From Acinetobacter sp. YWS30-1 (lineage in GTDB: Bacteria; Pseudomonadota; Gammaproteobacteria; Pseudomonadales; Moraxellaceae), in contig NZ_CP114606.1 of NCBI RefSeq assembly GCF_033558715.1, positions 1,178,001 through 1,242,000 of the forward strand: a DNA stretch of 64,000 nt, read 5' to 3'. Made by a program: the position numbers and the translations under genes. Below, in pieces: positions 1-64,000 of this stretch. Below the pieces are notes generated by a model. It was not told the origin of the DNA and searched no databases. It worked only from the letters and a program-made list of their open reading frames with translations. Numbering within the stretch: position 1 is the first letter of the stretch; each line of letters begins with the position of its first letter.

Positions 1-264
1 TCACGAATGCAACCACTTTCAGATGGGACATTTAATAAAGCCTTAAAGTCTTTAGGTTACGACAATAAACAACATCCACATGGTTTTCGACATCTTGCCT
101 CTACTGCGCTTAACGAAGCTTTTAGTAGTAAATCACAAGTGATTGAAAAAGCCTTGTCGCATGTCAAACAAGGAACTAAGGCTGTATATGATAAAGCAGA
201 ACACTTTGAAGAAAGATCCGATCTCATGCAGTGGTGGGCTGACTATGTGTATTCACTTAGCTGA
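1..264 (+). CDS. Phage-type (P4-like) tyrosine integrase, C-terminal part
   Basis: This is the 3' end of a site-specific recombinase gene; the reading frame is open to base 1, so the N-terminus lies outside the window. The visible part carries the catalytic C-terminus: an HGFRHL box (HxxR-type), then LSHV, then a Tyr in AVYDKA that fits the nucleophile, ending in EERSDLMQWWADY, a tail familiar from P4-type integrases. Such enzymes integrate and excise genomic islands. An AlpA-like regulator follows directly, which is a typical island pairing. The gene ends in a strong terminator. Whether it is intact upstream cannot be judged. Confidence 0.85.
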   Translation, partial: SRMQPLSDGTFNKALKSLGYDNKQHPHGFRHLASTALNEAFSSKSQVIEKALSHVKQGTKAVYDKAEHFEERSDLMQWWADYVYSLS

Positions 265-286
265 TTTCTTAATATAAAGATTTAAG

Positions 287-311
287 AGTCACCTTAAGGT
301 GACTTTTTTTT
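287..311 (+). terminator. Rho-independent terminator after the integrase
   Basis: A perfect 7-bp stem (AGTCACC / GGTGACT) with a TTAA loop is followed by an uninterrupted T run. It starts 23 bases after the integrase stop codon. Confidence 0.85.
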
Positions 312-667
312 CCAGTTTTATCTCAAAATAATTTTCAATTTTTGGTCTTTGCTACGCTCTACTTAATGTCTTTATTTGAGATTAAAAATGGGTTTTGTGA
401 TTAATAGAAATGAATCTGAATTAACTGAAAACATTGAACAATCTGAAGTATTCAGCATTGTTCAGATAAAGCCTTTCTTATTGAGTTACAACACGGTATG
501 TAAGCTTCTAGGTATAGAAAGAAACGCATTGCGAAATTTAATGAAGAAAGATGACAGCTTCCCAGAACCCTTGAAAATGGGGCAATCTCGTCAAGCAGCT
601 GTCTATTTTGATCGGGAAGAAATTGAAGTGAACCGTACCGGGTTTGTCGGAGACTTTTTTATTTAAG

Positions 668-1570
668 TTAGGCCACCTGACCTAACGGGTTAATCTTATC
701 ATAGTACATTGCTTCAAACTCAAAAGGCGATACATAACCCAGTGCACTGTGTACACGCTTTTTATTGAACCAATCTACCCAGTTTAGTGTCGCAAGTTGT
801 ACATCTGCTAAACCTTGCCAATCTGCTTTTAGATATTCAATTACCTCTGTTTTGTATAAGCCATTCACCGTTTCAGCCAAAGCATTATCGTATGAATCAC
901 CAGTCGTACCGACTGATGCTCGTAAATTTGCTGCTTCTAAACGATTGGTATAGCGAATGGAAAGATATTGCACACCTCTGTCGGAATGATGAATCACATT
1001 CTTTGGCATGCCGCGATCATGCAATGCTTGCTCCAATGCATCGAGCACCATATCTGTATTCATCCGTGTAGATACTTTCCATCCAACAATTGCTCGTGAA
1101 AACACATCAATAATAAAGGCGGTATAGACCCAGCCTGAATGAGTTTGAATATACGTAAAGTCACCGACCCATAGTTGGTTTGGATGATCAGCACTAAAAT
1201 TACGTTTCACTAAATCATCTGCCCGTTTTTGGTCATCCCGGCTACGGGTAGTTTGTTTATTCTTACCGCGCCAAACACCTTGTATACCTAGCTTCTGCAT
1301 CAATCGAGCAACTGTACAACGTGCAATCACATAGCCTTCACGTTTCAGTTGTTGCCAGACCTTACGCACACCGTATCGACCTGAACTTTCTTTCCAAATT
1401 CGTTTAATCTCCTCAGCATGATGCAAGTCATGTAAATCTCGCTTTGCTCGATGTTCTGGATTTTCGCAGAGATCTAGAGTCCGGTAATAGGTTGAAGGTG
1501 CGATCGGTAAAATTCTACAAATCGCCTCGACTCCGTACAGCTCTTTATTATTATGGATAAAATCCACCAT
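668..1570 (-). CDS. IS3-family transposase OrfB (DDE integrase domain)
   Basis: This 300-residue protein has an N-terminal HTH_21-like segment (YGVEAICRILPIAPSTYY) and an rve/DDE core. The core shows the acidic positions in LWVGDFTY, VIHHSDRGVQY and SYDNALAETVNGLYK. It is normally made as an OrfAB fusion by -1 frameshifting from orfA, whose TAA overlaps the orfB ATG. The protein is identical to the OrfB at 11,788-12,690, so it appears intact and possibly active. Confidence 0.95.
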   Translation of the reverse strand: MVDFIHNNKELYGVEAICRILPIAPSTYYRTLDLCENPEHRAKRDLHDLHHAEEIKRIWKESSGRYGVRKVWQQLKREGYVIARCTVARLMQKLGIQGVWRGKNKQTTRSRDDQKRADDLVKRNFSADHPNQLWVGDFTYIQTHSGWVYTAFIIDVFSRAIVGWKVSTRMNTDMVLDALEQALHDRGMPKNVIHHSDRGVQYLSIRYTNRLEAANLRASVGTTGDSYDNALAETVNGLYKTEVIEYLKADWQGLADVQLATLNWVDWFNKKRVHSALGYVSPFEFEAMYYDKINPLGQVA

Positions 1571-1887
1571 TATTTGTGTGGGCGGTCGAGCTCCGCCTGG
1601 GCGAAAAAAGCGGCTGCTTTACGTAGAATTTCATTGGCGCGTTGCAGTTCTTTATTTTCGCGTTCGAGTTGTTTGATACGTTCTTGGTCTGAAAGCTGCT
1701 GTACTTTAACTGGATTTTGTTTATCTAAATATTTTTGATACCAAACACGTAGTGTTTCAGGAGTACAACCTATCTTGGGAGCAATAGCGGTGATCGCAGC
1801 CCAATTCGATGGATAATCTTTTTCAGATTCAATCAATAATTGAACCGCTCTTTCTCTGATTTCAGGGGTATATTTTAATTTTGTCAT
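1570..1887 (-). CDS. IS3-family transposase OrfA (HTH_Tnp_1)
   Basis: This 105-residue protein has an HTH (YTPEIRERAVQLLIESEK...GCTPETLRVWYQKY) that recognises the IS ends, followed by a C-terminal leucine-zipper-like coiled coil (QERIKQLERENKELQRANE). Near its end, on the minus strand, is the slippery heptamer TTTTTTC (1603-1609 in plus coordinates) followed by a GC-rich hairpin. This is the expected -1 frameshift signal that produces the OrfAB transposase. Confidence 0.93.
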   Translation of the reverse strand: MTKLKYTPEIRERAVQLLIESEKDYPSNWAAITAIAPKIGCTPETLRVWYQKYLDKQNPVKVQQLSDQERIKQLERENKELQRANEILRKAAAFFAQAELDRPHK

Positions 1888-1979
1888 CGGGATAGTCTCT
1901 CAGAATATTGACTCTCCGACAAACCCGGTACGGTTCAAAGTCTGGTATCAAAGGTTTAAAGAAAGATGCCGAGGTCAAA

Positions 1980-2339
1980 ATGAGAAAATTTAAGAAGTTA
2001 GAGAGGATTCTAGAAGTGGCCAAAAAAAATGGTAAATATCAGATAAGTAAACAATACGCTGTAGTCACCAAAATGTATCAGCCATATATCAATATGACCG
2101 TTAATCAAATTGATATTGATGACATATTAGAGAATAAGAATAAAAAGCCAGTCATATTACAAGAGGGCTTCTGGATTGAGGATAAGAAGGGGACGTATCT
2201 ATTTTGTGGCTATACGGCGTTGTGTATGTACATGCATCTTAAATACGTCGGAATGGATGAAATCGTAAAACAGTTATACGGCAAAAAAGCATTAATTGAC
2301 GACGAACAATACGAGCTACAGACGATGAAATACTGCTAA
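1980..2339 (+). CDS. Small island protein of unknown function, paralogue A
   Basis: The product is 119 residues from the ATG at 1980, which overlaps the end of the AlpA-like gene by 14 bases and suggests translational coupling. The longer reading frame further upstream begins inside the IS and is rejected as a start. The protein has a basic N-terminus (MRKFKKLERILEVAKKNGKYQISKQYAV) and a C-terminal part with GFWIEDKKGTYLFCGYTAL. It resembles the broken gene at 2457-2825 in both halves, so the two are tandem paralogues. I do not recognise the family. Its position next to integrase and AlpA suggests an island accessory role. Confidence 0.6.
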   Translation: MRKFKKLERILEVAKKNGKYQISKQYAVVTKMYQPYINMTVNQIDIDDILENKNKKPVILQEGFWIEDKKGTYLFCGYTALCMYMHLKYVGMDEIVKQLYGKKALIDDEQYELQTMKYC

Positions 2340-2456
2340 AGATTGGAAATATTACATGAAAACAATCATGAAAATTTAATCCTTGTTAGTGTAAGAGATG
2401 TATTTGCATCGATAAAAGGTACACGTCAATAATATTGAAAGAAGCGTAGGTAAAAA

Positions 2457-2825
2457 ATGAAAAAATTCAAAGCACTCATCACTCTTGTGAATCATGCTAA
2501 AGAATCTGGATGTGAAGTTTTTAAAAAGTCTGATATTTATTTTTTGACAGGAGCATATCAACAAGAATATGACCGCCTTTGTGATGAATAAGATTTATAT
2601 GGGGAGGAAAATGAAGATTATGTCAGTAAAGAGAGATACGACCAAAAGGGTGGATTTTGGATGCAAGCAGGTTGTGATGGAATTTTTTATTTAGGTATGA
2701 CCATGGCTGAAGTTTATGAGACTTTGAATGAAGATAGTGTTGGAGACCAATATGGTCACTTGTTTGGCGATAAACCCTTATCACCTCAAGAGTTAGATTT
2801 CTTAGCAACAATTCAAGCAAGTTAA
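2457..2825 (+). pseudogene. Small island protein, paralogue B, with internal stop codon
   Basis: The frame opens at the ATG at 2457 (MKKFKALITLVNHAKESGC...) and meets TAA at 2589-2591. It then continues open in the same frame (DLYGEENEDYV...KGGFWMQAGCDGIFYLGMTMAEVYETL...) to a second stop at 2823-2825. Both halves resemble the preceding gene at 1980-2339: MRKFKKLERILEVAKKNG matches MKKFKALITLVNHAKESG, and GFWIEDKKGTYLFCGYTA matches GFWMQAGCDGIFYLGMTM. The internal TAA is therefore best read as a nonsense mutation in a once 122-residue protein. A short 44-residue product could still be made. The function is unknown. Confidence 0.6.
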
Positions 2826-2841
2826 TACATGATGAAATTAT

Positions 2842-2867
2842 GAACCACCTTCGGGTGGTTCTATTTC
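2842..2867 (+). terminator. Hairpin terminator after the paralogue pair
   Basis: A perfect 7-bp stem, AACCACC / GGTGGTT, encloses a TTCG tetraloop. A short T-rich stretch follows. It lies 17 bases after the stop at 2825. Confidence 0.7.
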
Positions 2868-3033
2868 AGTTATTTAAAAAATAAACAATTATTGATTGTC
2901 TGAAGATGCGGATCGTGGTGTGAGTATGAATCGTTTGGTATCGGTAAAATTGGGTATGCAGTTTTATCTCTTGAGGAGCACCCAAATTGCAGATAAGCAT
3001 TCTTAGGGGTGCTCTCTATTCTAAAAATATGAT

Positions 3034-3393
3034 TTATTCAGACTGTATAACCATATAAAAAATTGATAATAACTCATTAGAGAGTTCTTGGTAATTGATA
3101 ATCCCTTGCTTGTTAAAGCCATATTTTTCAAAGTACTGGTTGTCTGTAAAGTAAGCAACTGCTTCAAAAGTATTGAGGTGTTGTGCTACATCTAACTTGT
3201 TGCAAAATATCGGATTGAACTGAAGTTGTAGCGCCGTAGCTTCAATGATTTTTGTCGCAATAATTTTAGAAATTTGACGGACATTTAAATTTCGAATTAC
3301 TGAGTGGATCGAAAAAGGGATATGACTCGGTGAACTGCTCATAATAGATTCCAAGATAATTTTACTTAAATGGTCTGTTATGAAAGAATGCAA
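3034..3393 (-). CDS. Hypothetical protein
   Basis: This is an open frame of 119 residues on the minus strand from the ATG at 3393; an internal ATG at 3342 (MSSSPSHIPF) is also possible. The product is hydrophobic-to-mixed (IHSVIRNLNVRQISKIIATKIIEATALQLQFN) with no motif I recognise, and no clear ribosome binding site precedes either start. It sits between a terminator and the XRE regulator. Codon use is AT-rich like its neighbours. It may be real, but the support is only its length and its position in an otherwise empty stretch. Confidence 0.4.
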   Translation of the reverse strand: MHSFITDHLSKIILESIMSSSPSHIPFSIHSVIRNLNVRQISKIIATKIIEATALQLQFNPIFCNKLDVAQHLNTFEAVAYFTDNQYFEKYGFNKQGIINYQELSNELLSIFYMVIQSE

Positions 3394-3447
3394 AGGTAAA
3401 ATGTCGAAATTTTACATTCTTTTCATTTCAGTGATTTGAGATGAAAA

Positions 3448-3484
3448 GCATGAGTGCTTTATTGTCGAGATAAGGCACTCATGC
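3448..3484. terminator. Strong inverted repeat upstream of the XRE gene
   Basis: Perfect 10-bp arms (GCATGAGTGC at 3448-3457 and GCACTCATGC at 3475-3484) enclose a loop that itself contains TTAT/ATAA and a TTGTCGA motif. It has no long T run. It could be a terminator or a structured operator for the regulator at 3629, because TTGTCGA recurs in that gene's upstream region. Confidence 0.45.
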
Positions 3485-3541
3485 ACATACACTATTCTTC
3501 ATATTAAATTTCCTCTTTTAATTTCTTTTGATGATGTCTTT

Positions 3542-3615
3542 TTGTCGAAATAGACAATAAAATACTGACAATATATATATTTAAAATTGTCTATATAGTC
3601 AAGTTTTATTGTCGA
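3542..3615 (+). promoter_or_regulatory. Probable XRE operator cluster
   Basis: TTGTC-N6-GACAA forms a perfect dyad at 3542-3557. An imperfect copy, TTGTC-N6-GTCAA, lies at 3587-3602, and a half-site TTGTCGA at 3609-3615. All lie within 90 bases upstream of the XRE gene, which suggests autoregulation. That regulatory link is inferred from placement only. Confidence 0.5.
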
Positions 3616-3628
3616 TTTATGGTGTTTT

Positions 3629-3952
3629 ATGCTGGCTGAAATGGATTCTGAGTTGTTTTGTGCTCGGCTCAAAGAAATAAGAAAACAAAGAAAATTGACT
3701 CAGCAAGAACTTGCTGAAAAGTCTGGTATTCCATCTACGTCGATTTCCCATATTGAAGCTGGCTCTCGTAAGCCCTCTTTAGAAAATTTTTATAAGCTCG
3801 TGGTTGTCTTAAATGTGTCTGCTGACTATCTACTAGGGCGTACAGAACGTTGTTCAGATGTAGGTAACGATCCTATTGCTAAATCAATTCAAGAGTTACC
3901 TGAGTTGGAGAAAGAGATGATTCAGAAATTTATCTTGTCTTTGCAAAAGTAA
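3629..3952 (+). CDS. XRE-family transcriptional regulator
   Basis: This 107-residue protein has an N-terminal HTH_3 domain at residues 10-65 (LKEIRKQRKLTQQELAEKSGIPSTSISHIEAGSRKPSLENFYKLVVVLNVSADYLLGR), typical of Cro/CI-type repressors. It ends in a short helical tail (IAKSIQELPELEKEMIQKFILSL) of the kind used for dimerisation. The ATG at 3629 is taken as the start; the ATG at 3641 is possible. Several TTGTC/GACAA dyads precede it, pointing to self-repression. Its target genes are unknown; the gene upstream is divergent and of unknown function. Confidence 0.85.
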   Translation: MLAEMDSELFCARLKEIRKQRKLTQQELAEKSGIPSTSISHIEAGSRKPSLENFYKLVVVLNVSADYLLGRTERCSDVGNDPIAKSIQELPELEKEMIQKFILSLQK

Positions 3953-4082
3953 CGTGAGCATCAGGCTAACTCATATTACCAACCGATCTTATAAGTCTTA
4001 ATTTGGTTCCCACTTAAAAAACAAGTGGGGACTTAGTCCATGAGTATGGATATATATTTTACAAGACATATGGTTGCTAAAA

Positions 4083-4325
4083 AAACGTAGAATATACAGC
4101 AAAGAATTCAAACTCAGCATTGTAAATTCCTGCAAAGATCCTCATGCCTCGGTTGCACTGAAGCATAGTCTTAATGGCAACCTCGTCAGTCGTTGAATCA
4201 TGAACATTCATCATGATGGTGTATGTAGAATCCTGTTCATATTAAGCCAGTCAGCAAAGCTGAAAGGGCTGGATCCGTATGCCTATCTCAGTGATGTGCT
4301 GAAAAGGTTACCGACGCATTTTACA
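4083..4325 (+). pseudogene. IS66-family remnant, tnpA start fused to tnpC end
   Basis: Bases 4083-4196 read KRRIYSKEFKLSIVNSCKDP..., like the N-terminal HTH of IS66 TnpA (OrfA), and then hit TGA. Bases 4254-4319 read AKLKGLDPYAYLSDVLKRL, the characteristic C-terminal segment of IS66 TnpC. Everything between, normally more than 1.5 kb, is missing. This is therefore an internally deleted, inactive relic. It fills the gap between the XRE gene and the helicase gene; nothing else is visible in that stretch. Confidence 0.75.
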
Positions 4326-4396
4326 GGTATTTTTATGTGCTGATCTTTTTAGAGTTTAGCTATATCACGAAAATAATATTTTGATAGTTCAAACTA

Positions 4397-6304
4397 CTAA
4401 TTCCATTCTTTCCCATAATCTGCCAAAGACGGTTCTGCATTTGCCACATACAAAATACTGCTCTTCCCTGTTTTAAGACGTGTAATTGCGGTATAGAACA
4501 AGGCATGGTCTTTGAGTTGATAGATTTTATCCCAAACCACCAATAGCGCCTTAGCTTCCCAACCTTTAAAACTGTGTACCGTACAGACTTTAATACGGGT
4601 ATCGCCTTTAAAAAACCACATCTTTTTTTGGCGAGATTCAATCGGATCTTTAGAAAAAATATCAATATATTTTAAACCCAGACACTCTAATACTTTGCAG
4701 ACCAACAATCCAATATCATGTGTCTGTACAAGAATGGTCATATCCGAATGACTTAACTCTAACTGAATGACTTCATTCTTAAAACTCTTAAATTCATCTA
4801 GAAACGCAGTTTCTGTGATTTCAGGTAAATTGCGCCATACTAATGTAGCCTCTTCGATGACACCAAAATCTAAAGCACCTTGTAGCTCATTTTTAGACTC
4901 TGACTTAATCACTTTTTCTATTGGTAAGAAGAGCTCTGCATATCGGTTGGCTAAGGGAATCAAATTATCAGGTAAACGATACGTCTGTTTTAGTTCTGCC
5001 CAGGCTCCACGAAAACCAGCATTTTTCATGACATCATCTGTCCACAAATCAGCAGATGCATAGATATCCTGTGTTGTATCAGCACATAACAACATTTCAC
5101 CGCCATCGGCTAATAATTTCTTAAGAATATCCCACCACTGAGGATTAAAGTCTTGCCCTTCATCCACCAAGATTGCATCATATTTTTCTGGTTCACTTAT
5201 ATCTAAAGCATTTTGTACTATACTGCACAATGCAGCTGACGATGGGAAATCAGAGACTTTAGCATTTGGATCTTTTTTTAATGCTTCTTCCGCAGTTTTT
5301 TTTGCATTTATGAAAACCTCAGCATACTCACGCTCTAATCCAGCGTCATAACACAATCGTCGACATAAATAATGAAAATTAATCCAAGTCGCCGCTTTAC
5401 GTATATGTGGATATTCACGTACTGCTAAATCCTGAAGGTAATTTAGTAGTGTGATATTAAAAGTGACAATCAAAACCGACTTTTGCTCTTTCAGAAGTGT
5501 TGCAGCTCGCCCTGCAACAACCACAGACTTACCTGATCCCGCTGGACCTTTCAAACGCCTAAAGCCTGAATCAGTTCTTTCTTTAATAAATTTAAGTTGT
5601 TGGGGATTATAATTTAATGGTTCTCGTTGCTCTTTACTTGATTCTGGTTCTCGAAGCCATACTCTCAATTGCTCAGCAATGATGTTATTCATATACTTAG
5701 ATGATATTCGGGCAATACCCGTTGGAAAATTTTCAATTAATCCTTTTTGAAAATTATCTCTTCCAAAAACAACGTAACTATTATGTTTATCATCTTCAGT
5801 CGGTTTAAATATCTTACGATTCCGACTTTGGAATATTGGATAGAATAATTGTTCAATCTCCTTTTCAGATGCCGATGGCAAAACAAGTCCGCAAGACACC
5901 ACCACTCCGTATTCACGGCGACTTAGAATAGGACAATAAAGGTCTAAAATTTCTTTTCGATATAGTAATAATTGATCAACAGGGTTTTTCTTAACATACG
6001 AAATTTTTTCGCCTTGGGAGTTTACTGCATAAAGGTGTTTTTTCCCGTTACTAAACTCTTCAATGCCATATTGCATGGCTTTGAAATCCCAATTTTTAAC
6101 TTCAAAAACACCAATGCCAATCTTAGGATGCAAAATGACGATATCAGGACATAAACCATTCAAATGAGGTTGAATATAAATCTCCCAACCTTGCGGTAAA
6201 TACTGATCTAAGTATTCAATAAATTGAATTTCACCAGCCTCTAAAGGCTGGCGTAATTTATCCCATTGATCTTTAGATGGAGAAATTAAACGGTTATTCA
6301 TCAT
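4397..6304 (-). CDS. NERD-domain, UvrD-like superfamily 1 helicase/ATPase
   Basis: The product is 635 residues. The N-terminus holds a NERD nuclease-like domain (about residues 15-130; PDIVILHPKIGIGVFEVKNW carries the D...ExK pattern of the PD-(D/E)xK fold). The rest is a UvrD-like helicase core: Walker A GPAGSGKS near residue 252, Walker B ILVDEGQDF near 378, and motif V/VI-like CTVHSFKGWEAKALLV near 565 with YTAITRLKTG. Proteins of this layout are common in mobile islands and suspected anti-phage systems, but the role here is inferred. A 53-residue membrane protein gene lies 31 bases upstream on the same strand and may be co-transcribed. The frame is intact. Confidence 0.8.
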   Translation of the reverse strand: MMNNRLISPSKDQWDKLRQPLEAGEIQFIEYLDQYLPQGWEIYIQPHLNGLCPDIVILHPKIGIGVFEVKNWDFKAMQYGIEEFSNGKKHLYAVNSQGEKISYVKKNPVDQLLLYRKEILDLYCPILSRREYGVVVSCGLVLPSASEKEIEQLFYPIFQSRNRKIFKPTEDDKHNSYVVFGRDNFQKGLIENFPTGIARISSKYMNNIIAEQLRVWLREPESSKEQREPLNYNPQQLKFIKERTDSGFRRLKGPAGSGKSVVVAGRAATLLKEQKSVLIVTFNITLLNYLQDLAVREYPHIRKAATWINFHYLCRRLCYDAGLEREYAEVFINAKKTAEEALKKDPNAKVSDFPSSAALCSIVQNALDISEPEKYDAILVDEGQDFNPQWWDILKKLLADGGEMLLCADTTQDIYASADLWTDDVMKNAGFRGAWAELKQTYRLPDNLIPLANRYAELFLPIEKVIKSESKNELQGALDFGVIEEATLVWRNLPEITETAFLDEFKSFKNEVIQLELSHSDMTILVQTHDIGLLVCKVLECLGLKYIDIFSKDPIESRQKKMWFFKGDTRIKVCTVHSFKGWEAKALLVVWDKIYQLKDHALFYTAITRLKTGKSSILYVANAEPSLADYGKEWN

Positions 6305-6335
6305 TTAAAGCATTTTTCTTATCAGGATGAACGAA

Positions 6336-6497
6336 CTACCATAGAGATGTTGATACAAGTGCTATGGGAACTAATACATACTGGATTTTAACCCCTACAT
6401 AATCCAGCATAAGGAAGCATAAAATTAATAATATCCAAGAAATTCCAGCAATTGTGCCAAAAAAATTGGCTAAAGTGGAGCGAATTTTGAATAGCAT
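6336..6497 (-). CDS. Small two-helix membrane protein
   Basis: This 53-residue protein lies immediately upstream of the NERD-helicase gene (31-base gap, same strand). A good ribosome binding site (AGAGG, about 4 bases before the ATG) supports translation. The sequence begins MLFKIRSTLANFFG, followed by one hydrophobic helix (TIAGISWILLILCFLML) and a second (YVLVPIALVSTSLW), so it should be an inner-membrane protein. I do not recognise a family. A shared transcript with the helicase is likely. Confidence 0.6.
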   Translation of the reverse strand: MLFKIRSTLANFFGTIAGISWILLILCFLMLDYVGVKIQYVLVPIALVSTSLW

Positions 6498-6575
6498 ACT
6501 ACCTCTATCACTACTAAGAATTGATCCAATATTAATAACTGATGTTACGCAGTAAGTGTATTTTTTGGTACTTTC

Positions 6576-6593
6576 ACCACAATATGTTGTGGT
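6576..6593. promoter_or_regulatory. Palindromic operator-like site upstream of the membrane protein/helicase pair
   Basis: ACCACAA-TATG-TTGTGGT is a perfect 7-bp dyad, and a further ACAACATAT motif lies about 20 bases away. It sits about 80 bases upstream of the gene starting at 6497, a suitable place for a repressor site. The cognate regulator is unknown. Confidence 0.4.
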
Positions 6594-6711
6594 TGAATTT
6601 TTGAAAATTTACAACATATATGCTGGGTGCGTAAAAGCAGTTAATAATTAGATTTTAATATACTCTGCCTTAAACCCACTCTAAGATAACACTAAAGATT
6701 CACATAAATGA

Positions 6712-7146
6712 TTATATTTTATACATAATTTTCCAGAAAATCGTAAATAAATGATCTGTTTTACTCTTCCTGTGTAATCTCTTTTCCAAAGCCTCAATCA
6801 AAGTATCTCGCTTTTCAGTAATCTCATCTTCAACATCAAAAAATTGTTGTCGCATACGGCGTTTTTCTTTTTCAGCCTTTTTGATTTACTCTTAGATATT
6901 TCACTCTTGTTCAATATCATTGGCTTGGCGTGATTCTCGTTTCAATGCATTAATCTTAAGTTTAATATCATCCAACATTTTTTCAGTCGCCAACATACGA
7001 TCTTTAGCCGATTGTTCTCACTTATTCCTTTCCTTGCGATAGGCTTAGACTCCGCCAGATTCCAGCCAGAACTATTTAATCAATCGTGAAAGCTGTTGCC
7101 GTTTCCTCGCAGTTTTACTGGTGGGTTGCTTTAACTATGCCATTAG
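6712..7146 (-). pseudogene. Decayed C-terminus of a large SNF2/DEAD-type helicase-like protein
   Basis: One minus-strand frame runs from 7146 to a TAA at 6712-6714 with no frameshift but with seven internal stops. Its reading is ...KTARKRQQLSRLIK*FWLESGGV*AYRKERNK*EQSAKDRM..., then ...RRMRQQFFDVEDEITEKRDTLIEALEKRL...LFTIFW. This strongly helical, charged tail ending in an LFTI-W motif resembles the C-termini of large island-borne SNF2-related helicases, as I recall that family. Each stop (TAG, TAG, TAA, TGA, TGA, TAA, TAA) is one C-to-T change from Gln or Arg. Nothing upstream of 7146 matches, so the rest of the gene is gone. Confidence 0.5.
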
Positions 7147-7452
7147 GTTTGATTAAATTGCCAGGATTTGGATTTTATTGTCAGTTATTTACACTTAAAT
7201 ACCAATAAGTGGTTCTAACAGACAATTCATAGCAAAACCTATCCATTAAGTGGAATAGACAGGTACTTGATGTTATTTCTCTTACATTCTTTGTTACTTT
7301 GGTGTTATAGGGTGTTCTGACAGATCCAAGCGGGTATTTTTTACTGCCAATAGGGTGGAAATGCATAACCATTTTGTGGTAATTCACTGCCAAAATTGCA
7401 CAGTGGAAATAGAGAATTTGTTTTAAATAATTAATTTTTTGAGCCTGATTTT

Positions 7453-7640
7453 TATAGTGTAATGAAATGCCAAATATAGTGTAATGCACCTATTTTATAG
7501 TGTAACGCACCCCAAAAAATGGGATTTTTATAGTGTAACGCACCCCAAAAAATGGGATTTTTATAGTGTAACGTACAGTCAAATTATAGTGTAACGCACC
7601 TTTTTTTATAGTGTAACGCACCTCTTTTTATAGTGTAACG
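7453..7640 (+). repeat. Iteron-like direct repeats (8 copies of TATAGTGTAAYG)
   Basis: Direct copies of TATAGTGTAAYG, mostly extended by CACC, begin at 7453, 7475, 7496, 7529, 7562, 7585, 7607 and 7629. Spacings are 22, 21, 33, 33, 23, 22 and 22 bases, close to two or three helical turns, as in iterons bound cooperatively by plasmid Rep proteins. The two 33-base steps share the insert CCAAAAAATGGGATTTT. No rep gene remains nearby, so this is probably a plasmid-origin remnant or an unrelated protein-binding array. Confidence 0.6.
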
Positions 7641-7809
7641 GTAGGAATGTATAAAAAATAATGAAATCTAAGGTTTTTTCTGGGTGACTTTAGGTTGGAG
7701 GTGATTAGGATTGTATATTTTTGATTAAATTTTAATCGCATGGCTGTTTGTTAATTTGTAAAAGCAGGGTGCGTTCATATCAAAATCGATCATTTTTAGA
7801 AGGGAATTT

Positions 7810-7893
7810 ATGCGACAAAATGACGCATTGGTTAGAGAATTAACTCTGTCTTTGAAACTTAAAAGGAAAGTTTTGAGGACCACGGCTTTATGA
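7810..7893 (+). CDS. Putative 27-residue peptide gene
   Basis: A short ORF starts at an ATG preceded by AGAAGGGA at good ribosome-binding-site spacing. It encodes a basic peptide (MRQNDALVRELTLSLKLKRK...) of 27 residues. It lies between the iteron array and the IS5-family element. I know no family for it; it is included because of the ribosome binding site. Confidence 0.3.
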   Translation: MRQNDALVRELTLSLKLKRKVLRTTAL

Positions 7894-8069
7894 TTTCTAA
7901 CTAAAGAGTGTCTACAAAATCGGTGGCTATTCAAGCGTATAGAAGTTGTGATTTACTTGATTATTTATCAAATGAGGCTGCTTCATTTTCTATTCAAGAG
8001 CAGTTGTATCAGGACTGCACTCGACTTGAAGAGGAGGTGGATAAAGTAAAATTAGAGATAGAAATATTA

Positions 8070-8927
8070 GGATCTGTTGACACTTACTGTTCATAATTAA
8101 CCCTATAACGGTAGCCATAAAAATATACAGGCTAAGGCAACAGAACTTTGATAATTTCTTTTGAGCTTGTCATATCGAGTAGCTATTCCTCTAAATTGCT
8201 TTAATCTACAAAACATATTTTCAACTAAATGCCTGATTTTATATAAATACCAGTCCATATGGTCATTGTTCGATTGGCTATTCGTTTTCTTTGGTATATT
8301 CGCTTTAGTCCCTGTTTTCCTGATCTGTTCACGCAGTGGTTCTGAATCATAGCCTTTATCTGCACATACCACTTTTGTCTCTTTTAAATCTAATGTTGAT
8401 ATTAAATCAGGTGCAACTTTAACATCATGTGTGGTTCCATCGGTAATCATGAAATCAATAGGATTGCCATGTGCATCAACAATCAAATGTATTTTTGAGG
8501 AGTTTCCTCCTGCACTTTTAGAAATAGATTGATTCGCTATGCCGGCAGAATGTTGATGAGCACGTACATGAGAGCCATCAATAAAAATCCACTCCATATC
8601 GGGGCATGAGGCTAGTAATTTGAATAATCTAAGTAACTTACCGCTGCTTGACCAACGATTAAAACGTTTGAAAATAGAGTTTGAATGACCAAAACAAGAA
8701 GGAATATCTCGCCACGGACAACCTGTCCTAATTCTATAGAGAATAGCTTCAATAAAATTGCGTAAATTTGAGTTGTGGTGAATGGATAAATTACGCAGAA
8801 TAACTTTCAACTTTTGCCAATGTTGATCTGTCAGCATGGTACGAGGCATAGCGAATAGTAAAATTGGGTTTGGCGATTTGATTTTACTACTTCGCTATTT
8901 TTTTAAGCTAAAAGTGTCAACACACCC
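8070..8927 (-). mobile_element. IS5-family (IS427-like) insertion sequence
   Basis: The element is 858 bp with imperfect terminal repeats (GGATCTGTTGACACTT at the left, GGGTGTGTTGACACTT read inward at the right). It has a TA target duplication (8068-8069 and 8928-8929), as expected for the IS427 group. It holds one transposase gene on the minus strand. Confidence 0.85.
8103..8849 (-). CDS. IS5-family transposase (DDE)
   Basis: This 248-residue transposase has an N-terminal DUF4096-like segment (LTDQHWQKLKVIL...YRIRTGCPWRDIPSCFG) and a DDE_Tnp_1 core (EWIFIDGSHVRAHQHSAG, KVVCADKGYDSEPLRE, and HLVENMFCRLKQFRGIATRYDKL with the catalytic E). Many IS427-group elements split this protein by a frameshift; here it is one uninterrupted frame, so the element may be active. 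Confidence 0.92.
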   Translation of the reverse strand: MPRTMLTDQHWQKLKVILRNLSIHHNSNLRNFIEAILYRIRTGCPWRDIPSCFGHSNSIFKRFNRWSSSGKLLRLFKLLASCPDMEWIFIDGSHVRAHQHSAGIANQSISKSAGGNSSKIHLIVDAHGNPIDFMITDGTTHDVKVAPDLISTLDLKETKVVCADKGYDSEPLREQIRKTGTKANIPKKTNSQSNNDHMDWYLYKIRHLVENMFCRLKQFRGIATRYDKLKRNYQSSVALACIFLWLPL

Positions 8928-9058
8928 TAATAAAGAGCATAGATTTATTTTTTGTGCGACATATAATGTCGCTAATGTGCTTATGATTGTAGATAAATAT
9001 TAGGTAATTGATTAATATTTAAAAGAAAAGAGAGTAAATATAATAAGAGGGTAAACGT

Positions 9059-9844
9059 ATTTCAAATCTAGATCAGGCATTAAAATTGGCATGTGAACGC
9101 CATGCAGGGCAAGTAGATAAGGCAGGACAGGATTATATTCAACATCCATTGCGCGTTATGGAAAATGTTCAACAGCCACATGCCAAGATCTGCGCTGTTC
9201 TCCACGATATTTTAGAAGATACACCAACGACAATAGATGAGCTCAAAGTCTTGGGATTTGAGCAAAAGATAATAGATGCGATTATTGCCGTGACTAAAGT
9301 AAATGGTGAAAATCGCTTCCAAGCGGTACAGCGTACTGTTAAAAATCCGATTGCTTGTGAAGTTAAGCTCGCTGATTTGAGCGACAATATGGATTTATCT
9401 CGACTCCCAAAAATATCTGCCAAAGATTTGATACGCTATAAACAATATCAAAAGGTCCAAGAAATACTAAAAGAGGCTTATGCAATTCATCAGCATGTAA
9501 AAGCTTTAGATCTGGATACTGAATATCCAGAGTTTGAATATGGAAGTATGCGATTTAATTTTCAATATTTACTTAATGCACTATTTGATCAATTGCATCC
9601 GCTAGGAGGGAACCAAATTGATAGACCCCAGGAATGGTGGATTTTATTTGAAGATGCTAGTGAATATTTTGCTTACTGTAAGCGTAAAAAATTAAGACCT
9701 TCTCCAAAACACTTTATCCAATTATTTAATACGACTGATCGTGATTTTTTCGGCAGTTCATTTCAAACCTTAGCGGATCAAGATGTTTTGATGGATGTCT
9801 ACAATAATGTTCTTAGTCATCATTTTACGAAGGATATCGCATGA
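9059..9844 (+). CDS. RSH-like HD-domain hydrolase with C-terminal extension
   Basis: The first half is an HD phosphohydrolase domain of the SpoT/MESH1 type: LACERHAGQVDKAGQDYIQHPLRVM, the metal-binding ICAVLHDILEDT, then VKLADLSDNMDLSRL. Relatives hydrolyse (p)ppGpp or related nucleotides. The remaining ~110 residues (from about EFEYGSMRFNF) are unfamiliar. There is no ATG. The best ribosome binding site (AAGAGGG) lies just upstream of an ATT at 9059, giving ISNLDQALKLACERH, which completes the usual HD helix 1; a TTG at 9086 is the alternative. Its stop overlaps the next ATG (ATGA), so it heads an operon leading to mcrBC. Confidence 0.75.
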   Translation: MSNLDQALKLACERHAGQVDKAGQDYIQHPLRVMENVQQPHAKICAVLHDILEDTPTTIDELKVLGFEQKIIDAIIAVTKVNGENRFQAVQRTVKNPIACEVKLADLSDNMDLSRLPKISAKDLIRYKQYQKVQEILKEAYAIHQHVKALDLDTEYPEFEYGSMRFNFQYLLNALFDQLHPLGGNQIDRPQEWWILFEDASEYFAYCKRKKLRPSPKHFIQLFNTTDRDFFGSSFQTLADQDVLMDVYNNVLSHHFTKDIA

Positions 9845-10242
9845 TTTTGAAAGAAGACTTGATGATTGATGGATTACACTACGTATTAAAGTTTGATCAT
9901 TATAGTTTTTCCTTCTCATTGAATAACCCACCACGCGCCAAAGTCCAAATCAATTATCGTAGACATCCAGAATTAGCCTTATTTAGAGATGACCCCATAT
10001 ATGAAGATCTCAACTTGAAGTTACCAGCCTTGAAAGTTTTTAATGCGATTAGTCAGAGAGTTGAAGAACTTATTTATAAGCATAGGATTCATTATTGGTC
10101 TTTTAGTGCCACTTCAACTAAAAAAGCCAATGTTTATGAAAAACTTTTAAAGCGATGGATGAGTCGTAACACCATGGTCTTTAAATATGATCGTGTGGGA
10201 AATGATTTTTATGTATATGTAGAGAACAATTTTAATGAGTAA
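9841..10242 (+). CDS. Hypothetical protein, coupled to the HD hydrolase
   Basis: This 133-residue protein has an ATG that overlaps the TGA of the upstream HD gene by four bases, indicating translational coupling. The sequence is beta-rich and aromatic (LHYVLKFDHYSFSFSLNN, IHYWSFSATSTKKANVYEKLLKRWM, NDFYVYVENNFNE) with no motif I recognise. A cytosolic location is likely, as there is no signal peptide or membrane segment. Its tight link to the HD hydrolase suggests the two proteins work together. Confidence 0.65.
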   Translation: MILKEDLMIDGLHYVLKFDHYSFSFSLNNPPRAKVQINYRRHPELALFRDDPIYEDLNLKLPALKVFNAISQRVEELIYKHRIHYWSFSATSTKKANVYEKLLKRWMSRNTMVFKYDRVGNDFYVYVENNFNE

Positions 10243-10376
10243 TATTGCCATAATATAAAGAATCTAATGCGGATATTGATTAAAAGTTCTTGAAGATCTA
10301 GAAAGCTTAAAACTGAAATGTGTTAAATATAGTAAGTGTATTTTTGTCGTATATACAAAAAAATGAGGGGAGTTAA

Positions 10377-10856
10377 GTGTTAAACACGGCGCAAAACAAT
10401 AGAGCTTTGAAAGATTATTTATACAACTTACAGATTGATATTTACGACACTGAAGGACTTCCACAATCGTTTCACAATACGGTAAAAGCCAATATCACAT
10501 TCACTAAAAAACTAAATGACTTTAAACAGCTGATTGATTGTTTAAGTGGAGACCGTTGCTTTAAACCTTGGGTATGGGAAACAGAGGAAGTGTTGGAACA
10601 GTCTGAACGATATATACGTGATTTTGCATATCAAGACATAGCGGTACAGCAATTTATCCAAGCGCATCAAGATTTAGCAATTAGAATTTTAGAGCTAGCT
10701 GGTCGTATATACGAAGGACATTGGGCTCATGGGGTGTCAAAAGAAACAGACCAGCAATTTTATGACCTGACAGAGTTTTGTAGACGTATATGGTTAAAAG
10801 AAAGTAAAGCTTGGGTAGCATTGGCTAGAGCATGGCGTAAGAGAAACCAAAAGTAA
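10377..10856 (+). CDS. Hypothetical protein upstream of mcrB
   Basis: This 159-residue protein starts at a GTG (10377) preceded by GAGGGGAG, a strong ribosome binding site. It is predicted mostly helical (KLNDFKQLIDCLSGDRCFKPWVWETEEVLEQSERYIRDFAYQDIAVQQFIQ...) with a basic C-terminus (KAWVALARAWRKRNQK). No family is recognised. It lies 49 bases before mcrB on the same strand and 134 bases after the previous gene, so it is probably part of the same unit as McrBC and may be an accessory subunit. Confidence 0.65.
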   Translation: MLNTAQNNRALKDYLYNLQIDIYDTEGLPQSFHNTVKANITFTKKLNDFKQLIDCLSGDRCFKPWVWETEEVLEQSERYIRDFAYQDIAVQQFIQAHQDLAIRILELAGRIYEGHWAHGVSKETDQQFYDLTEFCRRIWLKESKAWVALARAWRKRNQK

Positions 10857-10905
10857 GTAGCTATTAAGATTTAAAACAGTAGATTTTGAAAGATTGGGGT
10901 AAAGA

Positions 10906-11420
10906 GTGTCAGTAGAGCAACACCAACAATTATTATGGAATCAGTTCTTAGAGGCTTGGCCACTTGGGCGACTGAGAAATATGACCATCGAGGAATACTC
11001 CCAGGCTGGAGATAAAGAAAATTTTACATATTGCCTAGAACGGGAAACCAAACCAATAGCAAATATTTTAGGTGGCTCAGCATTTAAGTTCGGTATATTT
11101 CACCGCAGTGCTACGGAAGAAAAACTCGATGGAAAAGGCAAGATATATCAAGATGGATATGCTTGGTTAGAAAAATATGGTGCGACCAAAGAACAAGCAT
11201 TTGCAGAAATTAAAAGACGAATAATTGAAACAATTGAAAATGCACAAACAGGGAATTTAGAAGCTATTGATGCTTTGGATTTTTCACCTGTAGTGAAATG
11301 GAAAATAGCCTTTTTATATCAAAATCAGACACAGCCGAAAATCATCTCTATTTTTTCAAAGACGATGCTGGACTTTCTGACAAAGGATAAAAAGTTAAAT
11401 TATGCTCAGACTTATCAATA
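10906..11420 (+). pseudogene. mcrB: mcrB, 5' part (cut by the tet(M) transposon)
   Basis: This is the first 171 codons of the McrB-type GTPase gene, starting at a GTG (10906) after GGGG. It encodes an N-terminal domain (LLWNQFLEAWPLGRLRNMTIEEYSQAGDKENF...KWKIAFLYQNQ) that recurs later in the same native protein. At 11420 the frame runs into the transposon. The 3' part resumes at 16160 after one copy of the ATA duplication is removed, restoring TYQ-YLIRQQG in frame and a native protein of 962 residues. As it stands the gene is disrupted, so McrBC restriction is probably lost. Confidence 0.85.
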
Positions 11421-11470
11421 TGAACCGTACCGGGTTTGTCGGAGAGTCAATATTCTGAGAGACTATCCCG

Positions 11471-11788
11471 ATGACAAAATTAAAATATACCCCTGAAATC
11501 AGAGAAAGAGCGGTTCAATTATTGATTGAATCTGAAAAAGATTATCCATCGAATTGGGCTGCGATCACCGCTATTGCTCCCAAGATAGGTTGTACTCCTG
11601 AAACACTACGTGTTTGGTATCAAAAATATTTAGATAAACAAAATCCAGTTAAAGTACAGCAGCTTTCAGACCAAGAACGTATCAAACAACTCGAACGCGA
11701 AAATAAAGAACTGCAACGCGCCAATGAAATTCTACGTAAAGCAGCCGCTTTTTTCGCCCAGGCGGAGCTCGACCGCCCACACAAATAA
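11471..11788 (+). CDS. IS3-family transposase OrfA (HTH_Tnp_1), copy 2
   Basis: This 105-residue protein has an N-terminal HTH and a C-terminal coiled coil, identical to the product at 1570-1887. The slippery heptamer T-TTT-TTC lies at 11749-11755 in the correct frame for a -1 shift and is followed by a GGCGG...CCGCC hairpin. The -1 frame is open from there into orfB, so an OrfAB fusion is expected. Confidence 0.93.
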   Translation: MTKLKYTPEIRERAVQLLIESEKDYPSNWAAITAIAPKIGCTPETLRVWYQKYLDKQNPVKVQQLSDQERIKQLERENKELQRANEILRKAAAFFAQAELDRPHK

Positions 11789-12690
11789 TGGTGGATTTTA
11801 TCCATAATAATAAAGAGCTGTACGGAGTCGAGGCGATTTGTAGAATTTTACCGATCGCACCTTCAACCTATTACCGGACTCTAGATCTCTGCGAAAATCC
11901 AGAACATCGAGCAAAGCGAGATTTACATGACTTGCATCATGCTGAGGAGATTAAACGAATTTGGAAAGAAAGTTCAGGTCGATACGGTGTGCGTAAGGTC
12001 TGGCAACAACTGAAACGTGAAGGCTATGTGATTGCACGTTGTACAGTTGCTCGATTGATGCAGAAGCTAGGTATACAAGGTGTTTGGCGCGGTAAGAATA
12101 AACAAACTACCCGTAGCCGGGATGACCAAAAACGGGCAGATGATTTAGTGAAACGTAATTTTAGTGCTGATCATCCAAACCAACTATGGGTCGGTGACTT
12201 TACGTATATTCAAACTCATTCAGGCTGGGTCTATACCGCCTTTATTATTGATGTGTTTTCACGAGCAATTGTTGGATGGAAAGTATCTACACGGATGAAT
12301 ACAGATATGGTGCTCGATGCATTGGAGCAAGCATTGCATGATCGCGGCATGCCAAAGAATGTGATTCATCATTCCGACAGAGGTGTGCAATATCTTTCCA
12401 TTCGCTATACCAATCGTTTAGAAGCAGCAAATTTACGAGCATCAGTCGGTACGACTGGTGATTCATACGATAATGCTTTGGCTGAAACGGTGAATGGCTT
12501 ATACAAAACAGAGGTAATTGAATATCTAAAAGCAGATTGGCAAGGTTTAGCAGATGTACAACTTGCGACACTAAACTGGGTAGATTGGTTCAATAAAAAG
12601 CGTGTACACAGTGCACTGGGTTATGTATCGCCTTTTGAGTTTGAAGCAATGTACTATGATAAGATTAACCCGTTAGGTCAGGTGGCCTAA
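11788..12690 (+). CDS. IS3-family transposase OrfB, copy 2
   Basis: This 300-residue DDE transposase is identical to the product at 668-1570. The acidic catalytic residues are visible in GDFTY, HHSDRG and NALAETVNG. Its ATG overlaps the orfA stop (TAATG). It is intact and is the likely transposase source for moving the composite element, because the other arm's orfB is frameshifted. Confidence 0.95.
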   Translation: MVDFIHNNKELYGVEAICRILPIAPSTYYRTLDLCENPEHRAKRDLHDLHHAEEIKRIWKESSGRYGVRKVWQQLKREGYVIARCTVARLMQKLGIQGVWRGKNKQTTRSRDDQKRADDLVKRNFSADHPNQLWVGDFTYIQTHSGWVYTAFIIDVFSRAIVGWKVSTRMNTDMVLDALEQALHDRGMPKNVIHHSDRGVQYLSIRYTNRLEAANLRASVGTTGDSYDNALAETVNGLYKTEVIEYLKADWQGLADVQLATLNWVDWFNKKRVHSALGYVSPFEFEAMYYDKINPLGQVA

Positions 12691-12729
12691 CTTAAATAAA
12701 AAAGTCTCCGACAAACCCGGTACGGTTCA

Positions 12730-14649
12730 CTAAGTTATTTTATTGAACATATATCGTACTTTATCTATCCGACTATTTGGACGACGGGGCTGGCAAACAG
12801 GTTCACCGGTAGTAACATGGTACCCTTTTAACTCTGTTAAACAAACACTACGTCCATTTGTAAAGAAAGTTAAATCACTACGATATTCTTGAATACACCG
12901 AGCAGGGATTTCTCCACTAAGAATGACCTCATTATTTTTCAATTGAGTGTCTACGATGTTCGCACAATATTTAGGAGCATCGTTGTATGCTCGTGAAAGA
13001 TATTCCTGTGGCGCATAAATTTTAAAACTAAGATATGGCTCTAACAATTCTGTTCCAGCTTTTTTTAAGACTTGTTCCAATACAATAGGAGCAAGCATCC
13101 GAAAATCTGCTGGGGTACTAACAGGGCTATAGTATAAGCCATACTTAAAACAGATTTTACAATCCGTCACATTCCAACCATATAATCCTTGTTCGCAACC
13201 ATAGCGTATCCCTTCCATAACTGCATTTTGAAATGATTGATTTAAGTATCCAAGAGAAACCGAGCTCTCATACTGCATTCCACTTCCCAACGGAAGCGGT
13301 GATACAGATAAACCAATGGAAGCCCAGAAAGGATTTGGCGGCACTTCGATGTGAATGGTATATTCTGCATTTTTTAACGGTCTCTCCATATAAATGACTG
13401 TAGGCTCTTTTAGTTCTATCTCCACATGATACTTTTCTTGCAACAGTGCACTAATCACTTCCATTTGTACTTTCCCTAAGAAAGAAAGTATAATTTCATG
13501 TGTCGTAGAATCCACGTAATATCGTAGAAGCGGATCACTATCTGAGATTTCCAAAAGGGCATCAAGCAACATTTCTCTCTGTTCAGGTTTACTCGGTTCA
13601 ACAGTTGTTTGTAGTAGAGGGTGCGGATTTTCAATCTTTTTTCTCTGTGGCAATAGTTTTGTATCTCCAAGAACACTATTTAACTTCAAAAACTCATTTT
13701 GCAAAATAACAATTTCTCCAGAATAAGCTCTATCAATCTTACATAATTCACCATTTATTGAAGTATACATTTCTGTAACTTTTATTTTTTCTTTTTCTGA
13801 TACTCTAACCGAATCTCGTAAATGTAGTACTCCACTATAAAGGCGTATATATGCAAGACGTTGTCTTTTTTTTGTATATTCAATTTTGAAAACATTTCCG
13901 CAAAGTTCAGACGGACCTCGATGTGTTGATGAATAAAATTTATTCGTAATCACTTCTATAAGGTTATCAATCCCTATATTGTTTTTTGCACTTCCGTGAT
14001 AAACAGGGAACAGGGAACAATTATGAAATCTTATGCTTTCCTCTTGTTCGAGTTCCAATGCTTCTAATGATTTACCGGACATATATTTCTCTAAAAGGTC
14101 ATCGTTTCCCTCTATTACCGTATCCCATTGTTCAGATTCGGTAAAGTTCGTCACACACATATTAGGATACAGTTCTACCTTCTGTTTGATTACAATTTCG
14201 GCAGAAAGTTTCTCTTTAATATCCTGATAAACCGTTGATAAATCAATTCCATTTTGGTCAATCTTATTGATAAAAAAGATTGTGGGAATCCCCATTTTCC
14301 TAAGTGCATGAAATAATATACGAGTTTGTGCTTGTACGCCATCTTTTGCAGAAATCAGTAGAATTGCCCCATCTAAAACTGATAATGAACGATATACTTC
14401 TGCTAAGAAATCCATATGTCCTGGCGTGTCTATGATGTTCACCTTCGTATTTTCCCACTGAAAAGAGGTTATTCCTGTCTGAATTGTAATTCCTCTCTGA
14501 CGTTCTAAAAGCGTATTATCCGTCCTCGTTGTACCTTTGTCCACGCTTCCTAATTCTGTAATCGCTCCACTGTTATATAATAAGCTTTCTGTTAAGGTAG
14601 TTTTTCCTGCATCAACATGAGCTAAAACTCCAATATTAATAATTTTCAT
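12730..14649 (-). CDS. tet(M): Tetracycline-resistance ribosomal protection protein Tet(M)
   Basis: This 639-residue protein is a translation-factor GTPase related to EF-G that releases tetracycline from the ribosome. The G motifs are clear: G1 [10 protein letters not shown]3 DTPGH, G4 NKID. The N-terminus ([15 protein letters not shown]) and C-terminus ([13 protein letters not shown]) match Tet(M) of Tn916-type elements as I know it. The start is the ATG at 14649, eight bases after GGAGG; an in-frame ATG at 14664 would put that GGAGG inside the coding region and is rejected. The TAG stop abuts the IS end with no downstream sequence. The gene looks intact, and its Gram-positive origin contrasts with the host. 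Confidence 0.97.
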
Positions 14650-14664
14650 GTGATTTTCCTCCAT

Positions 14665-14751
14665 TCAAAAACCCAAAAGGGCATAAAAATCCCAGTGATA
14701 AATACTTTTATCACTGGGATTTTTATGCATAACCATAGGTATACAAAGCAT
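14665..14751 (-). CDS. tet(M) leader peptide (orf12-like)
   Basis: This 28-residue leader peptide (MLCIPMVMHKNPSDKSIYHW...) ends with TGA immediately before the tet(M) ribosome binding site. It overlaps the attenuator hairpin, as in Tn916, where ribosome movement through the leader is thought to control read-through into tet(M). It is translated from the ATG at 14751. Confidence 0.8.
   Translation of the reverse strand: MLCIPMVMHKNPSDKSIYHWDFYALLGF
14682..14727 (-). promoter_or_regulatory. tet(M) transcription attenuator hairpin
   Basis: A perfect 21-bp inverted repeat (left arm 14682-14702, right arm 14707-14727, core ATCCCAGTGAT) has a 4-base loop and a U-rich 3' side on the minus strand. 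It lies inside the leader-peptide ORF. In Tn916-type elements the equivalent structure stops transcription unless tetracycline stalls translation. Confidence 0.85.
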
Positions 14752-14781
14752 ACAGATATTCTCTGGATACTTTAGAATCAC

Positions 14782-14811
14782 ATGATAAAGGTATTCTTAA
14801 ACTGGGTACAA
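14782..14811 (-). promoter_or_regulatory. Candidate tet(M) promoter
   Basis: On the minus strand TTGTAC (14806-14811) and TATCAT (14782-14787) are spaced by 18 bases, upstream of the leader peptide. This retained Tn916-like upstream segment ends at 14846, where the right-hand IS begins, so the gene kept its own promoter and attenuator but nothing further upstream. Confidence 0.5.
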
Positions 14812-14896
14812 AAAACTAAGCCCTCCTAAAAAAGGACATCTAATTATGAACCGTCCCGGGATTGTCGGAGACCTAAAACTCTGAGACAATACCCTT

Positions 14897-15214
14897 ATGA
14901 AAAGCAAACAATACCCAACAGAAGTTAAGAAAAGAGCCGTCGAATTACTGATTGAATCACAAAAAGATTATCCCTCATTATGGGCGGCTATCCAAGCCAT
15001 CGCCCCCAAATTTGGCTGCACACCCGAAACCCTACGCTCATGGCATCAAAAGCACCTAGCTAAGCAAAATCCTGTGACCGTTAGCACTGAAAGCCAAGCG
15101 GCTCGTATCGCTGAGCTTGAGCGAGAAATCAGAGAACTCAAACAAGCGAACGAAATTATTCGAAAGGCAGCCGCTTTTTTCGCCCAGGCGGAGCTCGGCC
15201 GCCCACACAAGTGA
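14897..15214 (+). CDS. IS3-family transposase OrfA, second IS type
   Basis: This 105-residue HTH_Tnp_1 protein (YPTEVKKRAVELLIESQKDYP...GCTPETLRSWHQKH) has a coiled-coil tail (ARIAELEREIRELKQANEIIRKAAAFF). It aligns along its whole length with the OrfA of the other IS. The frameshift heptamer TTTTTTC (15175-15181) and the following GC-rich hairpin are conserved. Confidence 0.9.
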   Translation: MKSKQYPTEVKKRAVELLIESQKDYPSLWAAIQAIAPKFGCTPETLRSWHQKHLAKQNPVTVSTESQAARIAELEREIRELKQANEIIRKAAAFFAQAELGRPHK

Positions 15215-16117
15215 TGGTCAAATTCATTGATGATGAAAAAGAAAAATATGGGGTCGAGCCGATTTGTAGAATACTGCCAATTGCCCCATCTAGCTACTAT
15301 CGCGTCAAAGCTGAACAGGAAAACCCAGAGAAGCAAAGTCGACGCAAACAAAGCGACAAACACCTCATGGCACAAATCAAACAGATTTGGCAAGACAGTG
15401 GCTGTCGTTACGGCATTCGTAAAGTCTGGCACAAGCTTAAGCAAGATGGCATGCCAAAGCTTGGTCGCTGTACCGTTACGCCTTATGAAACAGCTAGGTA
15501 TTCAAGGCGTATGGCGAGGCAAAGGCAAAATCACCACCAAACAGCGACCAGGACAACAAAGTCCCGATGATTTGGTCAAACGCAACTTTACTGCAGATAG
15601 CCCAAACAAGCTGTGGGTGGCTGACTTTACCTATATCAAGACCAAAACAGGCTGGGTCTATACCGCCTTTGTCACCGACGTATTCAAGCGAGTTATTGTG
15701 GGTTGGAAAGTATCGAATCATATGGACACTCAGCTAGTTCTAGATGCCCTAAATCAAGCATTAGACGCTAGAGGCAGACCAAGCGGAGTAATTCATCATT
15801 CTGATAAAGGTAGTCAGTATCTATCGATTAAGTACGGTGAACGGCTTAAACAATCGGGGCTTGCCGCATCAGTCGGCACGACAGGTGACTCTTATGATAA
15901 TGCCCTAGCTGAAAGTGTGAATGGGCTATATAAAGCGGAGGTGATTGATTATTTGAAACAGGAATGGGATGGCGTAAATGATGTTGCGCTAGCAACCCTT
16001 GATTGGGTACACTGGTACAACCATGAACGATTGCATTCTACCAATGGATATGTATCGCCTGTTGATGCGGAAAATATCTACTATTGTTCATTAATTCCGT
16101 CAGGCTATGCTGCCTGA
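15214..16117 (+). pseudogene. IS3-family OrfB, frameshifted
   Basis: The first part reads MVKFIDDEKEKYGVEPICRILPIAPSSYY... to CTVT. The frame is then lost near 15479, where the expected ACGCGCCTTATG is ACGCCTTATG, a 2-base loss. The rest (LMKQLGIQGVWRGKGK...DFTYIKTK...HHSDKGSQY...NALAESVNGLYK...) is open in the other frame to the TGA at 16115-16117. With the DDE core split, this element should not move by its own transposase. A sequencing error is the alternative explanation. Confidence 0.85.
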
Positions 16118-16156
16118 CTCAAGCAAACCTGTCTCCGATAAAACCAGGACGGTTCA

Positions 16157-18533
16157 ATATCTAATTCGTCAACAGGGTGATAGATCATTACTGCAGTACA
16201 GTAATGACTTAGTGCAAGAATATATTGATGCGCATCCGAAACAAGGACATTTGACACCCGCTGAAGCAGATGAAATTTTAAATGCAAAATATCCAGATCA
16301 ATATATAAGTCGGCAGAAAATGACAGTGGTCACGAATGAAAATGGTCGTGAAATTGCATTGGTTTTAACAGGTTCTAAAGCGAGTTTCTTTATCGAGATT
16401 GATCCATCTGATACTCAGGATTTTCAATTTCAGTTTAAATCTACGCAAAATGTAGCATCAGGTAAATACACTGAATCTGATGGACGCCACAGTGGATTAA
16501 AATCACAAAGTAAAAATTTGTGGTTAGGTAATAAAATTTATTACATTGAAATTAGCTCTGCAGAAGAATTAGAGAAATTTTGTAATTGGTATGAGCAAAG
16601 CCATGACCAGACTACGGCGCTGGAACGTAAAATTAATGCATTCTTAGAATTATGGCCTGCTGAACGCCTGAAAAATTTAACCGTTGAAGAATATCATCAA
16701 GCTAGAAACAAAGATTGCTTCATTGCTCAGATTGACAGTTTTGATCCAACACAAGGCGATCCTACCTTTGCTTGCTATTTTGATCTTTGGGAGCCAGTCA
16801 GCTTAGGTGACCATGATAAATATCATAATGAAAGACCATATTCATGGAATAAAAGACTTGGAGATAATGCTGAACAGGCCTTTCAGAAGATCAAACAGGA
16901 AATACTAGAGATTGTAGATGCAGCTCAGCGCCGTGATTTAAATGCAATTGCCGATATTCAGTTTACTAAAGGACTGAAATGGATGATTGCGTTTTTGTAT
17001 CAGGACTTTAGCAATCCTTGTGTGATTCCCATAGTAGGGGAAACTAACATAAAAAGGATTGGCTATGAATCCTATGTAAAAACGCCAGTACTAGAGTTTT
17101 TGCCTATTTTACTGGCAGATCAGGGAGATCTAGAGTTTTTCCCATATGTGGAAAAACTATTTGCGAAGGTCAAAAAAGGCTATTTAGATAACAAACAGAA
17201 GAAACAGCAAACTAAAGAATTAATGGAAGAAGTTATGATTCAACAACCTTTAAACCGTATTTTATTTGGTGCAGCAGGGACGGGTAAAACCTTTCATTGC
17301 ATTAATCATGCCTTATCCATCATTGAAAATAAGCCTTTAGATGTTTTAGAGCAAGAAGATCGCACGGTGCTAAAAACACGTTTTGATCAATATAAAGAAC
17401 AAGGTCAAATTAAGTTTGTCACTTTCCACCAAAGCTTTAGCTATGAAGACTTTGTAGAAGGGATTCGGGCTGAAACGGATGAACATGGAAGTTTAACTTA
17501 TAATGTAAAATCTGGAGTTTTCAAAGAAATCTGTGAAGATGCTGAGCTTGAAAGCGAAGTAAAGAGTTCAAAAACTTTAGTTCCTACGGAAGCAAGCATA
17601 AATCAGGTAATTGAGAGTCTTATTCAAAAAGCTAAGTTGGAGGAGCAAACATTTTATACAAAGCGGAATGTTGAATTTAAAGTAACAAGTAATGCATCTG
17701 GTACTTTATTTGCACAAACATCTAAAGATACAAGTATATCTTTATCATTAAGACATATTAAAAATTACCTTAAATTTCAATCTAAAAATATTGTAGATAA
17801 TAGGGCTTATGAATGGGCAATTGCCAATTCATTGAGTTCGGAAATCCAATTTGAAGACATAGACAAACAAATAAAACCTTATGTATTGATTGTTGATGAA
17901 ATTAATCGAGGTAACATTTCTCGTATCTTTGGTGAGCTCATTACCTTAATTGAAGACTCTAAACGTCAAGGTGCTGAAGAAGAATTATCTGTAACGCTGC
18001 CATACTCAAAAGAAGAATTCTGTGTTCCAAGTAATGTCTACATTATTGGCACAATGAACTCGTCAGACCGTTCTTTAACAGGCTTAGACATTGCTTTGCG
18101 CCGTCGCTTTACCTTTGTTGAAATGCCACCGAAGCCAGAGTTATTGAATGATATTGAGGTGGAAGGGGTGAATATTGGCAAGCTATTAGAAGTCATCAAT
18201 CAGCGTATTGAGGTGTTATTAGATCGAGATCACTGTATTGGTCATGCCAACTTTATGAATTTGAAGAAACAGCCAACACTTGAGAATTTAACATTAATCT
18301 TCAAACAAAAAATAATTCCTCAACTTCAGGAGTACTTCTTTGATGATTGGTCAAAAATCAATATGGTGTTAAATGCCAATGGCATGTTGAAGCCTAAAGC
18401 TGTTGAGCGCTCGGTATTATTTCCAAATGTAGATAGTGAGCCAGAAAGGTTCTTCGAAGAACAGAAAACGTGGCAATTGGTAGATACGGCTTTTGATTCG
18501 ATCACAAGCTTTAGCAAAATCATCAAGCATTAA
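16157..18533 (+). pseudogene. mcrB: mcrB, 3' part: AAA+ GTPase of type IV restriction
   Basis: This part holds the motor of McrB, the GTP-driven subunit that loads on modified DNA and activates McrC. In native numbering, Walker A GAAGTGKT is near residue 541, the Walker B and McrB signature VLIVDEINRGNISRIFGE near 747, and ALRRRFTFVEMPP follows. Upstream of the AAA+ domain is a second copy of the N-terminal domain (KINAFLELWPAERLKNLTVEEYHQAR...KWMIAFLYQD), separated from the first by a segment ending in YYIEISSAEELEKFCNWYEQ. The sequence is open from an IS-borne ATG at 16107, so an N-truncated protein with an intact ATPase could still be made. mcrC follows 12 bases later. Confidence 0.9.
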
Positions 18534-18545
18534 TCGGGGATTTAT

Positions 18546-19829
18546 ATGCATGATTTTACCGTGAGAGAATATGCCTTCATCAGCGTTGCTTATGAAGGTT
18601 GTCCTACCTCAAGCTTAGACCATGCTTATATTCCTGAAAAAGCATTTGAGCATCTGTGTGATCTCTCTGCTTCTTTTTCCAAGCATGGCGCAAGAGTCTT
18701 TGAACTTGCAGGACGTAGAAAGATAAAGCTAGACCAGTATGTTGGTGTAATTGAAACGCCGTGTGGTACACGTATAGAGATATTACCGAAGCATGTAGAG
18801 CTGAATGGAACAAGTGATCAAGAGCTTATTTTAGCAGAGCGTAAACTCCTACAAAAAATGTTGAGTGTATCTTTACACTTACCTTATAGAGAGGCAGGGA
18901 GTGCAAATCTAAATCGTTTTAAACAACCTCTGCATGAATGGATTATTACTCAGTTCCTCGCGTCATTTGAGCGTTTATTGCAACGTGGTTTACGATTTGA
19001 CTATAACCGTGTGCAAGAAGAACAAAAGTTTCTACGTGGGCAATTACAGCATGTGAAATATATGCGACAGCCACCTGCAAAGAAACATATATTCCCGATT
19101 GAGCATGATGTTTATGAGGTCAATCGACCTGAGAACCGTCTGATTCGTACAGCGTTGGAAGTCATTTGTAAAAAGACCAAAGATGCGAACAATTGGAAAC
19201 TTGCCCAAGAACTCAGGTTGATGACCAGTGAAATACCACGAAGCCAAAAGATTCAGCAGGATTTTAGACAATGGCAGTCAGGTCGCTTACTTGCGCTATA
19301 TGCTGAGATCAAACCTTGGACAGAATTGATTTTAGGTGAGTACATGCCTGTATCTACACAAGGTGAATGGCGGGGCATGAGTCTATTATTCCCGATGGAA
19401 AAGCTCTTTGAATACTTTGTGGCTTATCATTTGCGCCGTGGATTACCTGAATATCAGGTTAAAACACAGCATGCGACAGAGCATATTTGTGAACATCAAA
19501 TGAGTAAGATATTTAAGTTAAAGCCTGATATTTTTATTGATCGCTCCAAAGCTAAAATGCCGAACATTGTGCTGGATACTAAGTGGAAGCTGATTGATCA
19601 AAATGAGCGTAGTGGACGATATGGCTTAAAGGACAGTGATATTCAGCAGATGTTTGCGTACAGTCACTATTACTTGAAACATGAGAGTGAAGTGATCTTG
19701 GTGTATCCATACCGAGCAGGGAAATTTGACCAACCTCTAGATGATTTTGACTTTAGGCGTACAAGTGGTGCAAAGCTTCGAGTAGTACCGTTTAACTTGG
19801 ATGAGCCAGAAAATTTCAAAATAATTTAA
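18546..19829 (+). CDS. mcrC: McrC, nuclease subunit of McrBC-type restriction
   Basis: This 427-residue partner of McrB cuts DNA. It has an N-terminal McrC domain (VREYAFISV..., VGVIETPCGTRIEILPK) and a C-terminal PD-(D/E)xK nuclease: KPDIFID gives the acidic residue and IVLDTKWK the D-x-K pair, followed by DIQQMFAYSHYY. The start at 18546 follows GGGGA. The gene is intact, but without a full-length McrB it may be inactive. It closes the operon that begins with the HD hydrolase. Confidence 0.9.
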   Translation: MHDFTVREYAFISVAYEGCPTSSLDHAYIPEKAFEHLCDLSASFSKHGARVFELAGRRKIKLDQYVGVIETPCGTRIEILPKHVELNGTSDQELILAERKLLQKMLSVSLHLPYREAGSANLNRFKQPLHEWIITQFLASFERLLQRGLRFDYNRVQEEQKFLRGQLQHVKYMRQPPAKKHIFPIEHDVYEVNRPENRLIRTALEVICKKTKDANNWKLAQELRLMTSEIPRSQKIQQDFRQWQSGRLLALYAEIKPWTELILGEYMPVSTQGEWRGMSLLFPMEKLFEYFVAYHLRRGLPEYQVKTQHATEHICEHQMSKIFKLKPDIFIDRSKAKMPNIVLDTKWKLIDQNERSGRYGLKDSDIQQMFAYSHYYLKHESEVILVYPYRAGKFDQPLDDFDFRRTSGAKLRVVPFNLDEPENFKII

Positions 19830-19883
19830 TGTGAAGGTTACCTATTAAGTACAAAGTTTGGTACTGAAAGCCTCTTTTTTGAT

Positions 19884-19911
19884 GATTAAGTACAATTTTC
19901 TATACTTAATC
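19884..19911. promoter_or_regulatory. Duplicated operator, copy 1 (upstream of the AbiEi-like gene)
   Basis: GATTAAGTA-N10-TACTTAATC is a perfect 9-bp dyad in front of the gene at 19990. A very similar site with the same flanks lies at 20783-20810. A further partial copy (ATTAAGTACAAAGTTTGGTACT) lies just upstream, at about 19844. Confidence 0.6.
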
Positions 19912-19989
19912 ATCAGCCGTACTGGATTTGCATTATGAAACGGAAAACCTATACCTTTGTGAAAAAGGGATTAGGATGCAATCGGCGAT

Positions 19990-20601
19990 ATGGCTACTAA
20001 AGAAAAAATTGTAATTGATCAATTTTTAAAATTTAAGCAAGGGGGGGTGTTCTGTCGCTTCGATTTTGGTATAGAAATAAGCGATAAAGAACTAAAACGG
20101 ATTTTATATCAATTTATTCAGTCAGGTGAGGTGCAGGTCATCTTGTCTAAAGTTTATTATAAAGTTGAAATGAATAAACTCAGCCAATTTAAAAATAAAC
20201 CGTTGAGTCCTGATATCACTGATGTACTGGAAACTCTGTCGAGAGCCACGGCGCTCAAATTTCAGGTGCATGGTGGAGTCGCTGCTAATCGGCTAGGACT
20301 AAGTACTCAAGTGCCTCTTATTCATGTTTTTTATACAACGGGAAGATCTAGAGATATTAAACTTTACGGGCAAACTGTACGTTTCATCCGTACTCGTTGT
20401 TTAGATGTATTCCAGTATGCTTATAAGCCAGTTGGATTGGCAATTTCCGCATTATATTTTTTAGGTCCACAAATTGTTAATGGAGTTATGATTAAGCAGT
20501 TAAAAAAAACATTGGGTGAAAATGACTATCAGAGGTTGATAAAAGCTAAAAAACCGTTATGGATAGAAAATAGGATATTGGAAGTTGAAAAAAAATATTA
20601 A
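19990..20601 (+). CDS. AbiEi-like (DUF6088-type) protein
   Basis: This 203-residue protein has a winged-helix N-terminus (KEKIVIDQFLKFKQGGVFCRFDFG...RILYQFIQSGEVQVILSKVYYKV) followed by a domain like the AbiEi/DUF6088 group (KFQVHGGVAANRLGLSTQVPLIHVFYTTGRSRDIKLYG). AbiEi proteins act as antitoxins and autorepressors of type IV toxin-antitoxin pairs with the nucleotidyltransferase AbiEii. No AbiEii gene is present here; the next gene is a HipB-like regulator. A run of seven G (20041-20047) lies within codons GGG GGG GTG. The assignment is by recalled family pattern. Confidence 0.6.
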   Translation: MATKEKIVIDQFLKFKQGGVFCRFDFGIEISDKELKRILYQFIQSGEVQVILSKVYYKVEMNKLSQFKNKPLSPDITDVLETLSRATALKFQVHGGVAANRLGLSTQVPLIHVFYTTGRSRDIKLYGQTVRFIRTRCLDVFQYAYKPVGLAISALYFLGPQIVNGVMIKQLKKTLGENDYQRLIKAKKPLWIENRILEVEKKY

Positions 20602-20782
20602 GAAAATATGAAATAGAACTTATGGTTATGCGATATCACATAAGGCTACGGCATATTTGTCATTAATAACAGAGTAGAATATTTAAATCCAAACCAGATA
20701 AATTCATAGATCATTCAAAAAATATTTAGTGTGTACTTAGTATGCTAAATGCAATATTTTGCACTTAAAGCTATTTTTTGAC

Positions 20783-20810
20783 GATTAAGTACAATTTTGT
20801 GTACTTAATC
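20783..20810. promoter_or_regulatory. Duplicated operator, copy 2 (upstream of the HipB-like gene)
   Basis: GATTAAGTACA-N6-TGTACTTAATC is a perfect 11-bp dyad about 75 bases before the HTH gene. The surrounding bases (TTTTTTGACGATTAAG, CATTAGCCATGCTAAATTTGCATT) closely match those around the site at 19884-19911. A common regulator is implied, perhaps the HTH protein itself. Confidence 0.6.
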
Positions 20811-20885
20811 ATTAGCCATGCTAAATTTGCATTGTTAAAAGGAAATGACATATCTTCGTATTAGGATCATTAATATCAACAAAAT

Positions 20886-21227
20886 ATGCAATTTCACCGT
20901 AATGACTTTCCGACATCGATTGCTGAAGCCTTAGGAGATCGGCTAAAACGTGCACGCCTCAATAAGAATTTAACTCAGCATGAAGTTGCTCAGTTGGCAT
21001 GGATTTCGAGACGGGCAGTATTGAAAGCTGAGAAAGGGGATGTTCGCCTAGCGGATTTAGTAGCGATTTTACAGGCTCTAGATTTGGTTGATCAGTTAAA
21101 TTTATTTTTACCAGAGCAACCATTATCACCAATCCAACTTTTGAAGTTACGAGGTAAAACTCGTAAACGAGCATCGGGTAATGCCAATACGGATAATAAT
21201 AAAAGCTCAGAAGTCTTAGATTGGTAG
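20886..21227 (+). CDS. HipB-like XRE regulator
   Basis: This 113-residue protein has an HTH_3 domain at about residues 15-70 (ALGDRLKRARLNKNLTQHEVAQLAWISRRAVLKAEKGDVRLADLVAILQALDLVDQL). It ends in a basic tail (PLSPIQLLKLRGKTRKRASGN) familiar from regulators paired with HipA-like kinases. No hipA follows; downstream is a repeat-filled stretch. It shares its upstream operator with the AbiEi-like gene, so it may repress both. Confidence 0.75.
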   Translation: MQFHRNDFPTSIAEALGDRLKRARLNKNLTQHEVAQLAWISRRAVLKAEKGDVRLADLVAILQALDLVDQLNLFLPEQPLSPIQLLKLRGKTRKRASGNANTDNNKSSEVLDW

Positions 21228-21662
21228 TGTTTAGCTAGTAGCAAAGCGAGAAAGATTTTTTCTTTTTTAGTTGAGACTGAAACTACTATTTTTACTTCTA
21301 GTTAAATGATTTTAAGTTATTGATTTAATTCAAATAAAATGGTTTTTTGGGTTTGTATCTTGATACAGACGATATACAAGCGAGAAAGATTTTTACTTTT
21401 ATTTGATTTTGAAGCCACTGTTTAAAATTTATTTTTAGATTTCAAGTTATTGATTTTATTAAATGTTAAAGTAATTCTAGTTCGTAATTTGATAATGATG
21501 ATATAAGCGAGAAAGTTTTTTCTCATTAACTAATTAAAAAATGGTAGAACTATAAACAATAATGAGCTTAAAAGTCGCATTTACTTTTATTTTATTATCA
21601 GGCTTTATTCATTAGAAGATTGCAGATTGCTTAAAATCCTTCACGGGTAAGGTATATGGGCT
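21228..21662. repeat. Diverged tandem repeats of about 130 bp (AAGCGAGAAAG units)
   Basis: AAGCGAGAAAGATTTTTTCTTTT begins the units at about 21244 and 21378, and a shorter third unit (AAGCGAGAAAGTTTTTTCTC) begins at about 21505. Units 1 and 2 align along their length, including AAGTTATTGATTT and the end TTGAT...GATAT. The head of each unit can fold as AGAAAGA/TCTTTT. No ORF of note is present. The stretch follows the HipB-like gene; function unknown. Confidence 0.6.
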
Positions 21663-22346
21663 ATGGTAGAAATAGTTAAATACATTGATGGACAACAATT
21701 CTCCGCTGTCTATATTGTGGGGGACTTACATGGTTGCTATAGCTTGTTGATGCAAGAACTTAAAAAAATTAATTTTGATTTTTCAAATGATTTACTTATT
21801 TGTACAGGTGATCTCATAGACCGTGGTACTGAAAATTTAGAGTGTGTTAGGTTATTAGAACAACCATGGTTTTGTACAGTACGTGGAAATCATGAAGAAA
21901 TGTGTATTAGAGGTCAATATGATCACAAAATAAAAGATATTCATGCACGCAATGGTGGCGAATGGTTTTATCAACTCAGCTCAAGAAAGCAATCCGAAAT
22001 TAGCTCCCGTTTTCAACAATTACCATTGGTTATAGAAGTTCAATTAAAAAATAAAAAGATTGGTGTGGTACATGCGGATATTGATATTCATGATTGGAAT
22101 GTTTTTAAGGTAGATATTATGCAAGGTGACTATAAAATATCAGGTGTAACTTCTGCTTATAATAATGCGTTATGGGGGAGAGGGCGTATTAGGAGTTATT
22201 CAGATGCATATGATGTTGTTAGTAATATTGATGAAATTTATTTAGGTCACACTATTGTAAAAGAGCATATTCAAATTGATAATTGCCATTATATAGATGT
22301 TGGATCTTCTTTTACGAAGAAGCTTTGTCTTATCAAAGTACAATAA
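21663..22346 (+). CDS. PrpA/PphB-like Ser/Thr metallophosphatase
   Basis: This 227-residue metallophosphoesterase of the lambda/PrpA type has the metal-binding motifs VGDLHGCYSLL (near residue 19), TGDLIDRGTENLEC (about 47), and VRGNHEEMC (about 73), with HTIV and HADID as later histidine sites. Relatives remove phosphate from proteins. It stands alone in the accessory region, before a GNAT gene. The role is unknown beyond the family. Confidence 0.85.
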   Translation: MVEIVKYIDGQQFSAVYIVGDLHGCYSLLMQELKKINFDFSNDLLICTGDLIDRGTENLECVRLLEQPWFCTVRGNHEEMCIRGQYDHKIKDIHARNGGEWFYQLSSRKQSEISSRFQQLPLVIEVQLKNKKIGVVHADIDIHDWNVFKVDIMQGDYKISGVTSAYNNALWGRGRIRSYSDAYDVVSNIDEIYLGHTIVKEHIQIDNCHYIDVGSSFTKKLCLIKVQ

Positions 22347-22453
22347 AAATAATTATATCAATAAATAATCTTTCGTATATATATTTTCAATTAAAACAAG
22401 CGGTTGAATGTATTTTACTTTTTTGTTAGTTTCTAATTTTTGGAGAAAATATA

Positions 22454-22879
22454 ATGCAATTATTTGCCGATGAAGAGCCAAAAGCTGTCTTGGACATGAT
22501 GAATAATTATGTAGTATCTGTTTTAGGTTATGATTTGAATGAGTTAGAATTTCAACCTGCTGTAGATGCAAGAATTGATATTTTTCATGCTCTTTTCCAT
22601 AAAGGAGAAGATGATCTTTATATTAGGTTTGGGAAATATTGTGAATATAGTGGAAAAGTTATCGTTGTCGCTAGAATTGGTTTTGAAAAACAAAAAAGAG
22701 GATATGGAACGGCTCTGATATCTAGATTGATAAGGATAGCTGAAAAATATAATTATGAAAAAATTATTTTTGAAGCAGCAAATTCCAAATGTAAAGCATT
22801 TGCGAAAAAAATAGGTTTTGCTAATGAAATGAATCAATCAATTGAACTAATAAAGCAAGCTATACAATTAAAGAGTTAA
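22454..22879 (+). CDS. GNAT-family N-acetyltransferase
   Basis: This 141-residue protein starts after GGAG. It carries the acetyl-CoA-binding motif region VVARIGFEKQKRGYGTALISRLIRIAEKYN (the Q/RxxGxG/A-like KRGYGT) and the typical later segment IIFEAANSKCKAFAKKIGF. The substrate is unknown. It is the last intact gene before the truncated gguC-like gene, on the island side of the junction. Confidence 0.8.
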   Translation: MQLFADEEPKAVLDMMNNYVVSVLGYDLNELEFQPAVDARIDIFHALFHKGEDDLYIRFGKYCEYSGKVIVVARIGFEKQKRGYGTALISRLIRIAEKYNYEKIIFEAANSKCKAFAKKIGFANEMNQSIELIKQAIQLKS

Positions 22880-23134
22880 AGATTTTCTATAGCCCTAGAG
22901 ATATAGTCGAAGAATTTTAACTACATTTCTAGGGAATTCATATTTCTAATCATTGATGTTATTTCATAATTTTTTCTGTCTAAAATAATATATACATATA
23001 GGATTAGACTAATTCACCAGACTTAAACAAGCCAAAGATTATTTTTTACAAAAAATTACAATAAAAAGCACTTATTTTCTTGTATCACTATGTGTATCAC
23101 TAAATTATTTTTGTTAAATAAATTATTTAAAATC

Positions 23135-23503
23135 ATGAGGTTAAATAATGGTACGGTAGAGGATATAAGAACAGGCGATCTGCCTAAGCACCTGGTAGGT
23201 AAAAGTCGTTTAAAACGTAATGGGGAAGTGATTTGGGAAAAAGAGTTTCTTTCAGGTGAAAACAATATGTGTCATAGCCTGAGTAATCTTGAATATCACC
23301 ATTTCAAATACCAACAGTTCCTCAAACCAGGGGATGTGCATATTCATTATTTCGGAACAGCCACACTGTCTTTTGCAGACGGTATGAAAGCTGAAATTGG
23401 TGATGAATTTGAAATTGAAATGAAAGAGTTTGGACAACCCTTAGTTAATAGATTGGCACCAACTCAACCTGAATTACCAATTGGCTCAGTTATAACTCTT
23501 TAA
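23135..23503 (+). pseudogene. gguC/AraD1-like protein, C-terminal fragment
   Basis: About 120 residues match the end of GguC/AraD1 (FAH-fold) proteins: GDLPKHLVGKSRLKRNGEVIWEKEFLSGENNMCHSLSNLEYHHFKYQQFLKPGDVHIHYFGTATLSFADG. Family members are about 330 residues long, so roughly the first 200 are missing. These enzymes act near 2-keto-3-deoxy-sugar acid catabolism, and the next gene 12 bases on is the matching semialdehyde dehydrogenase. The break at about 23,100-23,140 coincides with the change from accessory to chromosomal sequence. Confidence 0.7.
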
Positions 23504-23514
23504 GGATCTTAGAT

Positions 23515-25089
23515 ATGAATTTTGGACACAACTTTATAGCAGGTAGTCGTAGTGCTGAAGGCGATAAAATCCTTAAAAGCCTGAATGCCACCACAGGTGA
23601 GGCACTGGATTTCGATTTCCATCAGGCCACCGAACAGGAAGTCAACCGTGCAGTAGAAGCTGCCCATGCTGCATTTAAAACCTATCGCCATACTTCTCCT
23701 GAACAGCGGGCTCTATTCTTAGAATCCATCGCAGATGAACTCGATGCTTTGGGTGAAGACTTCCTCAATACGATTTCTCAAGAAACGGCTTTACCTATTG
23801 CTCGTCTGCAAGGTGAACGCGGCCGTACCAGCGGGCAAATGCGCCTGTTCGCGAAAGTATTACGTCGCGGTGATTTCCTGGGTGCACGAATTGATACCGC
23901 ACTACCAGACCGTCAACCTTTACCACGACCAGACTTACGTCAGATTAAAATCGGTGTAGGGCCAGTTGCCGTTTTTGGGGCAAGTAACTTTCCTTTAGCT
24001 TTCTCCACTGCCGGAGGTGATACCGCTTCTGCATTAGCAGCAGGTTGTTCAGTAGTAGTTAAAGCGCATAGCGGTCATATGGCCACAGCAGACTATGTGG
24101 CTCAAGCCATTGAACGTGCCGTTGAAAAGACTGGCATGCCTAAGGGTGTATTTAATATGATCTATGGCAATGCAGTCGGTACCTTACTGGTCAAACATCC
24201 CCTGATTCAGGCTGTAGGATTTACCGGTTCTCTGAAAGGTGGCCGTGCACTATGCGATATGGCAGCAGCCCGTCCGCAGCCTATTCCAGTCTTTGCAGAA
24301 ATGAGTAGTATCAATCCAATGCTGATGTTACCAGAAGCCTTAAAAAACCGTGGTGATCAGATCGCCCAGGAGCTGGCGGATTCAGTAGTCCTCGGTTGTG
24401 GTCAGTTCTGTACCAATCCTGGATTGATTCTCGGAATTAAATCGCCTGAATATACCCAACTGATCGAACAGCTCAGTGAAATCATGGCAAACAAGCCACC
24501 TCAGACCATGCTCAATGCAGGTACTTTAAAAAGCTATACATCAGGTCTGTCTCATTTAGCCGAGCATGCAGGGATTCAGCATCTGGCAGGTCAGGATCAG
24601 CAAGGAGATCAGGCATTACCTCAGTTGTTTAAAGCGGATGTGGAGCTACTACTTGCAGGAAATCAGTTACTGCAGGAAGAAATCTTTGGCCCAACCACCA
24701 TCGTAATTGAAGTGGAAGACAAGGCACAGTTACTTCAGGCACTCAGCAGTATGAATGGACAGTTAACAGCCTCACTGATTGCAGAAGATCAGGATCTGGA
24801 AGAATTCGCGGAAGTAGTACCGGTATTAGAAGAAAAGGCTGGCCGTTTGTTGTTGAATGGCTATCCGACCGGGGTAGAAGTTTGTGATGCCATGGTACAT
24901 GGTGGCCCTTATCCGGCCACTTCCGATTCACGTGGCACTTCTGTAGGTACCCTGGCCATTGATCGTTATCTTCGTCCGGTCTGCTACCAGAACTATCCAC
25001 AAAATCTGTTGCCGGAGGCATTGAGAGATGAGAATCCACTAAATCTGTTAAGACTGGTCAATGGTGAAATGACCCGGGATCGTATCTAA
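23515..25089 (+). CDS. 2-oxoglutarate semialdehyde dehydrogenase (NADP+)
   Basis: This 524-residue aldehyde dehydrogenase of the fatty-aldehyde/KGSA type oxidises 2,5-dioxopentanoate to 2-oxoglutarate at the end of pentose and sugar-acid pathways. The catalytic Cys lies in GQFCTNPG (about residue 299) and the general base Glu in FAEMSSINP (about 262); VGFTGSLKGG is the cofactor-binding loop. It is the second gene of a unit whose first gene (gguC-like) is truncated, so its native promoter may be lost. An OprD-like porin follows. Confidence 0.88.
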   Translation: MNFGHNFIAGSRSAEGDKILKSLNATTGEALDFDFHQATEQEVNRAVEAAHAAFKTYRHTSPEQRALFLESIADELDALGEDFLNTISQETALPIARLQGERGRTSGQMRLFAKVLRRGDFLGARIDTALPDRQPLPRPDLRQIKIGVGPVAVFGASNFPLAFSTAGGDTASALAAGCSVVVKAHSGHMATADYVAQAIERAVEKTGMPKGVFNMIYGNAVGTLLVKHPLIQAVGFTGSLKGGRALCDMAAARPQPIPVFAEMSSINPMLMLPEALKNRGDQIAQELADSVVLGCGQFCTNPGLILGIKSPEYTQLIEQLSEIMANKPPQTMLNAGTLKSYTSGLSHLAEHAGIQHLAGQDQQGDQALPQLFKADVELLLAGNQLLQEEIFGPTTIVIEVEDKAQLLQALSSMNGQLTASLIAEDQDLEEFAEVVPVLEEKAGRLLLNGYPTGVEVCDAMVHGGPYPATSDSRGTSVGTLAIDRYLRPVCYQNYPQNLLPEALRDENPLNLLRLVNGEMTRDRI

Positions 25090-25273
25090 AAGAGAAGACA
25101 TATATAGCCAGAAGGCGGGGAACTCTATTTAACTAGGTTGCCCACTTCTAAAAAAACATAGAGGTCTATACAGACTACTAAATGCTCGCAATGAGTTAAG
25201 TATGAATTTATCTGCTTAGCCTAGATAACCATAATCTCAATAATAAATTAAGAAACATTTAAGGATGAATGTA

Positions 25274-26617
25274 ATGAATACTCTTGTGAAATTTTCACTA
25301 GTGGTAGGGACACTTATGCCTTTATCACCTGAGTTATTGGCAAATGAACTATTTGAAGACGGTCAATTTGATGTAGTCAACCGCAATTTTTATTTTTATC
25401 GTGATTTTAGAAATGGAGCTTCAAATCCTTCGGGCGCAAACACACAGTTAGCAGAAGAAGATAGAGAAGGCTATCGTAGTGAATGGGCGCATGGTGTCAT
25501 GGCAAAGTATACGTCTGGTTATACTGATACCGCCTTGCAAATAGGATTTGATACGTATGGCATGGCAGCTATAAAACTATACAGTGATGAAGTTAAGACT
25601 GGTACGAATTTAATAGAATTTGATCCTGTAACTGGTAAGACTAAAAGCTTCAATGGAGAAGTTGGAGGTGCCTTAAAAGTCAAATATAAAGACACTGTAT
25701 TGACCTATGGTAATCAATTTCCCAATGTACCAGTATTAGCGACCAATACATCTCGATTACTCCCATCTGTGAGTACAGGTGTAACTTTACAGAATACATC
25801 TATAGATCATTTAGAATTAAATGCCGGTTATTTTTATAGTATGAATCCGGTAGATTCCACAAAGGATTTAAACTTTTTTACTACAGATTATGGCTCAGCT
25901 GCTGGTATTAAAGCTGATAGTGTTAGTTTTGCTGGTGGAACCTATAAATTACCAAACACATCCGTAACTGCTTATGCTTCTGAATTAGAAGATGTTTGGA
26001 AACAATTCTTTCTAGGTGCAAATTTCCAGCATGCTCTTGAGAATAACCATAAATTTAAAGCAGCCTTTGCCGGATATAGTAATAAAGATACGGGCAAAAA
26101 AGTTGCAGGTAATATCGAAGCAAATATTGTGTCTGGTTTAGTGGGATATCAGCTAGATCAACATACTATTTCTCTAGGATATCAACAGGTATTTGGTGAT
26201 GAACCTTTTGACTGGGTAGGATACTCCACAATTGGCGGTAATATTTCAATTTTAAATGCAGCGCAGTTTGCTAGTTTTTCTGAAGCAAATGAAAAATCAC
26301 TCCAGCTTAAATATGAAACAGATCTGAGCACTTATGGATTGCCCGGCCTAAGCCTAATGGGGCGGTATATTTATGGTTGGGATGTAGACAATAGTAATAG
26401 TGACAATACTTTTTATACTCGAAGATTTATTTACGACCCTAGCAAAGACAATAAGCATTGGGAACGTAACATTCAATTAGCTTATAAGGTTGCTTCGGGT
26501 TTTGCTAAAGGTATGGATATTAAATTGCGACAAGCTACTCACCGAGCGACTAAAGGCTATCGATATAATGATATTGATGAGCTTCGGGTTATTATTGAAT
26601 ATCCTTTTTCATTTTAA
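25274..26617 (+). CDS. OprD-family outer-membrane porin
   Basis: This protein of about 447 residues begins with a signal peptide (MNTLVKFSLVVGTLMPLSPELLA) and ends in an aromatic beta-strand (DELRVIIEYPFSF), as outer-membrane beta-barrels do. The mature start (FEDGQFDVVNRNFYFYRDFRNG) and GYRSEWAHGVMAKYTSGYTD are typical of OprD channels for amino acids and organic acids. The start at 25274 is chosen because AAGGA lies eight bases before it; the ATG at 25265 overlaps that site. Its place after the dehydrogenase suggests uptake of the sugar acid degraded by that pathway. Confidence 0.85.
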   Translation: MNTLVKFSLVVGTLMPLSPELLANELFEDGQFDVVNRNFYFYRDFRNGASNPSGANTQLAEEDREGYRSEWAHGVMAKYTSGYTDTALQIGFDTYGMAAIKLYSDEVKTGTNLIEFDPVTGKTKSFNGEVGGALKVKYKDTVLTYGNQFPNVPVLATNTSRLLPSVSTGVTLQNTSIDHLELNAGYFYSMNPVDSTKDLNFFTTDYGSAAGIKADSVSFAGGTYKLPNTSVTAYASELEDVWKQFFLGANFQHALENNHKFKAAFAGYSNKDTGKKVAGNIEANIVSGLVGYQLDQHTISLGYQQVFGDEPFDWVGYSTIGGNISILNAAQFASFSEANEKSLQLKYETDLSTYGLPGLSLMGRYIYGWDVDNSNSDNTFYTRRFIYDPSKDNKHWERNIQLAYKVASGFAKGMDIKLRQATHRATKGYRYNDIDELRVIIEYPFSF

Positions 26618-27410
26618 ATGACTCAAAACTCTTAAATATTTTCATTTTTAAATTTGAGTAGAGTAAATTGTTCTAGGATGATTCTTTATGAGTCATCCTG
26701 AAACTATTTTGAATTAAAAAATAATTTACATTGTTTATAGGCTATTTAAGCCATCCAAGGTTTAAATTACCTCAAGTCTCTTCTTGCACCTTATTAGTTC
26801 GATTAAAAAAATGCACATAATTTAAACTGAAGAAAGAGTAGAAAAATGACTATTGTTTAAGTTGTCTTAAGTCTTCAGGATCAACTTTCAATTTATCAGG
26901 TGCAGATCATAAATTTCGATAGGAAGGAGCAGATCTGTTTCAATTCGCTTTTTAACCCATACTTATGGAAATTACGGCCATTGATAATTTATTTTCATGA
27001 TACCCAACATGTAGATAAAAATTGATGGCAAAAAACCGAATTAAGCACACATTAAGTTTATAGGTGAATTTGTCTGATTTTTAATTTAAGTAATTGAATT
27101 ATAATGATTAAATTATGATTTTTGGTAAAATTAAGCAAAATCTGCAAATTAACCTTCTAATGCACAAATCGCATGGTTTGGCAATGTGCCGATTCGAAAA
27201 AAGGTTCATTTTCACGTAGAATACTGCTGTCGGTGAATCACGCTGACAATTTTTACGAATTTTTCAGGCAAAGTTGAATATGTATTGATATTCCTTTGAC
27301 TGAGGTGCAACCAGCACCACTACTTTCAAAGTTTATTTAAGTAACCGGTTCGCTGAAATTAGGCCAAAAGCCTGATGATCAGAAACTCAATCCAAAGCAA
27401 GGGGCTATAT
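26618..27410. other. Long AT-rich intergenic region before icd
   Basis: This region of about 790 bases has no convincing gene. A hairpin AGGATGA...TCATCCT (26675-26699) after the porin may end its transcript, although no T run follows. The icd promoter must lie further right; I see no clear -35/-10 pair that I would defend. Confidence 0.5.
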
Positions 27411-29648
27411 ATGGCTGGTGGAAAGTCAACAATCATTTACACACTGACCGACGAGGCGCCATTATTGGCGACTTACTCTCTACTGCCGATCATTGAGACC
27501 TTTACTAAGCCGGCGGGCGTTGAGATTGTTAAGACAGACATCTCTGTAGCCGCACGCGTACTTGCAGAATTCGCAGACTATCTAAGCGATGAGCAGAAAG
27601 TTTCAGATAACCTGGCAGAATTAGGTCGTCTTACTCAGGACCCAGATACTAATATCATTAAACTCCCTAATATTAGTGCGTCTGTTGCTCAGTTGACGTC
27701 ATGCATTAAAGAACTTCAGTCTAAGGGCTATGCACTGCCTGATTATCCGGAAAACCCGACTACTGAAGAAGAAAAAGCAATTAAAGCGCGTTATAGCAAG
27801 TGCCTAGGTTCAGCAGTGAACCCAGTACTTCGTGAAGGTAACTCTGACCGTCGTGCGCCGACAGCAGTGAAAAACTACGCGAAAAAACACCCACATTCTA
27901 TGGGTGAATGGAAACCTTGGTCACAAACTCACGTTTCTCACATGCAAGAAGGCGACTTCTACCATGGCGAAAAGTCTATGACTTTAGACCGTGCACGTAA
28001 TGTGAAAATGGAACTGATCACCAAGTCTGGTGAAACTATCGTTCTTAAGCCAAAAGTTGCGCTTCAAGACGGCGAAATCATCGACTCAATGTTCATGAGC
28101 AAAAAAGCCCTTTGCGACTTCTATGAAAAAGAATTAGAAGATTGTAAAGAAGCTGGCATCCTGTTCTCTTTACACGTTAAAGCGACCATGATGAAAGTAT
28201 CACACCCGATCGTATTCGGTCACTGTGTGCGTATTTACTACAAAGATGCGTTTGAGAAACACGGTAAATTATTCGACGAGCTCGGCATTAACGTAAACAA
28301 CGGTATGGCTGGTCTTTACGAAAAAATCGAATCTTTACCGACTTCTTTACGTGAAGAAATCATTGAAGATCTTCATGCATGTCAAGAACACCGTCCAGCA
28401 CTTGCGATGGTTGATTCTGCAAAAGGTATTACCAACTTCCATTCTCCAAACGACGTGATTGTAGATGCTTCTATGCCTGCAATGATCCGTACTGGCGGTA
28501 AAATGTGGGGTGCTGACGGTAAACCTTACGACTGTAAAGCAGTTATGCCTGAATCTACATTCGCACGTATTTATCAGGAAATGATCAACTTCTGTAAATG
28601 GAATGGTAACTTCGACCCACGTACTATGGGTACAGTTCCTAACGTTGGTCTGATGGCTCAAAAAGCTGAAGAATACGGTTCTCACGACAAGACTTTCGAA
28701 ATTCCAGAAGCGGGTGTTGCGAACATCACTGACCTTGAAACTGGTGAAGTGTTGATGTCTCAAAACGTGGAAGAAGGTGATATCTGGCGTATGTGCCAGG
28801 TGAAAGACGCACCGATCCGCGACTGGGTGAAACTGGCTGTAACTCGTGCACGTAACTCTGGCATGCCAGCAATCTTCTGGCTTGACCCGTACCGTCCACA
28901 CGAAAACGAACTGATCAAAAAAGTTCAAACATACCTGAAAGACCACGATACAGAAGGCTTGGACATCCAAATCATGTCTCAAGTACGTGCGATGCGTTAT
29001 ACACTTGAACGTGTTGCTCGTGGCCTAGATACCATTTCAGTAACAGGTAACATCCTGCGTGACTACCTGACTGACCTGTTCCCAATCATGGAGCTTGGTA
29101 CTTCTGCGAAAATGCTGTCTATCGTGCCTCTAATGGCAGGTGGCGGTATGTACGAAACTGGTGCTGGTGGTTCTGCGCCTAAACACGTACAACAATTGGT
29201 AGAAGAAAACCACTTACGTTGGGATTCTCTAGGTGAGTTCTTGGCATTGGCTGTTTCTCTGGAAGAAATGGGCATTAAAGAAAACAATGCACGTGCGAAA
29301 CTGCTTGCGAAAACACTGGATGCTGCGACTGGTAAATTGCTTGACAATGACAAGTCTCCATCACGTCGTACTGGCGAGCTAGACAACCGTGGCAGCCACT
29401 TCTACCTGGCTAAATTCTGGGCTGAAGAACTTGTAGCGCAAGACGAAGATGCAGAATTGAAAGCGAAATTTGCACCGATCGCTCAATCTCTTGCTGAAAA
29501 TGAAGAGAAGATCGTGAGCGAATTGAATGCAGTTCAAGGCCAATCTGTAGATATCGGTGGTTACTATGCAGTTGATCCTGCAAAAGTAAATGCTGTAATG
29601 CGTCCAAGTGCTACATTGAACCAAATCATTGAATCACTAAACGCTTAA
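27411..29648 (+). CDS. icd: Monomeric isocitrate dehydrogenase (NADP+)
   Basis: This 745-residue, monomer-type enzyme converts isocitrate to 2-oxoglutarate in the TCA cycle. The length and sequence ([72 protein letters not shown]) are those of the Icd-II class, distinct from the usual 400-residue dimeric enzyme. The start at 27411 has AAGGGG seven bases upstream; an in-frame start 36 bases earlier has none. Codon use is strongly biased, as for a highly expressed gene. A strong terminator follows. Confidence 0.97.
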
Positions 29649-29684
29649 TCAGGCTGTACTAGCTTTAAAGCTCGTAAAGTGAAT

Positions 29685-29713
29685 AAAACCGGTGCTTAGG
29701 CGCCGGTTTTTTA
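29685..29713 (+). terminator. Rho-independent terminator of icd
   Basis: ACCGGTGC-TTAG-GCGCCGGT (one G-U pair) is followed by TTTTTT, about 40 bases after the icd stop. Confidence 0.9.
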
Positions 29714-29896
29714 TTGTTTTTAGATATACATTTAGATAAGAAATGAAGAAATGAGATTTCAGTTAAGTTTCTGATCTATCGTTATTTGATTGAATAATCG
29801 AAATGATTAAAAAATAATTCTGAAATTGTTATATTGATTTAAAGTATAAGCGCTATATTAAAAAAAAGGTTTTATTGACCTGGGTAGGGTAGAGCC

Positions 29897-30940
29897 ATGA
29901 GTAATCAGATATTCATACAGCAGACTTTTGATGGTCCGGTGGATATTGTTGGCGATATTCATGGTGAGATTGATGCGCTACAACAATTGTTAGAAGTATT
30001 GGGCTACGATCTGCAAGGTCGTCATCCTGAACAGCGTAAACTGATTTTTGTCGGGGATCTGTGTGATCGTGGACCAGACAGTATCGCTGTCATCAGACAG
30101 GTTAAAACCTTAATAGAAAATGGCAATGCGCAATGCATTCTGGGTAATCATGAAATCAACTTGTTAACCGATACGCTACGGGAAGGCAATGGCTGGTTTT
30201 TTGGTTCACCGCATCAGGATGATCTCAAAACTTTTGATTCAGTTCAGGCTTCAATTCAGGATCGTGCATGGATTCTAGAATTTCTAAACAGCCTGCCTTT
30301 GGCTCTAGATGCACCCCATTTAAGAATTGTGCATGCTTGCTGGGATACACAGGCAATTCAACAATTGAAATCTGTTCCTTTTAATTCAATCAGACAGGCT
30401 TATGATCATTTTGTCCTGAAAAATGAGCTTGAGTTACAGACTTTAGGCTTTGATGAATATATCCAGAGTGAACAGCAGCAATATCAGGGACAATTCAAGG
30501 ATCCAGCAGCCAGTATTCCCTTATTAAAATATATCGCTGAAAAAGAGTTACGCGACCAGATGCAAAATCCGATTCGTACCTTAAGCTCAGGCGCAGAAAA
30601 AATTGCACAACGTCCAGTCTATGCAGGGGGGCGCTGGCGTATGATTGACCGTTTGCCATGGTGGGAGCGTTATACAGATAAGATACCTGTGGTGATTGGC
30701 CATTATTGGAGAAACTTTAAAACCACCGAAGAAAAATCCGGTCTGTTTAAGCATATTGATGCCTTGCAATGGTTTGGTCAGCAGCAGAATGTATTTTGTG
30801 TCGACTATTCAGTGGGCAGGCGTTATCGCGATCGTCAGCAACAGGCTGAGTTTGCCCATCATCTCGGGGCTTTAAGATGGCCTGAAAATCTGGTGATTTT
30901 TGAAGATGGCCAGCAGTATTTCACTCAAAAAATGACGTAA
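29897..30940 (+). CDS. Metallophosphoesterase (diadenosine tetraphosphatase/PrpE-like)
   Basis: This 347-residue calcineurin-like phosphoesterase has DIVGDIHGEIDALQQLL (near residue 17), FVGDLCDRGPDS (about 52) and ILGNHEINLL (about 80) as metal-binding motifs, with IVHACWDTQ and VIGHYWR as later His sites. Family members hydrolyse symmetrical dinucleotide polyphosphates or phosphoproteins. It stands alone and ends at a terminator shared with the convergent osmC-like gene. Confidence 0.8.
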   Translation: MSNQIFIQQTFDGPVDIVGDIHGEIDALQQLLEVLGYDLQGRHPEQRKLIFVGDLCDRGPDSIAVIRQVKTLIENGNAQCILGNHEINLLTDTLREGNGWFFGSPHQDDLKTFDSVQASIQDRAWILEFLNSLPLALDAPHLRIVHACWDTQAIQQLKSVPFNSIRQAYDHFVLKNELELQTLGFDEYIQSEQQQYQGQFKDPAASIPLLKYIAEKELRDQMQNPIRTLSSGAEKIAQRPVYAGGRWRMIDRLPWWERYTDKIPVVIGHYWRNFKTTEEKSGLFKHIDALQWFGQQQNVFCVDYSVGRRYRDRQQQAEFAHHLGALRWPENLVIFEDGQQYFTQKMT

Positions 30941-30967
30941 AAAAAGCAGCCACGAAGACTGCTTTTT
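30941..30967. terminator. Bidirectional terminator
   Basis: AAAAAGCAG...CTGCTTTTT with a 9-base loop lies between two convergent genes and has U tracts in both directions. Confidence 0.85.
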
Positions 30968-30983
30968 TATTGAAATTAGCGGA

Positions 30984-31406
30984 TTATTCCACTTCTACAA
31001 TTTCAAAATCGTGAGTAATTTCGACCCCACCGTCAGATAGCATTTTACTGGCAGAACAGTATTTCTCAGCAGAAAGTTCTACGGCTTTAGCGACCTGTTT
31101 CTCTTTGATGCCTTTACCGCTGACCACAAAGTGTAGATGGATTTTGGTAAATACCGCAGGAATTGTATCGGCACGTTCTGCTTTTAATTCACAGCGAACA
31201 TCAGTAATCTCCTGACGTGCTTTCTTTAAAATTGTCACAATGTCAAAAGAAGCACAACCGCCCAGACCGGTTAAAATCAGTTCCATTGGGCGAGGACCAC
31301 GGTTTTCACCGCCATATTCAGGTGAACCATCCATGATGATACTGTGACCACTTTGAGTTTTTGCTTCAAAAGCAACATTCTCTAGCCAATGAACACTCGT
31401 TTGCAT
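30984..31406 (-). CDS. OsmC-family protein
   Basis: This 140-residue OsmC/Ohr-fold protein has both redox cysteines in place, in GLGGCASFD and EKYCSASKML. It belongs to the YhfA-like group of the family, which is less well characterised than the OsmC and Ohr peroxidases. It is transcribed divergently from the crp/vfr gene; the intergenic region is about 147 bases and should hold both promoters. Confidence 0.85.
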   Translation of the reverse strand: MQTSVHWLENVAFEAKTQSGHSIIMDGSPEYGGENRGPRPMELILTGLGGCASFDIVTILKKARQEITDVRCELKAERADTIPAVFTKIHLHFVVSGKGIKEKQVAKAVELSAEKYCSASKMLSDGGVEITHDFEIVEVE

Positions 31407-31553
31407 TGCAACTACCTAAAAAAAGCTATAAATTTACGAAGTAACTGTACACTAACATAAATTGGGTTGATAAGGAATTTCAATCCCACTGTGTGACAAG
31501 TTCACATTAGGTCTTGTGCGATCTATAAATTATCCATATTCGGAACTGTAAGC

Positions 31554-32261
31554 ATGACTTCAAACTTTTCACAATTAAGCACAGACGCACTTTCGCCGGG
31601 GCAACTACCTGAATCAGTGAAGGCGTTATTAAAACGTGCATATATCAATCGCTATCCAAAACGTACCACGATCGTGGATGCAGGATCAGAATCTAAATCG
31701 CTGTATTTAATTCTGAAGGGGTCTGTGTCTATCATTCTTCGTGAAGATGATGAACGTGAGATTGTGGTAGCTTATTTAAATGCGGGAGACTTCTTTGGGG
31801 AAATGGGTCTTTTCGAAGCAAATCCACAGCGTACTGCAGAAGTGCGTACTCGTGATGTCTGTGAAATTGCTGAAATTACCTATGAAAACTTTCATGAAAT
31901 TAGCAAACAATATCCAGACCTTAGCTATGCAGTTTTTGCCCAGCTGGTTCGCCGTCTGAAAAATACCACACGTAAAGTGACTGACCTGGCATTTATTGAT
32001 GTATCTGGTCGTATCGCACGTTGTCTGATTGACTTGTCATCTCAGCCAGAAGCGATGATCTTGCCAAATGGTCGTCAGATCCGTATTACCCGTCAGGAAA
32101 TTGGCCGTATTGTTGGGTGTTCACGTGAAATGGTCGGTCGTGTTCTAAAAACTCTAGAAGAACAGGGCATGATTGAAACCGATGGTAAGGCGATTCTGAT
32201 TTTTGATGCATCGCTGGAAGAACCTGAAGCAGTGGGTGCTGGCGAGTTCGAAGACGAATAA
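31554..32261 (+). CDS. vfr: CRP/Vfr-type cAMP receptor transcription factor
   Basis: This 235-residue regulator has an N-terminal cyclic-nucleotide-binding barrel (SLYLILKGSVSIILRE, FFGEMGLFE, QRTAEVRTRDVCEIAEI with the phosphate-binding Arg and Ser/Thr region). A long dimer helix follows, then a HTH_Crp domain (RITRQEIGRIVGCSREMVGRVLKTLEEQGMI). The GxFFGEMGLF and RTAEV motifs are those of cAMP-responsive CRP/Vfr proteins rather than Fnr. It is a likely global regulator of carbon use and surface functions. Confidence 0.9.
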   Translation: MTSNFSQLSTDALSPGQLPESVKALLKRAYINRYPKRTTIVDAGSESKSLYLILKGSVSIILREDDEREIVVAYLNAGDFFGEMGLFEANPQRTAEVRTRDVCEIAEITYENFHEISKQYPDLSYAVFAQLVRRLKNTTRKVTDLAFIDVSGRIARCLIDLSSQPEAMILPNGRQIRITRQEIGRIVGCSREMVGRVLKTLEEQGMIETDGKAILIFDASLEEPEAVGAGEFEDE

Positions 32262-32275
32262 GCCAAAAGCACGAT

Positions 32276-32305
32276 AAAAAGCAAATCTTCGGATTTGCTT
32301 TTTTT
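32276..32305 (+). terminator. Terminator of the CRP/Vfr gene
   Basis: AAAAAGCAAATC-TTCG-GATTTGC followed by seven T. Confidence 0.92.
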
Positions 32306-32454
32306 ATTCCTGTTTAAAAATTTCAGCCTGATTCAGAACATAACAAATTGGCACAAGCTTGTTAGAAAAGATGATTTAAGTCCGTCTTATAATTCCGATA
32401 GGCTATAGCACACTTGCTCTTGATAAATAACAGATAAACTTAAAGGACATTTTT

Positions 32455-33504
32455 ATGCAATTCAGACCATTGGCGGATACGGGAATCTTATTGCCAGAAA
32501 TCTGTTTGGGCACCATGACTTTTGGTGAGCAAAATACTCAGGAAGAGGCTTTTCAGCAATTAGACTATGCCTTGGAGCAAGGTTTATATTTCTGGGATAC
32601 CGCAGAAATGTATCCGGTGCCACCCAAGCCTGAAACGCAAGGGGCAACTGAACGCATTATTGGTAACTGGATTGCTTCACGTGGTGGTCGTGACAAACTA
32701 TTTTTAGCTTCGAAAATTGCGGGTCCGTCACAAGGTGGGAGCCATATCCGTGATGGTCAGACCCGGTTTGTGGCAGATGAGATTGCATCAGCAATTGATA
32801 ATTCATTGTCACGTTTGCAAACTGATTATATCGACCTGTACCAATTGCACTGGCCTCAGCGCGCAACCAATTTCTTTGGCAAGCTGGGTTATGGCAATGC
32901 AGAAGCTGCAGATGATCGTGCCGTAACGAATCTGGAAGAAACCCTGACTGCTTTGCATGACGAAATTAAGAAAGGTCGTATCCGTTATATTGGCTTGTCC
33001 AATGAAACCCCTTGGGGCACCATGAAGTTCCTGCATCTGGCAGAGAAATTGGGACTTTCTAAATTTGTTAGCGTGCAAAATCCGTATAGCTTGCTGAATC
33101 GGACTTATGAAATTGGTATGTCGGAAATTGCCAAATACGAAGGTATAGGTTTGCTGGCTTATTCTCCACTGGCATTCGGTTATCTGACTGGTAAATTCCG
33201 AAATGGTGCACGTCCAGCCAATGCACGTGTGACTTTATTTTCACGTTTTAGCCGTTATAGCAATCCGGAAAGCGAGTGGGCCGTCGAGCAATATGCACAA
33301 CTGGCTGAGCAGCATGGCCTGACCTTAACCCAGTTGTCACTGGCTTTCATTAAACAGCAGTTCTTCGTGACCAGTACCATTATCGGTGCGACCAATCTGG
33401 ATCAGCTCAAAGAAAACATTCAGGCGTTTGACGTGAATCTGTCTGAAGAAGTCTTGCAGGGCATTGAAGCCATTCACCGTCAGCAACCCAATCCGGCACC
33501 ATAA
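32455..33504 (+). CDS. Aldo/keto reductase (Tas-like)
   Basis: This 349-residue NADPH-dependent aldo/keto reductase has a TIM-barrel fold. The catalytic tetrad is visible as Asp in WDTAEMYP, Tyr in the same motif, Lys in LASKIAG and His in YQLHWPQR. The long insert (GSHIRDGQTRFVADEI...) is typical of the Tas/YakC subgroup. The ATG at 32455 has AAAGGACAT just upstream. It is monocistronic with its own terminator; the physiological substrate is unknown. Confidence 0.88.
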   Translation: MQFRPLADTGILLPEICLGTMTFGEQNTQEEAFQQLDYALEQGLYFWDTAEMYPVPPKPETQGATERIIGNWIASRGGRDKLFLASKIAGPSQGGSHIRDGQTRFVADEIASAIDNSLSRLQTDYIDLYQLHWPQRATNFFGKLGYGNAEAADDRAVTNLEETLTALHDEIKKGRIRYIGLSNETPWGTMKFLHLAEKLGLSKFVSVQNPYSLLNRTYEIGMSEIAKYEGIGLLAYSPLAFGYLTGKFRNGARPANARVTLFSRFSRYSNPESEWAVEQYAQLAEQHGLTLTQLSLAFIKQQFFVTSTIIGATNLDQLKENIQAFDVNLSEEVLQGIEAIHRQQPNPAP

Positions 33505-33523
33505 TTGTTCAAGTGTTCTCTTT

Positions 33524-33550
33524 AAATGCCCTTCAAGTGAGGGCATTTTT
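33524..33550 (+). terminator. Terminator of the aldo/keto reductase gene
   Basis: AAATGCCCT-TCAAGTG-AGGGCATTTTT. Confidence 0.9.
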
Positions 33551-33648
33551 GTTTCAATAAAGGATCAAATTTAATGATAAACAACATAGCGAGAAAAGGA
33601 TAAAGGCAGCATAATCAAAACAAGATTCATCAATAGGATTTAATAAAA

Positions 33649-34014
33649 ATGAATAATGAAACGGATATTTCTAAATCCCAAGTATTAGCCAAAGCTATAT
33701 TCAACTTAGCTGAACAGTTGCAATTGCAAGAATCCGAGCTTGCATTAGTTCTGGATCTATCTAAAGCAGAATTATCGTCAATCATAAATCAAAAAGAATT
33801 AGAACCAGATACTAGCGCAGGTAAAAGAGCAATAACTTTAATCAATATCTATCAAGCGTTATTTAGCTTGAATGGTGGGGATTTGAGCTGGATGCGCCAG
33901 TTTATCAATTCGCCTAACAAGCTTTTGGATGAGCAAACGCCAAGATCCTTGATGCAAACAGAATATGGTTTGAGTGCAGTATTGCGATTACTAGGACGCT
34001 TGCAACCGCACTAA
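33649..34014 (+). CDS. MbcA/ParS/Xre-type antitoxin-like protein (DUF2384)
   Basis: This 121-residue protein has an N-terminal HTH-like segment (QLQLQESELALVLDLSKAELSSIINQKELEP) and a C-terminal MbcA/ParS toxin-binding domain (AITLINIYQALFSLNGGDLSWMRQFINSPNKLLDEQTPRSLMQTEYGLSAVLRLLGRL). This domain normally neutralises RES-type toxins. No RES gene is adjacent, so it appears to be an orphan, perhaps domesticated as a regulator. It lies between a terminator and clpB. Confidence 0.75.
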   Translation: MNNETDISKSQVLAKAIFNLAEQLQLQESELALVLDLSKAELSSIINQKELEPDTSAGKRAITLINIYQALFSLNGGDLSWMRQFINSPNKLLDEQTPRSLMQTEYGLSAVLRLLGRLQPH

Positions 34015-34112
34015 AGGTCTTTCTCTATTTTCTACCCATCCGAAAAATAGCAGAGTAAATTAAATCAGATATTCATTATTGATCTTCACTTTAAAAATTC
34101 TACTTTCGCTCA

Positions 34113-34141
34113 CTTGAAATATTTTCATTGAATACCAATAT
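34113..34141 (+). promoter_or_regulatory. Candidate heat-shock (sigma-32) promoter of clpB
   Basis: CTTGAAA at 34113-34119 matches the sigma-32 -35 element. About 13 bases later TACCAATAT only partly resembles the -10 consensus CCCCATNT. It is about 150 bases upstream of clpB, a known heat-shock gene family. Confidence 0.4.
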
Positions 34142-34267
34142 TAATACTGATAACTCTGTCTTTTATTTAATTAAATTTTTGAAAAATATATAAAAAATTA
34201 TTTGAAATTTTATTTCCAGCACCCATATATCCATCAAGTAGAAAATTTGTTGTGAGGAATAACAAGA

Positions 34268-36847
34268 ATGCGTTTTGAGAAATTTACCAATCGCTTACAG
34301 CAAACCCTTTCCGATGCGCAATCTCTGGCAATGAGCAAGGATCATGCTGCCATTGAAGGGATTCACATCTTGTCCACCTTGATGGAAGAAGCATCGAATG
34401 TGAGCTTGCTGCAACAGGCAGGAGCGAACCTGCGTGACCTGCAAAGCAAAGTACAAACTGCGCTGAACAATGTAGCTACGCTCGGTAATCCCTCTGCCGA
34501 TATCAATATCAGTCAGGAAGCAGCCAAAGCCCTGCATCTAGCGGACAGTTATGCACAAAAAGCAGGAGATGAGTTCCTGTCCACTGACTGGGTATTACTG
34601 GCACTTGCAGAAACGGGTGCCACCAAAACCTTATTAAATAGTGTTGGCGTAAAAACTGAAACTTTACGACAGGTCATTAATCAAATTCGAGGCGATGAAA
34701 AAGTCATGAGCAATAATCATGAAGATCAACGGGACTCACTGAATAAATATACGATTGATTTAACTGAACGTGCCATGGCTGGCAAACTGGACCCGGTGAT
34801 TGGTCGTGATGATGAAATCCGTCGTACAATTCAGGTGCTGTCACGCCGTACCAAAAACAACCCGGTACTGATCGGTGAGCCAGGTGTCGGTAAAACTGCG
34901 ATTGTCGAAGGTCTGGCACAACGTATTGTTAACGGTGAAGTTCCTGAAGGCTTGAAAGGCAAACGTGTCTTATCTCTGGACTTAGGTTCATTGCTGGCAG
35001 GTGCCAAATATCGTGGTGAGTTCGAAGAACGTCTGAAAGCCGTTCTGAAAGATCTGGCTAAACATGAAGGCGAAATCATCCTGTTCATTGACGAGCTGCA
35101 TACATTGGTCGGTGCCGGTAAAGGCGATGGCGCCATGGATGCGGGTAACATGCTGAAACCTGCATTAGCGCGCGGTGAACTACGCTGTGTCGGTGCAACG
35201 ACTCTGGATGAATATCGTCAGTACATTGAAAAAGATGCAGCTTTAGAGCGTCGTTTCCAGAAAGTGCTGGTGGATGAACCAAGCGTGGAAGATACCATTG
35301 CGATTCTGCGTGGTCTGAAAGATCGTTATGCAACTCACCATGGTGTGCAGATTCTGGACTCAGCAATTATTGCTGCGGCGAAAATGTCGCACCGTTACAT
35401 CACAGATCGTCAATTGCCGGATAAAGCCATTGACCTGATTGATGAAGCAGCATCTCGTATCAAAATGGAGCTGGATTCTAAACCTGAAGCGCTGGATAAA
35501 CTCGAACGTCGTCTGATTCAGCTGAAGATGCAGCTTGAAGCGGTGAAAAAAGATGCAGACTCTGGTGCACAGGGCGAAGTGAAACATCTGGAAGAGCAGA
35601 TTGCCACTGTAGAGAAAGAGTACAGCGAACTGGAAGAAATCTGGCGTGCCGATAAAGCGCTGGTAGCAGGCAACAAAGATATTCAGGTGAAACTGGATCA
35701 GGCTCGTATTGCCTTAGAAAAAGCACAGCGTGAAGGTGATCTGGCTGAAGCAGCACGTTATCAGTATGGTGTGATTCCGGAACTGCAAAAACAGTTGGAA
35801 CGTATTGAAGCGGCTGAAGAAAGTGAAGCACCAAAACTGCTACGTGACAAAGTCACTGACAACGAGATCGCTGAAGTAGTCAGTGCTGCGACCGGTATTC
35901 CTGTAGCGAAAATGCTGCAAGGTGAGCGTGACAAACTGCTGCATATGGAAGACTTCCTGCATAACCGTGTTGTTGGGCAGGAAGAAGCCGTAGTGGCTGT
36001 GTCTAACGCTGTGCGCCGTTCACGTGCTGGCTTGTCAGATCCAAATCGTCCAAGCGGTTCATTCCTGTTCTTGGGCCCAACAGGTGTAGGTAAAACAGAA
36101 TTGACCAAAGCCTTGGCGAACTTCCTGTTCGACAGTGACGATGCCATGATCCGAATCGACATGTCCGAATTTATGGAAAAACATTCGGTGAGCCGCTTGG
36201 TCGGTGCACCTCCGGGCTATGTCGGTTATGAAGAAGGTGGTGTGCTGACTGAAGCGGTGCGCCGTAAACCATATAGCGTGGTGTTATTCGATGAGGTCGA
36301 AAAAGCGCATCCGGATGTATTTAACATTCTGCTGCAAGTGCTAGATGATGGTCGTTTGACTGACTCGCAAGGTCGTGTGGTGGACTTTAAAAATACCGTG
36401 ATTGTGATGACTTCGAACCTGGGTTCACAGGATGTCCGTGAACTGGGCGATAAAGCAACTCGTGAAGAAGTCCGTACAGTGGTGATGAACGCGGTATCGG
36501 AACATTTCCGTCCAGAATTTATCAACCGTATTGACGAGCTGGTGGTGTTCCATGCGCTAGAAAAAGACCAGATCCGTGGTATTGCCGATATCCAGTTGAA
36601 CCGCTTGCGTCAACGTCTGGCAGAACGCGATATGCGTCTGTCTGTGGATGACAGTGCTTTCGATCAGTTAATCGAAGCTGGTTTCGATCCGTTGTATGGT
36701 GCGCGTCCATTAAAACGTGCGATCCAGCAACGTATTGAAAATGGTTTGGCACAAAGCATCCTGGCAGGTGAGTTTGGCCCTGGTGATACCATCGTCGTTC
36801 GTGGTGAAAGTGGCGAGCTGGTCTTTGAAAAAATGAAACTCAGCTAA
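34268..36847 (+). CDS. clpB: ClpB disaggregase chaperone
   Basis: This 859-residue Hsp100 ATPase, with DnaK, pulls proteins out of aggregates. In order: an N-domain ([21 protein letters not shown]...), a first AAA+ module with Walker A GEPGVGKT (about residue 203), the long M-domain coiled coil (about 400-530), and a second AAA+ module with Walker A GPTGVGKT (about 602). The C-terminal D2-small domain ends in [22 protein letters not shown]. Length and layout match ClpB. GAGGAAT precedes the ATG. A strong terminator follows. Confidence 0.97.
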
Positions 36848-36867
36848 TAGAAGTTCTCCTCGCAACA

Positions 36868-36895
36868 AAAAAACCCAGCCTAGGCTGGGTTTTTC
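36868..36895. terminator. Bidirectional terminator between clpB and rlmKL
   Basis: A perfect palindrome, AACCCAGCC-TA-GGCTGGGTT, with A and T tracts on both sides, between convergent genes. Confidence 0.92.
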
Positions 36896-36914
36896 TTTAT
36901 CTTATATTCACACC

Positions 36915-39119
36915 TTACATTTTTGGATGAGTAATTTTCCAGGCACGGTGAATTTTCTGGTTACGCTTGAAGTCTGGACCAATGGTTTCATGCGTGATTT
37001 CTTCCAAGTCATATAAACCTTCAATCATTTCATCCATTTCGAAACCACGGTAGTTGTTCGAGAAATACAACGTACCGTCAGTGGTTAAACGGTTCATGGC
37101 ACGTTTCAATAAAGAGACGTGGTCACGCTGAACGTCGAAAGTCCCGTAGAATTTTTTCGAGTTAGAGAATGTCGGTGGATCGATAAAGATCAGGTCATAT
37201 TGTTCATGACCTTCTTTCAGCCATTCAAAACAGTCAGATGCAAAGAATTGATGTTGCTGATCGGCATGGTCTACAGTCAGGCCGTTTAGAACAAAGTTCT
37301 CTTTTGACCAGTTCAAATAAGTATTAGACAAATCGACACTGGTGGTACTCGCTGCACCGCCTAAAGCTGCATGTAAGCTCGCGGTAGAGGTATAGCTGTA
37401 CAGATTCAGGAAGTGCTTGCCTTTGGCTTCTTTGGCAATACGCAAACGCATCTGACGGTGATCCAGGAACAAACCGGTATCCAGATAGTCGGTCAGGTTG
37501 ACCAGAATCTTGGCTTGGCCTTCCTGGACGATAAAACGTTTAGACGCTGTACTTTGTTTGGTGTACTGGTTTTTACCTTCCTGACGGGCACGCGTCTTGA
37601 TAAAGATCGCATCACGGCCCAAACCGGTCACGGCACGAATTGCCTGTAGAGCCAGGTTAAAACGTTTTTTTGCTTTTTCAGGATCGATTTTTTTCGGTGG
37701 TGCATATTCCTGAACATGCAGACGTTCGCCGTATAGATCAACTGCTACATTAAAGTCCGGCAGGTCGGCATCATACAAACGCAGGCAGTGAATATTTTCT
37801 TTTACCGCCCATTTTTTCAGGGTTTGCATATTCTTGGTCAGACGGTTAGCAAATTCCATCGCACCTTCAATCGGCTCGAATTGTTGCGGCTGCCAGCTTT
37901 CCAGGAAAGGACGTGTGACTGCTGCCGGTTTTACCGTACCGAAACGGATATAGATCGGCAGTTTACCGTTCATCAAACGCAGAATTTGTGGATCATTGAA
38001 CGCCAAGACATCGGCCTGTTCCACCTGAGCAGCAATGACTGCGGCTTTTTGATTCGGGAAATTCTTTTGCAGCAGATTAGACAAACCCAGATACAAGGCA
38101 CGGTTAGATGCCTTATCGCCCAGACGCTCACCGTACGGCGGGTTGGTGACGAAGAAGACTTTTTTGCCTTCCGCCTGGAAATCTGGCCAGTCATTTAAAG
38201 TACGCTCTTCGATCTTGATCTGATCGAGGGCTGATTCAAAACCTGCCGCAATAATGTTCTGTTTAGTGGCTTTCACCGCTTCCCAGTCGGCATCAAAGGC
38301 ATAGAATTTGGGTAATGGGTTTTCTAGCGCAGCTTTATGACGTTCAGCCGCTTCAGCTTTAATCCCCATCCATAATTCATGGTCATGACCATTCCAGCCA
38401 TTAAATCCGAAACGACGCACCAGACCTGGGGCGCGATCCGTCAGAATCATCAGGGATTCAATAATAAACGTCCCTGAACCACACATTGGATCAACCACAA
38501 TATCCGGGTTGATGTCTTTCAGGCCACCTTTTTGCAGGATCGCAGCCGCCAGATTTTCCTTGATTGGTGCTTCAGTCATAAAGCGGCGATAGCCACGTTT
38601 ATGCAGGGAATCACCGGATAAGTCTAAACAATAAGTATGTTCTTTTTTACCTGCCAGAATATACATGGTGATTTCTGGCTGTTTGGTATCAATACTTGGA
38701 CGTTTGCCCACAGCTTCCATAAAGGAATCGACAACACCATCTTTGGCACGTAGAGTTGCAAACTGGGTGTTGACCTTAATATCACGTTCAACGTGCAGAC
38801 GAATTGCGAAGGTGCTTTGTGGTGCAAAAATCAGTGACCAGTCGAAGCTCATCGCACCTTCATAAAGCTCTTCTGCAACATCACGCGCATCGTGGGAGAA
38901 TTCGATTTCATGCGTGTGAATTGGCATCAGGACACGAGAAGCCAGACGAGACCACATACAGATGCGGTAAGCATTTTCAAGCGTGCCTTTGAAGGTCAGA
39001 CGACCTGGGAAACGTTCAATATCCTGAACACCTAAACCTTTGATTTCTTCTTCTAATAAGGTTTCCAGACCATCGGCACAGGTGACCCAATAATTGCTTA
39101 AACGTGAAGAGGTATTCAT
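36915..39119 (-). CDS. rlmL: Bifunctional 23S rRNA methyltransferase RlmKL
   Basis: This 734-residue protein methylates G2445 (m2G, RlmL half) and G2069 (m7G, RlmK half) of 23S rRNA. The N-terminal half has a THUMP domain (about residues 45-160) and an SAM domain with DPMCGSGTFIIES and FFVTNPPYGERLG (about 325). The C-terminal half has a second SAM domain with FLNLYSYTSTASLHAA and LIFIDPPTFSNSKK (about 645). The fused length is that of gammaproteobacterial RlmKL. It is monocistronic and convergent with clpB. Confidence 0.95.
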   Translation of the reverse strand: MNTSSRLSNYWVTCADGLETLLEEEIKGLGVQDIERFPGRLTFKGTLENAYRICMWSRLASRVLMPIHTHEIEFSHDARDVAEELYEGAMSFDWSLIFAPQSTFAIRLHVERDIKVNTQFATLRAKDGVVDSFMEAVGKRPSIDTKQPEITMYILAGKKEHTYCLDLSGDSLHKRGYRRFMTEAPIKENLAAAILQKGGLKDINPDIVVDPMCGSGTFIIESLMILTDRAPGLVRRFGFNGWNGHDHELWMGIKAEAAERHKAALENPLPKFYAFDADWEAVKATKQNIIAAGFESALDQIKIEERTLNDWPDFQAEGKKVFFVTNPPYGERLGDKASNRALYLGLSNLLQKNFPNQKAAVIAAQVEQADVLAFNDPQILRLMNGKLPIYIRFGTVKPAAVTRPFLESWQPQQFEPIEGAMEFANRLTKNMQTLKKWAVKENIHCLRLYDADLPDFNVAVDLYGERLHVQEYAPPKKIDPEKAKKRFNLALQAIRAVTGLGRDAIFIKTRARQEGKNQYTKQSTASKRFIVQEGQAKILVNLTDYLDTGLFLDHRQMRLRIAKEAKGKHFLNLYSYTSTASLHAALGGAASTTSVDLSNTYLNWSKENFVLNGLTVDHADQQHQFFASDCFEWLKEGHEQYDLIFIDPPTFSNSKKFYGTFDVQRDHVSLLKRAMNRLTTDGTLYFSNNYRGFEMDEMIEGLYDLEEITHETIGPDFKRNQKIHRAWKITHPKM

Positions 39120-39773
39120 AAAATAGAGAGACCGGAAAAGAATAAATAAAAACTGCGCTCAGTTTAGCGTATTTTGCCTGTTAAAGCTTTGGAAATTTTT
39201 TAAATTCGAGCACATGCAGCCTAGTTTTACTCATCATAAAAAGCGCTAAATGTTGACTTAAAAAGCAAACTGAAAATTTACGAGATATGTAGAACTAAAC
39301 AGTGACAGTAAGGCAAATTTATTGAGTAAATCTTTTTATTTTACAGATGGGTATGTGATGATTATTAAACTAATTCGCAATCTAGATCTTCAATTGCAGC
39401 CATGTTGTATGTGTGATTTAAAAAATAAATAATCGGGTTATTGATGTGATGGATCTGATGCCGGATCGTTTATATACACCTCATGGCATCAACATTACTC
39501 TAAAAGTAAAAGCTAAAATTTGGTCACTCATGTCAAGTGATCGAGACTAAGAATTGATTAGCCAGACGAGGAGTGAATCTAAAACAAAAAAGACACTGAT
39601 CTACGATTGCTCGAGGTAGAACAATTTTCATTCATATCAATTTATAACTCACATAACTTATTTATTAATTTTGGTACGTTTATTGCTCTATCTAATATCA
39701 ATGAAGCTGTAATGCTGAGGGGAATCATTACAGCTTCATCTTTATTCTTAATTATTATTTCGGAGGGGCTTAG
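39120..39773. other. Intergenic stretch upstream of the gene at 39774
   Basis: No solid gene is present in about 650 bases. Two very short frames, MIIKLIRNLDLQLQ... (from about 39358) and MDLMPDRLYTPHGIN... (39449-39550), have no recognisable family. The clearest structure is the long hairpin at 39702-39738. Confidence 0.5.
39702..39738 (+). terminator. Strong 13-bp hairpin
   Basis: TGAAGCTGTAATG (39702-39714) pairs perfectly with CATTACAGCTTCA (39726-39738) across an 11-base loop. It is followed by a T-rich but interrupted tail. It lies 36 bases before the next gene's ATG, so it may be an attenuator or the end of an upstream transcript. Confidence 0.6.
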
Positions 39774-40106
39774 ATGTTGGATCTTCAATTACGCAGGAAT
39801 GAGGCATTTTCAATCGCTACCTTGATCTATGCACGTTTAAGACGAGTGACTGGGCGAGTAATTGATGCCATGTATCTTGCAGAAAATATCCACTATGCAA
39901 AGCATGTGATTGGGCTGGCAGAGCAGACTGAAGATCCTGAGTTATTACATCTGGTCAATCGTTTAAAAACCACTCTGGATTTATCGTCATTTTCAGAACT
40001 GCAGGCTGAAGAACAGGCGGAAAAGGAACTGATTTCTGTGGAACCAAGTGAAGAAGATATCTATCGCGCACAGGTTTCACATCATTATATTGGCGCATTG
40101 CGCTAA
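39774..40106 (+). CDS. Conserved-looking small helical protein, function unknown
   Basis: This 110-residue protein has a very good ribosome binding site (GGAGGGG, 7-8 bases before the ATG). It is mostly helical (AFSIATLIYARLRRVTGRVIDAMYLAENIHYAKHVIGLAEQTEDPELLHLVNRLKTTL) with an acidic C-terminal part (AEEQAEKELISVEPSEEDIYRAQ). There is no membrane segment or signal. I do not recognise a named family. It stands alone between a hairpin and the pyrB promoter region. Confidence 0.75.
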   Translation: MLDLQLRRNEAFSIATLIYARLRRVTGRVIDAMYLAENIHYAKHVIGLAEQTEDPELLHLVNRLKTTLDLSSFSELQAEEQAEKELISVEPSEEDIYRAQVSHHYIGALR

Positions 40107-40294
40107 TTGGGGGATTGAGTGTGGATGCTCCAGACTGAAGCACTCATGTTTAAATGAAAAAACAAGCATATAGATAGACAGGTTAAATTATCTTATTGAA
40201 AAAATACATGGGAATTTTAATTTCCATTCTTATTACCGAGATGGTTTTTGTACAACCGAGCTCTTTATCAACTATAAAGATTCGCTAATCTCTG

Positions 40295-40300
40295 TATAAT
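40295..40300 (+). promoter_or_regulatory. Probable -10 element of the pyrB operon
   Basis: A perfect TATAAT lies 30 bases before the pyrB ATG. The matching -35 is poorly conserved, and a second candidate (TTGACTTAACGTATAAG) lies immediately downstream. Confidence 0.45.
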
Positions 40301-40329
40301 ACGTTGACTTAACGTATAAGGAATCTCTC

Positions 40330-41346
40330 ATGCACTTGGCGGCATTGCATACACCGAGCCAGATTCAACTCAACAAAGCAGGTAATCTTAAACATTTCCT
40401 GACCATCGAAGGTCTTTCTAAAGAAACTCTTACAAAAATACTGGACACTGCGTTGTCCTTTTTTAATGACCAAAATCAGCTGATCACCAATAATTTGCTC
40501 GAAGGCAAAACGGTGATGAACCTATTTTTTGAAAATTCTACCCGAACGCGTACTACTTTTGAGGCAGCGGCCAAACGTCTGTCTGCCAACGTGCTGAATA
40601 TCGATATTGCCCGTTCAAGCACCTCTAAAGGTGAAACTTTACGTGATACCTTGTGGAATCTTGAAGCCATGGCGGCAGATATTTTCGTGGTACGTCATTC
40701 ATCTTCAGGTGCAGCGCACTTTATTGCCAAAGATGTCTGTCCAAATGTCGCCATCATTAATGCAGGCGATGGCCGTCATGCCCATCCAACTCAAGCGATG
40801 CTGGATATGCTGACCATTCGCCGTGAAACCAATAAAAAATTCGAAGATATGTCGATTGCGATCATTGGCGATATCAAGCATTCGCGTGTAGCACGTTCAG
40901 ATGTGGCGGCACTGCAAACCTTAGGCTGCAAAGATATTCGCGTGATTGCACCGAATACGTTATTGCCATACGGTTTTGATGACTACAGTGAAGATGTACG
41001 CCTGTTCAATAATATGGAAGATGGCATCAAAGACTGTGATGTGATCATTACCTTGCGTATTCAAAACGAGCGTATTGATTCGCCAGCGCTGTCTTCTCAG
41101 GCTGAATTCTACAAAATGTATGGCCTGAATAAAGAACGTCTCGCCATGGCCAAGCCGGATTGTATCGTGATGCATCCAGGACCAATGAACCGTGGTGTGG
41201 AAATTGATTCCAGTATTGCAGACGGTCCGCAATCCGTGATTCTGAAACAGGTTACTAACGGGATTGCAGTACGTATGGCGGTACTGGCTCTTGCGATGCA
41301 GGGTCAGTTACAGGAACAGGGTTTGATTGAAGCGATTGCGGTATAA
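40330..41346 (+). CDS. pyrB: Aspartate carbamoyltransferase catalytic subunit
   Basis: This 338-residue enzyme joins carbamoyl phosphate and aspartate to form N-carbamoyl-aspartate, the committed step of pyrimidine synthesis. The carbamoyl-phosphate loop [12 protein letters not shown] is near residue 70, followed by [12 protein letters not shown] and the active-site region [29 protein letters not shown] is the C-terminal signature. The N-terminal extension and the downstream pyrC' are those of the dodecameric PyrB/PyrC' class. AAGGA precedes the ATG; 10 bases separate it from pyrC'. Confidence 0.96.
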
Positions 41347-41356
41347 GGAATAAGTC

Positions 41357-42595
41357 ATGTCTATTGTAAAAATTGAAAATGTCCGTGTTCTTGACCCAAT
41401 CCAAAACACTGATTCAGTCGAAACGGTTTATCTCGAAAATGGTAAACGTGTTGCAGAAACTGCCAACGTATCTGAAACCATTGATGGACAGGGCAAATGG
41501 CTGATGCCCACTATGGTGGATCTATGCGCACGTTTACGTGAACCGGGCCAGCAGCAACACGGAACTTTAAAGTCTGAAGGTAAGGCTGCACGTGAAAACG
41601 GTATTCTGCATGTCTTTACCCCGCCAGATTCCAAACCGATTGTGCAGGATAATGGTGCGCTGATTCATGGTCTGGTTGAAAAAGCCATGCTGGATGGCGG
41701 TATTTATTTACAGGTGATCGGTGCGCAAACCCAAGGTTTGCAAGGTCAGCAACCGGCCAATATGGCTGGTTTAAAAAAAGGCGGTTGTACTGCGGTTTCT
41801 AATGCCAGTGCGCCGTTTGCCAATGATGATGTGGTATTACGTACACTTGAATATGCAGCGGGTTTGGATCTGACTGTAGTGTTCTATGCAGAAGAGCCGC
41901 AAATTGCCAAAGATGGTTGTGTGCATGAAGGCTTTATTGCTTCACGTCAGGGCTTGCCAATGATTCCGGCACTAGCTGAAACTGTAGCAATTGCCAAATA
42001 CCTGCTCATGATTGAAGCGACTAAAGTACGCGCTCATTTTGGCTTGTTATCTTGTGGTGCATCAGTAGAACTGATCCGTATTGCTAAAGAAAAAGGCTTG
42101 CCAGTAACTTGTGATGTTGCAATGCACCAATTGCATCTGACTGACCATCTGATTGATGGCTTTAACTCTCTTGCACACGTACGTCCACCATTACGTTCTG
42201 AATCTGACAAAGAATTACTGCGTCAAGGTGTGAAATCTGGTGTGATTGATGCGATCTGTACCCATCATGAACCCCTGAGCAGCTCTGCCAAAATGGCACC
42301 CTTTGCGGAAACACAGCCTGGCTTTACCGCGTTTGATACCTACGTACCGTTCGGTATCCAACTAGTGAATGAAGGCTTCTTTACGCCGTTGGAATGGGTG
42401 GAGAAAGTCACAGTTGCTCCTGCGAAAGTCGCCAGTATGTTTGAGCGTTGGAAAGCGGAAGCAGGCTGGGTACTGGTTGATCCAGAACAGGAGTGGACAT
42501 TAAGCAAAGAAACGATCGTTTCTCAAGGTAAAAATACACCACTGCTCAATCAAAAAGTGAAAGGTAAAGTGCTGCAAACTTTTATTGCTGCATAA
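41357..42595 (+). CDS. pyrC': Dihydroorotase-like PyrC' (non-catalytic partner of PyrB)
   Basis: This 412-residue amidohydrolase-fold protein lacks the metal-binding HxH of active dihydroorotases: the expected DLHVHLRDPG reads DLCARLREPG. In Pseudomonas-type organisms such PyrC' subunits are structural and keep PyrB active. The C-terminal fold region (DAICTHHEPLSSSAKMAPFAETQPGFTAFDTYVP) is conserved. The gene follows pyrB in one operon and ends in a terminator, supporting the complex. Confidence 0.92.
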   Translation: MSIVKIENVRVLDPIQNTDSVETVYLENGKRVAETANVSETIDGQGKWLMPTMVDLCARLREPGQQQHGTLKSEGKAARENGILHVFTPPDSKPIVQDNGALIHGLVEKAMLDGGIYLQVIGAQTQGLQGQQPANMAGLKKGGCTAVSNASAPFANDDVVLRTLEYAAGLDLTVVFYAEEPQIAKDGCVHEGFIASRQGLPMIPALAETVAIAKYLLMIEATKVRAHFGLLSCGASVELIRIAKEKGLPVTCDVAMHQLHLTDHLIDGFNSLAHVRPPLRSESDKELLRQGVKSGVIDAICTHHEPLSSSAKMAPFAETQPGFTAFDTYVPFGIQLVNEGFFTPLEWVEKVTVAPAKVASMFERWKAEAGWVLVDPEQEWTLSKETIVSQGKNTPLLNQKVKGKVLQTFIAA

Positions 42596-42615
42596 CACTT
42601 ACATTTCGCGTTTAC

Positions 42616-42642
42616 AAAAGTCAGCTTCGGCTGACTTTTTTA
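42616..42642 (+). terminator. Terminator of pyrB-pyrC'
   Basis: AAAAGTCAGC-TTCG-GCTGACTTTTTT. Confidence 0.92.
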
Positions 42643-42775
42643 TATCTTAATTAAAATAGTAGAAAAGTTAGCCCTATATAAACAGTGAAACTTTATGATA
42701 TCAGTACAATTATTAACATTCCAAAGAGGGGGGATCGCTACACTGATTAAATATTAAACATTATAAATCAGAATA

Positions 42776-44281
42776 ATGGTGATCTTGATGAATACAGATT
42801 TAATTGAACGTTTAAAGAGTGATGTGACCGCCATTGTGCTGCAAGGTGAAACAGAACATCTATTTGCCAAGGATCAGGCCTTAGCCCAATTCTATCCTGT
42901 ATTGTTAAGTATTCTTCGTGCAAGACCGGCCTGGATTGAAAGTCTGGGTCAGCAACTTAATCCCAAGATTGATGAATTATTTAATAATAATCCGACCCTA
43001 AAACAACAATTCCTGGCTCAGTTAGATTCAACTGCACCTCAAGATGAAATTGAACAGACCCTGAACCGGGCAATTGTTCCAACCATGAACTTCTTGCAAG
43101 CAGAAGCGGGTGCACCCACTGCTGAAGCAGTAGGCCATTTGCTAGATACCCATGCAGACTCGATTCAACGGGCATTACCAGTCTGGGCTGGCCCTATACT
43201 GGCATCTCTAGGCGTATCTCCGCTGGCGGGACAAAATCTGAACCGCGCACCGGGTCTGGCTTCCGAACCGGAAGCAGAACCAGTACTGACTGAAGAGAAA
43301 AAGGCAGTGGTGTTCTGGCCTTTTATTCTCCTCGTGATTATTGCGGCGATTATCTTATTCTTCTTCCGCGGATGCCTGCGTGATGATGATCCGGATGAAT
43401 TGCGAAATGCCCAAGCAGTGAGTGAAGCTGCTGCAACGAACCCTGCAATTCTCAAAATCAGCACCGGTAGTCAGGGTGAAATCGTCAACTGTCAGGTACA
43501 GATGAATGATCCGAAATATATGCAGATTCTGCAAAATGAAATTAAACAGATATTTAACTACAGTATCGGCTGTGGTGCAGTAGCGAATGAAAATTACCAT
43601 TCCGAATTCATTGATCAGGATACGATTCCTTCAGTACTGAAACTGCTGCAAGGTATGTCAAATGTGACTTTGACTTGGGCGGGTAATCAGGTATCTGTAC
43701 AGGCAGCGAACAGTGCAGATGCACAACGTTTGGCGGGTCAGATTCGTGGTCTGGCTAAAAATGTAGAAGTCGTGACTCAAAAACCAGTTGATATGGATGA
43801 GGCAATCAATACAGCCAATACCGAGGCTAAAAAAGCTTTAGATGAACTTCAGATGGAAAATATTGAGGCATTGGATGTTGCTACTGCCTTAAACCTGCAA
43901 CTTATTCATTTTGCGACAGGTTCTACTGAAATTCCTGAAGTGAATAAAAGCTTGCTGGATCAGACTGCAGCTTTATTGCAATATGCCAAAGATGTACGTC
44001 TAACCGTGATAGGCCATACTGATACAGAAGGCAGCAGCACTCAAAATCAGGAGCTATCTTTAAAACGTGCTCAAGCCATTGTGAATTATCTGGTACAGAA
44101 AGGGGTGAATCCGGCACAATTACAACCTGTCGGTATGGCGGCGAGTCAGCCAGCTCAACCGAATGCAACCTCGAACGGGCAGTATCAAAACCGCCGTGTA
44201 ACTTTTGAAGTTATGAGTACCGAAGACGGTCGTGTCCATACTGTGGATAATGAAGGCGTAGTTGAAAAGAAAGCCAGCTAA
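42776..44281 (+). CDS. OmpA-family protein with BON-like domain
   Basis: This is a 501-residue protein (an ATG at 42788, MNTDLIERLK, is an equally good start). A cytoplasmic or periplasmic helical N-part is followed by one membrane segment near residue 178 (VVFWPFILLVIIAAIILFFF). A BON-like stretch (LLQGMSNVTLTWAGNQVSVQAANSADAQRLAGQIRGLAKNVEV) comes next, then a C-terminal OmpA peptidoglycan-binding domain (IHFATGSTEIPEVNKSLLDQTAALL...VIGHTDTEGSSTQNQELSLKRAQAIVNYL). It probably links the envelope to the cell wall. A strong terminator follows. Confidence 0.85.
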   Translation: MVILMNTDLIERLKSDVTAIVLQGETEHLFAKDQALAQFYPVLLSILRARPAWIESLGQQLNPKIDELFNNNPTLKQQFLAQLDSTAPQDEIEQTLNRAIVPTMNFLQAEAGAPTAEAVGHLLDTHADSIQRALPVWAGPILASLGVSPLAGQNLNRAPGLASEPEAEPVLTEEKKAVVFWPFILLVIIAAIILFFFRGCLRDDDPDELRNAQAVSEAAATNPAILKISTGSQGEIVNCQVQMNDPKYMQILQNEIKQIFNYSIGCGAVANENYHSEFIDQDTIPSVLKLLQGMSNVTLTWAGNQVSVQAANSADAQRLAGQIRGLAKNVEVVTQKPVDMDEAINTANTEAKKALDELQMENIEALDVATALNLQLIHFATGSTEIPEVNKSLLDQTAALLQYAKDVRLTVIGHTDTEGSSTQNQELSLKRAQAIVNYLVQKGVNPAQLQPVGMAASQPAQPNATSNGQYQNRRVTFEVMSTEDGRVHTVDNEGVVEKKAS

Positions 44282-44297
44282 ATAATTCTTTCATCAT

Positions 44298-44328
44298 AAA
44301 AAAAGGACGAATGATTCGTCCTTTTTTA
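44298..44328. terminator. Terminator between the OmpA-like gene and atoE
   Basis: AAAGGACGAAT-GATTCGTCCTTT with A and T tracts on both sides, between convergent genes. Confidence 0.9.
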
Positions 44329-44339
44329 TTTGTTATGAA

Positions 44340-45752
44340 TTAAGAGAAGACAGGTGGGGTATAAGTCAGGGTTCTTCCTAGGAACCAGAGCAAGAATAGT
44401 ACCAATGGAAGATGAAAGACCAGTTGGGTCACTGTAAAACCAATCACATCTTTGGCTTTTAATTTTAAGATACCCAGCATAGGGAGCATAAAGAAAGGAT
44501 TGATCAGATTGGGCAAGGCTTCGGCCGCATTGTAAATCTGGACAGACCAGCCCAGATGCACTTTCAGGTCATGTGCAGCCTGCATCACATAAGGCGCTTC
44601 AATAATCCATTTTCCTCCACCAGAAGGAATGAAGAAGCCTAGAATCGCTGAATAAATTCCCATCACCACTGCAAAGGTTTCCTGCGAGGCAATCGAAACG
44701 AAGAACTCGGCTATATAGTGCGATAGGGACAGGTCAGCAGAATTCAGGGCATTGGTCATCATAAAGGCGATGCTGCCATAAAGCGGAAACTGGATCAGCA
44801 CCCCTGAAATGGCCGGCACAGCTTTGGACACAGCATTGAGAAAATTACGTGGTGTACCATGTAAAGCTACACCCAAAATCAGAAAGATAAAGTTATAGGT
44901 GTTTAAGCTGGAGATTGCCAGAATAGGATTACTTTTGGAAAACTCGTTAAACATCCAGACCAGACCCAGAACCACAATCAGAATACTTAAGATTGGCGAG
45001 TTTTCCAGCCAGTCACCCGGCCGTTTATGGGTCACGGTTTCAGTCTTTTCTTCTTCAATCTGGATCGGGAAGTGATCAATAGTTTTAATATGATTGCCTT
45101 TGGGCGCAGACCAGTAGGCAATGGCAATCGAAGCAATAATCAAGACTGCTGTCATGATCATGGATTGCGGCAGGAAAATCGTTTCAGTAAATGGAATCAC
45201 ACCAGTCAGATTATAAAGTGGTTCTGGTAGACTGGATTTGTTGGCTTGTAATTGCGCTGCTGAAGAGCTGATACCCAGTGCCCAGGTTGCGCCCATCCCG
45301 ATAATCGCTGCTGCGGCAGCCGCACGGTAATCCATATTCAGTTCTTTACGCTGCGCTAGCGCAATCACCAGAAGTGCGGTTAGAACCGTACTCATCGCCC
45401 AGTTAATCAGGGAAATCAGTAGACTAACAGTGGCGACGAGAACGATGGCTCCACGTCCAGAATGAGGAATGCGCGCCATTTTTTGAATCAGTAATTGCAT
45501 CGGTTTGGAAACCGAAACTACATAACCCACCACGATCAGCATACACATCTGTAAGGTAAAGGGAATCAGACTCCAGAATCCGTCACCAAATGAAATCGCG
45601 ACGTCTTGTGCCGGCGCACCAATGCCAATCGCGGCAATCGCAACGATGATGACACCGAGTAGGGCAAAGATATAAGAGTCCGGAAACCATTTTTCAGACC
45701 AGTCGCTGACGCGCATGGCAAAGCGCTGCAAGATATTTTGTTGAGTTTGCAT
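44340..45752 (-). CDS. atoE: Short-chain fatty acid transporter AtoE
   Basis: This protein of about 470 residues has many hydrophobic helices (for example FALLGVIIVAIAAIGI, MCMLIVVGYVVSV, FMLPMLGILKLKAKDVIGFTVTQLVFHLPLVLFLL). It has the family pattern RFAMRVSDWSEKWFPDSYIFALL and FFIPSGGGKWIIEAPYVMQAA of AtoE/TIGR00366 carriers, which import short-chain fatty acids such as acetoacetate or butyrate. The start at 45752 (MQTQQN) is preferred over a more upstream ATG because of the usual N-terminus. It is the last gene of the leucine/acetoacetate block. Confidence 0.88.
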   Translation of the reverse strand: MQTQQNILQRFAMRVSDWSEKWFPDSYIFALLGVIIVAIAAIGIGAPAQDVAISFGDGFWSLIPFTLQMCMLIVVGYVVSVSKPMQLLIQKMARIPHSGRGAIVLVATVSLLISLINWAMSTVLTALLVIALAQRKELNMDYRAAAAAAIIGMGATWALGISSSAAQLQANKSSLPEPLYNLTGVIPFTETIFLPQSMIMTAVLIIASIAIAYWSAPKGNHIKTIDHFPIQIEEEKTETVTHKRPGDWLENSPILSILIVVLGLVWMFNEFSKSNPILAISSLNTYNFIFLILGVALHGTPRNFLNAVSKAVPAISGVLIQFPLYGSIAFMMTNALNSADLSLSHYIAEFFVSIASQETFAVVMGIYSAILGFFIPSGGGKWIIEAPYVMQAAHDLKVHLGWSVQIYNAAEALPNLINPFFMLPMLGILKLKAKDVIGFTVTQLVFHLPLVLFLLWFLGRTLTYTPPVFS

Positions 45753-45849
45753 GATTAAAATCCATTTATTCTGCATTTGTTATTAAGAAGTGGCTTTCTT
45801 CAGCCAAAAAGAAACCCTTAAAAATTTTCATTTTAAGGGCTGGAAAAAA

Positions 45850-46488
45850 TCAGGCTGCTTTACGGAGTAAAGGTACGCCGGTGACTTTCTGAATTTCATC
45901 AAAACTGACATCGGGTGCCAGTTCTACAAGTTGAATACCTTCAGGTGTGACATCCAATACACCTAAGTCAGTAATAATCCGGTTCACTACGGCCTGACCA
46001 GTAAGCGGAAGACTACATTGTGAGACAATTTTAGGCGTACCATCTTTGGCGCAGTGTTCCATCAGCACCACAACTTTTTGCACACCTGCGACCAGATCCA
46101 TGGCACCACCCATGCCTTTGACTTTCTTGCCTGGAATCATCCAGTTGGCTAGATCACCATTTTCTGAGACTTCCATAGCCCCCAGAATGGCGATATTGAC
46201 ATGACCGCCACGGATCATGGCAAAGGAGTCGGCACTGGAAAAGAAAGATGCACCTTTGCGGGCAGTTACCGTCTGTTTGCCAGCATTGATCAGGTCTGCA
46301 TCCACAGTATCGGCCGTTGGAAATTCTCCAATCCCCAGCAGACCATTCTCAGACTGAAGCCAGACATTCATATTCTCTGGAATATAATTTGCGACTAAGG
46401 TTGGCAGACCAATACCCAGATTCACATAGAAACCATCTTCAAGTTCCTGTGCGGCGCGCTGCGCCATTTGATTACGTGTCCAAGCCAT
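45850..46488 (-). CDS. scoB: 3-oxoacid CoA-transferase subunit B
   Basis: This 212-residue beta subunit of succinyl-CoA:3-ketoacid (or acetyl-CoA:acetoacetate) CoA-transferase carries the catalytic Glu in [32 protein letters not shown] is a family signature. The ATG at 46488 has GGAGG seven bases upstream, and its start lies just after the scoA stop. With ScoA it loads CoA onto acetoacetate, the product of HMG-CoA lyase encoded upstream. Confidence 0.93.
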
Positions 46489-46490
46489 GA

Positions 46491-47195
46491 TCAAGCCTCC
46501 GCCTTTAAAGTCATCTGTTCAATGCGTTTTTCCGGTTGGGTATTCAGTACAATCCGGTTCACATAAATGCCGGGAAGATGAATTTCATCTGGATCAAGGG
46601 CACCGATCTCGACAATTTCTTCAACTTCAGCAATGGTCACTTTACCAGCCATGGCACAGACCGGATTGAAGTTCTGGGCAGTTTTACGGAAAATCAGGTT
46701 GCCGGCTTTATCGGCCTTATAGGCTTTCACCAAAGCTACATCAGCAGTTAAGGATTCTTCCAGAATATAAGACTTGCCATTGAATTCGCGGACATCTTTA
46801 CCTTCAGCAATGACGGTTCCAACACCGGTCGCGGTATAGAAAGCGGGAATACCTGCACCACCGGCACGTAATTTTTCTGCCAACGTGCCTTGTGGAGTCA
46901 GTTCAACTTCGAGTTCGCCGCTTAAGTATTGGCGTTCAAATTCCTTATTCTCGCCCACATAGGAAGAGATCATCTTTTTAATCTGTTTGGTTTCCAGCAA
47001 TAGCCCCAAGCCAAAGCCATCGACACCGGCATTATTAGAAATACAGGTCAGATTTTTGGCACCGGTTTCTTTTAAAGCTGCAATCAGGGCTTCTGGGATA
47101 CCACATAGACCAAAACCGCCTACCGCCAGGGTATGTCCATCCTGGATGATGCCGTCTAAAGCGGCTTTTGCACTGTCATACACTTTATTTGACAT
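46491..47195 (-). CDS. scoA: 3-oxoacid CoA-transferase subunit A
   Basis: This 234-residue alpha subunit has the CoA-binding glycine-rich segment [16 protein letters not shown] near residue 27 and the family motifs [14 protein letters not shown] and [19 protein letters not shown] lies six bases before the ATG. It sits about 100 bases after liuE in the same direction, so acetoacetate made by the liu enzymes can be activated directly. Confidence 0.93.
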
Positions 47196-47295
47196 TTTTA
47201 CCTCGATTTATTCTTCTCTTACAGATCTCTTTTATCTAAAGATCTGCTGATTTCTATCCATGAGGACTTATAGAGTGTCCGGCTATTTCAAGTTT

Positions 47296-48198
47296 TTAAG
47301 CACAGGCTTTTTGCCAATAGGCATTGGCATAATTGGAGGGATTATTGCGTTGTAGAACCTCACTGATATTACGGCTGGTCTGCATCAGAGTATCCAGTTG
47401 AATACCGGTTTCAAAGCCCATCTTGGAGAGCAGGTAATACAGGTCTTCAGTTGAAACATTGCCGGAAGCACCTTTGGCATAAGGACAGCCACCGAGGCCG
47501 GCAATAGAGGAGTCAAATACCCGAATACCTTGTAATAGTGACTGGTAAATATTAGCGATGGCCATGCCATAGGTATTATGAAAATGGCCAGCCAGCACTT
47601 TACTATCAATTTCTGAAAGACAGGCATCCCAGACGTTCTTCACGCGATCTGGAGTTGCCGTACCAATGGTTTCACCCAGTGATACTTCATAGCAGCCCAT
47701 ATCTAGTAAGCGCTGCGTAACTTTTACGACCTGCTTCGGATCAATTGCACCTTCATAAGGGCAGTCCACCATGCAGGAGACATAGCCACGAACCTTGACA
47801 TCATTAGCTTTGGCAGCGGCCATCACATCTGCAAACTTCTCAAAGCTTTCATCAATCGAGCAGTTGATATTCTTGTGGGTAAAGCTTTCAGAAGCTGCGG
47901 TAAATACCGCAACTTCTTTACAATCCACAGCCAGCGCTGATTCAAAACCTTTCATGTTTGGCGTCAGCAAACTGAACTGGATATTCGGATCTTTAGGCAA
48001 GCTGGCAAATAGCGTATCGCTATCTGCCATCTGTGGAACCCATTTGGCTGAAACACAGGAGCCGACCTCAATCGCCTGCAAACCTGTTTTCATCAGGTCC
48101 AGAATCAGATTTTTACGGTCATCTAGTGTTAAAGGTGTTTTTTCATTTTGCAGGCCATCGCGTGGCCCGACTTCTACGATTTTAACGAAATCTGTCAT
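47296..48198 (-). CDS. liuE: Hydroxymethylglutaryl-CoA lyase
   Basis: This 300-residue TIM-barrel lyase splits HMG-CoA into acetyl-CoA and acetoacetate. The N-terminal KIVEVGPRDGLQNEK carries the catalytic Arg and metal-binding Asp, GHFHNTYGMAIANI the metal-binding His pair, and GLGGCPYAKGASGNVSTEDL the flexible loop with the catalytic Cys. Its ATG overlaps the liuD stop (ATGA), with GGAGG seven bases upstream, so the two genes are translationally coupled. Confidence 0.95.
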   Translation of the reverse strand: MTDFVKIVEVGPRDGLQNEKTPLTLDDRKNLILDLMKTGLQAIEVGSCVSAKWVPQMADSDTLFASLPKDPNIQFSLLTPNMKGFESALAVDCKEVAVFTAASESFTHKNINCSIDESFEKFADVMAAAKANDVKVRGYVSCMVDCPYEGAIDPKQVVKVTQRLLDMGCYEVSLGETIGTATPDRVKNVWDACLSEIDSKVLAGHFHNTYGMAIANIYQSLLQGIRVFDSSIAGLGGCPYAKGASGNVSTEDLYYLLSKMGFETGIQLDTLMQTSRNISEVLQRNNPSNYANAYWQKACA

Positions 48199-50189
48199 GC
48201 AACTTCCTCCGCTAGAGGCTGAAACTCAACCAGTTCATCACCGGCTTTAACCTGATCACCTTTCTGGAAGTATGAGTTTGCGATAATGCCATCATGCGGA
48301 GCGCGAATGGTATATTCGATCTTCATTGCTTCCAAGGTCAGCAGTACATCGTCTTTTTTCACTTTGTCATTTGCCGCGACCAGAACCTGAGTAATCACGC
48401 CAGGCATTGGCGCAGTCAAGTTATTTTCAGTCCCTTGTTCATCCTGGTTATTAAAGTCATTTTTCAAATAATTGAACTTGTAGCTTTGACCATTCTGGAA
48501 CAGGGTAATGCCATGCTCAGTCTGGCTAAATGCCAGTTTCTGCTGCTGACCCGCAAGATTTAACTGGAGTAGGTGTTGATCAAGCAGCTCACCCTGGATG
48601 GTAAGTGTCTGGCCTTCATAATTTGCCAGGAAACTATTTTCTAGCGCTTTAAAGCTCACCACACGTAAAACGTCATTACATTGTAATTTAATTGTGTAGC
48701 TATTTTGCTGATTCAGACGCCAAAATGCCTTTTGCTGCCAGACGGGATTATTGCTAGTCGGGTTTTGAGCCAGACGCGATAACAGTTCAACCAAGGCTGC
48801 AGTGACCACTAATTCTGCACTGATATCAGCAGATGGTTTGAGTAGGAACTCTTCTTCACATTGAATCAGGCCAGTATCGAGATGGGCATTTTTAAATGAA
48901 TCACATAATACTAAGCGATCAAGAAAAGCGATGTTATTGCCAAGACCATCGACATGAAACTGACCCAAGGCATGATGCATCTGGGTTAAAGCAGCTTCAC
49001 GGTTTTTGCCCCAAACAATCAGTTTGGCAATCATCGGATCATAATAGGTGCTGATTTCATCACCTTCGACAATGCCACTATCCACACGCACGCTGTCATT
49101 TTGTTCTGGATAGTGCAAATAGCTGATCTGACCGATGGCAGGAATAAAACCTTTTTCTGGTTCTTCGGCATAAACACGGGCTTCCAGTGCATGACCGTGT
49201 ATCTGTAATTCATGCTGCTGTTTCGGTAAAGGTTCACCGAACGCTACACGTAACTGCCATTCCACCAGATCCTGACCGGTGATCATTTCAGTGACTGGAT
49301 GCTCAACCTGCAGACGGGTGTTCATTTCCATGAAGTAAGCAGTACCGTCTTGCTCAACGATGAACTCGACTGTACCGGCACCGACATAATTTACAGCACG
49401 TGCAGCATCAATTGCGGCTTGGCGCATCGCCTCAAGTTTGTCTTCTGGCATTTTAGGTGCAGGTGCTTCTTCCAGAACTTTCTGGTGACGACGCTGCACG
49501 GAGCAATCACGTTCAAACAGATGCACATAATTGCCATGTGTATCACCAAAGACCTGAACTTCAATATGGCGTGGCTGCACGACATAGCGTTCAATCAGCA
49601 CATCTTCATTGCCGAAGCTGGAACGTGCTTCGCTTTTACAGGAAGCGAGTGAACTCAGGAAATCTTCACTACGCTCGACCAGTCGCATGCCTTTACCGCC
49701 ACCGCCAGCACTAGCCTTGATCAGTACTGGATAGCCAATACTGTCAGCTTGTTGTTTCAAGAAATCGGCATCCTGATTGGTACCATGATAGCCGGGGGTT
49801 AAAGGTACACCAGCTTTTTCCATTAAGGCTTTAGAGGTCGCTTTCAGACCCATTGCTAAGATCGCATCCACTGGCGGACCAATAAAGACAATGTTGTTAT
49901 CCTGACAGGCCAGGGCAAACTGGTCATTTTCAGACAGGAAACCATAACCTGGATGAATGGCCTGAGCACCGGTAGTTTTTGCTGCCTGAATAATACGTTC
50001 AATCTGTAAATAACTTTGTGCAGCAGGCGATTCACCAATATGGATGGCTTCATCTGCCAGTTTGACATGCTGTGCCTGTGCATCGGCATCGGAATATACG
50101 GCAACGGTGGCAATCCCTAACTTTTTCGCTGTACGAATCACACGGCAGGCAATTTCACCACGATTGGCAATTAAAATCTTTTCAAACAT
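48195..50189 (-). CDS. liuD: 3-methylcrotonyl-CoA carboxylase, alpha (biotin) subunit
   Basis: This 664-residue subunit has an N-terminal biotin carboxylase domain (FEKILIANRGEIACRVIRTAKKLGI; ATP-grasp loop KASAGGGGKGMRLV; EMNTRLQVEHPVTEMITG) and a C-terminal biotinyl domain (NLTAPMPGVITQV, VLLTLEAMKIEYTIRAPHDG) whose Lys in EAMKIEY receives biotin; most relatives have AMKM. With LiuB it carboxylates 3-methylcrotonyl-CoA in leucine breakdown. AAGGAT precedes the ATG. Confidence 0.94.
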   Translation of the reverse strand: MFEKILIANRGEIACRVIRTAKKLGIATVAVYSDADAQAQHVKLADEAIHIGESPAAQSYLQIERIIQAAKTTGAQAIHPGYGFLSENDQFALACQDNNIVFIGPPVDAILAMGLKATSKALMEKAGVPLTPGYHGTNQDADFLKQQADSIGYPVLIKASAGGGGKGMRLVERSEDFLSSLASCKSEARSSFGNEDVLIERYVVQPRHIEVQVFGDTHGNYVHLFERDCSVQRRHQKVLEEAPAPKMPEDKLEAMRQAAIDAARAVNYVGAGTVEFIVEQDGTAYFMEMNTRLQVEHPVTEMITGQDLVEWQLRVAFGEPLPKQQHELQIHGHALEARVYAEEPEKGFIPAIGQISYLHYPEQNDSVRVDSGIVEGDEISTYYDPMIAKLIVWGKNREAALTQMHHALGQFHVDGLGNNIAFLDRLVLCDSFKNAHLDTGLIQCEEEFLLKPSADISAELVVTAALVELLSRLAQNPTSNNPVWQQKAFWRLNQQNSYTIKLQCNDVLRVVSFKALENSFLANYEGQTLTIQGELLDQHLLQLNLAGQQQKLAFSQTEHGITLFQNGQSYKFNYLKNDFNNQDEQGTENNLTAPMPGVITQVLVAANDKVKKDDVLLTLEAMKIEYTIRAPHDGIIANSYFQKGDQVKAGDELVEFQPLAEEVA

Positions 50190-50208
50190 CCTACGATCCT
50201 TCTTGTTG

Positions 50209-51003
50209 TTATGCCGTGGTCTTAATCCAGGCCGGGCTTTGTTTGTTTAAAAATGCATTCAGTCCATTTTTCGCCTCATCTCCCTGGCGAACATGGGCAA
50301 TATGCTGTGCGGTTTTAAACAGCAGATCTTCAGTCAGGACCTGTTGATCGACCAGTTGAATCAGCTGTTTTGAGGCGTTTTGCGCTGCTGGTCCACCGAG
50401 TAAGAGCGCTTCCACAATCTCATCAATTTTGCTGTCGAGCTGTTCTGGTGCAGTCACTTCATGTGCCAGACCAATGGTTTTCGCCTGTTCAGCTGAGATT
50501 CGCTCAGCAGTCAGGAAATAACGTGACGCCTGACGGGCGCCAATCGCACGAATCACATACGGACTAATGGTCGAAGGGGCTAATCCTAAACGTACTTCAG
50601 ACGTTGCAAACTTGGCATCAGTGCTGGCGATACAGATATCACAAGCGGATGCCAGTCCCATACCGCCGCCAAAAGCAATTCCATGGACACGGGCAATCGT
50701 CGGTTGTTTTAATGTCGCCAGACTTTGCAACATTTTTGCCAGTTTGAGAGCATCGGCTTCATTGTCTGCCTGTGAGGCCTGACCGGCCTGTTTCATCCAG
50801 TTCAGATCTGCACCCGCAGAGAAGCTTTTGCCTCGGCCTGCCAGAATCACCACGCGTACGTCATCACGCTGATTTAAAGACTGGAAACAGGCATGTAGCT
50901 CTTCAATGACCTGGGTATTAAACGCATTATGCAGTTGAGCCCGGTTAATCCAGACCGTTGCCACCTGATTCTGCTGTTCGAGCTGTAAAAATTGATAGTC
51001 CAT
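50209..51003 (-). CDS. liuC: Methylglutaconyl-CoA hydratase (enoyl-CoA hydratase family)
   Basis: This 264-residue crotonase-fold enzyme starts at the ATG at 51003, eight bases after AGAGG; a GTG at 51012 overlaps that site. Oxyanion-hole segments are visible: GKSFSAGADLNWMKQ and HGIAFGGGMGLASACDICIAS. Its place between the two carboxylase subunits points to hydration of 3-methylglutaconyl-CoA to HMG-CoA, the usual LiuC step. Confidence 0.9.
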   Translation of the reverse strand: MDYQFLQLEQQNQVATVWINRAQLHNAFNTQVIEELHACFQSLNQRDDVRVVILAGRGKSFSAGADLNWMKQAGQASQADNEADALKLAKMLQSLATLKQPTIARVHGIAFGGGMGLASACDICIASTDAKFATSEVRLGLAPSTISPYVIRAIGARQASRYFLTAERISAEQAKTIGLAHEVTAPEQLDSKIDEIVEALLLGGPAAQNASKQLIQLVDQQVLTEDLLFKTAQHIAHVRQGDEAKNGLNAFLNKQSPAWIKTTA

Positions 51004-51015
51004 TTTTGTCACCTC

Positions 51016-52617
51016 TTACATGCGGAACACGCCGAATTTGGTTGGCTGGATTGGTGCATTCATCGCTGCAGCCAGACTTAGGGCCAGGACTTCACGCGAT
51101 TGCGCTGGATCAATGACACCGTCATCCCATAAACGCGCAGAAGCATAATAAGGATGGCCTTGGCGTTCATATTGGTCACGAATTGGCTGTTTAAACTGGT
51201 CTTCTTCTTCAGCTGACCAGGTTCCACCTTTTTGCTCAATCTGATCGCGTTTCAAAGTCGACAATACGCTAGAGGCCTGTTCACCGCCCATCACTGAAAT
51301 ACGCGAGTTTGGCCAGGTCCACATAAAGCGTGGCGAGTAAGCACGGCCACACATGCCATAGTTACCGGCACCAAAAGAACCGCCAATCACCAGAGTCAGT
51401 TTAGGCACATTGGCTGTCGCGACGGCCATCACCAGCTTGGCACCATTTTTGGCAATACCTTCATTCTCATACTGACGACCCACCATAAAGCCGGTGATGT
51501 TTTGCAGGAAGATCAGCGGAATATTGCGCTGGGTACATAGTTCAATAAAATGCGCGCCTTTTTGTGCAGACTCAGAGAATAAAATTCCATTGTTGGCAAT
51601 AATTCCAACTGGCATTCCATAGAGCTTGGCAAAGCCAGTGACCAGGGTAGTCCCAAAGCGTGCCTTGAATTCGTCAAAGCGTGAACCGTCGACAATACGC
51701 GCAATCACTTCGCGGATATCAAAAGGCTTGCGCGCATCACTCGGCACAATGCCATACAGCTCTGAGCTGTCAAAACGCGGTGCTTCGATTTCATCTGCAG
51801 TTTTATTTGGCTTTTTGTTCAGGTTCGCCACAATGTTGCGGGCAATGGCAATTGCGTGTTCATCATTTTCTGCCAGATGATCGGCAACCCCAGATAAACG
51901 AGTATGTACATCACCGCCACCGAGATCTTCACTAGAAACCACTTCACCAGTAGCTGCTTTCACCAGAGGAGGGCCACCGAGGAAAATAGTACCCTGATTA
52001 CGCACAATAATGGTTTCATCTGACATCGCTGGCACATAAGCACCACCTGCAGTACAACTACCCATCACCACTGCAATCTGTGCAATACCTATACTCGACA
52101 TACGTGCCTGATTGTAAAAGATACGGCCGAAGTGATCACGATCCGGGAATACTTCATCCTGTAAAGGCAAATAAGCACCGCCAGAATCGACCAGATAAAT
52201 ACATGGCAAATGATTCTGCTCAGCAATTTCCTGGGCACGTAAATGCTTTTTCACTGTAAGGGGATAATAAGTACCGCCTTTGACTGTGGCATCATTGGCC
52301 ACAATCATGCAGGTCACACCATTCACCTGGCCCACACCAGCGACTACACCTGCTGCAGGAACATCATCCTGATAAACCTGATAGGCAGCCAGTTGACCGA
52401 TTTCCAGAAAAGCCGTGCCTGGATCAATTAAATGATTAATCCGTTCACGCGGCAGTAATTTGCCGCGATCCAGATGTTTCTGGCGGGCAGTTTCTCCGCC
52501 ACCCAAGGCAATTTTTTCTACTTTCTGTTTAAGATCATCGACCAGTTGCAGCATGGCAGCCTGGTTGGTCTTAAACTCTTCACTACGTATATTGATTTTG
52601 CTCTGTAACTGATTCAT
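51016..52617 (-). CDS. liuB: 3-methylcrotonyl-CoA carboxylase, beta subunit
   Basis: This 533-residue carboxyltransferase subunit begins at the ATG at 52617, with AAGGA eight bases before it. Typical segments are [68 protein letters not shown], and [31 protein letters not shown]. It transfers CO2 from biotin on LiuD to 3-methylcrotonyl-CoA. It lies 35 bases after liuA. Confidence 0.95.
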
Positions 52618-52652
52618 GACAAACATCCTTGTTTTATTCTAAGTGTTCAGGT

Positions 52653-53825
52653 TTAGGCTGTTTCGTTGAAGAGCTCACGGCCAATGAGCATGCGGCGGAT
52701 TTCGGAAGTTCCGGCACCAATTTCATAGAGTTTGGCATCGCGCCATAAACGGCCTGCAGCAAATTCATTGATATAACCGTTACCACCTAAAGTCTGAATA
52801 GTTTCGCCTGCCATCCAGGTGGCTTTTTCAGCGGCATATAAAATGGCACTGGCAGCATCTTTACGCAGGCTACGGCTATGATCGGCCTTGTCACATTCAG
52901 CACCAACGGCATACACCAGTGCCTTACATGCCAGCCAGGTAGAGTACATGTCAGCAATTTTGCCTTGCATCAACTGGAATTCACCGAGTGCCTGACCAAA
53001 CTGTTTACGGTCATGAATATAAGGAATCACGGTATCCATGCAGGCATCCATAATGCCCAGTGGACCAGCACTGAGAACCGCACGTTCGTAGTCCAGACCA
53101 CTCATCAGCACTTTAGTCCCATTGCCGACACCGCCAAGCACGTTTTCTTTCGGAACTTCGACATTGTCAAAAAACAGGGGATAAGTATTGGAACCACGCA
53201 TACCCAGTTTGTCTAAATGAGTGCCGTGACTAAAACCTGGCATATTTTTCTCAACCAGGAAGGCGGTCATGCCTTTGGCGCCAGCTTGTAAATCGGTTTT
53301 GGCATAGACGACAAGTACATCGGCATCACCACCATTAGTGATCCACATCTTGGAACCGTTGAGTAGATAATGATCGCCTTTGTCTTCAGCTTTCAGTTTC
53401 ATGCTAACCACATCTGATCCGGCATTCGGCTCAGACATTGCTAATGCACCGACATATTCGCCAGAAATCAGTTTTGGCAGATAACGCTGTTTTTGTTCTT
53501 CATTACCATTTCGCTTAATTTGGTTTACACATAGGTTAGAATGGGCGCCATAGGACAAACCAATGGATGCTGAAGCACGGGAAATTTCCTGCATGGCAAT
53601 AATATGGGCCAGATACCCCAGATTGGTACCGCCATATTCCTCACTGACCGTTAAACCAAGTAGACCCATATCACCAAATTTTTTCCAGAGGTGAGCCGGG
53701 AATTCATTGTCACGGTCAACCTGCTGGGCAATTGGGGCAATTTCCTTGGCGCAAAATGCGGCCACTGAATCACGAAGCGCAATAAGAGTTTCATCCAAAC
53801 CGAAATCTAAGCTTTGTAAATTCAT
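52653..53825 (-). CDS. liuA: Isovaleryl-CoA dehydrogenase
   Basis: This 390-residue FAD-dependent acyl-CoA dehydrogenase carries out the first oxidation of isovaleryl-CoA in leucine catabolism. Signatures: [18 protein letters not shown] and [17 protein letters not shown] (FAD/substrate region), [13 protein letters not shown] with the catalytic Glu, and the C-terminal [42 protein letters not shown]. As first gene of the block it is probably controlled from the divergent region shared with the TetR gene. Confidence 0.94.
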
Positions 53826-53913
53826 TCTTCATCCATCCTGAGATTATATTTGTTGTGTCCAAAAGCATTTTTGTTGTGCTTGTTTTTTTAACATACAACG
53901 AAAAATTAAAAAA

Positions 53914-53929
53914 GTGAACCTATATTCAC
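53914..53929. promoter_or_regulatory. Operator-like dyad in the liuA/tetR divergent region
   Basis: GTGAA-CCTATA-TTCAC is a perfect 5-bp dyad between liuA and the divergent TetR gene, a good candidate for the regulator's binding site. TTTTTGTTGT and ACAACGAAAAA form a second, looser inverted pair 20-50 bases towards liuA. Confidence 0.45.
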
Positions 53930-53971
53930 AAAATGATTTACAATTCATTTTATCTGGTTGAGAATAAGATT

Positions 53972-54607
53972 ATGAGTTATAAAAGATCATCACTGATGCA
54001 GGAACGAATGGAACAAAATCGTTTGTCGATTTTACAGTCTGCTCGTGAACTGATTACTCAAGGGGGCTTTAAAGAGGCGTCGATTCAGGCGATTGCAGAA
54101 CGCGCAGGCGTTTCTACAGGGCTGGTCTATCGATATTTTGAAAACAAAAGCCAGATTTTGATTGAGGTTTTGTCGGCAGCGATTCAGCATGAAGTTGGAA
54201 TTCTTGTTTCCATTGCCGGGTCGGATTTATCGCCAAAACTGAAATTGCAAAAATCTGTTACAACTTTTGTGAAACGTGCCATGAATAGCCCCCAGTTGGC
54301 GTATTCACTTATGTTTGAACCGGTTGATCCGGAAATGGAACATGAGCGTTTTCGCAGTAAACAGCTGCTTAAACAAAGCATTAAGGAAATCCTGGCCGAA
54401 GGAAAGGTGAATGGAGAGTTCGAGTTTGAAGATTTAAATACGGCAGCTTTGGGTGTGGTCGGTGCCATGACCTTTGTCGTGATTGAACCTTTAAATCCGT
54501 CCCGTAATGTAATGTTTGATCAGAACTACAAGGATCACTTTGTCAAACAGATTGCCGATTTTTGTGTTAACGCAGTACATCGACAGGAGGGAAATTCAGC
54601 AGCATAG
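53972..54607 (+). CDS. TetR/AcrR-family regulator (LiuR-like position)
   Basis: This regulator of about 211 residues has the N-terminal HTH RLSILQSARELITQGGFKEASIQAIAERAGVSTGLVYRYFENKSQILIEVL, typical of TetR, and a ligand-binding C-terminal half that is not diagnostic. The start at 53972 (MSYKRSSLM) is preferred because the longer frame from 53933 would begin four bases after the operator-like dyad. Divergent placement against the liu genes suggests it represses them and perhaps the acyl-CoA synthetase gene downstream; the ligand is probably an acyl-CoA (inference). Confidence 0.85.
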   Translation: MSYKRSSLMQERMEQNRLSILQSARELITQGGFKEASIQAIAERAGVSTGLVYRYFENKSQILIEVLSAAIQHEVGILVSIAGSDLSPKLKLQKSVTTFVKRAMNSPQLAYSLMFEPVDPEMEHERFRSKQLLKQSIKEILAEGKVNGEFEFEDLNTAALGVVGAMTFVVIEPLNPSRNVMFDQNYKDHFVKQIADFCVNAVHRQEGNSAA

Positions 54608-54704
54608 ACGCACAAAAACAGGCACATAGACAAGGTCGTCGTGGTCATAAAACAATTAGTAAAGTTGAAAATCAGAATTACAAAGAATCAAGGAGATCGA
54701 TTCA

Positions 54705-56393
54705 ATGACACAAGTACGGTTAAGCTATGCCTATGGAACCAGCAGCCAGCCTTTATTGGGTATGACGATTGGTGAAAAATTTGATCAGGCTTGCGAACAA
54801 TATGCAGATCGCGATGCAGTTGTCAGTATGCATCAGAACATACGCCTGAGTTATCGGCAGCTACAGGATCAGGTCAATGCCTTTGCCTGTCAGCTGCTGA
54901 AATTGGGTATGCAAAAAGGTGACCGTCTGGCGATCTGGTCGCCGAACTGTGTGGAATGGACTATTACCCAGTTCGCAGCTTTCAAGGCAGGCATTATTCT
55001 GGTTAACCTGAATCCGGCCTATAAAAGCAATGAGCTGGAATATGTCTTGAATAAAGTGTCCTGTAAGGGACTGGTCATTGCATCGCAGTTTAAAACCACG
55101 GACTATCAGGAAATCCTGACCAAAATTGCGCCTGAATTAAAACAGGCTGAAAATAAATTACTAAATGCAGAACGTCTCCCACATTTAAAGCATGTCATTA
55201 AAATTGATGAGCAGCAGCATACTGGCATTCATCGTTTTCAGGATTTAATGCCTACACCAAGTGCTCAAGAGCTGGAACAGCTGCAACAGATCTCCACTGA
55301 TTTGCAGTTCGATGAAACTATCAATATCCAGTTTACGTCGGGCACCACAGGGAATCCTAAGGGTACGATGCTGACCCATAACAATATTTTAAATAATGGT
55401 TACTTCGTCGGTGAAGCGATTCACTTAAGTCCAGAAGACCGTGTCTGTATTTCTGTTCCACTATTCCACTGCTTTGGCATGGTAATGGGCAATCTGGCCT
55501 GTATTACCCATGGTTCAGCCATGATTTATCCATCTGCCGTATTTAATCCGCTGGAAACCTTAAAAGCCATTCAGCAGGAAAAATGTACGGCAGCTTATGG
55601 CGTACCGACCATGTTTATTGCCGTACTGGAACATGAGCAGTTTGACGAATTTGATCTATCCAGTCTGCGTACCGGCATTATGGCGGGTAGCCCTTGTCCG
55701 CAGGAAATTATGCAGCGCGTGATTGAGCGGATGCATATGTCCGAAATTACCATCTGTTATGGCATGACTGAAACTGCTCCGGTAAGTGCCCAGAGTTCTA
55801 CTGAAGACAGTGTTGAACGTCGTGTCAGTACAGTTGGCCGTGTCCATCCGCATCTGGAAGTGAAAATTGTCGATGAAAATGGCAAGGTGGTGCCGCGCGG
55901 TCAACTGGGTGAACTCTGTGTGCGTGGTTATTCCGTGATGCTCGGTTATTGGGAGGACCAGGACAAGACGCAGGAAGTCATTGATGCTGCGCGCTGGATG
56001 CATACTGGTGATATTGCCGAAATGGATGATGAAGGCTTTGTCAAAATCAAAGGTCGTATCAAGGATGTGGTCATTCGTGGCGGTGAAAACCTGTTCCCGA
56101 AAGAAATTGAAGATTTCCTTTATACCCATCCAGCGGTTTCGGATGTGCAGGTGATTGGTGTGCCAGACCATAAATATGGTGAAGAGCTTTGTGCTTGCAT
56201 CATCTTACATGAAAATGACCCATGTACTGAAGAAGCCATCCGTCAGTATTGTGCTGAGCATATTTCTCACAATAAAGTGCCACGTTATGTGCGTTTCTTC
56301 CATGAATTCCCGATGACAGCTTCAGGTAAGGCACAGAAGTTCAAGTTGCGTGAATTTATGCGTGAAGAATTAAATTTAAAAGAGATTGCTTAA
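54705..56393 (+). CDS. AMP-forming acyl-CoA synthetase
   Basis: This 562-residue ANL-superfamily ligase starts at an ATG preceded by AAGGAG. Motifs: phosphate loop FTSGTTGNPKGTMLTH near residue 210, CYGMTETAPVS near 350, and WMHTGDIAEMDDEGFVKIKGRIKDVVIRGGENLFPKEIE with the A8 hinge, ending in TASGKAQKFKLRE with the catalytic Lys. It resembles medium- and branched-chain synthetases. Next to the liu genes and the TetR regulator it may activate isovalerate or related acids. Confidence 0.88.
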   Translation: MTQVRLSYAYGTSSQPLLGMTIGEKFDQACEQYADRDAVVSMHQNIRLSYRQLQDQVNAFACQLLKLGMQKGDRLAIWSPNCVEWTITQFAAFKAGIILVNLNPAYKSNELEYVLNKVSCKGLVIASQFKTTDYQEILTKIAPELKQAENKLLNAERLPHLKHVIKIDEQQHTGIHRFQDLMPTPSAQELEQLQQISTDLQFDETINIQFTSGTTGNPKGTMLTHNNILNNGYFVGEAIHLSPEDRVCISVPLFHCFGMVMGNLACITHGSAMIYPSAVFNPLETLKAIQQEKCTAAYGVPTMFIAVLEHEQFDEFDLSSLRTGIMAGSPCPQEIMQRVIERMHMSEITICYGMTETAPVSAQSSTEDSVERRVSTVGRVHPHLEVKIVDENGKVVPRGQLGELCVRGYSVMLGYWEDQDKTQEVIDAARWMHTGDIAEMDDEGFVKIKGRIKDVVIRGGENLFPKEIEDFLYTHPAVSDVQVIGVPDHKYGEELCACIILHENDPCTEEAIRQYCAEHISHNKVPRYVRFFHEFPMTASGKAQKFKLREFMREELNLKEIA

Positions 56394-56635
56394 ATTAATT
56401 AAAGCTAAGTTTAAATAGTATTTGATCAGATGACCTGGCGGCATGGATGCCGCCGTTTCATTGTATGGCAAGGATGCCATATCAATGAAACAGAGGGGTT
56501 TGGTTACTTTGCCCAGTCAAAGTAACGAAGCACCTGCACAATGGAAGAAGAATCCATCTTGCAAATTGAGGTCATGTATTTAGCAATTTCTTTAAATAGA
56601 TAAAAATCTATTTCTATATAAATCAGAGTAAACAG

Positions 56636-57307
56636 ATGGCAAAAAACTTTCACAGTGAAGTGGTGGTCGCCAGTTATGATGATCATATCCGTAAACTGAT
56701 TCCTGGCTATGAACTGGTGCATCAACAGATTGAAGCAATACTCAGTACTGAGCTTCCAGAAAATGCACATATCCTGATCGTGGGTTGCGGTACTGGTTAT
56801 GAGCTATCTTATTTATTGCAGCAGCATCCCAACTGGACATTTACTGCGATTGATCCTTCCGCTGCGATGCTTGAACAGGCAAGGAAGCATCTGGCTTCTA
56901 TTGGAGCTGAACAACGAGTTCAGTTTATACAGTGCACCACTCAGGAACTGGATCAGCAGGATACTTTCGATGCTGCACTCGCTATTTTAGTCGCCCATTT
57001 TATTCCTGAACCTCAGAAATCTGATTTTTTTCAGGCTATCTATCAGAGCCTTAAAGCTGGCGGGATCGCATTGACCTATGATCTGATGCAGCCAGAAGGT
57101 GAGAATGAATTAAAGGTGATGCAAAAAATGGCACAGCAAACCGGACTTAGTGTGCAGCAAAGCGAAAATATGCTGGCCAGATTGCAGCAGGACTTTTTTC
57201 TGATTTCAGCGGAAGATTCAAATGAACTTTTAACAAAAGTCGGATTTAAACAGCACAAAATTTATAGTCAAATCATGAATTATTATGGTTTTTTACTCAG
57301 AAAATAA
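56636..57307 (+). CDS. Class I SAM-dependent methyltransferase
   Basis: This 223-residue protein has the SAM-binding motif I ILIVGCGTGYELSYLL near residue 47, the acidic residue of motif II in FTAIDPSAAMLEQARKHL, and a motif-IV-like FDAALAILVAHFI. No clear ribosome binding site is seen. The substrate is unknown. It is followed at a short distance by a thioesterase-like gene in the same direction. Confidence 0.82.
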   Translation: MAKNFHSEVVVASYDDHIRKLIPGYELVHQQIEAILSTELPENAHILIVGCGTGYELSYLLQQHPNWTFTAIDPSAAMLEQARKHLASIGAEQRVQFIQCTTQELDQQDTFDAALAILVAHFIPEPQKSDFFQAIYQSLKAGGIALTYDLMQPEGENELKVMQKMAQQTGLSVQQSENMLARLQQDFFLISAEDSNELLTKVGFKQHKIYSQIMNYYGFLLRK

Positions 57308-57369
57308 AGATCATGAAACTTTATATGAATTTTAAAGTTTAAGAGAATAATCAAGGAAGTTTAAGAAGA

Positions 57370-58167
57370 ATGTCAGCATATTATAGTTTGATCCAGCGCG
57401 AGCAGCATACAGATGGCAGTACTACTGCCTATTATCGTTCCAATATTCATGCTCAAGGTGCGTGGAATCCTCATGAACAGCATATGGCACCGGCAACCGG
57501 TATTCTATGTGTTGAACTGGAACAGTTTCAGCCTAGATCAGAAATGCGCATTGGCCGGGTTGGACTGGATATTTTTGGGCTGATTGCATTTGGTGAATTT
57601 TCTATTACTACACGCATGATCCGTCCTGGCAAAACTATTGAATTGATTGAGGCAGAAATGTGTGCCAATGGAAAAACCTGTATTGTTGCACGTGCCTGGA
57701 GGATGTTGACTTCAGATAGCCGGGCCATTGCAGGTATCGAAGATTTTCCGATAGAAAGCCCTGATTCTTTACCGGTTTGGGAGGGTATGAGTTGCTGGCC
57801 GGGTGGTTATATTCAAAGTATTGAAACCCGTGCACATACCGACCATCGTGCAGGTAAAGGTATTGTCTGGCTTAGAAATTCATTGGATATGGTAGAAGGA
57901 CAACCGACTACAGATTTTAGTCGTTTACTCGGTATGGTCGATACCGCGAATGGCATTGTGCCACGTCAGGATCCAAATGCGGGCTGGGGATTCCCGAATC
58001 TGGATTTGCAGATTCATATGCACCGTCTGCCGCAAGGTGAATGGCTGGGGCTGGAAGTGGTGCAACAGTATGGTGAAGATGGGATTGGTCTCACCAGCGG
58101 TGTGCTGCATGATATTCACGGGCCTTTCGGTCGCAGTGAACAGATTCTGACCTTACGAAAATTCTAA
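57370..58167 (+). CDS. Thioesterase-family (TesB-like double hotdog) protein
   Basis: This 265-residue protein looks like two hotdog repeats: GILCVELEQFQPRSEMRIGRVGLDIFGLIAFGEFSITTRMIRPGKTIELIEAEM in the first half and NLDLQIHMHRLPQGEWLGLEVVQQYGEDGIGLTSGVLHDIHGPFGRSEQILTL in the second. The latter carries the pattern of acyl-CoA thioesterases (the D...S/T-Q type residues near the end). The substrate is unknown. It ends in a strong terminator and may share a transcript with the methyltransferase. Confidence 0.75.
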   Translation: MSAYYSLIQREQHTDGSTTAYYRSNIHAQGAWNPHEQHMAPATGILCVELEQFQPRSEMRIGRVGLDIFGLIAFGEFSITTRMIRPGKTIELIEAEMCANGKTCIVARAWRMLTSDSRAIAGIEDFPIESPDSLPVWEGMSCWPGGYIQSIETRAHTDHRAGKGIVWLRNSLDMVEGQPTTDFSRLLGMVDTANGIVPRQDPNAGWGFPNLDLQIHMHRLPQGEWLGLEVVQQYGEDGIGLTSGVLHDIHGPFGRSEQILTLRKF

Positions 58168-58182
58168 AACTGATTTAAAAGC

Positions 58183-58211
58183 AAAAGGATGAATTGATTC
58201 ATCCTTTTTTT
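58183..58211 (+). terminator. Terminator of the thioesterase-like gene
   Basis: AAAAGGATGAAT-TG-ATTCATCCTTTT with a T tail. Confidence 0.9.
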
Positions 58212-58250
58212 ATTGGCATGCTGTGCGCAATGGTTCAGGAATATTGATGA

Positions 58251-59027
58251 ATGCGGATTAGTATTATTGGGGCAGGGCGTGTGGCTTATCATCTTGCCCG
58301 TGTATTGTCAGCACAACATGAAATTGTACAGATCTACAGCCGGACTCTGGATAAAGCACAGCAACTGGCTGATCAATTTAAAGCGCAAGCCATCGCTCAA
58401 CCTGAAAATCTGAATCAGGATATAGACTTGATGATCATTGCCGTGAGTGATCAATCAATTGCTGAGGTCATCAGACAAGTCTATTTTTACTTGCAAGATG
58501 TGCTGATTGTCCATACTTCAGGCAGTTCTCACCTGAATGTTCTAGCAGATGTACATGCAAAGTCTGGCGTCTTTTATCCATTGCAAACCTTTAGTCTGGA
58601 ACGTGAAATTGACTGGGAAAATACGCCTTTATTTATTGAAGCGTCTGAGCCAGAAGATCAAGAAATCTTAACTCATTTAGCAAATAGCCTAAGCAAACGA
58701 GTTTATCAATATAGTTCGGACCAACGTTTGAGCTTGCATCTGGCTGCAGTATTTGCCTGCAATTTTAGCAACTACTGTTATGACATGGCCAAGCAGATTG
58801 TGGATGCACAGCAGGTAGACTTTAGCCTGCTTTATCCATTGATTCTGGAAACAGCCAATAAAGCGACGAAAAATGATCCTCGTCAGGGGCAGACTGGACC
58901 TGCGATGCGTGGTGATCAGAATATTCTGAATATGCATCAGCAGATGCTAGAGCAATCTGAACGACAAGACTTGGCAGATGTATATAAATTATTCAGTCAG
59001 CAGATTTTAGAACGCCATAAGAGCTAA
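58251..59027 (+). CDS. Rossmann-fold/DUF2520 protein
   Basis: This 258-residue protein has an N-terminal NAD(P)-binding motif (RISIIGAGRVAYHLARVL), then DLMIIAVSDQSIAEVI and VLIVHTSGSSHLNVLADVHAKSGVFYPLQTF, and a helical DUF2520 C-terminus (AAVFACNFSNYCYDMAKQIVDAQQVDF...TGPAMRGDQNILNMHQQM). It resembles NADP oxidoreductases of the F420-dependent type, but the substrate is unknown. It is monocistronic and convergent with trmB. Confidence 0.82.
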   Translation: MRISIIGAGRVAYHLARVLSAQHEIVQIYSRTLDKAQQLADQFKAQAIAQPENLNQDIDLMIIAVSDQSIAEVIRQVYFYLQDVLIVHTSGSSHLNVLADVHAKSGVFYPLQTFSLEREIDWENTPLFIEASEPEDQEILTHLANSLSKRVYQYSSDQRLSLHLAAVFACNFSNYCYDMAKQIVDAQQVDFSLLYPLILETANKATKNDPRQGQTGPAMRGDQNILNMHQQMLEQSERQDLADVYKLFSQQILERHKS

Positions 59028-59030
59028 TAA

Positions 59031-59056
59031 AAAAGCGCTGAATAATCAGCGCTTTT
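59031..59056. terminator. Bidirectional terminator
   Basis: AAAAGCGCTGA-ATAA-TCAGCGCTTTT, a perfect 11-bp stem between convergent genes. Confidence 0.92.
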
Positions 59057-59070
59057 TAGACTTATAGATA

Positions 59071-59787
59071 TTAAGAAATTTTCTTAAAGATAAAGTCATT
59101 AATCTTGTGGCCAGCTTCGATCCCGCGACGTTCAAACTTGGTTTGTGGGCGCCATTCAGGGCGAGGGTAGCTGTTGCCTTTACCTGCCAGGTTTTCTAAA
59201 CGTGGACGTTCTTCCAGAACTTCCAGCATCCACTCAGCATACGGTTCCCAGTCTGTTGCAGCATGGAAAGTACCGCCAAGTTCCAGCTTTTGCTCAACCA
59301 ATGGCATGCGGTCATGAGATACAAAACGGCGTTTAAAGTGACGTTTTTTCTGCCATGGATCAGGGAAATACAGCTGAACGGTGTTGATGCTATTGTCTGG
59401 CATTTCACGAAGTACCTGAATCGCATCAGCATCCAGTACACGTAAGTTCGTCACGCCAGCCATACCTGCTTCATACACGCACTGCGCAATACCCGGTACA
59501 TGCACTTCGATTCCGACAAAGTTACGCTCTGGATTCGCTTTCGCCATGAGAACCAGAGAGCGGCCCATACCAAAACCGATTTCGACAGTCAGCGGACGTT
59601 CAGGGTGTTCAAAATGCTGACGCAAATCACCTACCGGATATTCCAAAATTAAGTGACCATATTGTTCAAGCGCAGTACGTTGAGAGGTATTTAATGGCGC
59701 TGAGCGGCGCATAAACGTTACAATTTCACGGTGCTCGCTTAAATTGTCCAGCTCCACGACTTGCTGGTCTAATTGATCGTTCGACAT
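59071..59787 (-). CDS. trmB: tRNA (guanine-N7-)-methyltransferase
   Basis: This 238-residue enzyme methylates G46 in the tRNA variable loop. The SAM motif is TVEIGFGMGRSLVLMAKANPERNFVGIEVHVPGIA. NTVQLYFPDPWQKKRHFKRRFV is the hallmark TrmB segment, and FHAATDWEPYAEWMLEVLEE and TKFERRGIEAGHKINDFIF close the domain. Length and motifs are typical. Confidence 0.96.
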   Translation of the reverse strand: MSNDQLDQQVVELDNLSEHREIVTFMRRSAPLNTSQRTALEQYGHLILEYPVGDLRQHFEHPERPLTVEIGFGMGRSLVLMAKANPERNFVGIEVHVPGIAQCVYEAGMAGVTNLRVLDADAIQVLREMPDNSINTVQLYFPDPWQKKRHFKRRFVSHDRMPLVEQKLELGGTFHAATDWEPYAEWMLEVLEERPRLENLAGKGNSYPRPEWRPQTKFERRGIEAGHKINDFIFKKIS

Positions 59788-59900
59788 AATTTTGGCAAAT
59801 CTAAAAATTCAGAATGCGGTATTTTAAGTCCTGAGCGGTGCAAGTCAAACTTTTCTCGGTATTTCTCCATAAAAATCGAGCCAGAGATCTCAGACAAAAT

Positions 59901-59922
59901 AAAAGAGCCAGTTGGCTCTTTT
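59901..59922. terminator. Terminator downstream of the sulP gene
   Basis: AAAAGAGCCA-GT-TGGCTCTTTT, a perfect 10-bp stem. Confidence 0.88.
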
Positions 59923-59937
59923 ATAGATCAAGCTTGA

Positions 59938-61383
59938 TTAGGTACTAAAACGGTCGATCAAAGTGCTACTGGCTTCATTTAAACCGATTACAGTCACGTC
60001 TATGCCTTGGGCTTTAAACTTCTGGATGACGTTATTGAGCATATTTACTGAAGTCACATCCCAGATATGTGCATACGTCAGATCCAGCTCAACATGATCC
60101 AGTTTTTCTTTAAAATCAAAAAACTGGTAGAACTTTTCTGTACTACTGAAAAAGATCTGTCCAGAAATCACATAGCTACGTGAATTAGGCTTATGCAAAT
60201 AAGTCGAGACATGTACAGTTCTTTCCAGTTTATTAATAAAAAACAAGGCAGAGAGCAATACACCGACAAATACACCGAGCGCCAGGTTATGAGTAGCAAG
60301 CACAACAATAATCACCGCAATCATCACGGTATTAAATTCTAGCGGATGCTTGCCAAATTGTTTTATTGCACCCCACTGGAAAGTAGTAAATGACACCATA
60401 ATCATAATGGCAACCAGCGCAGCCATAGGAATATAAGCCAGCCAGTCTTTCAGGAAGACCACCAGACACAGTAAAAACACCCCAGCCACCAAAGTGGATA
60501 AACGGGTACGTGCACCTGAAGAGACATTGATAATCGACTGGCCAATCATGGCACAACCGGCCATTCCGCCCATAAAACCGCTGACAATATTGGCCATACC
60601 CTGACCACGACATTCCTGATGTCGATCACCTTCAGTTCCAGTCACTTCATCAATCACTGTAGTCGTCATCATACTTTCAAGCAGACCTACAGTGGCTAAA
60701 GTAAAGGAATAAGGCAGGATAATCTGCAAAGTTTCCAGATTCAGTGGAATTTCTGGAAGAAGAAAGACGGGTAAGGTATCTGGAAACTGTCCCAGATCGC
60801 TCACGGTGCGTATATCCGCACCAAGCAATAACGCAAGTGCAATTAGCACGACGATACAGATCAGAGGCGATGGAATCGCTTTACCGATTTTCGGGATATA
60901 AGGAAACAGATAGATGATTACCAAACCTACTGCAATGAATAGATAACCCGTACTGTCCATCCGGTTAATTTCCGGGATTTGTGCCACAAAAATCAGGATC
61001 GCGAGGGCATTCAAGAAACCATACACCACAGCCTGCGACACAAAACGCATCAGTTTGGCAACTTTAAAAAAGCCAGCAATCACCTGAATGATTCCAGTCA
61101 AAATCGTAGCTGCAAGCAGATATTGCAATCCATGATCCTTGACCAGCGTAATCATCAATAGTGCCATTGCACCAGTCGCCGCAGAAATCATAGCAGGACG
61201 ACCACCGAAAAAGGCAATGGACACGGCAATACAGAAAGAGGCATATAAGCCGACTTGCGGATCGACACCTGCAATCGCAGAAAAGGCAATAGATTCAGGA
61301 ATCAGGGCCAGTCCAACCACCAGACCTGCCAGTACATCAGTCCGGATATTGGAAAACCATTCTTCTTTTTTCAGGTTAATCAC
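59938..61383 (-). CDS. SulP-family anion transporter with STAS domain
   Basis: This 481-residue membrane transporter has 10-14 hydrophobic helices. The N-terminal family signature is [33 protein letters not shown], mid-sequence [39 protein letters not shown] is characteristic of the group, and the C-terminal STAS domain spans about residues 395-481. Members carry sulfate, bicarbonate or dicarboxylates; the substrate here is not certain. The region upstream is shared with the divergent GST gene and holds nested inverted repeats. Confidence 0.9.
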
Positions 61384-61463
61384 GAAATATCATCTAAATT
61401 TTGAGAACCTGCGTATCTTAAACAGATACAGATAAAAATCTACACAAGATTGACTTGCAAAAG

Positions 61464-61533
61464 CCTGTAAATTCCTCAATATTGGATATGTAACTGTGCT
61501 GAATGACAGTTACGCTTTTTTGCAATTTACAGG
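61464..61533. promoter_or_regulatory. Nested inverted repeats in the sulP/gst divergent region
   Basis: An inner dyad GTAACTGT-N8-ACAGTTAC (61490-61513) is framed by CCTGTAAATT (61464-61473) and AATTTACAGG (61524-61533). This gives a two-level symmetry about one centre. It suits a regulator binding site or a cruciform between divergent promoters. Confidence 0.5.
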
Positions 61534-61599
61534 TTTGATCACTTGAAAGTTTGTCAGAAGCGATTTAAAACATTGAGAAGTGTATAACAAGGATCAGAA

Positions 61600-62211
61600 A
61601 TGAAGCTTTACTATTCGCCAGGCGCGTGCTCTTTGGCAGCTCATATTATTTTAAATGAAATTAATGTCGATTTTGATTTGGAACGTGTTGACTTAAAAAC
61701 CCATAAAACAGAAAAAGGTGCAGATTATTACGAAATTAACCCAAAGGGTTATGTACCAGCATTAGAAATTAATCCGGGTTTAATTCTTACAGAAAATGTT
61801 GCAATTTTACCGTTTCTTGCTCAACACGATCCAAAACAAGATCTGATTCCACCTTCTGGCATGGGACGTGCCAAAGTGTTGGAGTGGTTAGGTTATCTCA
61901 ACTCAGAACTGCATGATGCTTATGCTGTATTCTTCACTGGAAAATTATCAGATGAAGCCAAAGAAAAAGCCTATGCAGAAATTGACCGTTTATTGAGTTA
62001 TATCGATAAGGCCATTGGTGAATCGGACAATGATTATCTGGTCGATGATAATTTCGGTCCGGCAGATGCTTACCTGTTTGTTCTGACCAACTGGTCGAAC
62101 CAGATTGAACATGATCTGAGTTCATATAAAAATATTATTCATATCCGCAATAAGGTTGCAGAACGTCAGTCTGTACAGATTGCAATGCGTGATGAAGGTT
62201 TGATTCCTTAA
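61600..62211 (+). CDS. Glutathione S-transferase family protein
   Basis: This 203-residue protein has an N-terminal thioredoxin-like domain (MKLYYSPGACSLAAHIILNEINVDFDLERVDL, with the Ser/Cys active-site region of bacterial GSTs; then GYVPALEI...LTENVAILPFLA) and a helical C-terminal domain. It resembles the beta-class/GstA type that uses glutathione for detoxification. The ATG follows AAGGATCAGAA. It ends in a strong terminator. Confidence 0.88.
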   Translation: MKLYYSPGACSLAAHIILNEINVDFDLERVDLKTHKTEKGADYYEINPKGYVPALEINPGLILTENVAILPFLAQHDPKQDLIPPSGMGRAKVLEWLGYLNSELHDAYAVFFTGKLSDEAKEKAYAEIDRLLSYIDKAIGESDNDYLVDDNFGPADAYLFVLTNWSNQIEHDLSSYKNIIHIRNKVAERQSVQIAMRDEGLIP

Positions 62212-62224
62212 TCTCAAAATTTTG

Positions 62225-62250
62225 AAAAAGCGCCATAGGGCGCTTTTTTT
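62225..62250 (+). terminator. Terminator of the GST gene
   Basis: AAAAAGCGCC-ATAG-GGCGCTTTTTTT. Confidence 0.9.
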
Positions 62251-62369
62251 TATTGCTTTCAAAGTGATTATTGATATTTAGTCAATAATGATTTGCAGAT
62301 TTACTACTTTTTAGCAATAAGCAGAGTCTATATAGTGCCTGCATAAATTTTTGGTTTCAGGTTCTTCCT

Positions 62370-62951
62370 ATGAAAAATATTTTATTAATTAATGGTGCTA
62401 AAGCTTTTGCCCATTCGAATGGTCAGTTAAATGATACTTTGGCCGAACTGGCACAAGAAGTATTAACAAAGCTCGGGCATCAGGTTCAGGTGACTCGTGC
62501 TGATAGTGAATATGATGCAAAAGCAGAAGTGGAAAAATACCTCTGGGCAGATACGGTCATTTACCAAATGCCAGGCTGGTGGATGGGTGCGCCGTGGCCA
62601 GTGAAAAAGTATATTGATGATGTTTTTACCGAAGGGCATGGCAGCCTGTATGCAAATGATGGTCGCTCACGTTCAGATGCTTCAAAAAAATATGGCTCAG
62701 GTGGCCTGATTCACGATAAAAATTATATGTTATCTCTTACCTGGAATGCACCTATGGATGCGTTTACGGATACCGAGCAATTTTTTCATGGCGTAGGCGT
62801 AGATGGCGTTTACCTACCTTTTCATAAAGCCAACCAATTCTTGGGGATGCAAGCTTTACCAACATTTATTGTGAATGATGTAATTAAAGCCCCTGAAGTT
62901 GAAGCGTATATCGCACAGTACCGTGAACATTTAACTCAAATTTTTGCTTAA
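62370..62951 (+). CDS. mdaB: NADPH:quinone oxidoreductase MdaB
   Basis: This 193-residue flavodoxin-fold quinone reductase contains INGAKAFAHSNGQLNDTLAELA at the N-terminus (FMN-binding loop) and YQMPGWWMGAPWPVKKYIDDVFTEGHGSLYANDGRSR, the MdaB hallmark. It makes two-electron reductions of quinones. The next gene is a YgiN-like monooxygenase, the same pair as mdaB-ygiN in enterobacteria. Confidence 0.93.
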   Translation: MKNILLINGAKAFAHSNGQLNDTLAELAQEVLTKLGHQVQVTRADSEYDAKAEVEKYLWADTVIYQMPGWWMGAPWPVKKYIDDVFTEGHGSLYANDGRSRSDASKKYGSGGLIHDKNYMLSLTWNAPMDAFTDTEQFFHGVGVDGVYLPFHKANQFLGMQALPTFIVNDVIKAPEVEAYIAQYREHLTQIFA

Positions 62952-62966
62952 TCAGGAGATATGACC

Positions 62967-63278
62967 ATGCTAACCGTTATTGCTGAAATCATCTGTCATT
63001 CGGAACAAGATATGAAAATAGTGCTGGATTCATTTAACAACATCCGCGCACAGGTATTACAAGAGCCGGGCTGTCATCTTTATGATATCTATATTGATCA
63101 TCCAGCGGTTGAGAGCCGATTACAGACTAAAGTGCCTTTTTCAATCATGATGTTTGAAAAATGGGAAAGTATTCAGCATCTGGAAACCCACATGCATAGT
63201 GTAAATATGCAGCAGCATGCTAAGGCCACTAAAGGTGCGGTTGAGAGCGTAAAGATTCGAATTTTAGAAGCGCTTTAA
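62967..63278 (+). CDS. YgiN-like quinol monooxygenase (ABM domain)
   Basis: This 103-residue small ferredoxin-like protein has an antibiotic-biosynthesis-monooxygenase fold: LTVIAEIICHSEQDMKIVLDSFNNIRAQVLQEPGCHLYDIYIDHP...SIMMFEKWESIQHLETHM. The ATG at 62967 is eight bases after AGGAG; the one at 62961 is too close. In the MdaB-YgiN pair the two enzymes are proposed to form a quinone redox cycle. It follows mdaB by 15 bases, so they share a transcript. Confidence 0.88.
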   Translation: MLTVIAEIICHSEQDMKIVLDSFNNIRAQVLQEPGCHLYDIYIDHPAVESRLQTKVPFSIMMFEKWESIQHLETHMHSVNMQQHAKATKGAVESVKIRILEAL

Positions 63279-63318
63279 GCTGTAAGTCTCAGTTTGAAAG
63301 AGTTTGTGATATTTAATT

Positions 63319-64000
63319 TTATTCGAACTCTTGTGGCTGATTAAATTGAACCTGTTCAAATTTTAATGCGTAGCGGTGTTTTAAGGTGGACCATTGAACT
63401 TTGGCAGGTTGCGTCTGTTCTGAAAATTCATTTTCATCTGTTGTAGTTTTTACCTTGCCTGTTAAAAAGTTAATGCTTCGTGCTGTACTCTCACCCGAGG
63501 CACGGTGAAAATCATCTACATCATAGCCAATCAATTTAAAAGCATTATCCTGGTATCGAAAGGTATAAGTATGATTGGTTACATACCATGAACCACAGCT
63601 TAGCCAGTAATGTAAATGAACCCGAAGTACACCTTTTTGAATGCTTAAGGCTTCGGATTCACCAAGTGGATCAGCGAGGCAAGGCGACTCTACATCACCT
63701 TCGGTTGGCAAAGTAGTATTACTAGCTACAAGCTGATAACTATTTTCTTGCTTGAATAAAATCAAAAGTTTTCGTTTGTTGCTATTCAGAACATGATTGC
63801 CTACACCTGCATTTGCAACAAAGTTTTCGGGATTAGTATCTTCAATAATCAGCGTTAGATCTGCTTGACCGTCCTGATTTAAATCGCCTTGCGCTGTTTC
63901 CAAAATTTTCCAATTTTTCGGAACAAATGACTGATAGCTTGATTTTAGAGAACTGCCTGTCTGAGGTGTTGCACATGCACTTTGTGTAAATGCTATACAC
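63319..64000 (-). CDS. Putative lipoprotein, 5' end outside the window
   Basis: The frame is open on the minus strand to the end of the window; it does not start at the TTG at 63903. Reading from the edge gives AFTQSACATPQTGSS, which fits the end of a lipoprotein signal peptide with the acylated Cys. The mature part contains LNQDGQADLTLIIED, like FG-GAP/VCBS-style or YbjP-type calcium-loop proteins, and HLHYWLSCGSWYVTNHTYTFRYQDNAFKLIGYD. The function is unknown; it is probably anchored in the envelope. Confidence 0.7.
   Translation of the reverse strand, partial: CIAFTQSACATPQTGSSLKSSYQSFVPKNWKILETAQGDLNQDGQADLTLIIEDTNPENFVANAGVGNHVLNSNKRKLLILFKQENSYQLVASNTTLPTEGDVESPCLADPLGESEALSIQKGVLRVHLHYWLSCGSWYVTNHTYTFRYQDNAFKLIGYDVDDFHRASGESTARSINFLTGKVKTTTDENEFSEQTQPAKVQWSTLKHRYALKFEQVQFNQPQEFE

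What the first reader, a model, noticed from the sequence alone, without database searches (positions are those of the whole stretch)
11421..16156. tet(M) carried by a composite transposon with two different IS3-family ends
tet(M) is bounded by a 1,309-bp IS on one side and a related but distinct 1,310-bp IS on the other, in the same orientation. The outer flanks share a 3-bp duplication (ATA) that the inner flanks lack, and mcrB is restored in frame when the unit is removed. So the whole unit moved once as a block, apparently using mismatched but similar ends. Composite transposons normally have two copies of the same IS. Tet(M) is usually spread by Tn916-type conjugative elements, not by such a unit.
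Basis: partly seen in the sequence, partly recalled or inferred. Interest (0 to 1): 0.85.

Follow-up and report, generated by a model that had tools for sequence, protein, structure and literature searches.

The report
Resistance transposon with mismatched ends
A tetracycline-resistance gene in this Acinetobacter genome sits between two different but related insertion sequences, and the whole block was copied once from a plasmid into the chromosome, a rare but already described type of hybrid transposon.

Summary
Window 11421-16156 is a 4,736-bp unit: left IS (1,309 bp), a 2,117-bp Tn916-type tet(M) segment, right IS (1,310 bp, 67% identical to the left). It lies inside a McrB-type gene between ATA repeats. 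Four other Acinetobacter alleles have exactly one codon at that point, so ATA is a real 3-bp target duplication. The genome carries an identical unit on a 162-kb contig, at a site shared with A. variabilis plasmid pXM9F202-2-186k and without outer duplication. The block therefore moved plasmid to chromosome. The left IS is a common Acinetobacter element; the listed long, 80%-or-better relatives of the right IS are in Moraxella, apart from three tet(M) plasmids of Acinetobacter. Both right-IS copies here have a broken orfB and no other copy was found. The likeliest transposase is therefore that of the left IS, acting on its own end and on a foreign end matching 21 of 25 bases. That enzyme step is inferred. 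The kind is known: Tn2114, described in PMC8438517 as ISAba21 plus ISAba14 ends. Verdict: real, a new member of a known kind.

The parts
11418..11420 (.). left target-site duplication ATA
11421..12729 (+). left IS (IS3 family, Acinetobacter-resident), IRL 11421-11445, IRR 12705-12729
11471..11788 (+). left IS orfA (HTH_Tnp_1)
11746..11862 (+). ALIL pseudoknot (Rfam RF01497) at the orfA/orfB overlap, starting at a T6C run
11788..12690 (+). left IS orfB (HTH_21, rve), open throughout
12730..14846 (-). 2,117-bp tet(M) segment of Tn916 type (contained in pCF10 and many other plasmids)
12730..14664 (-). tet(M) (NCBIfam model starts at residue 6, i.e. ATG at 14649)
14681..14866 (-). tet(M) leader and terminator-like hairpin (RF02864 at 14705-14866; perfect 22-bp arms 14681-14702/14707-14728); about 20 nt at the leader's 5' end replaced by the right IS end
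14847..16156 (+). right IS (IS3 family, Moraxella type), IRL 14847-14872, IRR 16131-16156
14897..15214 (+). right IS orfA
15172..15288 (+). ALIL pseudoknot (RF01497) of the right IS
15211..16117 (+). right IS orfB, reading frame broken between HTH_21 and rve parts (pieces listed at 15211-15570 and 15227-16117); the A. variabilis copy has an open orfB
16157..16159 (.). right target-site duplication ATA
10906..11420 (+). 5' part of the interrupted McrB-type gene
16160..18533 (+). 3' part of the interrupted McrB-type gene (AAA_5)

Best explanation
The unit is a hybrid composite transposon. The outer left end of an Acinetobacter IS3-family element and the outer right end of a related Moraxella-type IS acted as the two ends of one transposon carrying tet(M). 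Shown: a complete identical copy on a 162-kb contig (a plasmid, by its 16-kb match to a known one) and one in the chromosome; a true 3-bp target duplication around the chromosomal copy only; a plasmid site shared with another strain's plasmid. So one block copy went from plasmid to chromosome. Inferred: copy-out/paste-in transposition through a circle, as known for the IS3 family, with the OrfAB transposase of the left IS supplying the activity, because both right-IS copies in this genome have the same broken orfB and no other right IS was found.
For: Identical 4,736-bp unit at C1 and C2 (2 of 34 matches cover the whole query). True duplication at the chromosomal site against four empty alleles. 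Plasmid site is the same as in NZ_CP060812.1 (16 kb at 99.9%), and there the unit joins two sequences that other plasmids carry apart, so no duplication is expected. The short deletion and two substitutions of the right IS relative to CP060812 are shared by both copies in this genome. CP060812 has an open orfB, and it, p34AB and pABF9692 all lack the deletion, so the deletion is the derived state and the chromosomal copy came from the plasmid copy after orfB broke. The left IS is open and recently active here: two further 100% identical chromosomal copies, with 3-bp duplications AAG and CAG. The best other match to the right-IS transposase in this genome is the left IS at 66%. Unit ends match at 21 of 25 positions; the right IS's own two ends match at 22 of 26.
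Against: Cross-recognition was not tested. Of the four mismatches between the unit ends, C at position 9 and T at 14 never occur among the ends of 23 left-type copies; T at 11 and A at 18 occur in one copy each, neither with a duplication. Gene conversion between the two units, a right IS now lost, or a polishing error shared by the repeats could also give the shared broken orfB. Only one such block move is seen: 30-base junction probes match 1 of 72,556 plasmid records, and the left junction only the own genome of 175 genus genomes.
Confidence: 0.82

Rival explanations
1. The block moved as a unit, but the transposase came from an intact right-type IS (another plasmid, since lost), or both enzymes acted together.
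For: An open right IS exists in the sister plasmid of A. variabilis. More distant right-type relatives (69-71% identical) also make 3-bp duplications: 5 of 22 copies, this genome's own plasmid copy (no duplication) among the 22.
Against: No other right IS was found in this genome; both copies share the broken frame.
Confidence: 0.13
2. Two-step assembly in the chromosome: a single IS inserted at ATA, and the rest came later by homologous recombination with the plasmid.
For: The left IS is present elsewhere on the chromosome and on the plasmid, so homology for recombination exists.
Against: Recombination through a resident left IS would leave plasmid sequence or a second left IS at the right side; instead the right IS ends exactly at the second ATA and the unit is identical on both replicons.
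Confidence: 0.04
3. Assembly artefact or chance flank match.
For: Two identical 4.7-kb repeats can mislead assembly; a 3-mer match has chance about 0.018.
Against: Independent empty alleles put both ATA copies on one codon; the plasmid site is independently known in another strain.
Confidence: 0.01

Closest known systems
Tn2114 (hybrid composite transposon, blaRTG-5, A. baumannii)
   Same: Two different IS3-family elements (left end ISAba21, right end ISAba14) bound a resistance gene in Acinetobacter, per a discussion passage of PMC8438517; a passage of PMC7653874 calls it an active composite transposon. The original paper (Bonnin 2012) was not read; its title is in reference lists.
   Different: Different IS pair and cargo. 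ISAba14 as annotated in pNDM-BJ01 shares only 11-base matches with the arms at DNA level and 34-38% identical stretches by tblastx; PMC12540391 lists it in the IS150 group. ISAba21 was not compared. Here one arm is of Moraxella type and has a broken transposase gene.
ISAba14-bounded blaNDM/aphA6 region in A. variabilis AV_175
   Same: IS3-family composite block with 3-bp duplications, described in PMC12904642 (passages).
   Different: Two copies of the same IS.
tet(M) regions of p34AB and pABF9692 (A. baumannii)
   Same: Left-type IS, tet(M) segment with the same 5' breakpoint, and right IS at 99.6-99.8%.
   Different: tet(M) lies in the opposite orientation with 68 bp more 3' flank, both IS are split at the same position by an insert with a group II intron reverse transcriptase, and outer flanks in p34AB are GTA/CTA, i.e. 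no duplication.
Tn916/Tn925-type tet(M) elements (pCF10; the Tn925 label is recalled)
   Same: The 2,117-bp segment is contained in pCF10.
   Different: No conjugation or integrase genes; only tet(M), its leader and short flanks.

Membership tests
Composite transposon | IS at both ends of the cargo, moving as one unit with a target duplication only outside | tested here: met
Composite transposon (classical) | two copies of the same IS | tested here: not met
   67.1% nucleotide identity between arms
Hybrid composite transposon of Tn2114 kind | ends supplied by two different IS of one family | tested here: met
   pieces of both arms match NF033516 IS3 family transposase, the orfB parts above cut-off in the left arm and in the downstream piece of the right arm; different lineages
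IS3 family (both arms) | orfA/orfB in overlapping frames, DDE integrase core, frameshift signal, IRs with 3-bp duplications | tested here: met
   duplications in 8 of 23 left-type copies and 5 of 22 right-type ones, the latter mostly 69-71% relatives; right-arm orfB broken in this genome
IS51 group of IS3 | ISfinder group assignment | not testable with these tools
Tn916 family | conjugation module, int/xis | tested here: not met
   unit holds only tet(M) and leader between the IS
One transposase acting on both mixed ends | circle or transposition with left OrfAB on left IRL plus right IRR | not testable with these tools
   inferred from shared broken orfB and absence of another right IS

The most novel reading that the evidence does not exclude
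A resident Acinetobacter transposase uses the end of a transposase-dead Moraxella IS as a passive partner end, so that any cargo lying between a resident IS and a stray related IS end becomes mobile. The second IS need not be the same, nor functional.
Probability: 0.65. Interest if true: 0.5.

Novelty: new member of a known kind. Interest (0 to 1): 0.4.

Why it matters
Scans for mobile resistance genes commonly look for two copies of the same IS (general knowledge, not searched). This case has donor copy, new copy, target duplication and empty alleles all visible, and shows that a pair of IS only 67% identical can move cargo as one block. It also shows a tet(M) segment of Gram-positive type packaged by Moraxella and Acinetobacter elements and copied from a plasmid to a chromosome. 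It makes end cross-recognition in IS3-family elements directly testable.

Tried and rejected
Left IS as ISAba14: rejected (group); left without a name. Chance ATA match: rejected. Right arm added later: rejected. Programmed frameshift as reason for the apparent orfB break: both arms have the same ALIL signal at the orfA/orfB overlap, but the right orfB break lies further downstream, between the HTH_21 and rve pieces, so it is a second, separate interruption. tet(M) promoter: the scan gives one minus-strand candidate at 14994-14967 against 1.5 expected by chance, so nothing is claimed. An RNA fold of the left frameshift region alone was unremarkable (z -0.91); the Rfam model is the better evidence. 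Duplication counts: one search used fixed offsets and misplaced some loci (L069, L107, L108, L114, L116); one search recomputed them from BLAST ends and only its counts are used, except for the AAG and CAG flanks of this genome's copies. One search dropped copies lacking a full end or a flank and copies with repeated flanks, and drew on the loci kept only, not on all matches; one further right-type copy (L101) has a 4-bp repeat.

Full report
What is there. Window 11421-16156 is a 4,736-bp unit made of a left IS (11421-12729), a 2,117-bp tet(M) segment (12730-14846, tet(M) on the minus strand) and a right IS (14847-16156). Both IS have an HTH orfA, orfB parts with HTH_21 and an integrase core, matches to NCBIfam's IS3-family transposase model and Rfam's ALIL pseudoknot (RF01497, 89.4 and 100.7 bits) over a T6C run at the orfA/orfB overlap. 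They are 67.1% identical over 1,331 aligned columns; OrfA is 69% identical, the upstream part of OrfB 55% and the downstream part 66%. tet(M) scores 1514 against the Tet(M) model with cut-off 1420.

The target. The unit interrupts a McrB-type gene (AAA_5 in the 3' part, followed by a McrC gene with PF10117). The NCBIfam McrB model scores below its cut-off (116 against 637), so the name is a type, not an assignment. The outer flanks are both ATA; the inner flanks are CTA and TTA. Two random 3-mers of the window agree with probability 0.018, so the match needed a test. A 371-bp left-flank probe matched 9 of 175 genus genomes, own included, and all but the own and G053 in pieces of 27-119 bases. 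The right part's protein then gave 80 named loci, kept from 123. I projected the left 171 codons and the right part separately onto 29 loci: L025, L028 and 27 of the 80 (L129-L155). Six have exactly 3 nt between them. These are four distinct alleles because L025 is L130 and L028 is L141: A. lwoffii S246-3, Acinetobacter sp. CFCC 10889, A. nectaris CIP 110549, A. rathckeae EC24. Of the other 23 loci, 16 had no left match and 7 gave overlapping matches, so they say nothing. In L025 both ATA copies align to the same three bases, GCA there. The duplication is real.

The donor. The same genome holds a second unit, identical over all 4,736 bp, on a 162-kb contig (C2:125762-130497, minus strand). Its flanks (TTC and CTT when oriented) are not a duplication. 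A 16-kb stretch around it is 99.9% identical to A. variabilis plasmid pXM9F202-2-186k, whose unit is 99.9% identical. One other plasmid carries the left flank (A. towneri pTT1-3-3) and four others the right flank (e.g. A. baumannii NZ_LR026973.1 with a longer PD-(D/E)XK gene); only pXM9F202-2-186k is in both lists, and in the three records that I opened each flank continues into other sequence. On the plasmid the unit is thus a junction between two formerly separate stretches, which explains the missing duplication. The chromosome, with its clean duplication, received a copy.

Which enzyme. The right-IS orfB is broken between its HTH_21 and integrase parts in both copies of this genome. The A. 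variabilis copy has an open orfB of 302 aa. That copy and those of p34AB and pABF9692 all lack the short deletion that this genome's copies have, at the same place, so the deletion is derived. The chromosomal copy carries it too, so it was copied after the break, barring gene conversion or a shared polishing error. No other right IS was found in the genome: of 34 nucleotide matches only the two units cover it, and of 20 protein matches the next best are left-IS copies at 66%. The left IS is open and has two further identical chromosomal copies with 3-bp duplications, AAG (window 629-1937) and CAG. The simplest reading is that left-IS OrfAB paired its own left end with the right IS right end. 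These match at 21 of 25 positions; the right IS's own ends match at 22 of 26. Among 23 left-type copies, T at position 11 and A at position 18 occur once each, C at 9 and T at 14 never, so cross-recognition is plausible but unproven. IS3-family transposition through figure-of-eight and circle intermediates is described in the abstract openings of PMC3219604 and PMC3299598 (search listings); its use here is inference.

Origins. The left IS matches, in whole or part, 108 of 175 genus genomes and 598 plasmid records, 554 of them Acinetobacter. For the right IS, 335 plasmid records matched and 40 were listed; in the list, records covered for 75% or more at 80% identity or more are NZ_CP060812.1 and Moraxella records, several in 2-3 pieces. 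A. baumannii p34AB and pABF9692 have 99.6-99.8% copies split by an intron-bearing insert. Among 348 family genomes, the listed matches of 80% or more outside this genome fall in one other genus, g7 (list cut). I take g7 to be Moraxella because G194's coordinates repeat those of the M. osloensis YV1 plasmids. A 227-bp right-IS fragment lies beside tet(M) in further Acinetobacter plasmids (L022, L033-L036). The tet(M) segment ends at ATCTAATTA in the window, p34AB, pABF9692 and three floR-tet(M) plasmids (L022, L033, L035), with three different neighbours, all starting TGA, whereas pCF10 and an E. coli plasmid share one other continuation; in two more records (L034, L036) the end was not found intact. 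About 20 nt at the 5' end of the tet(M) leader are replaced by the IS end.

Known or new. 30-base probes of the left and right junctions each match 1 of 72,556 plasmid records, and the left junction only the own genome of 175. Paper searches (listings; passages seen in PMC12904642, PMC8985760, PMC10132078, PMC7653874, PMC12540391, PMC5343135, PMC8468815 and PMC8438517) showed no description of this unit; subscription journals are mostly not held. PMC12904642 lists tet(M) on pXM9F202-2-186k in a table, without its context in the passages seen. But hybrid composite transposons are in print: Tn2114 with ISAba21 and ISAba14 ends. This is a new member of that kind, unusually well documented by sequence, with one arm of another genus's type and transposase-dead.

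Noticed in passing
L064 672-9146; L037; window 12202/12203 equivalent: In p34AB and pABF9692 both the left-type and the right IS are split at the same position (IS position 782/783, in orfB) by an insert with a group II intron reverse transcriptase (ltrA); several left-IS relatives are also split at 782/783, suggesting an intron that homes into these transposase genes.
   Followed up: partly
window 14846/14847; L022, L033, L035, L037, L064: The tet(M) segment has the same 5' breakpoint ATCTAATTA beside three different neighbours, all beginning TGA. Either a hot spot or repeated exchange at IS ends; unexplained.
   Followed up: partly
window 12704-12729 and 14847-14872: The inner IS ends form 26-bp inverted repeats (24 of 26) around tet(M); p34AB has tet(M) in the opposite orientation between the same IS pair, as if inverted through them.
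   Followed up: partly
window 629-1937: A single copy of the left IS, 100% identical, minus strand, with 3-bp duplication AAG; a short ORF that starts at 376 runs into it.
   Followed up: partly
window 4397-6304, 16160-19829, 19990-20601: PADLOC hits: a NERD+UvrD protein and an AbiEi-like protein near the McrBC-type genes, so the unit lies in a defence-rich stretch.
   Followed up: no
window 8103-8849: An ORF on the minus strand that reads like a small DDE transposase of IS5 type (my reading of the translation; no family search was run).
   Followed up: no
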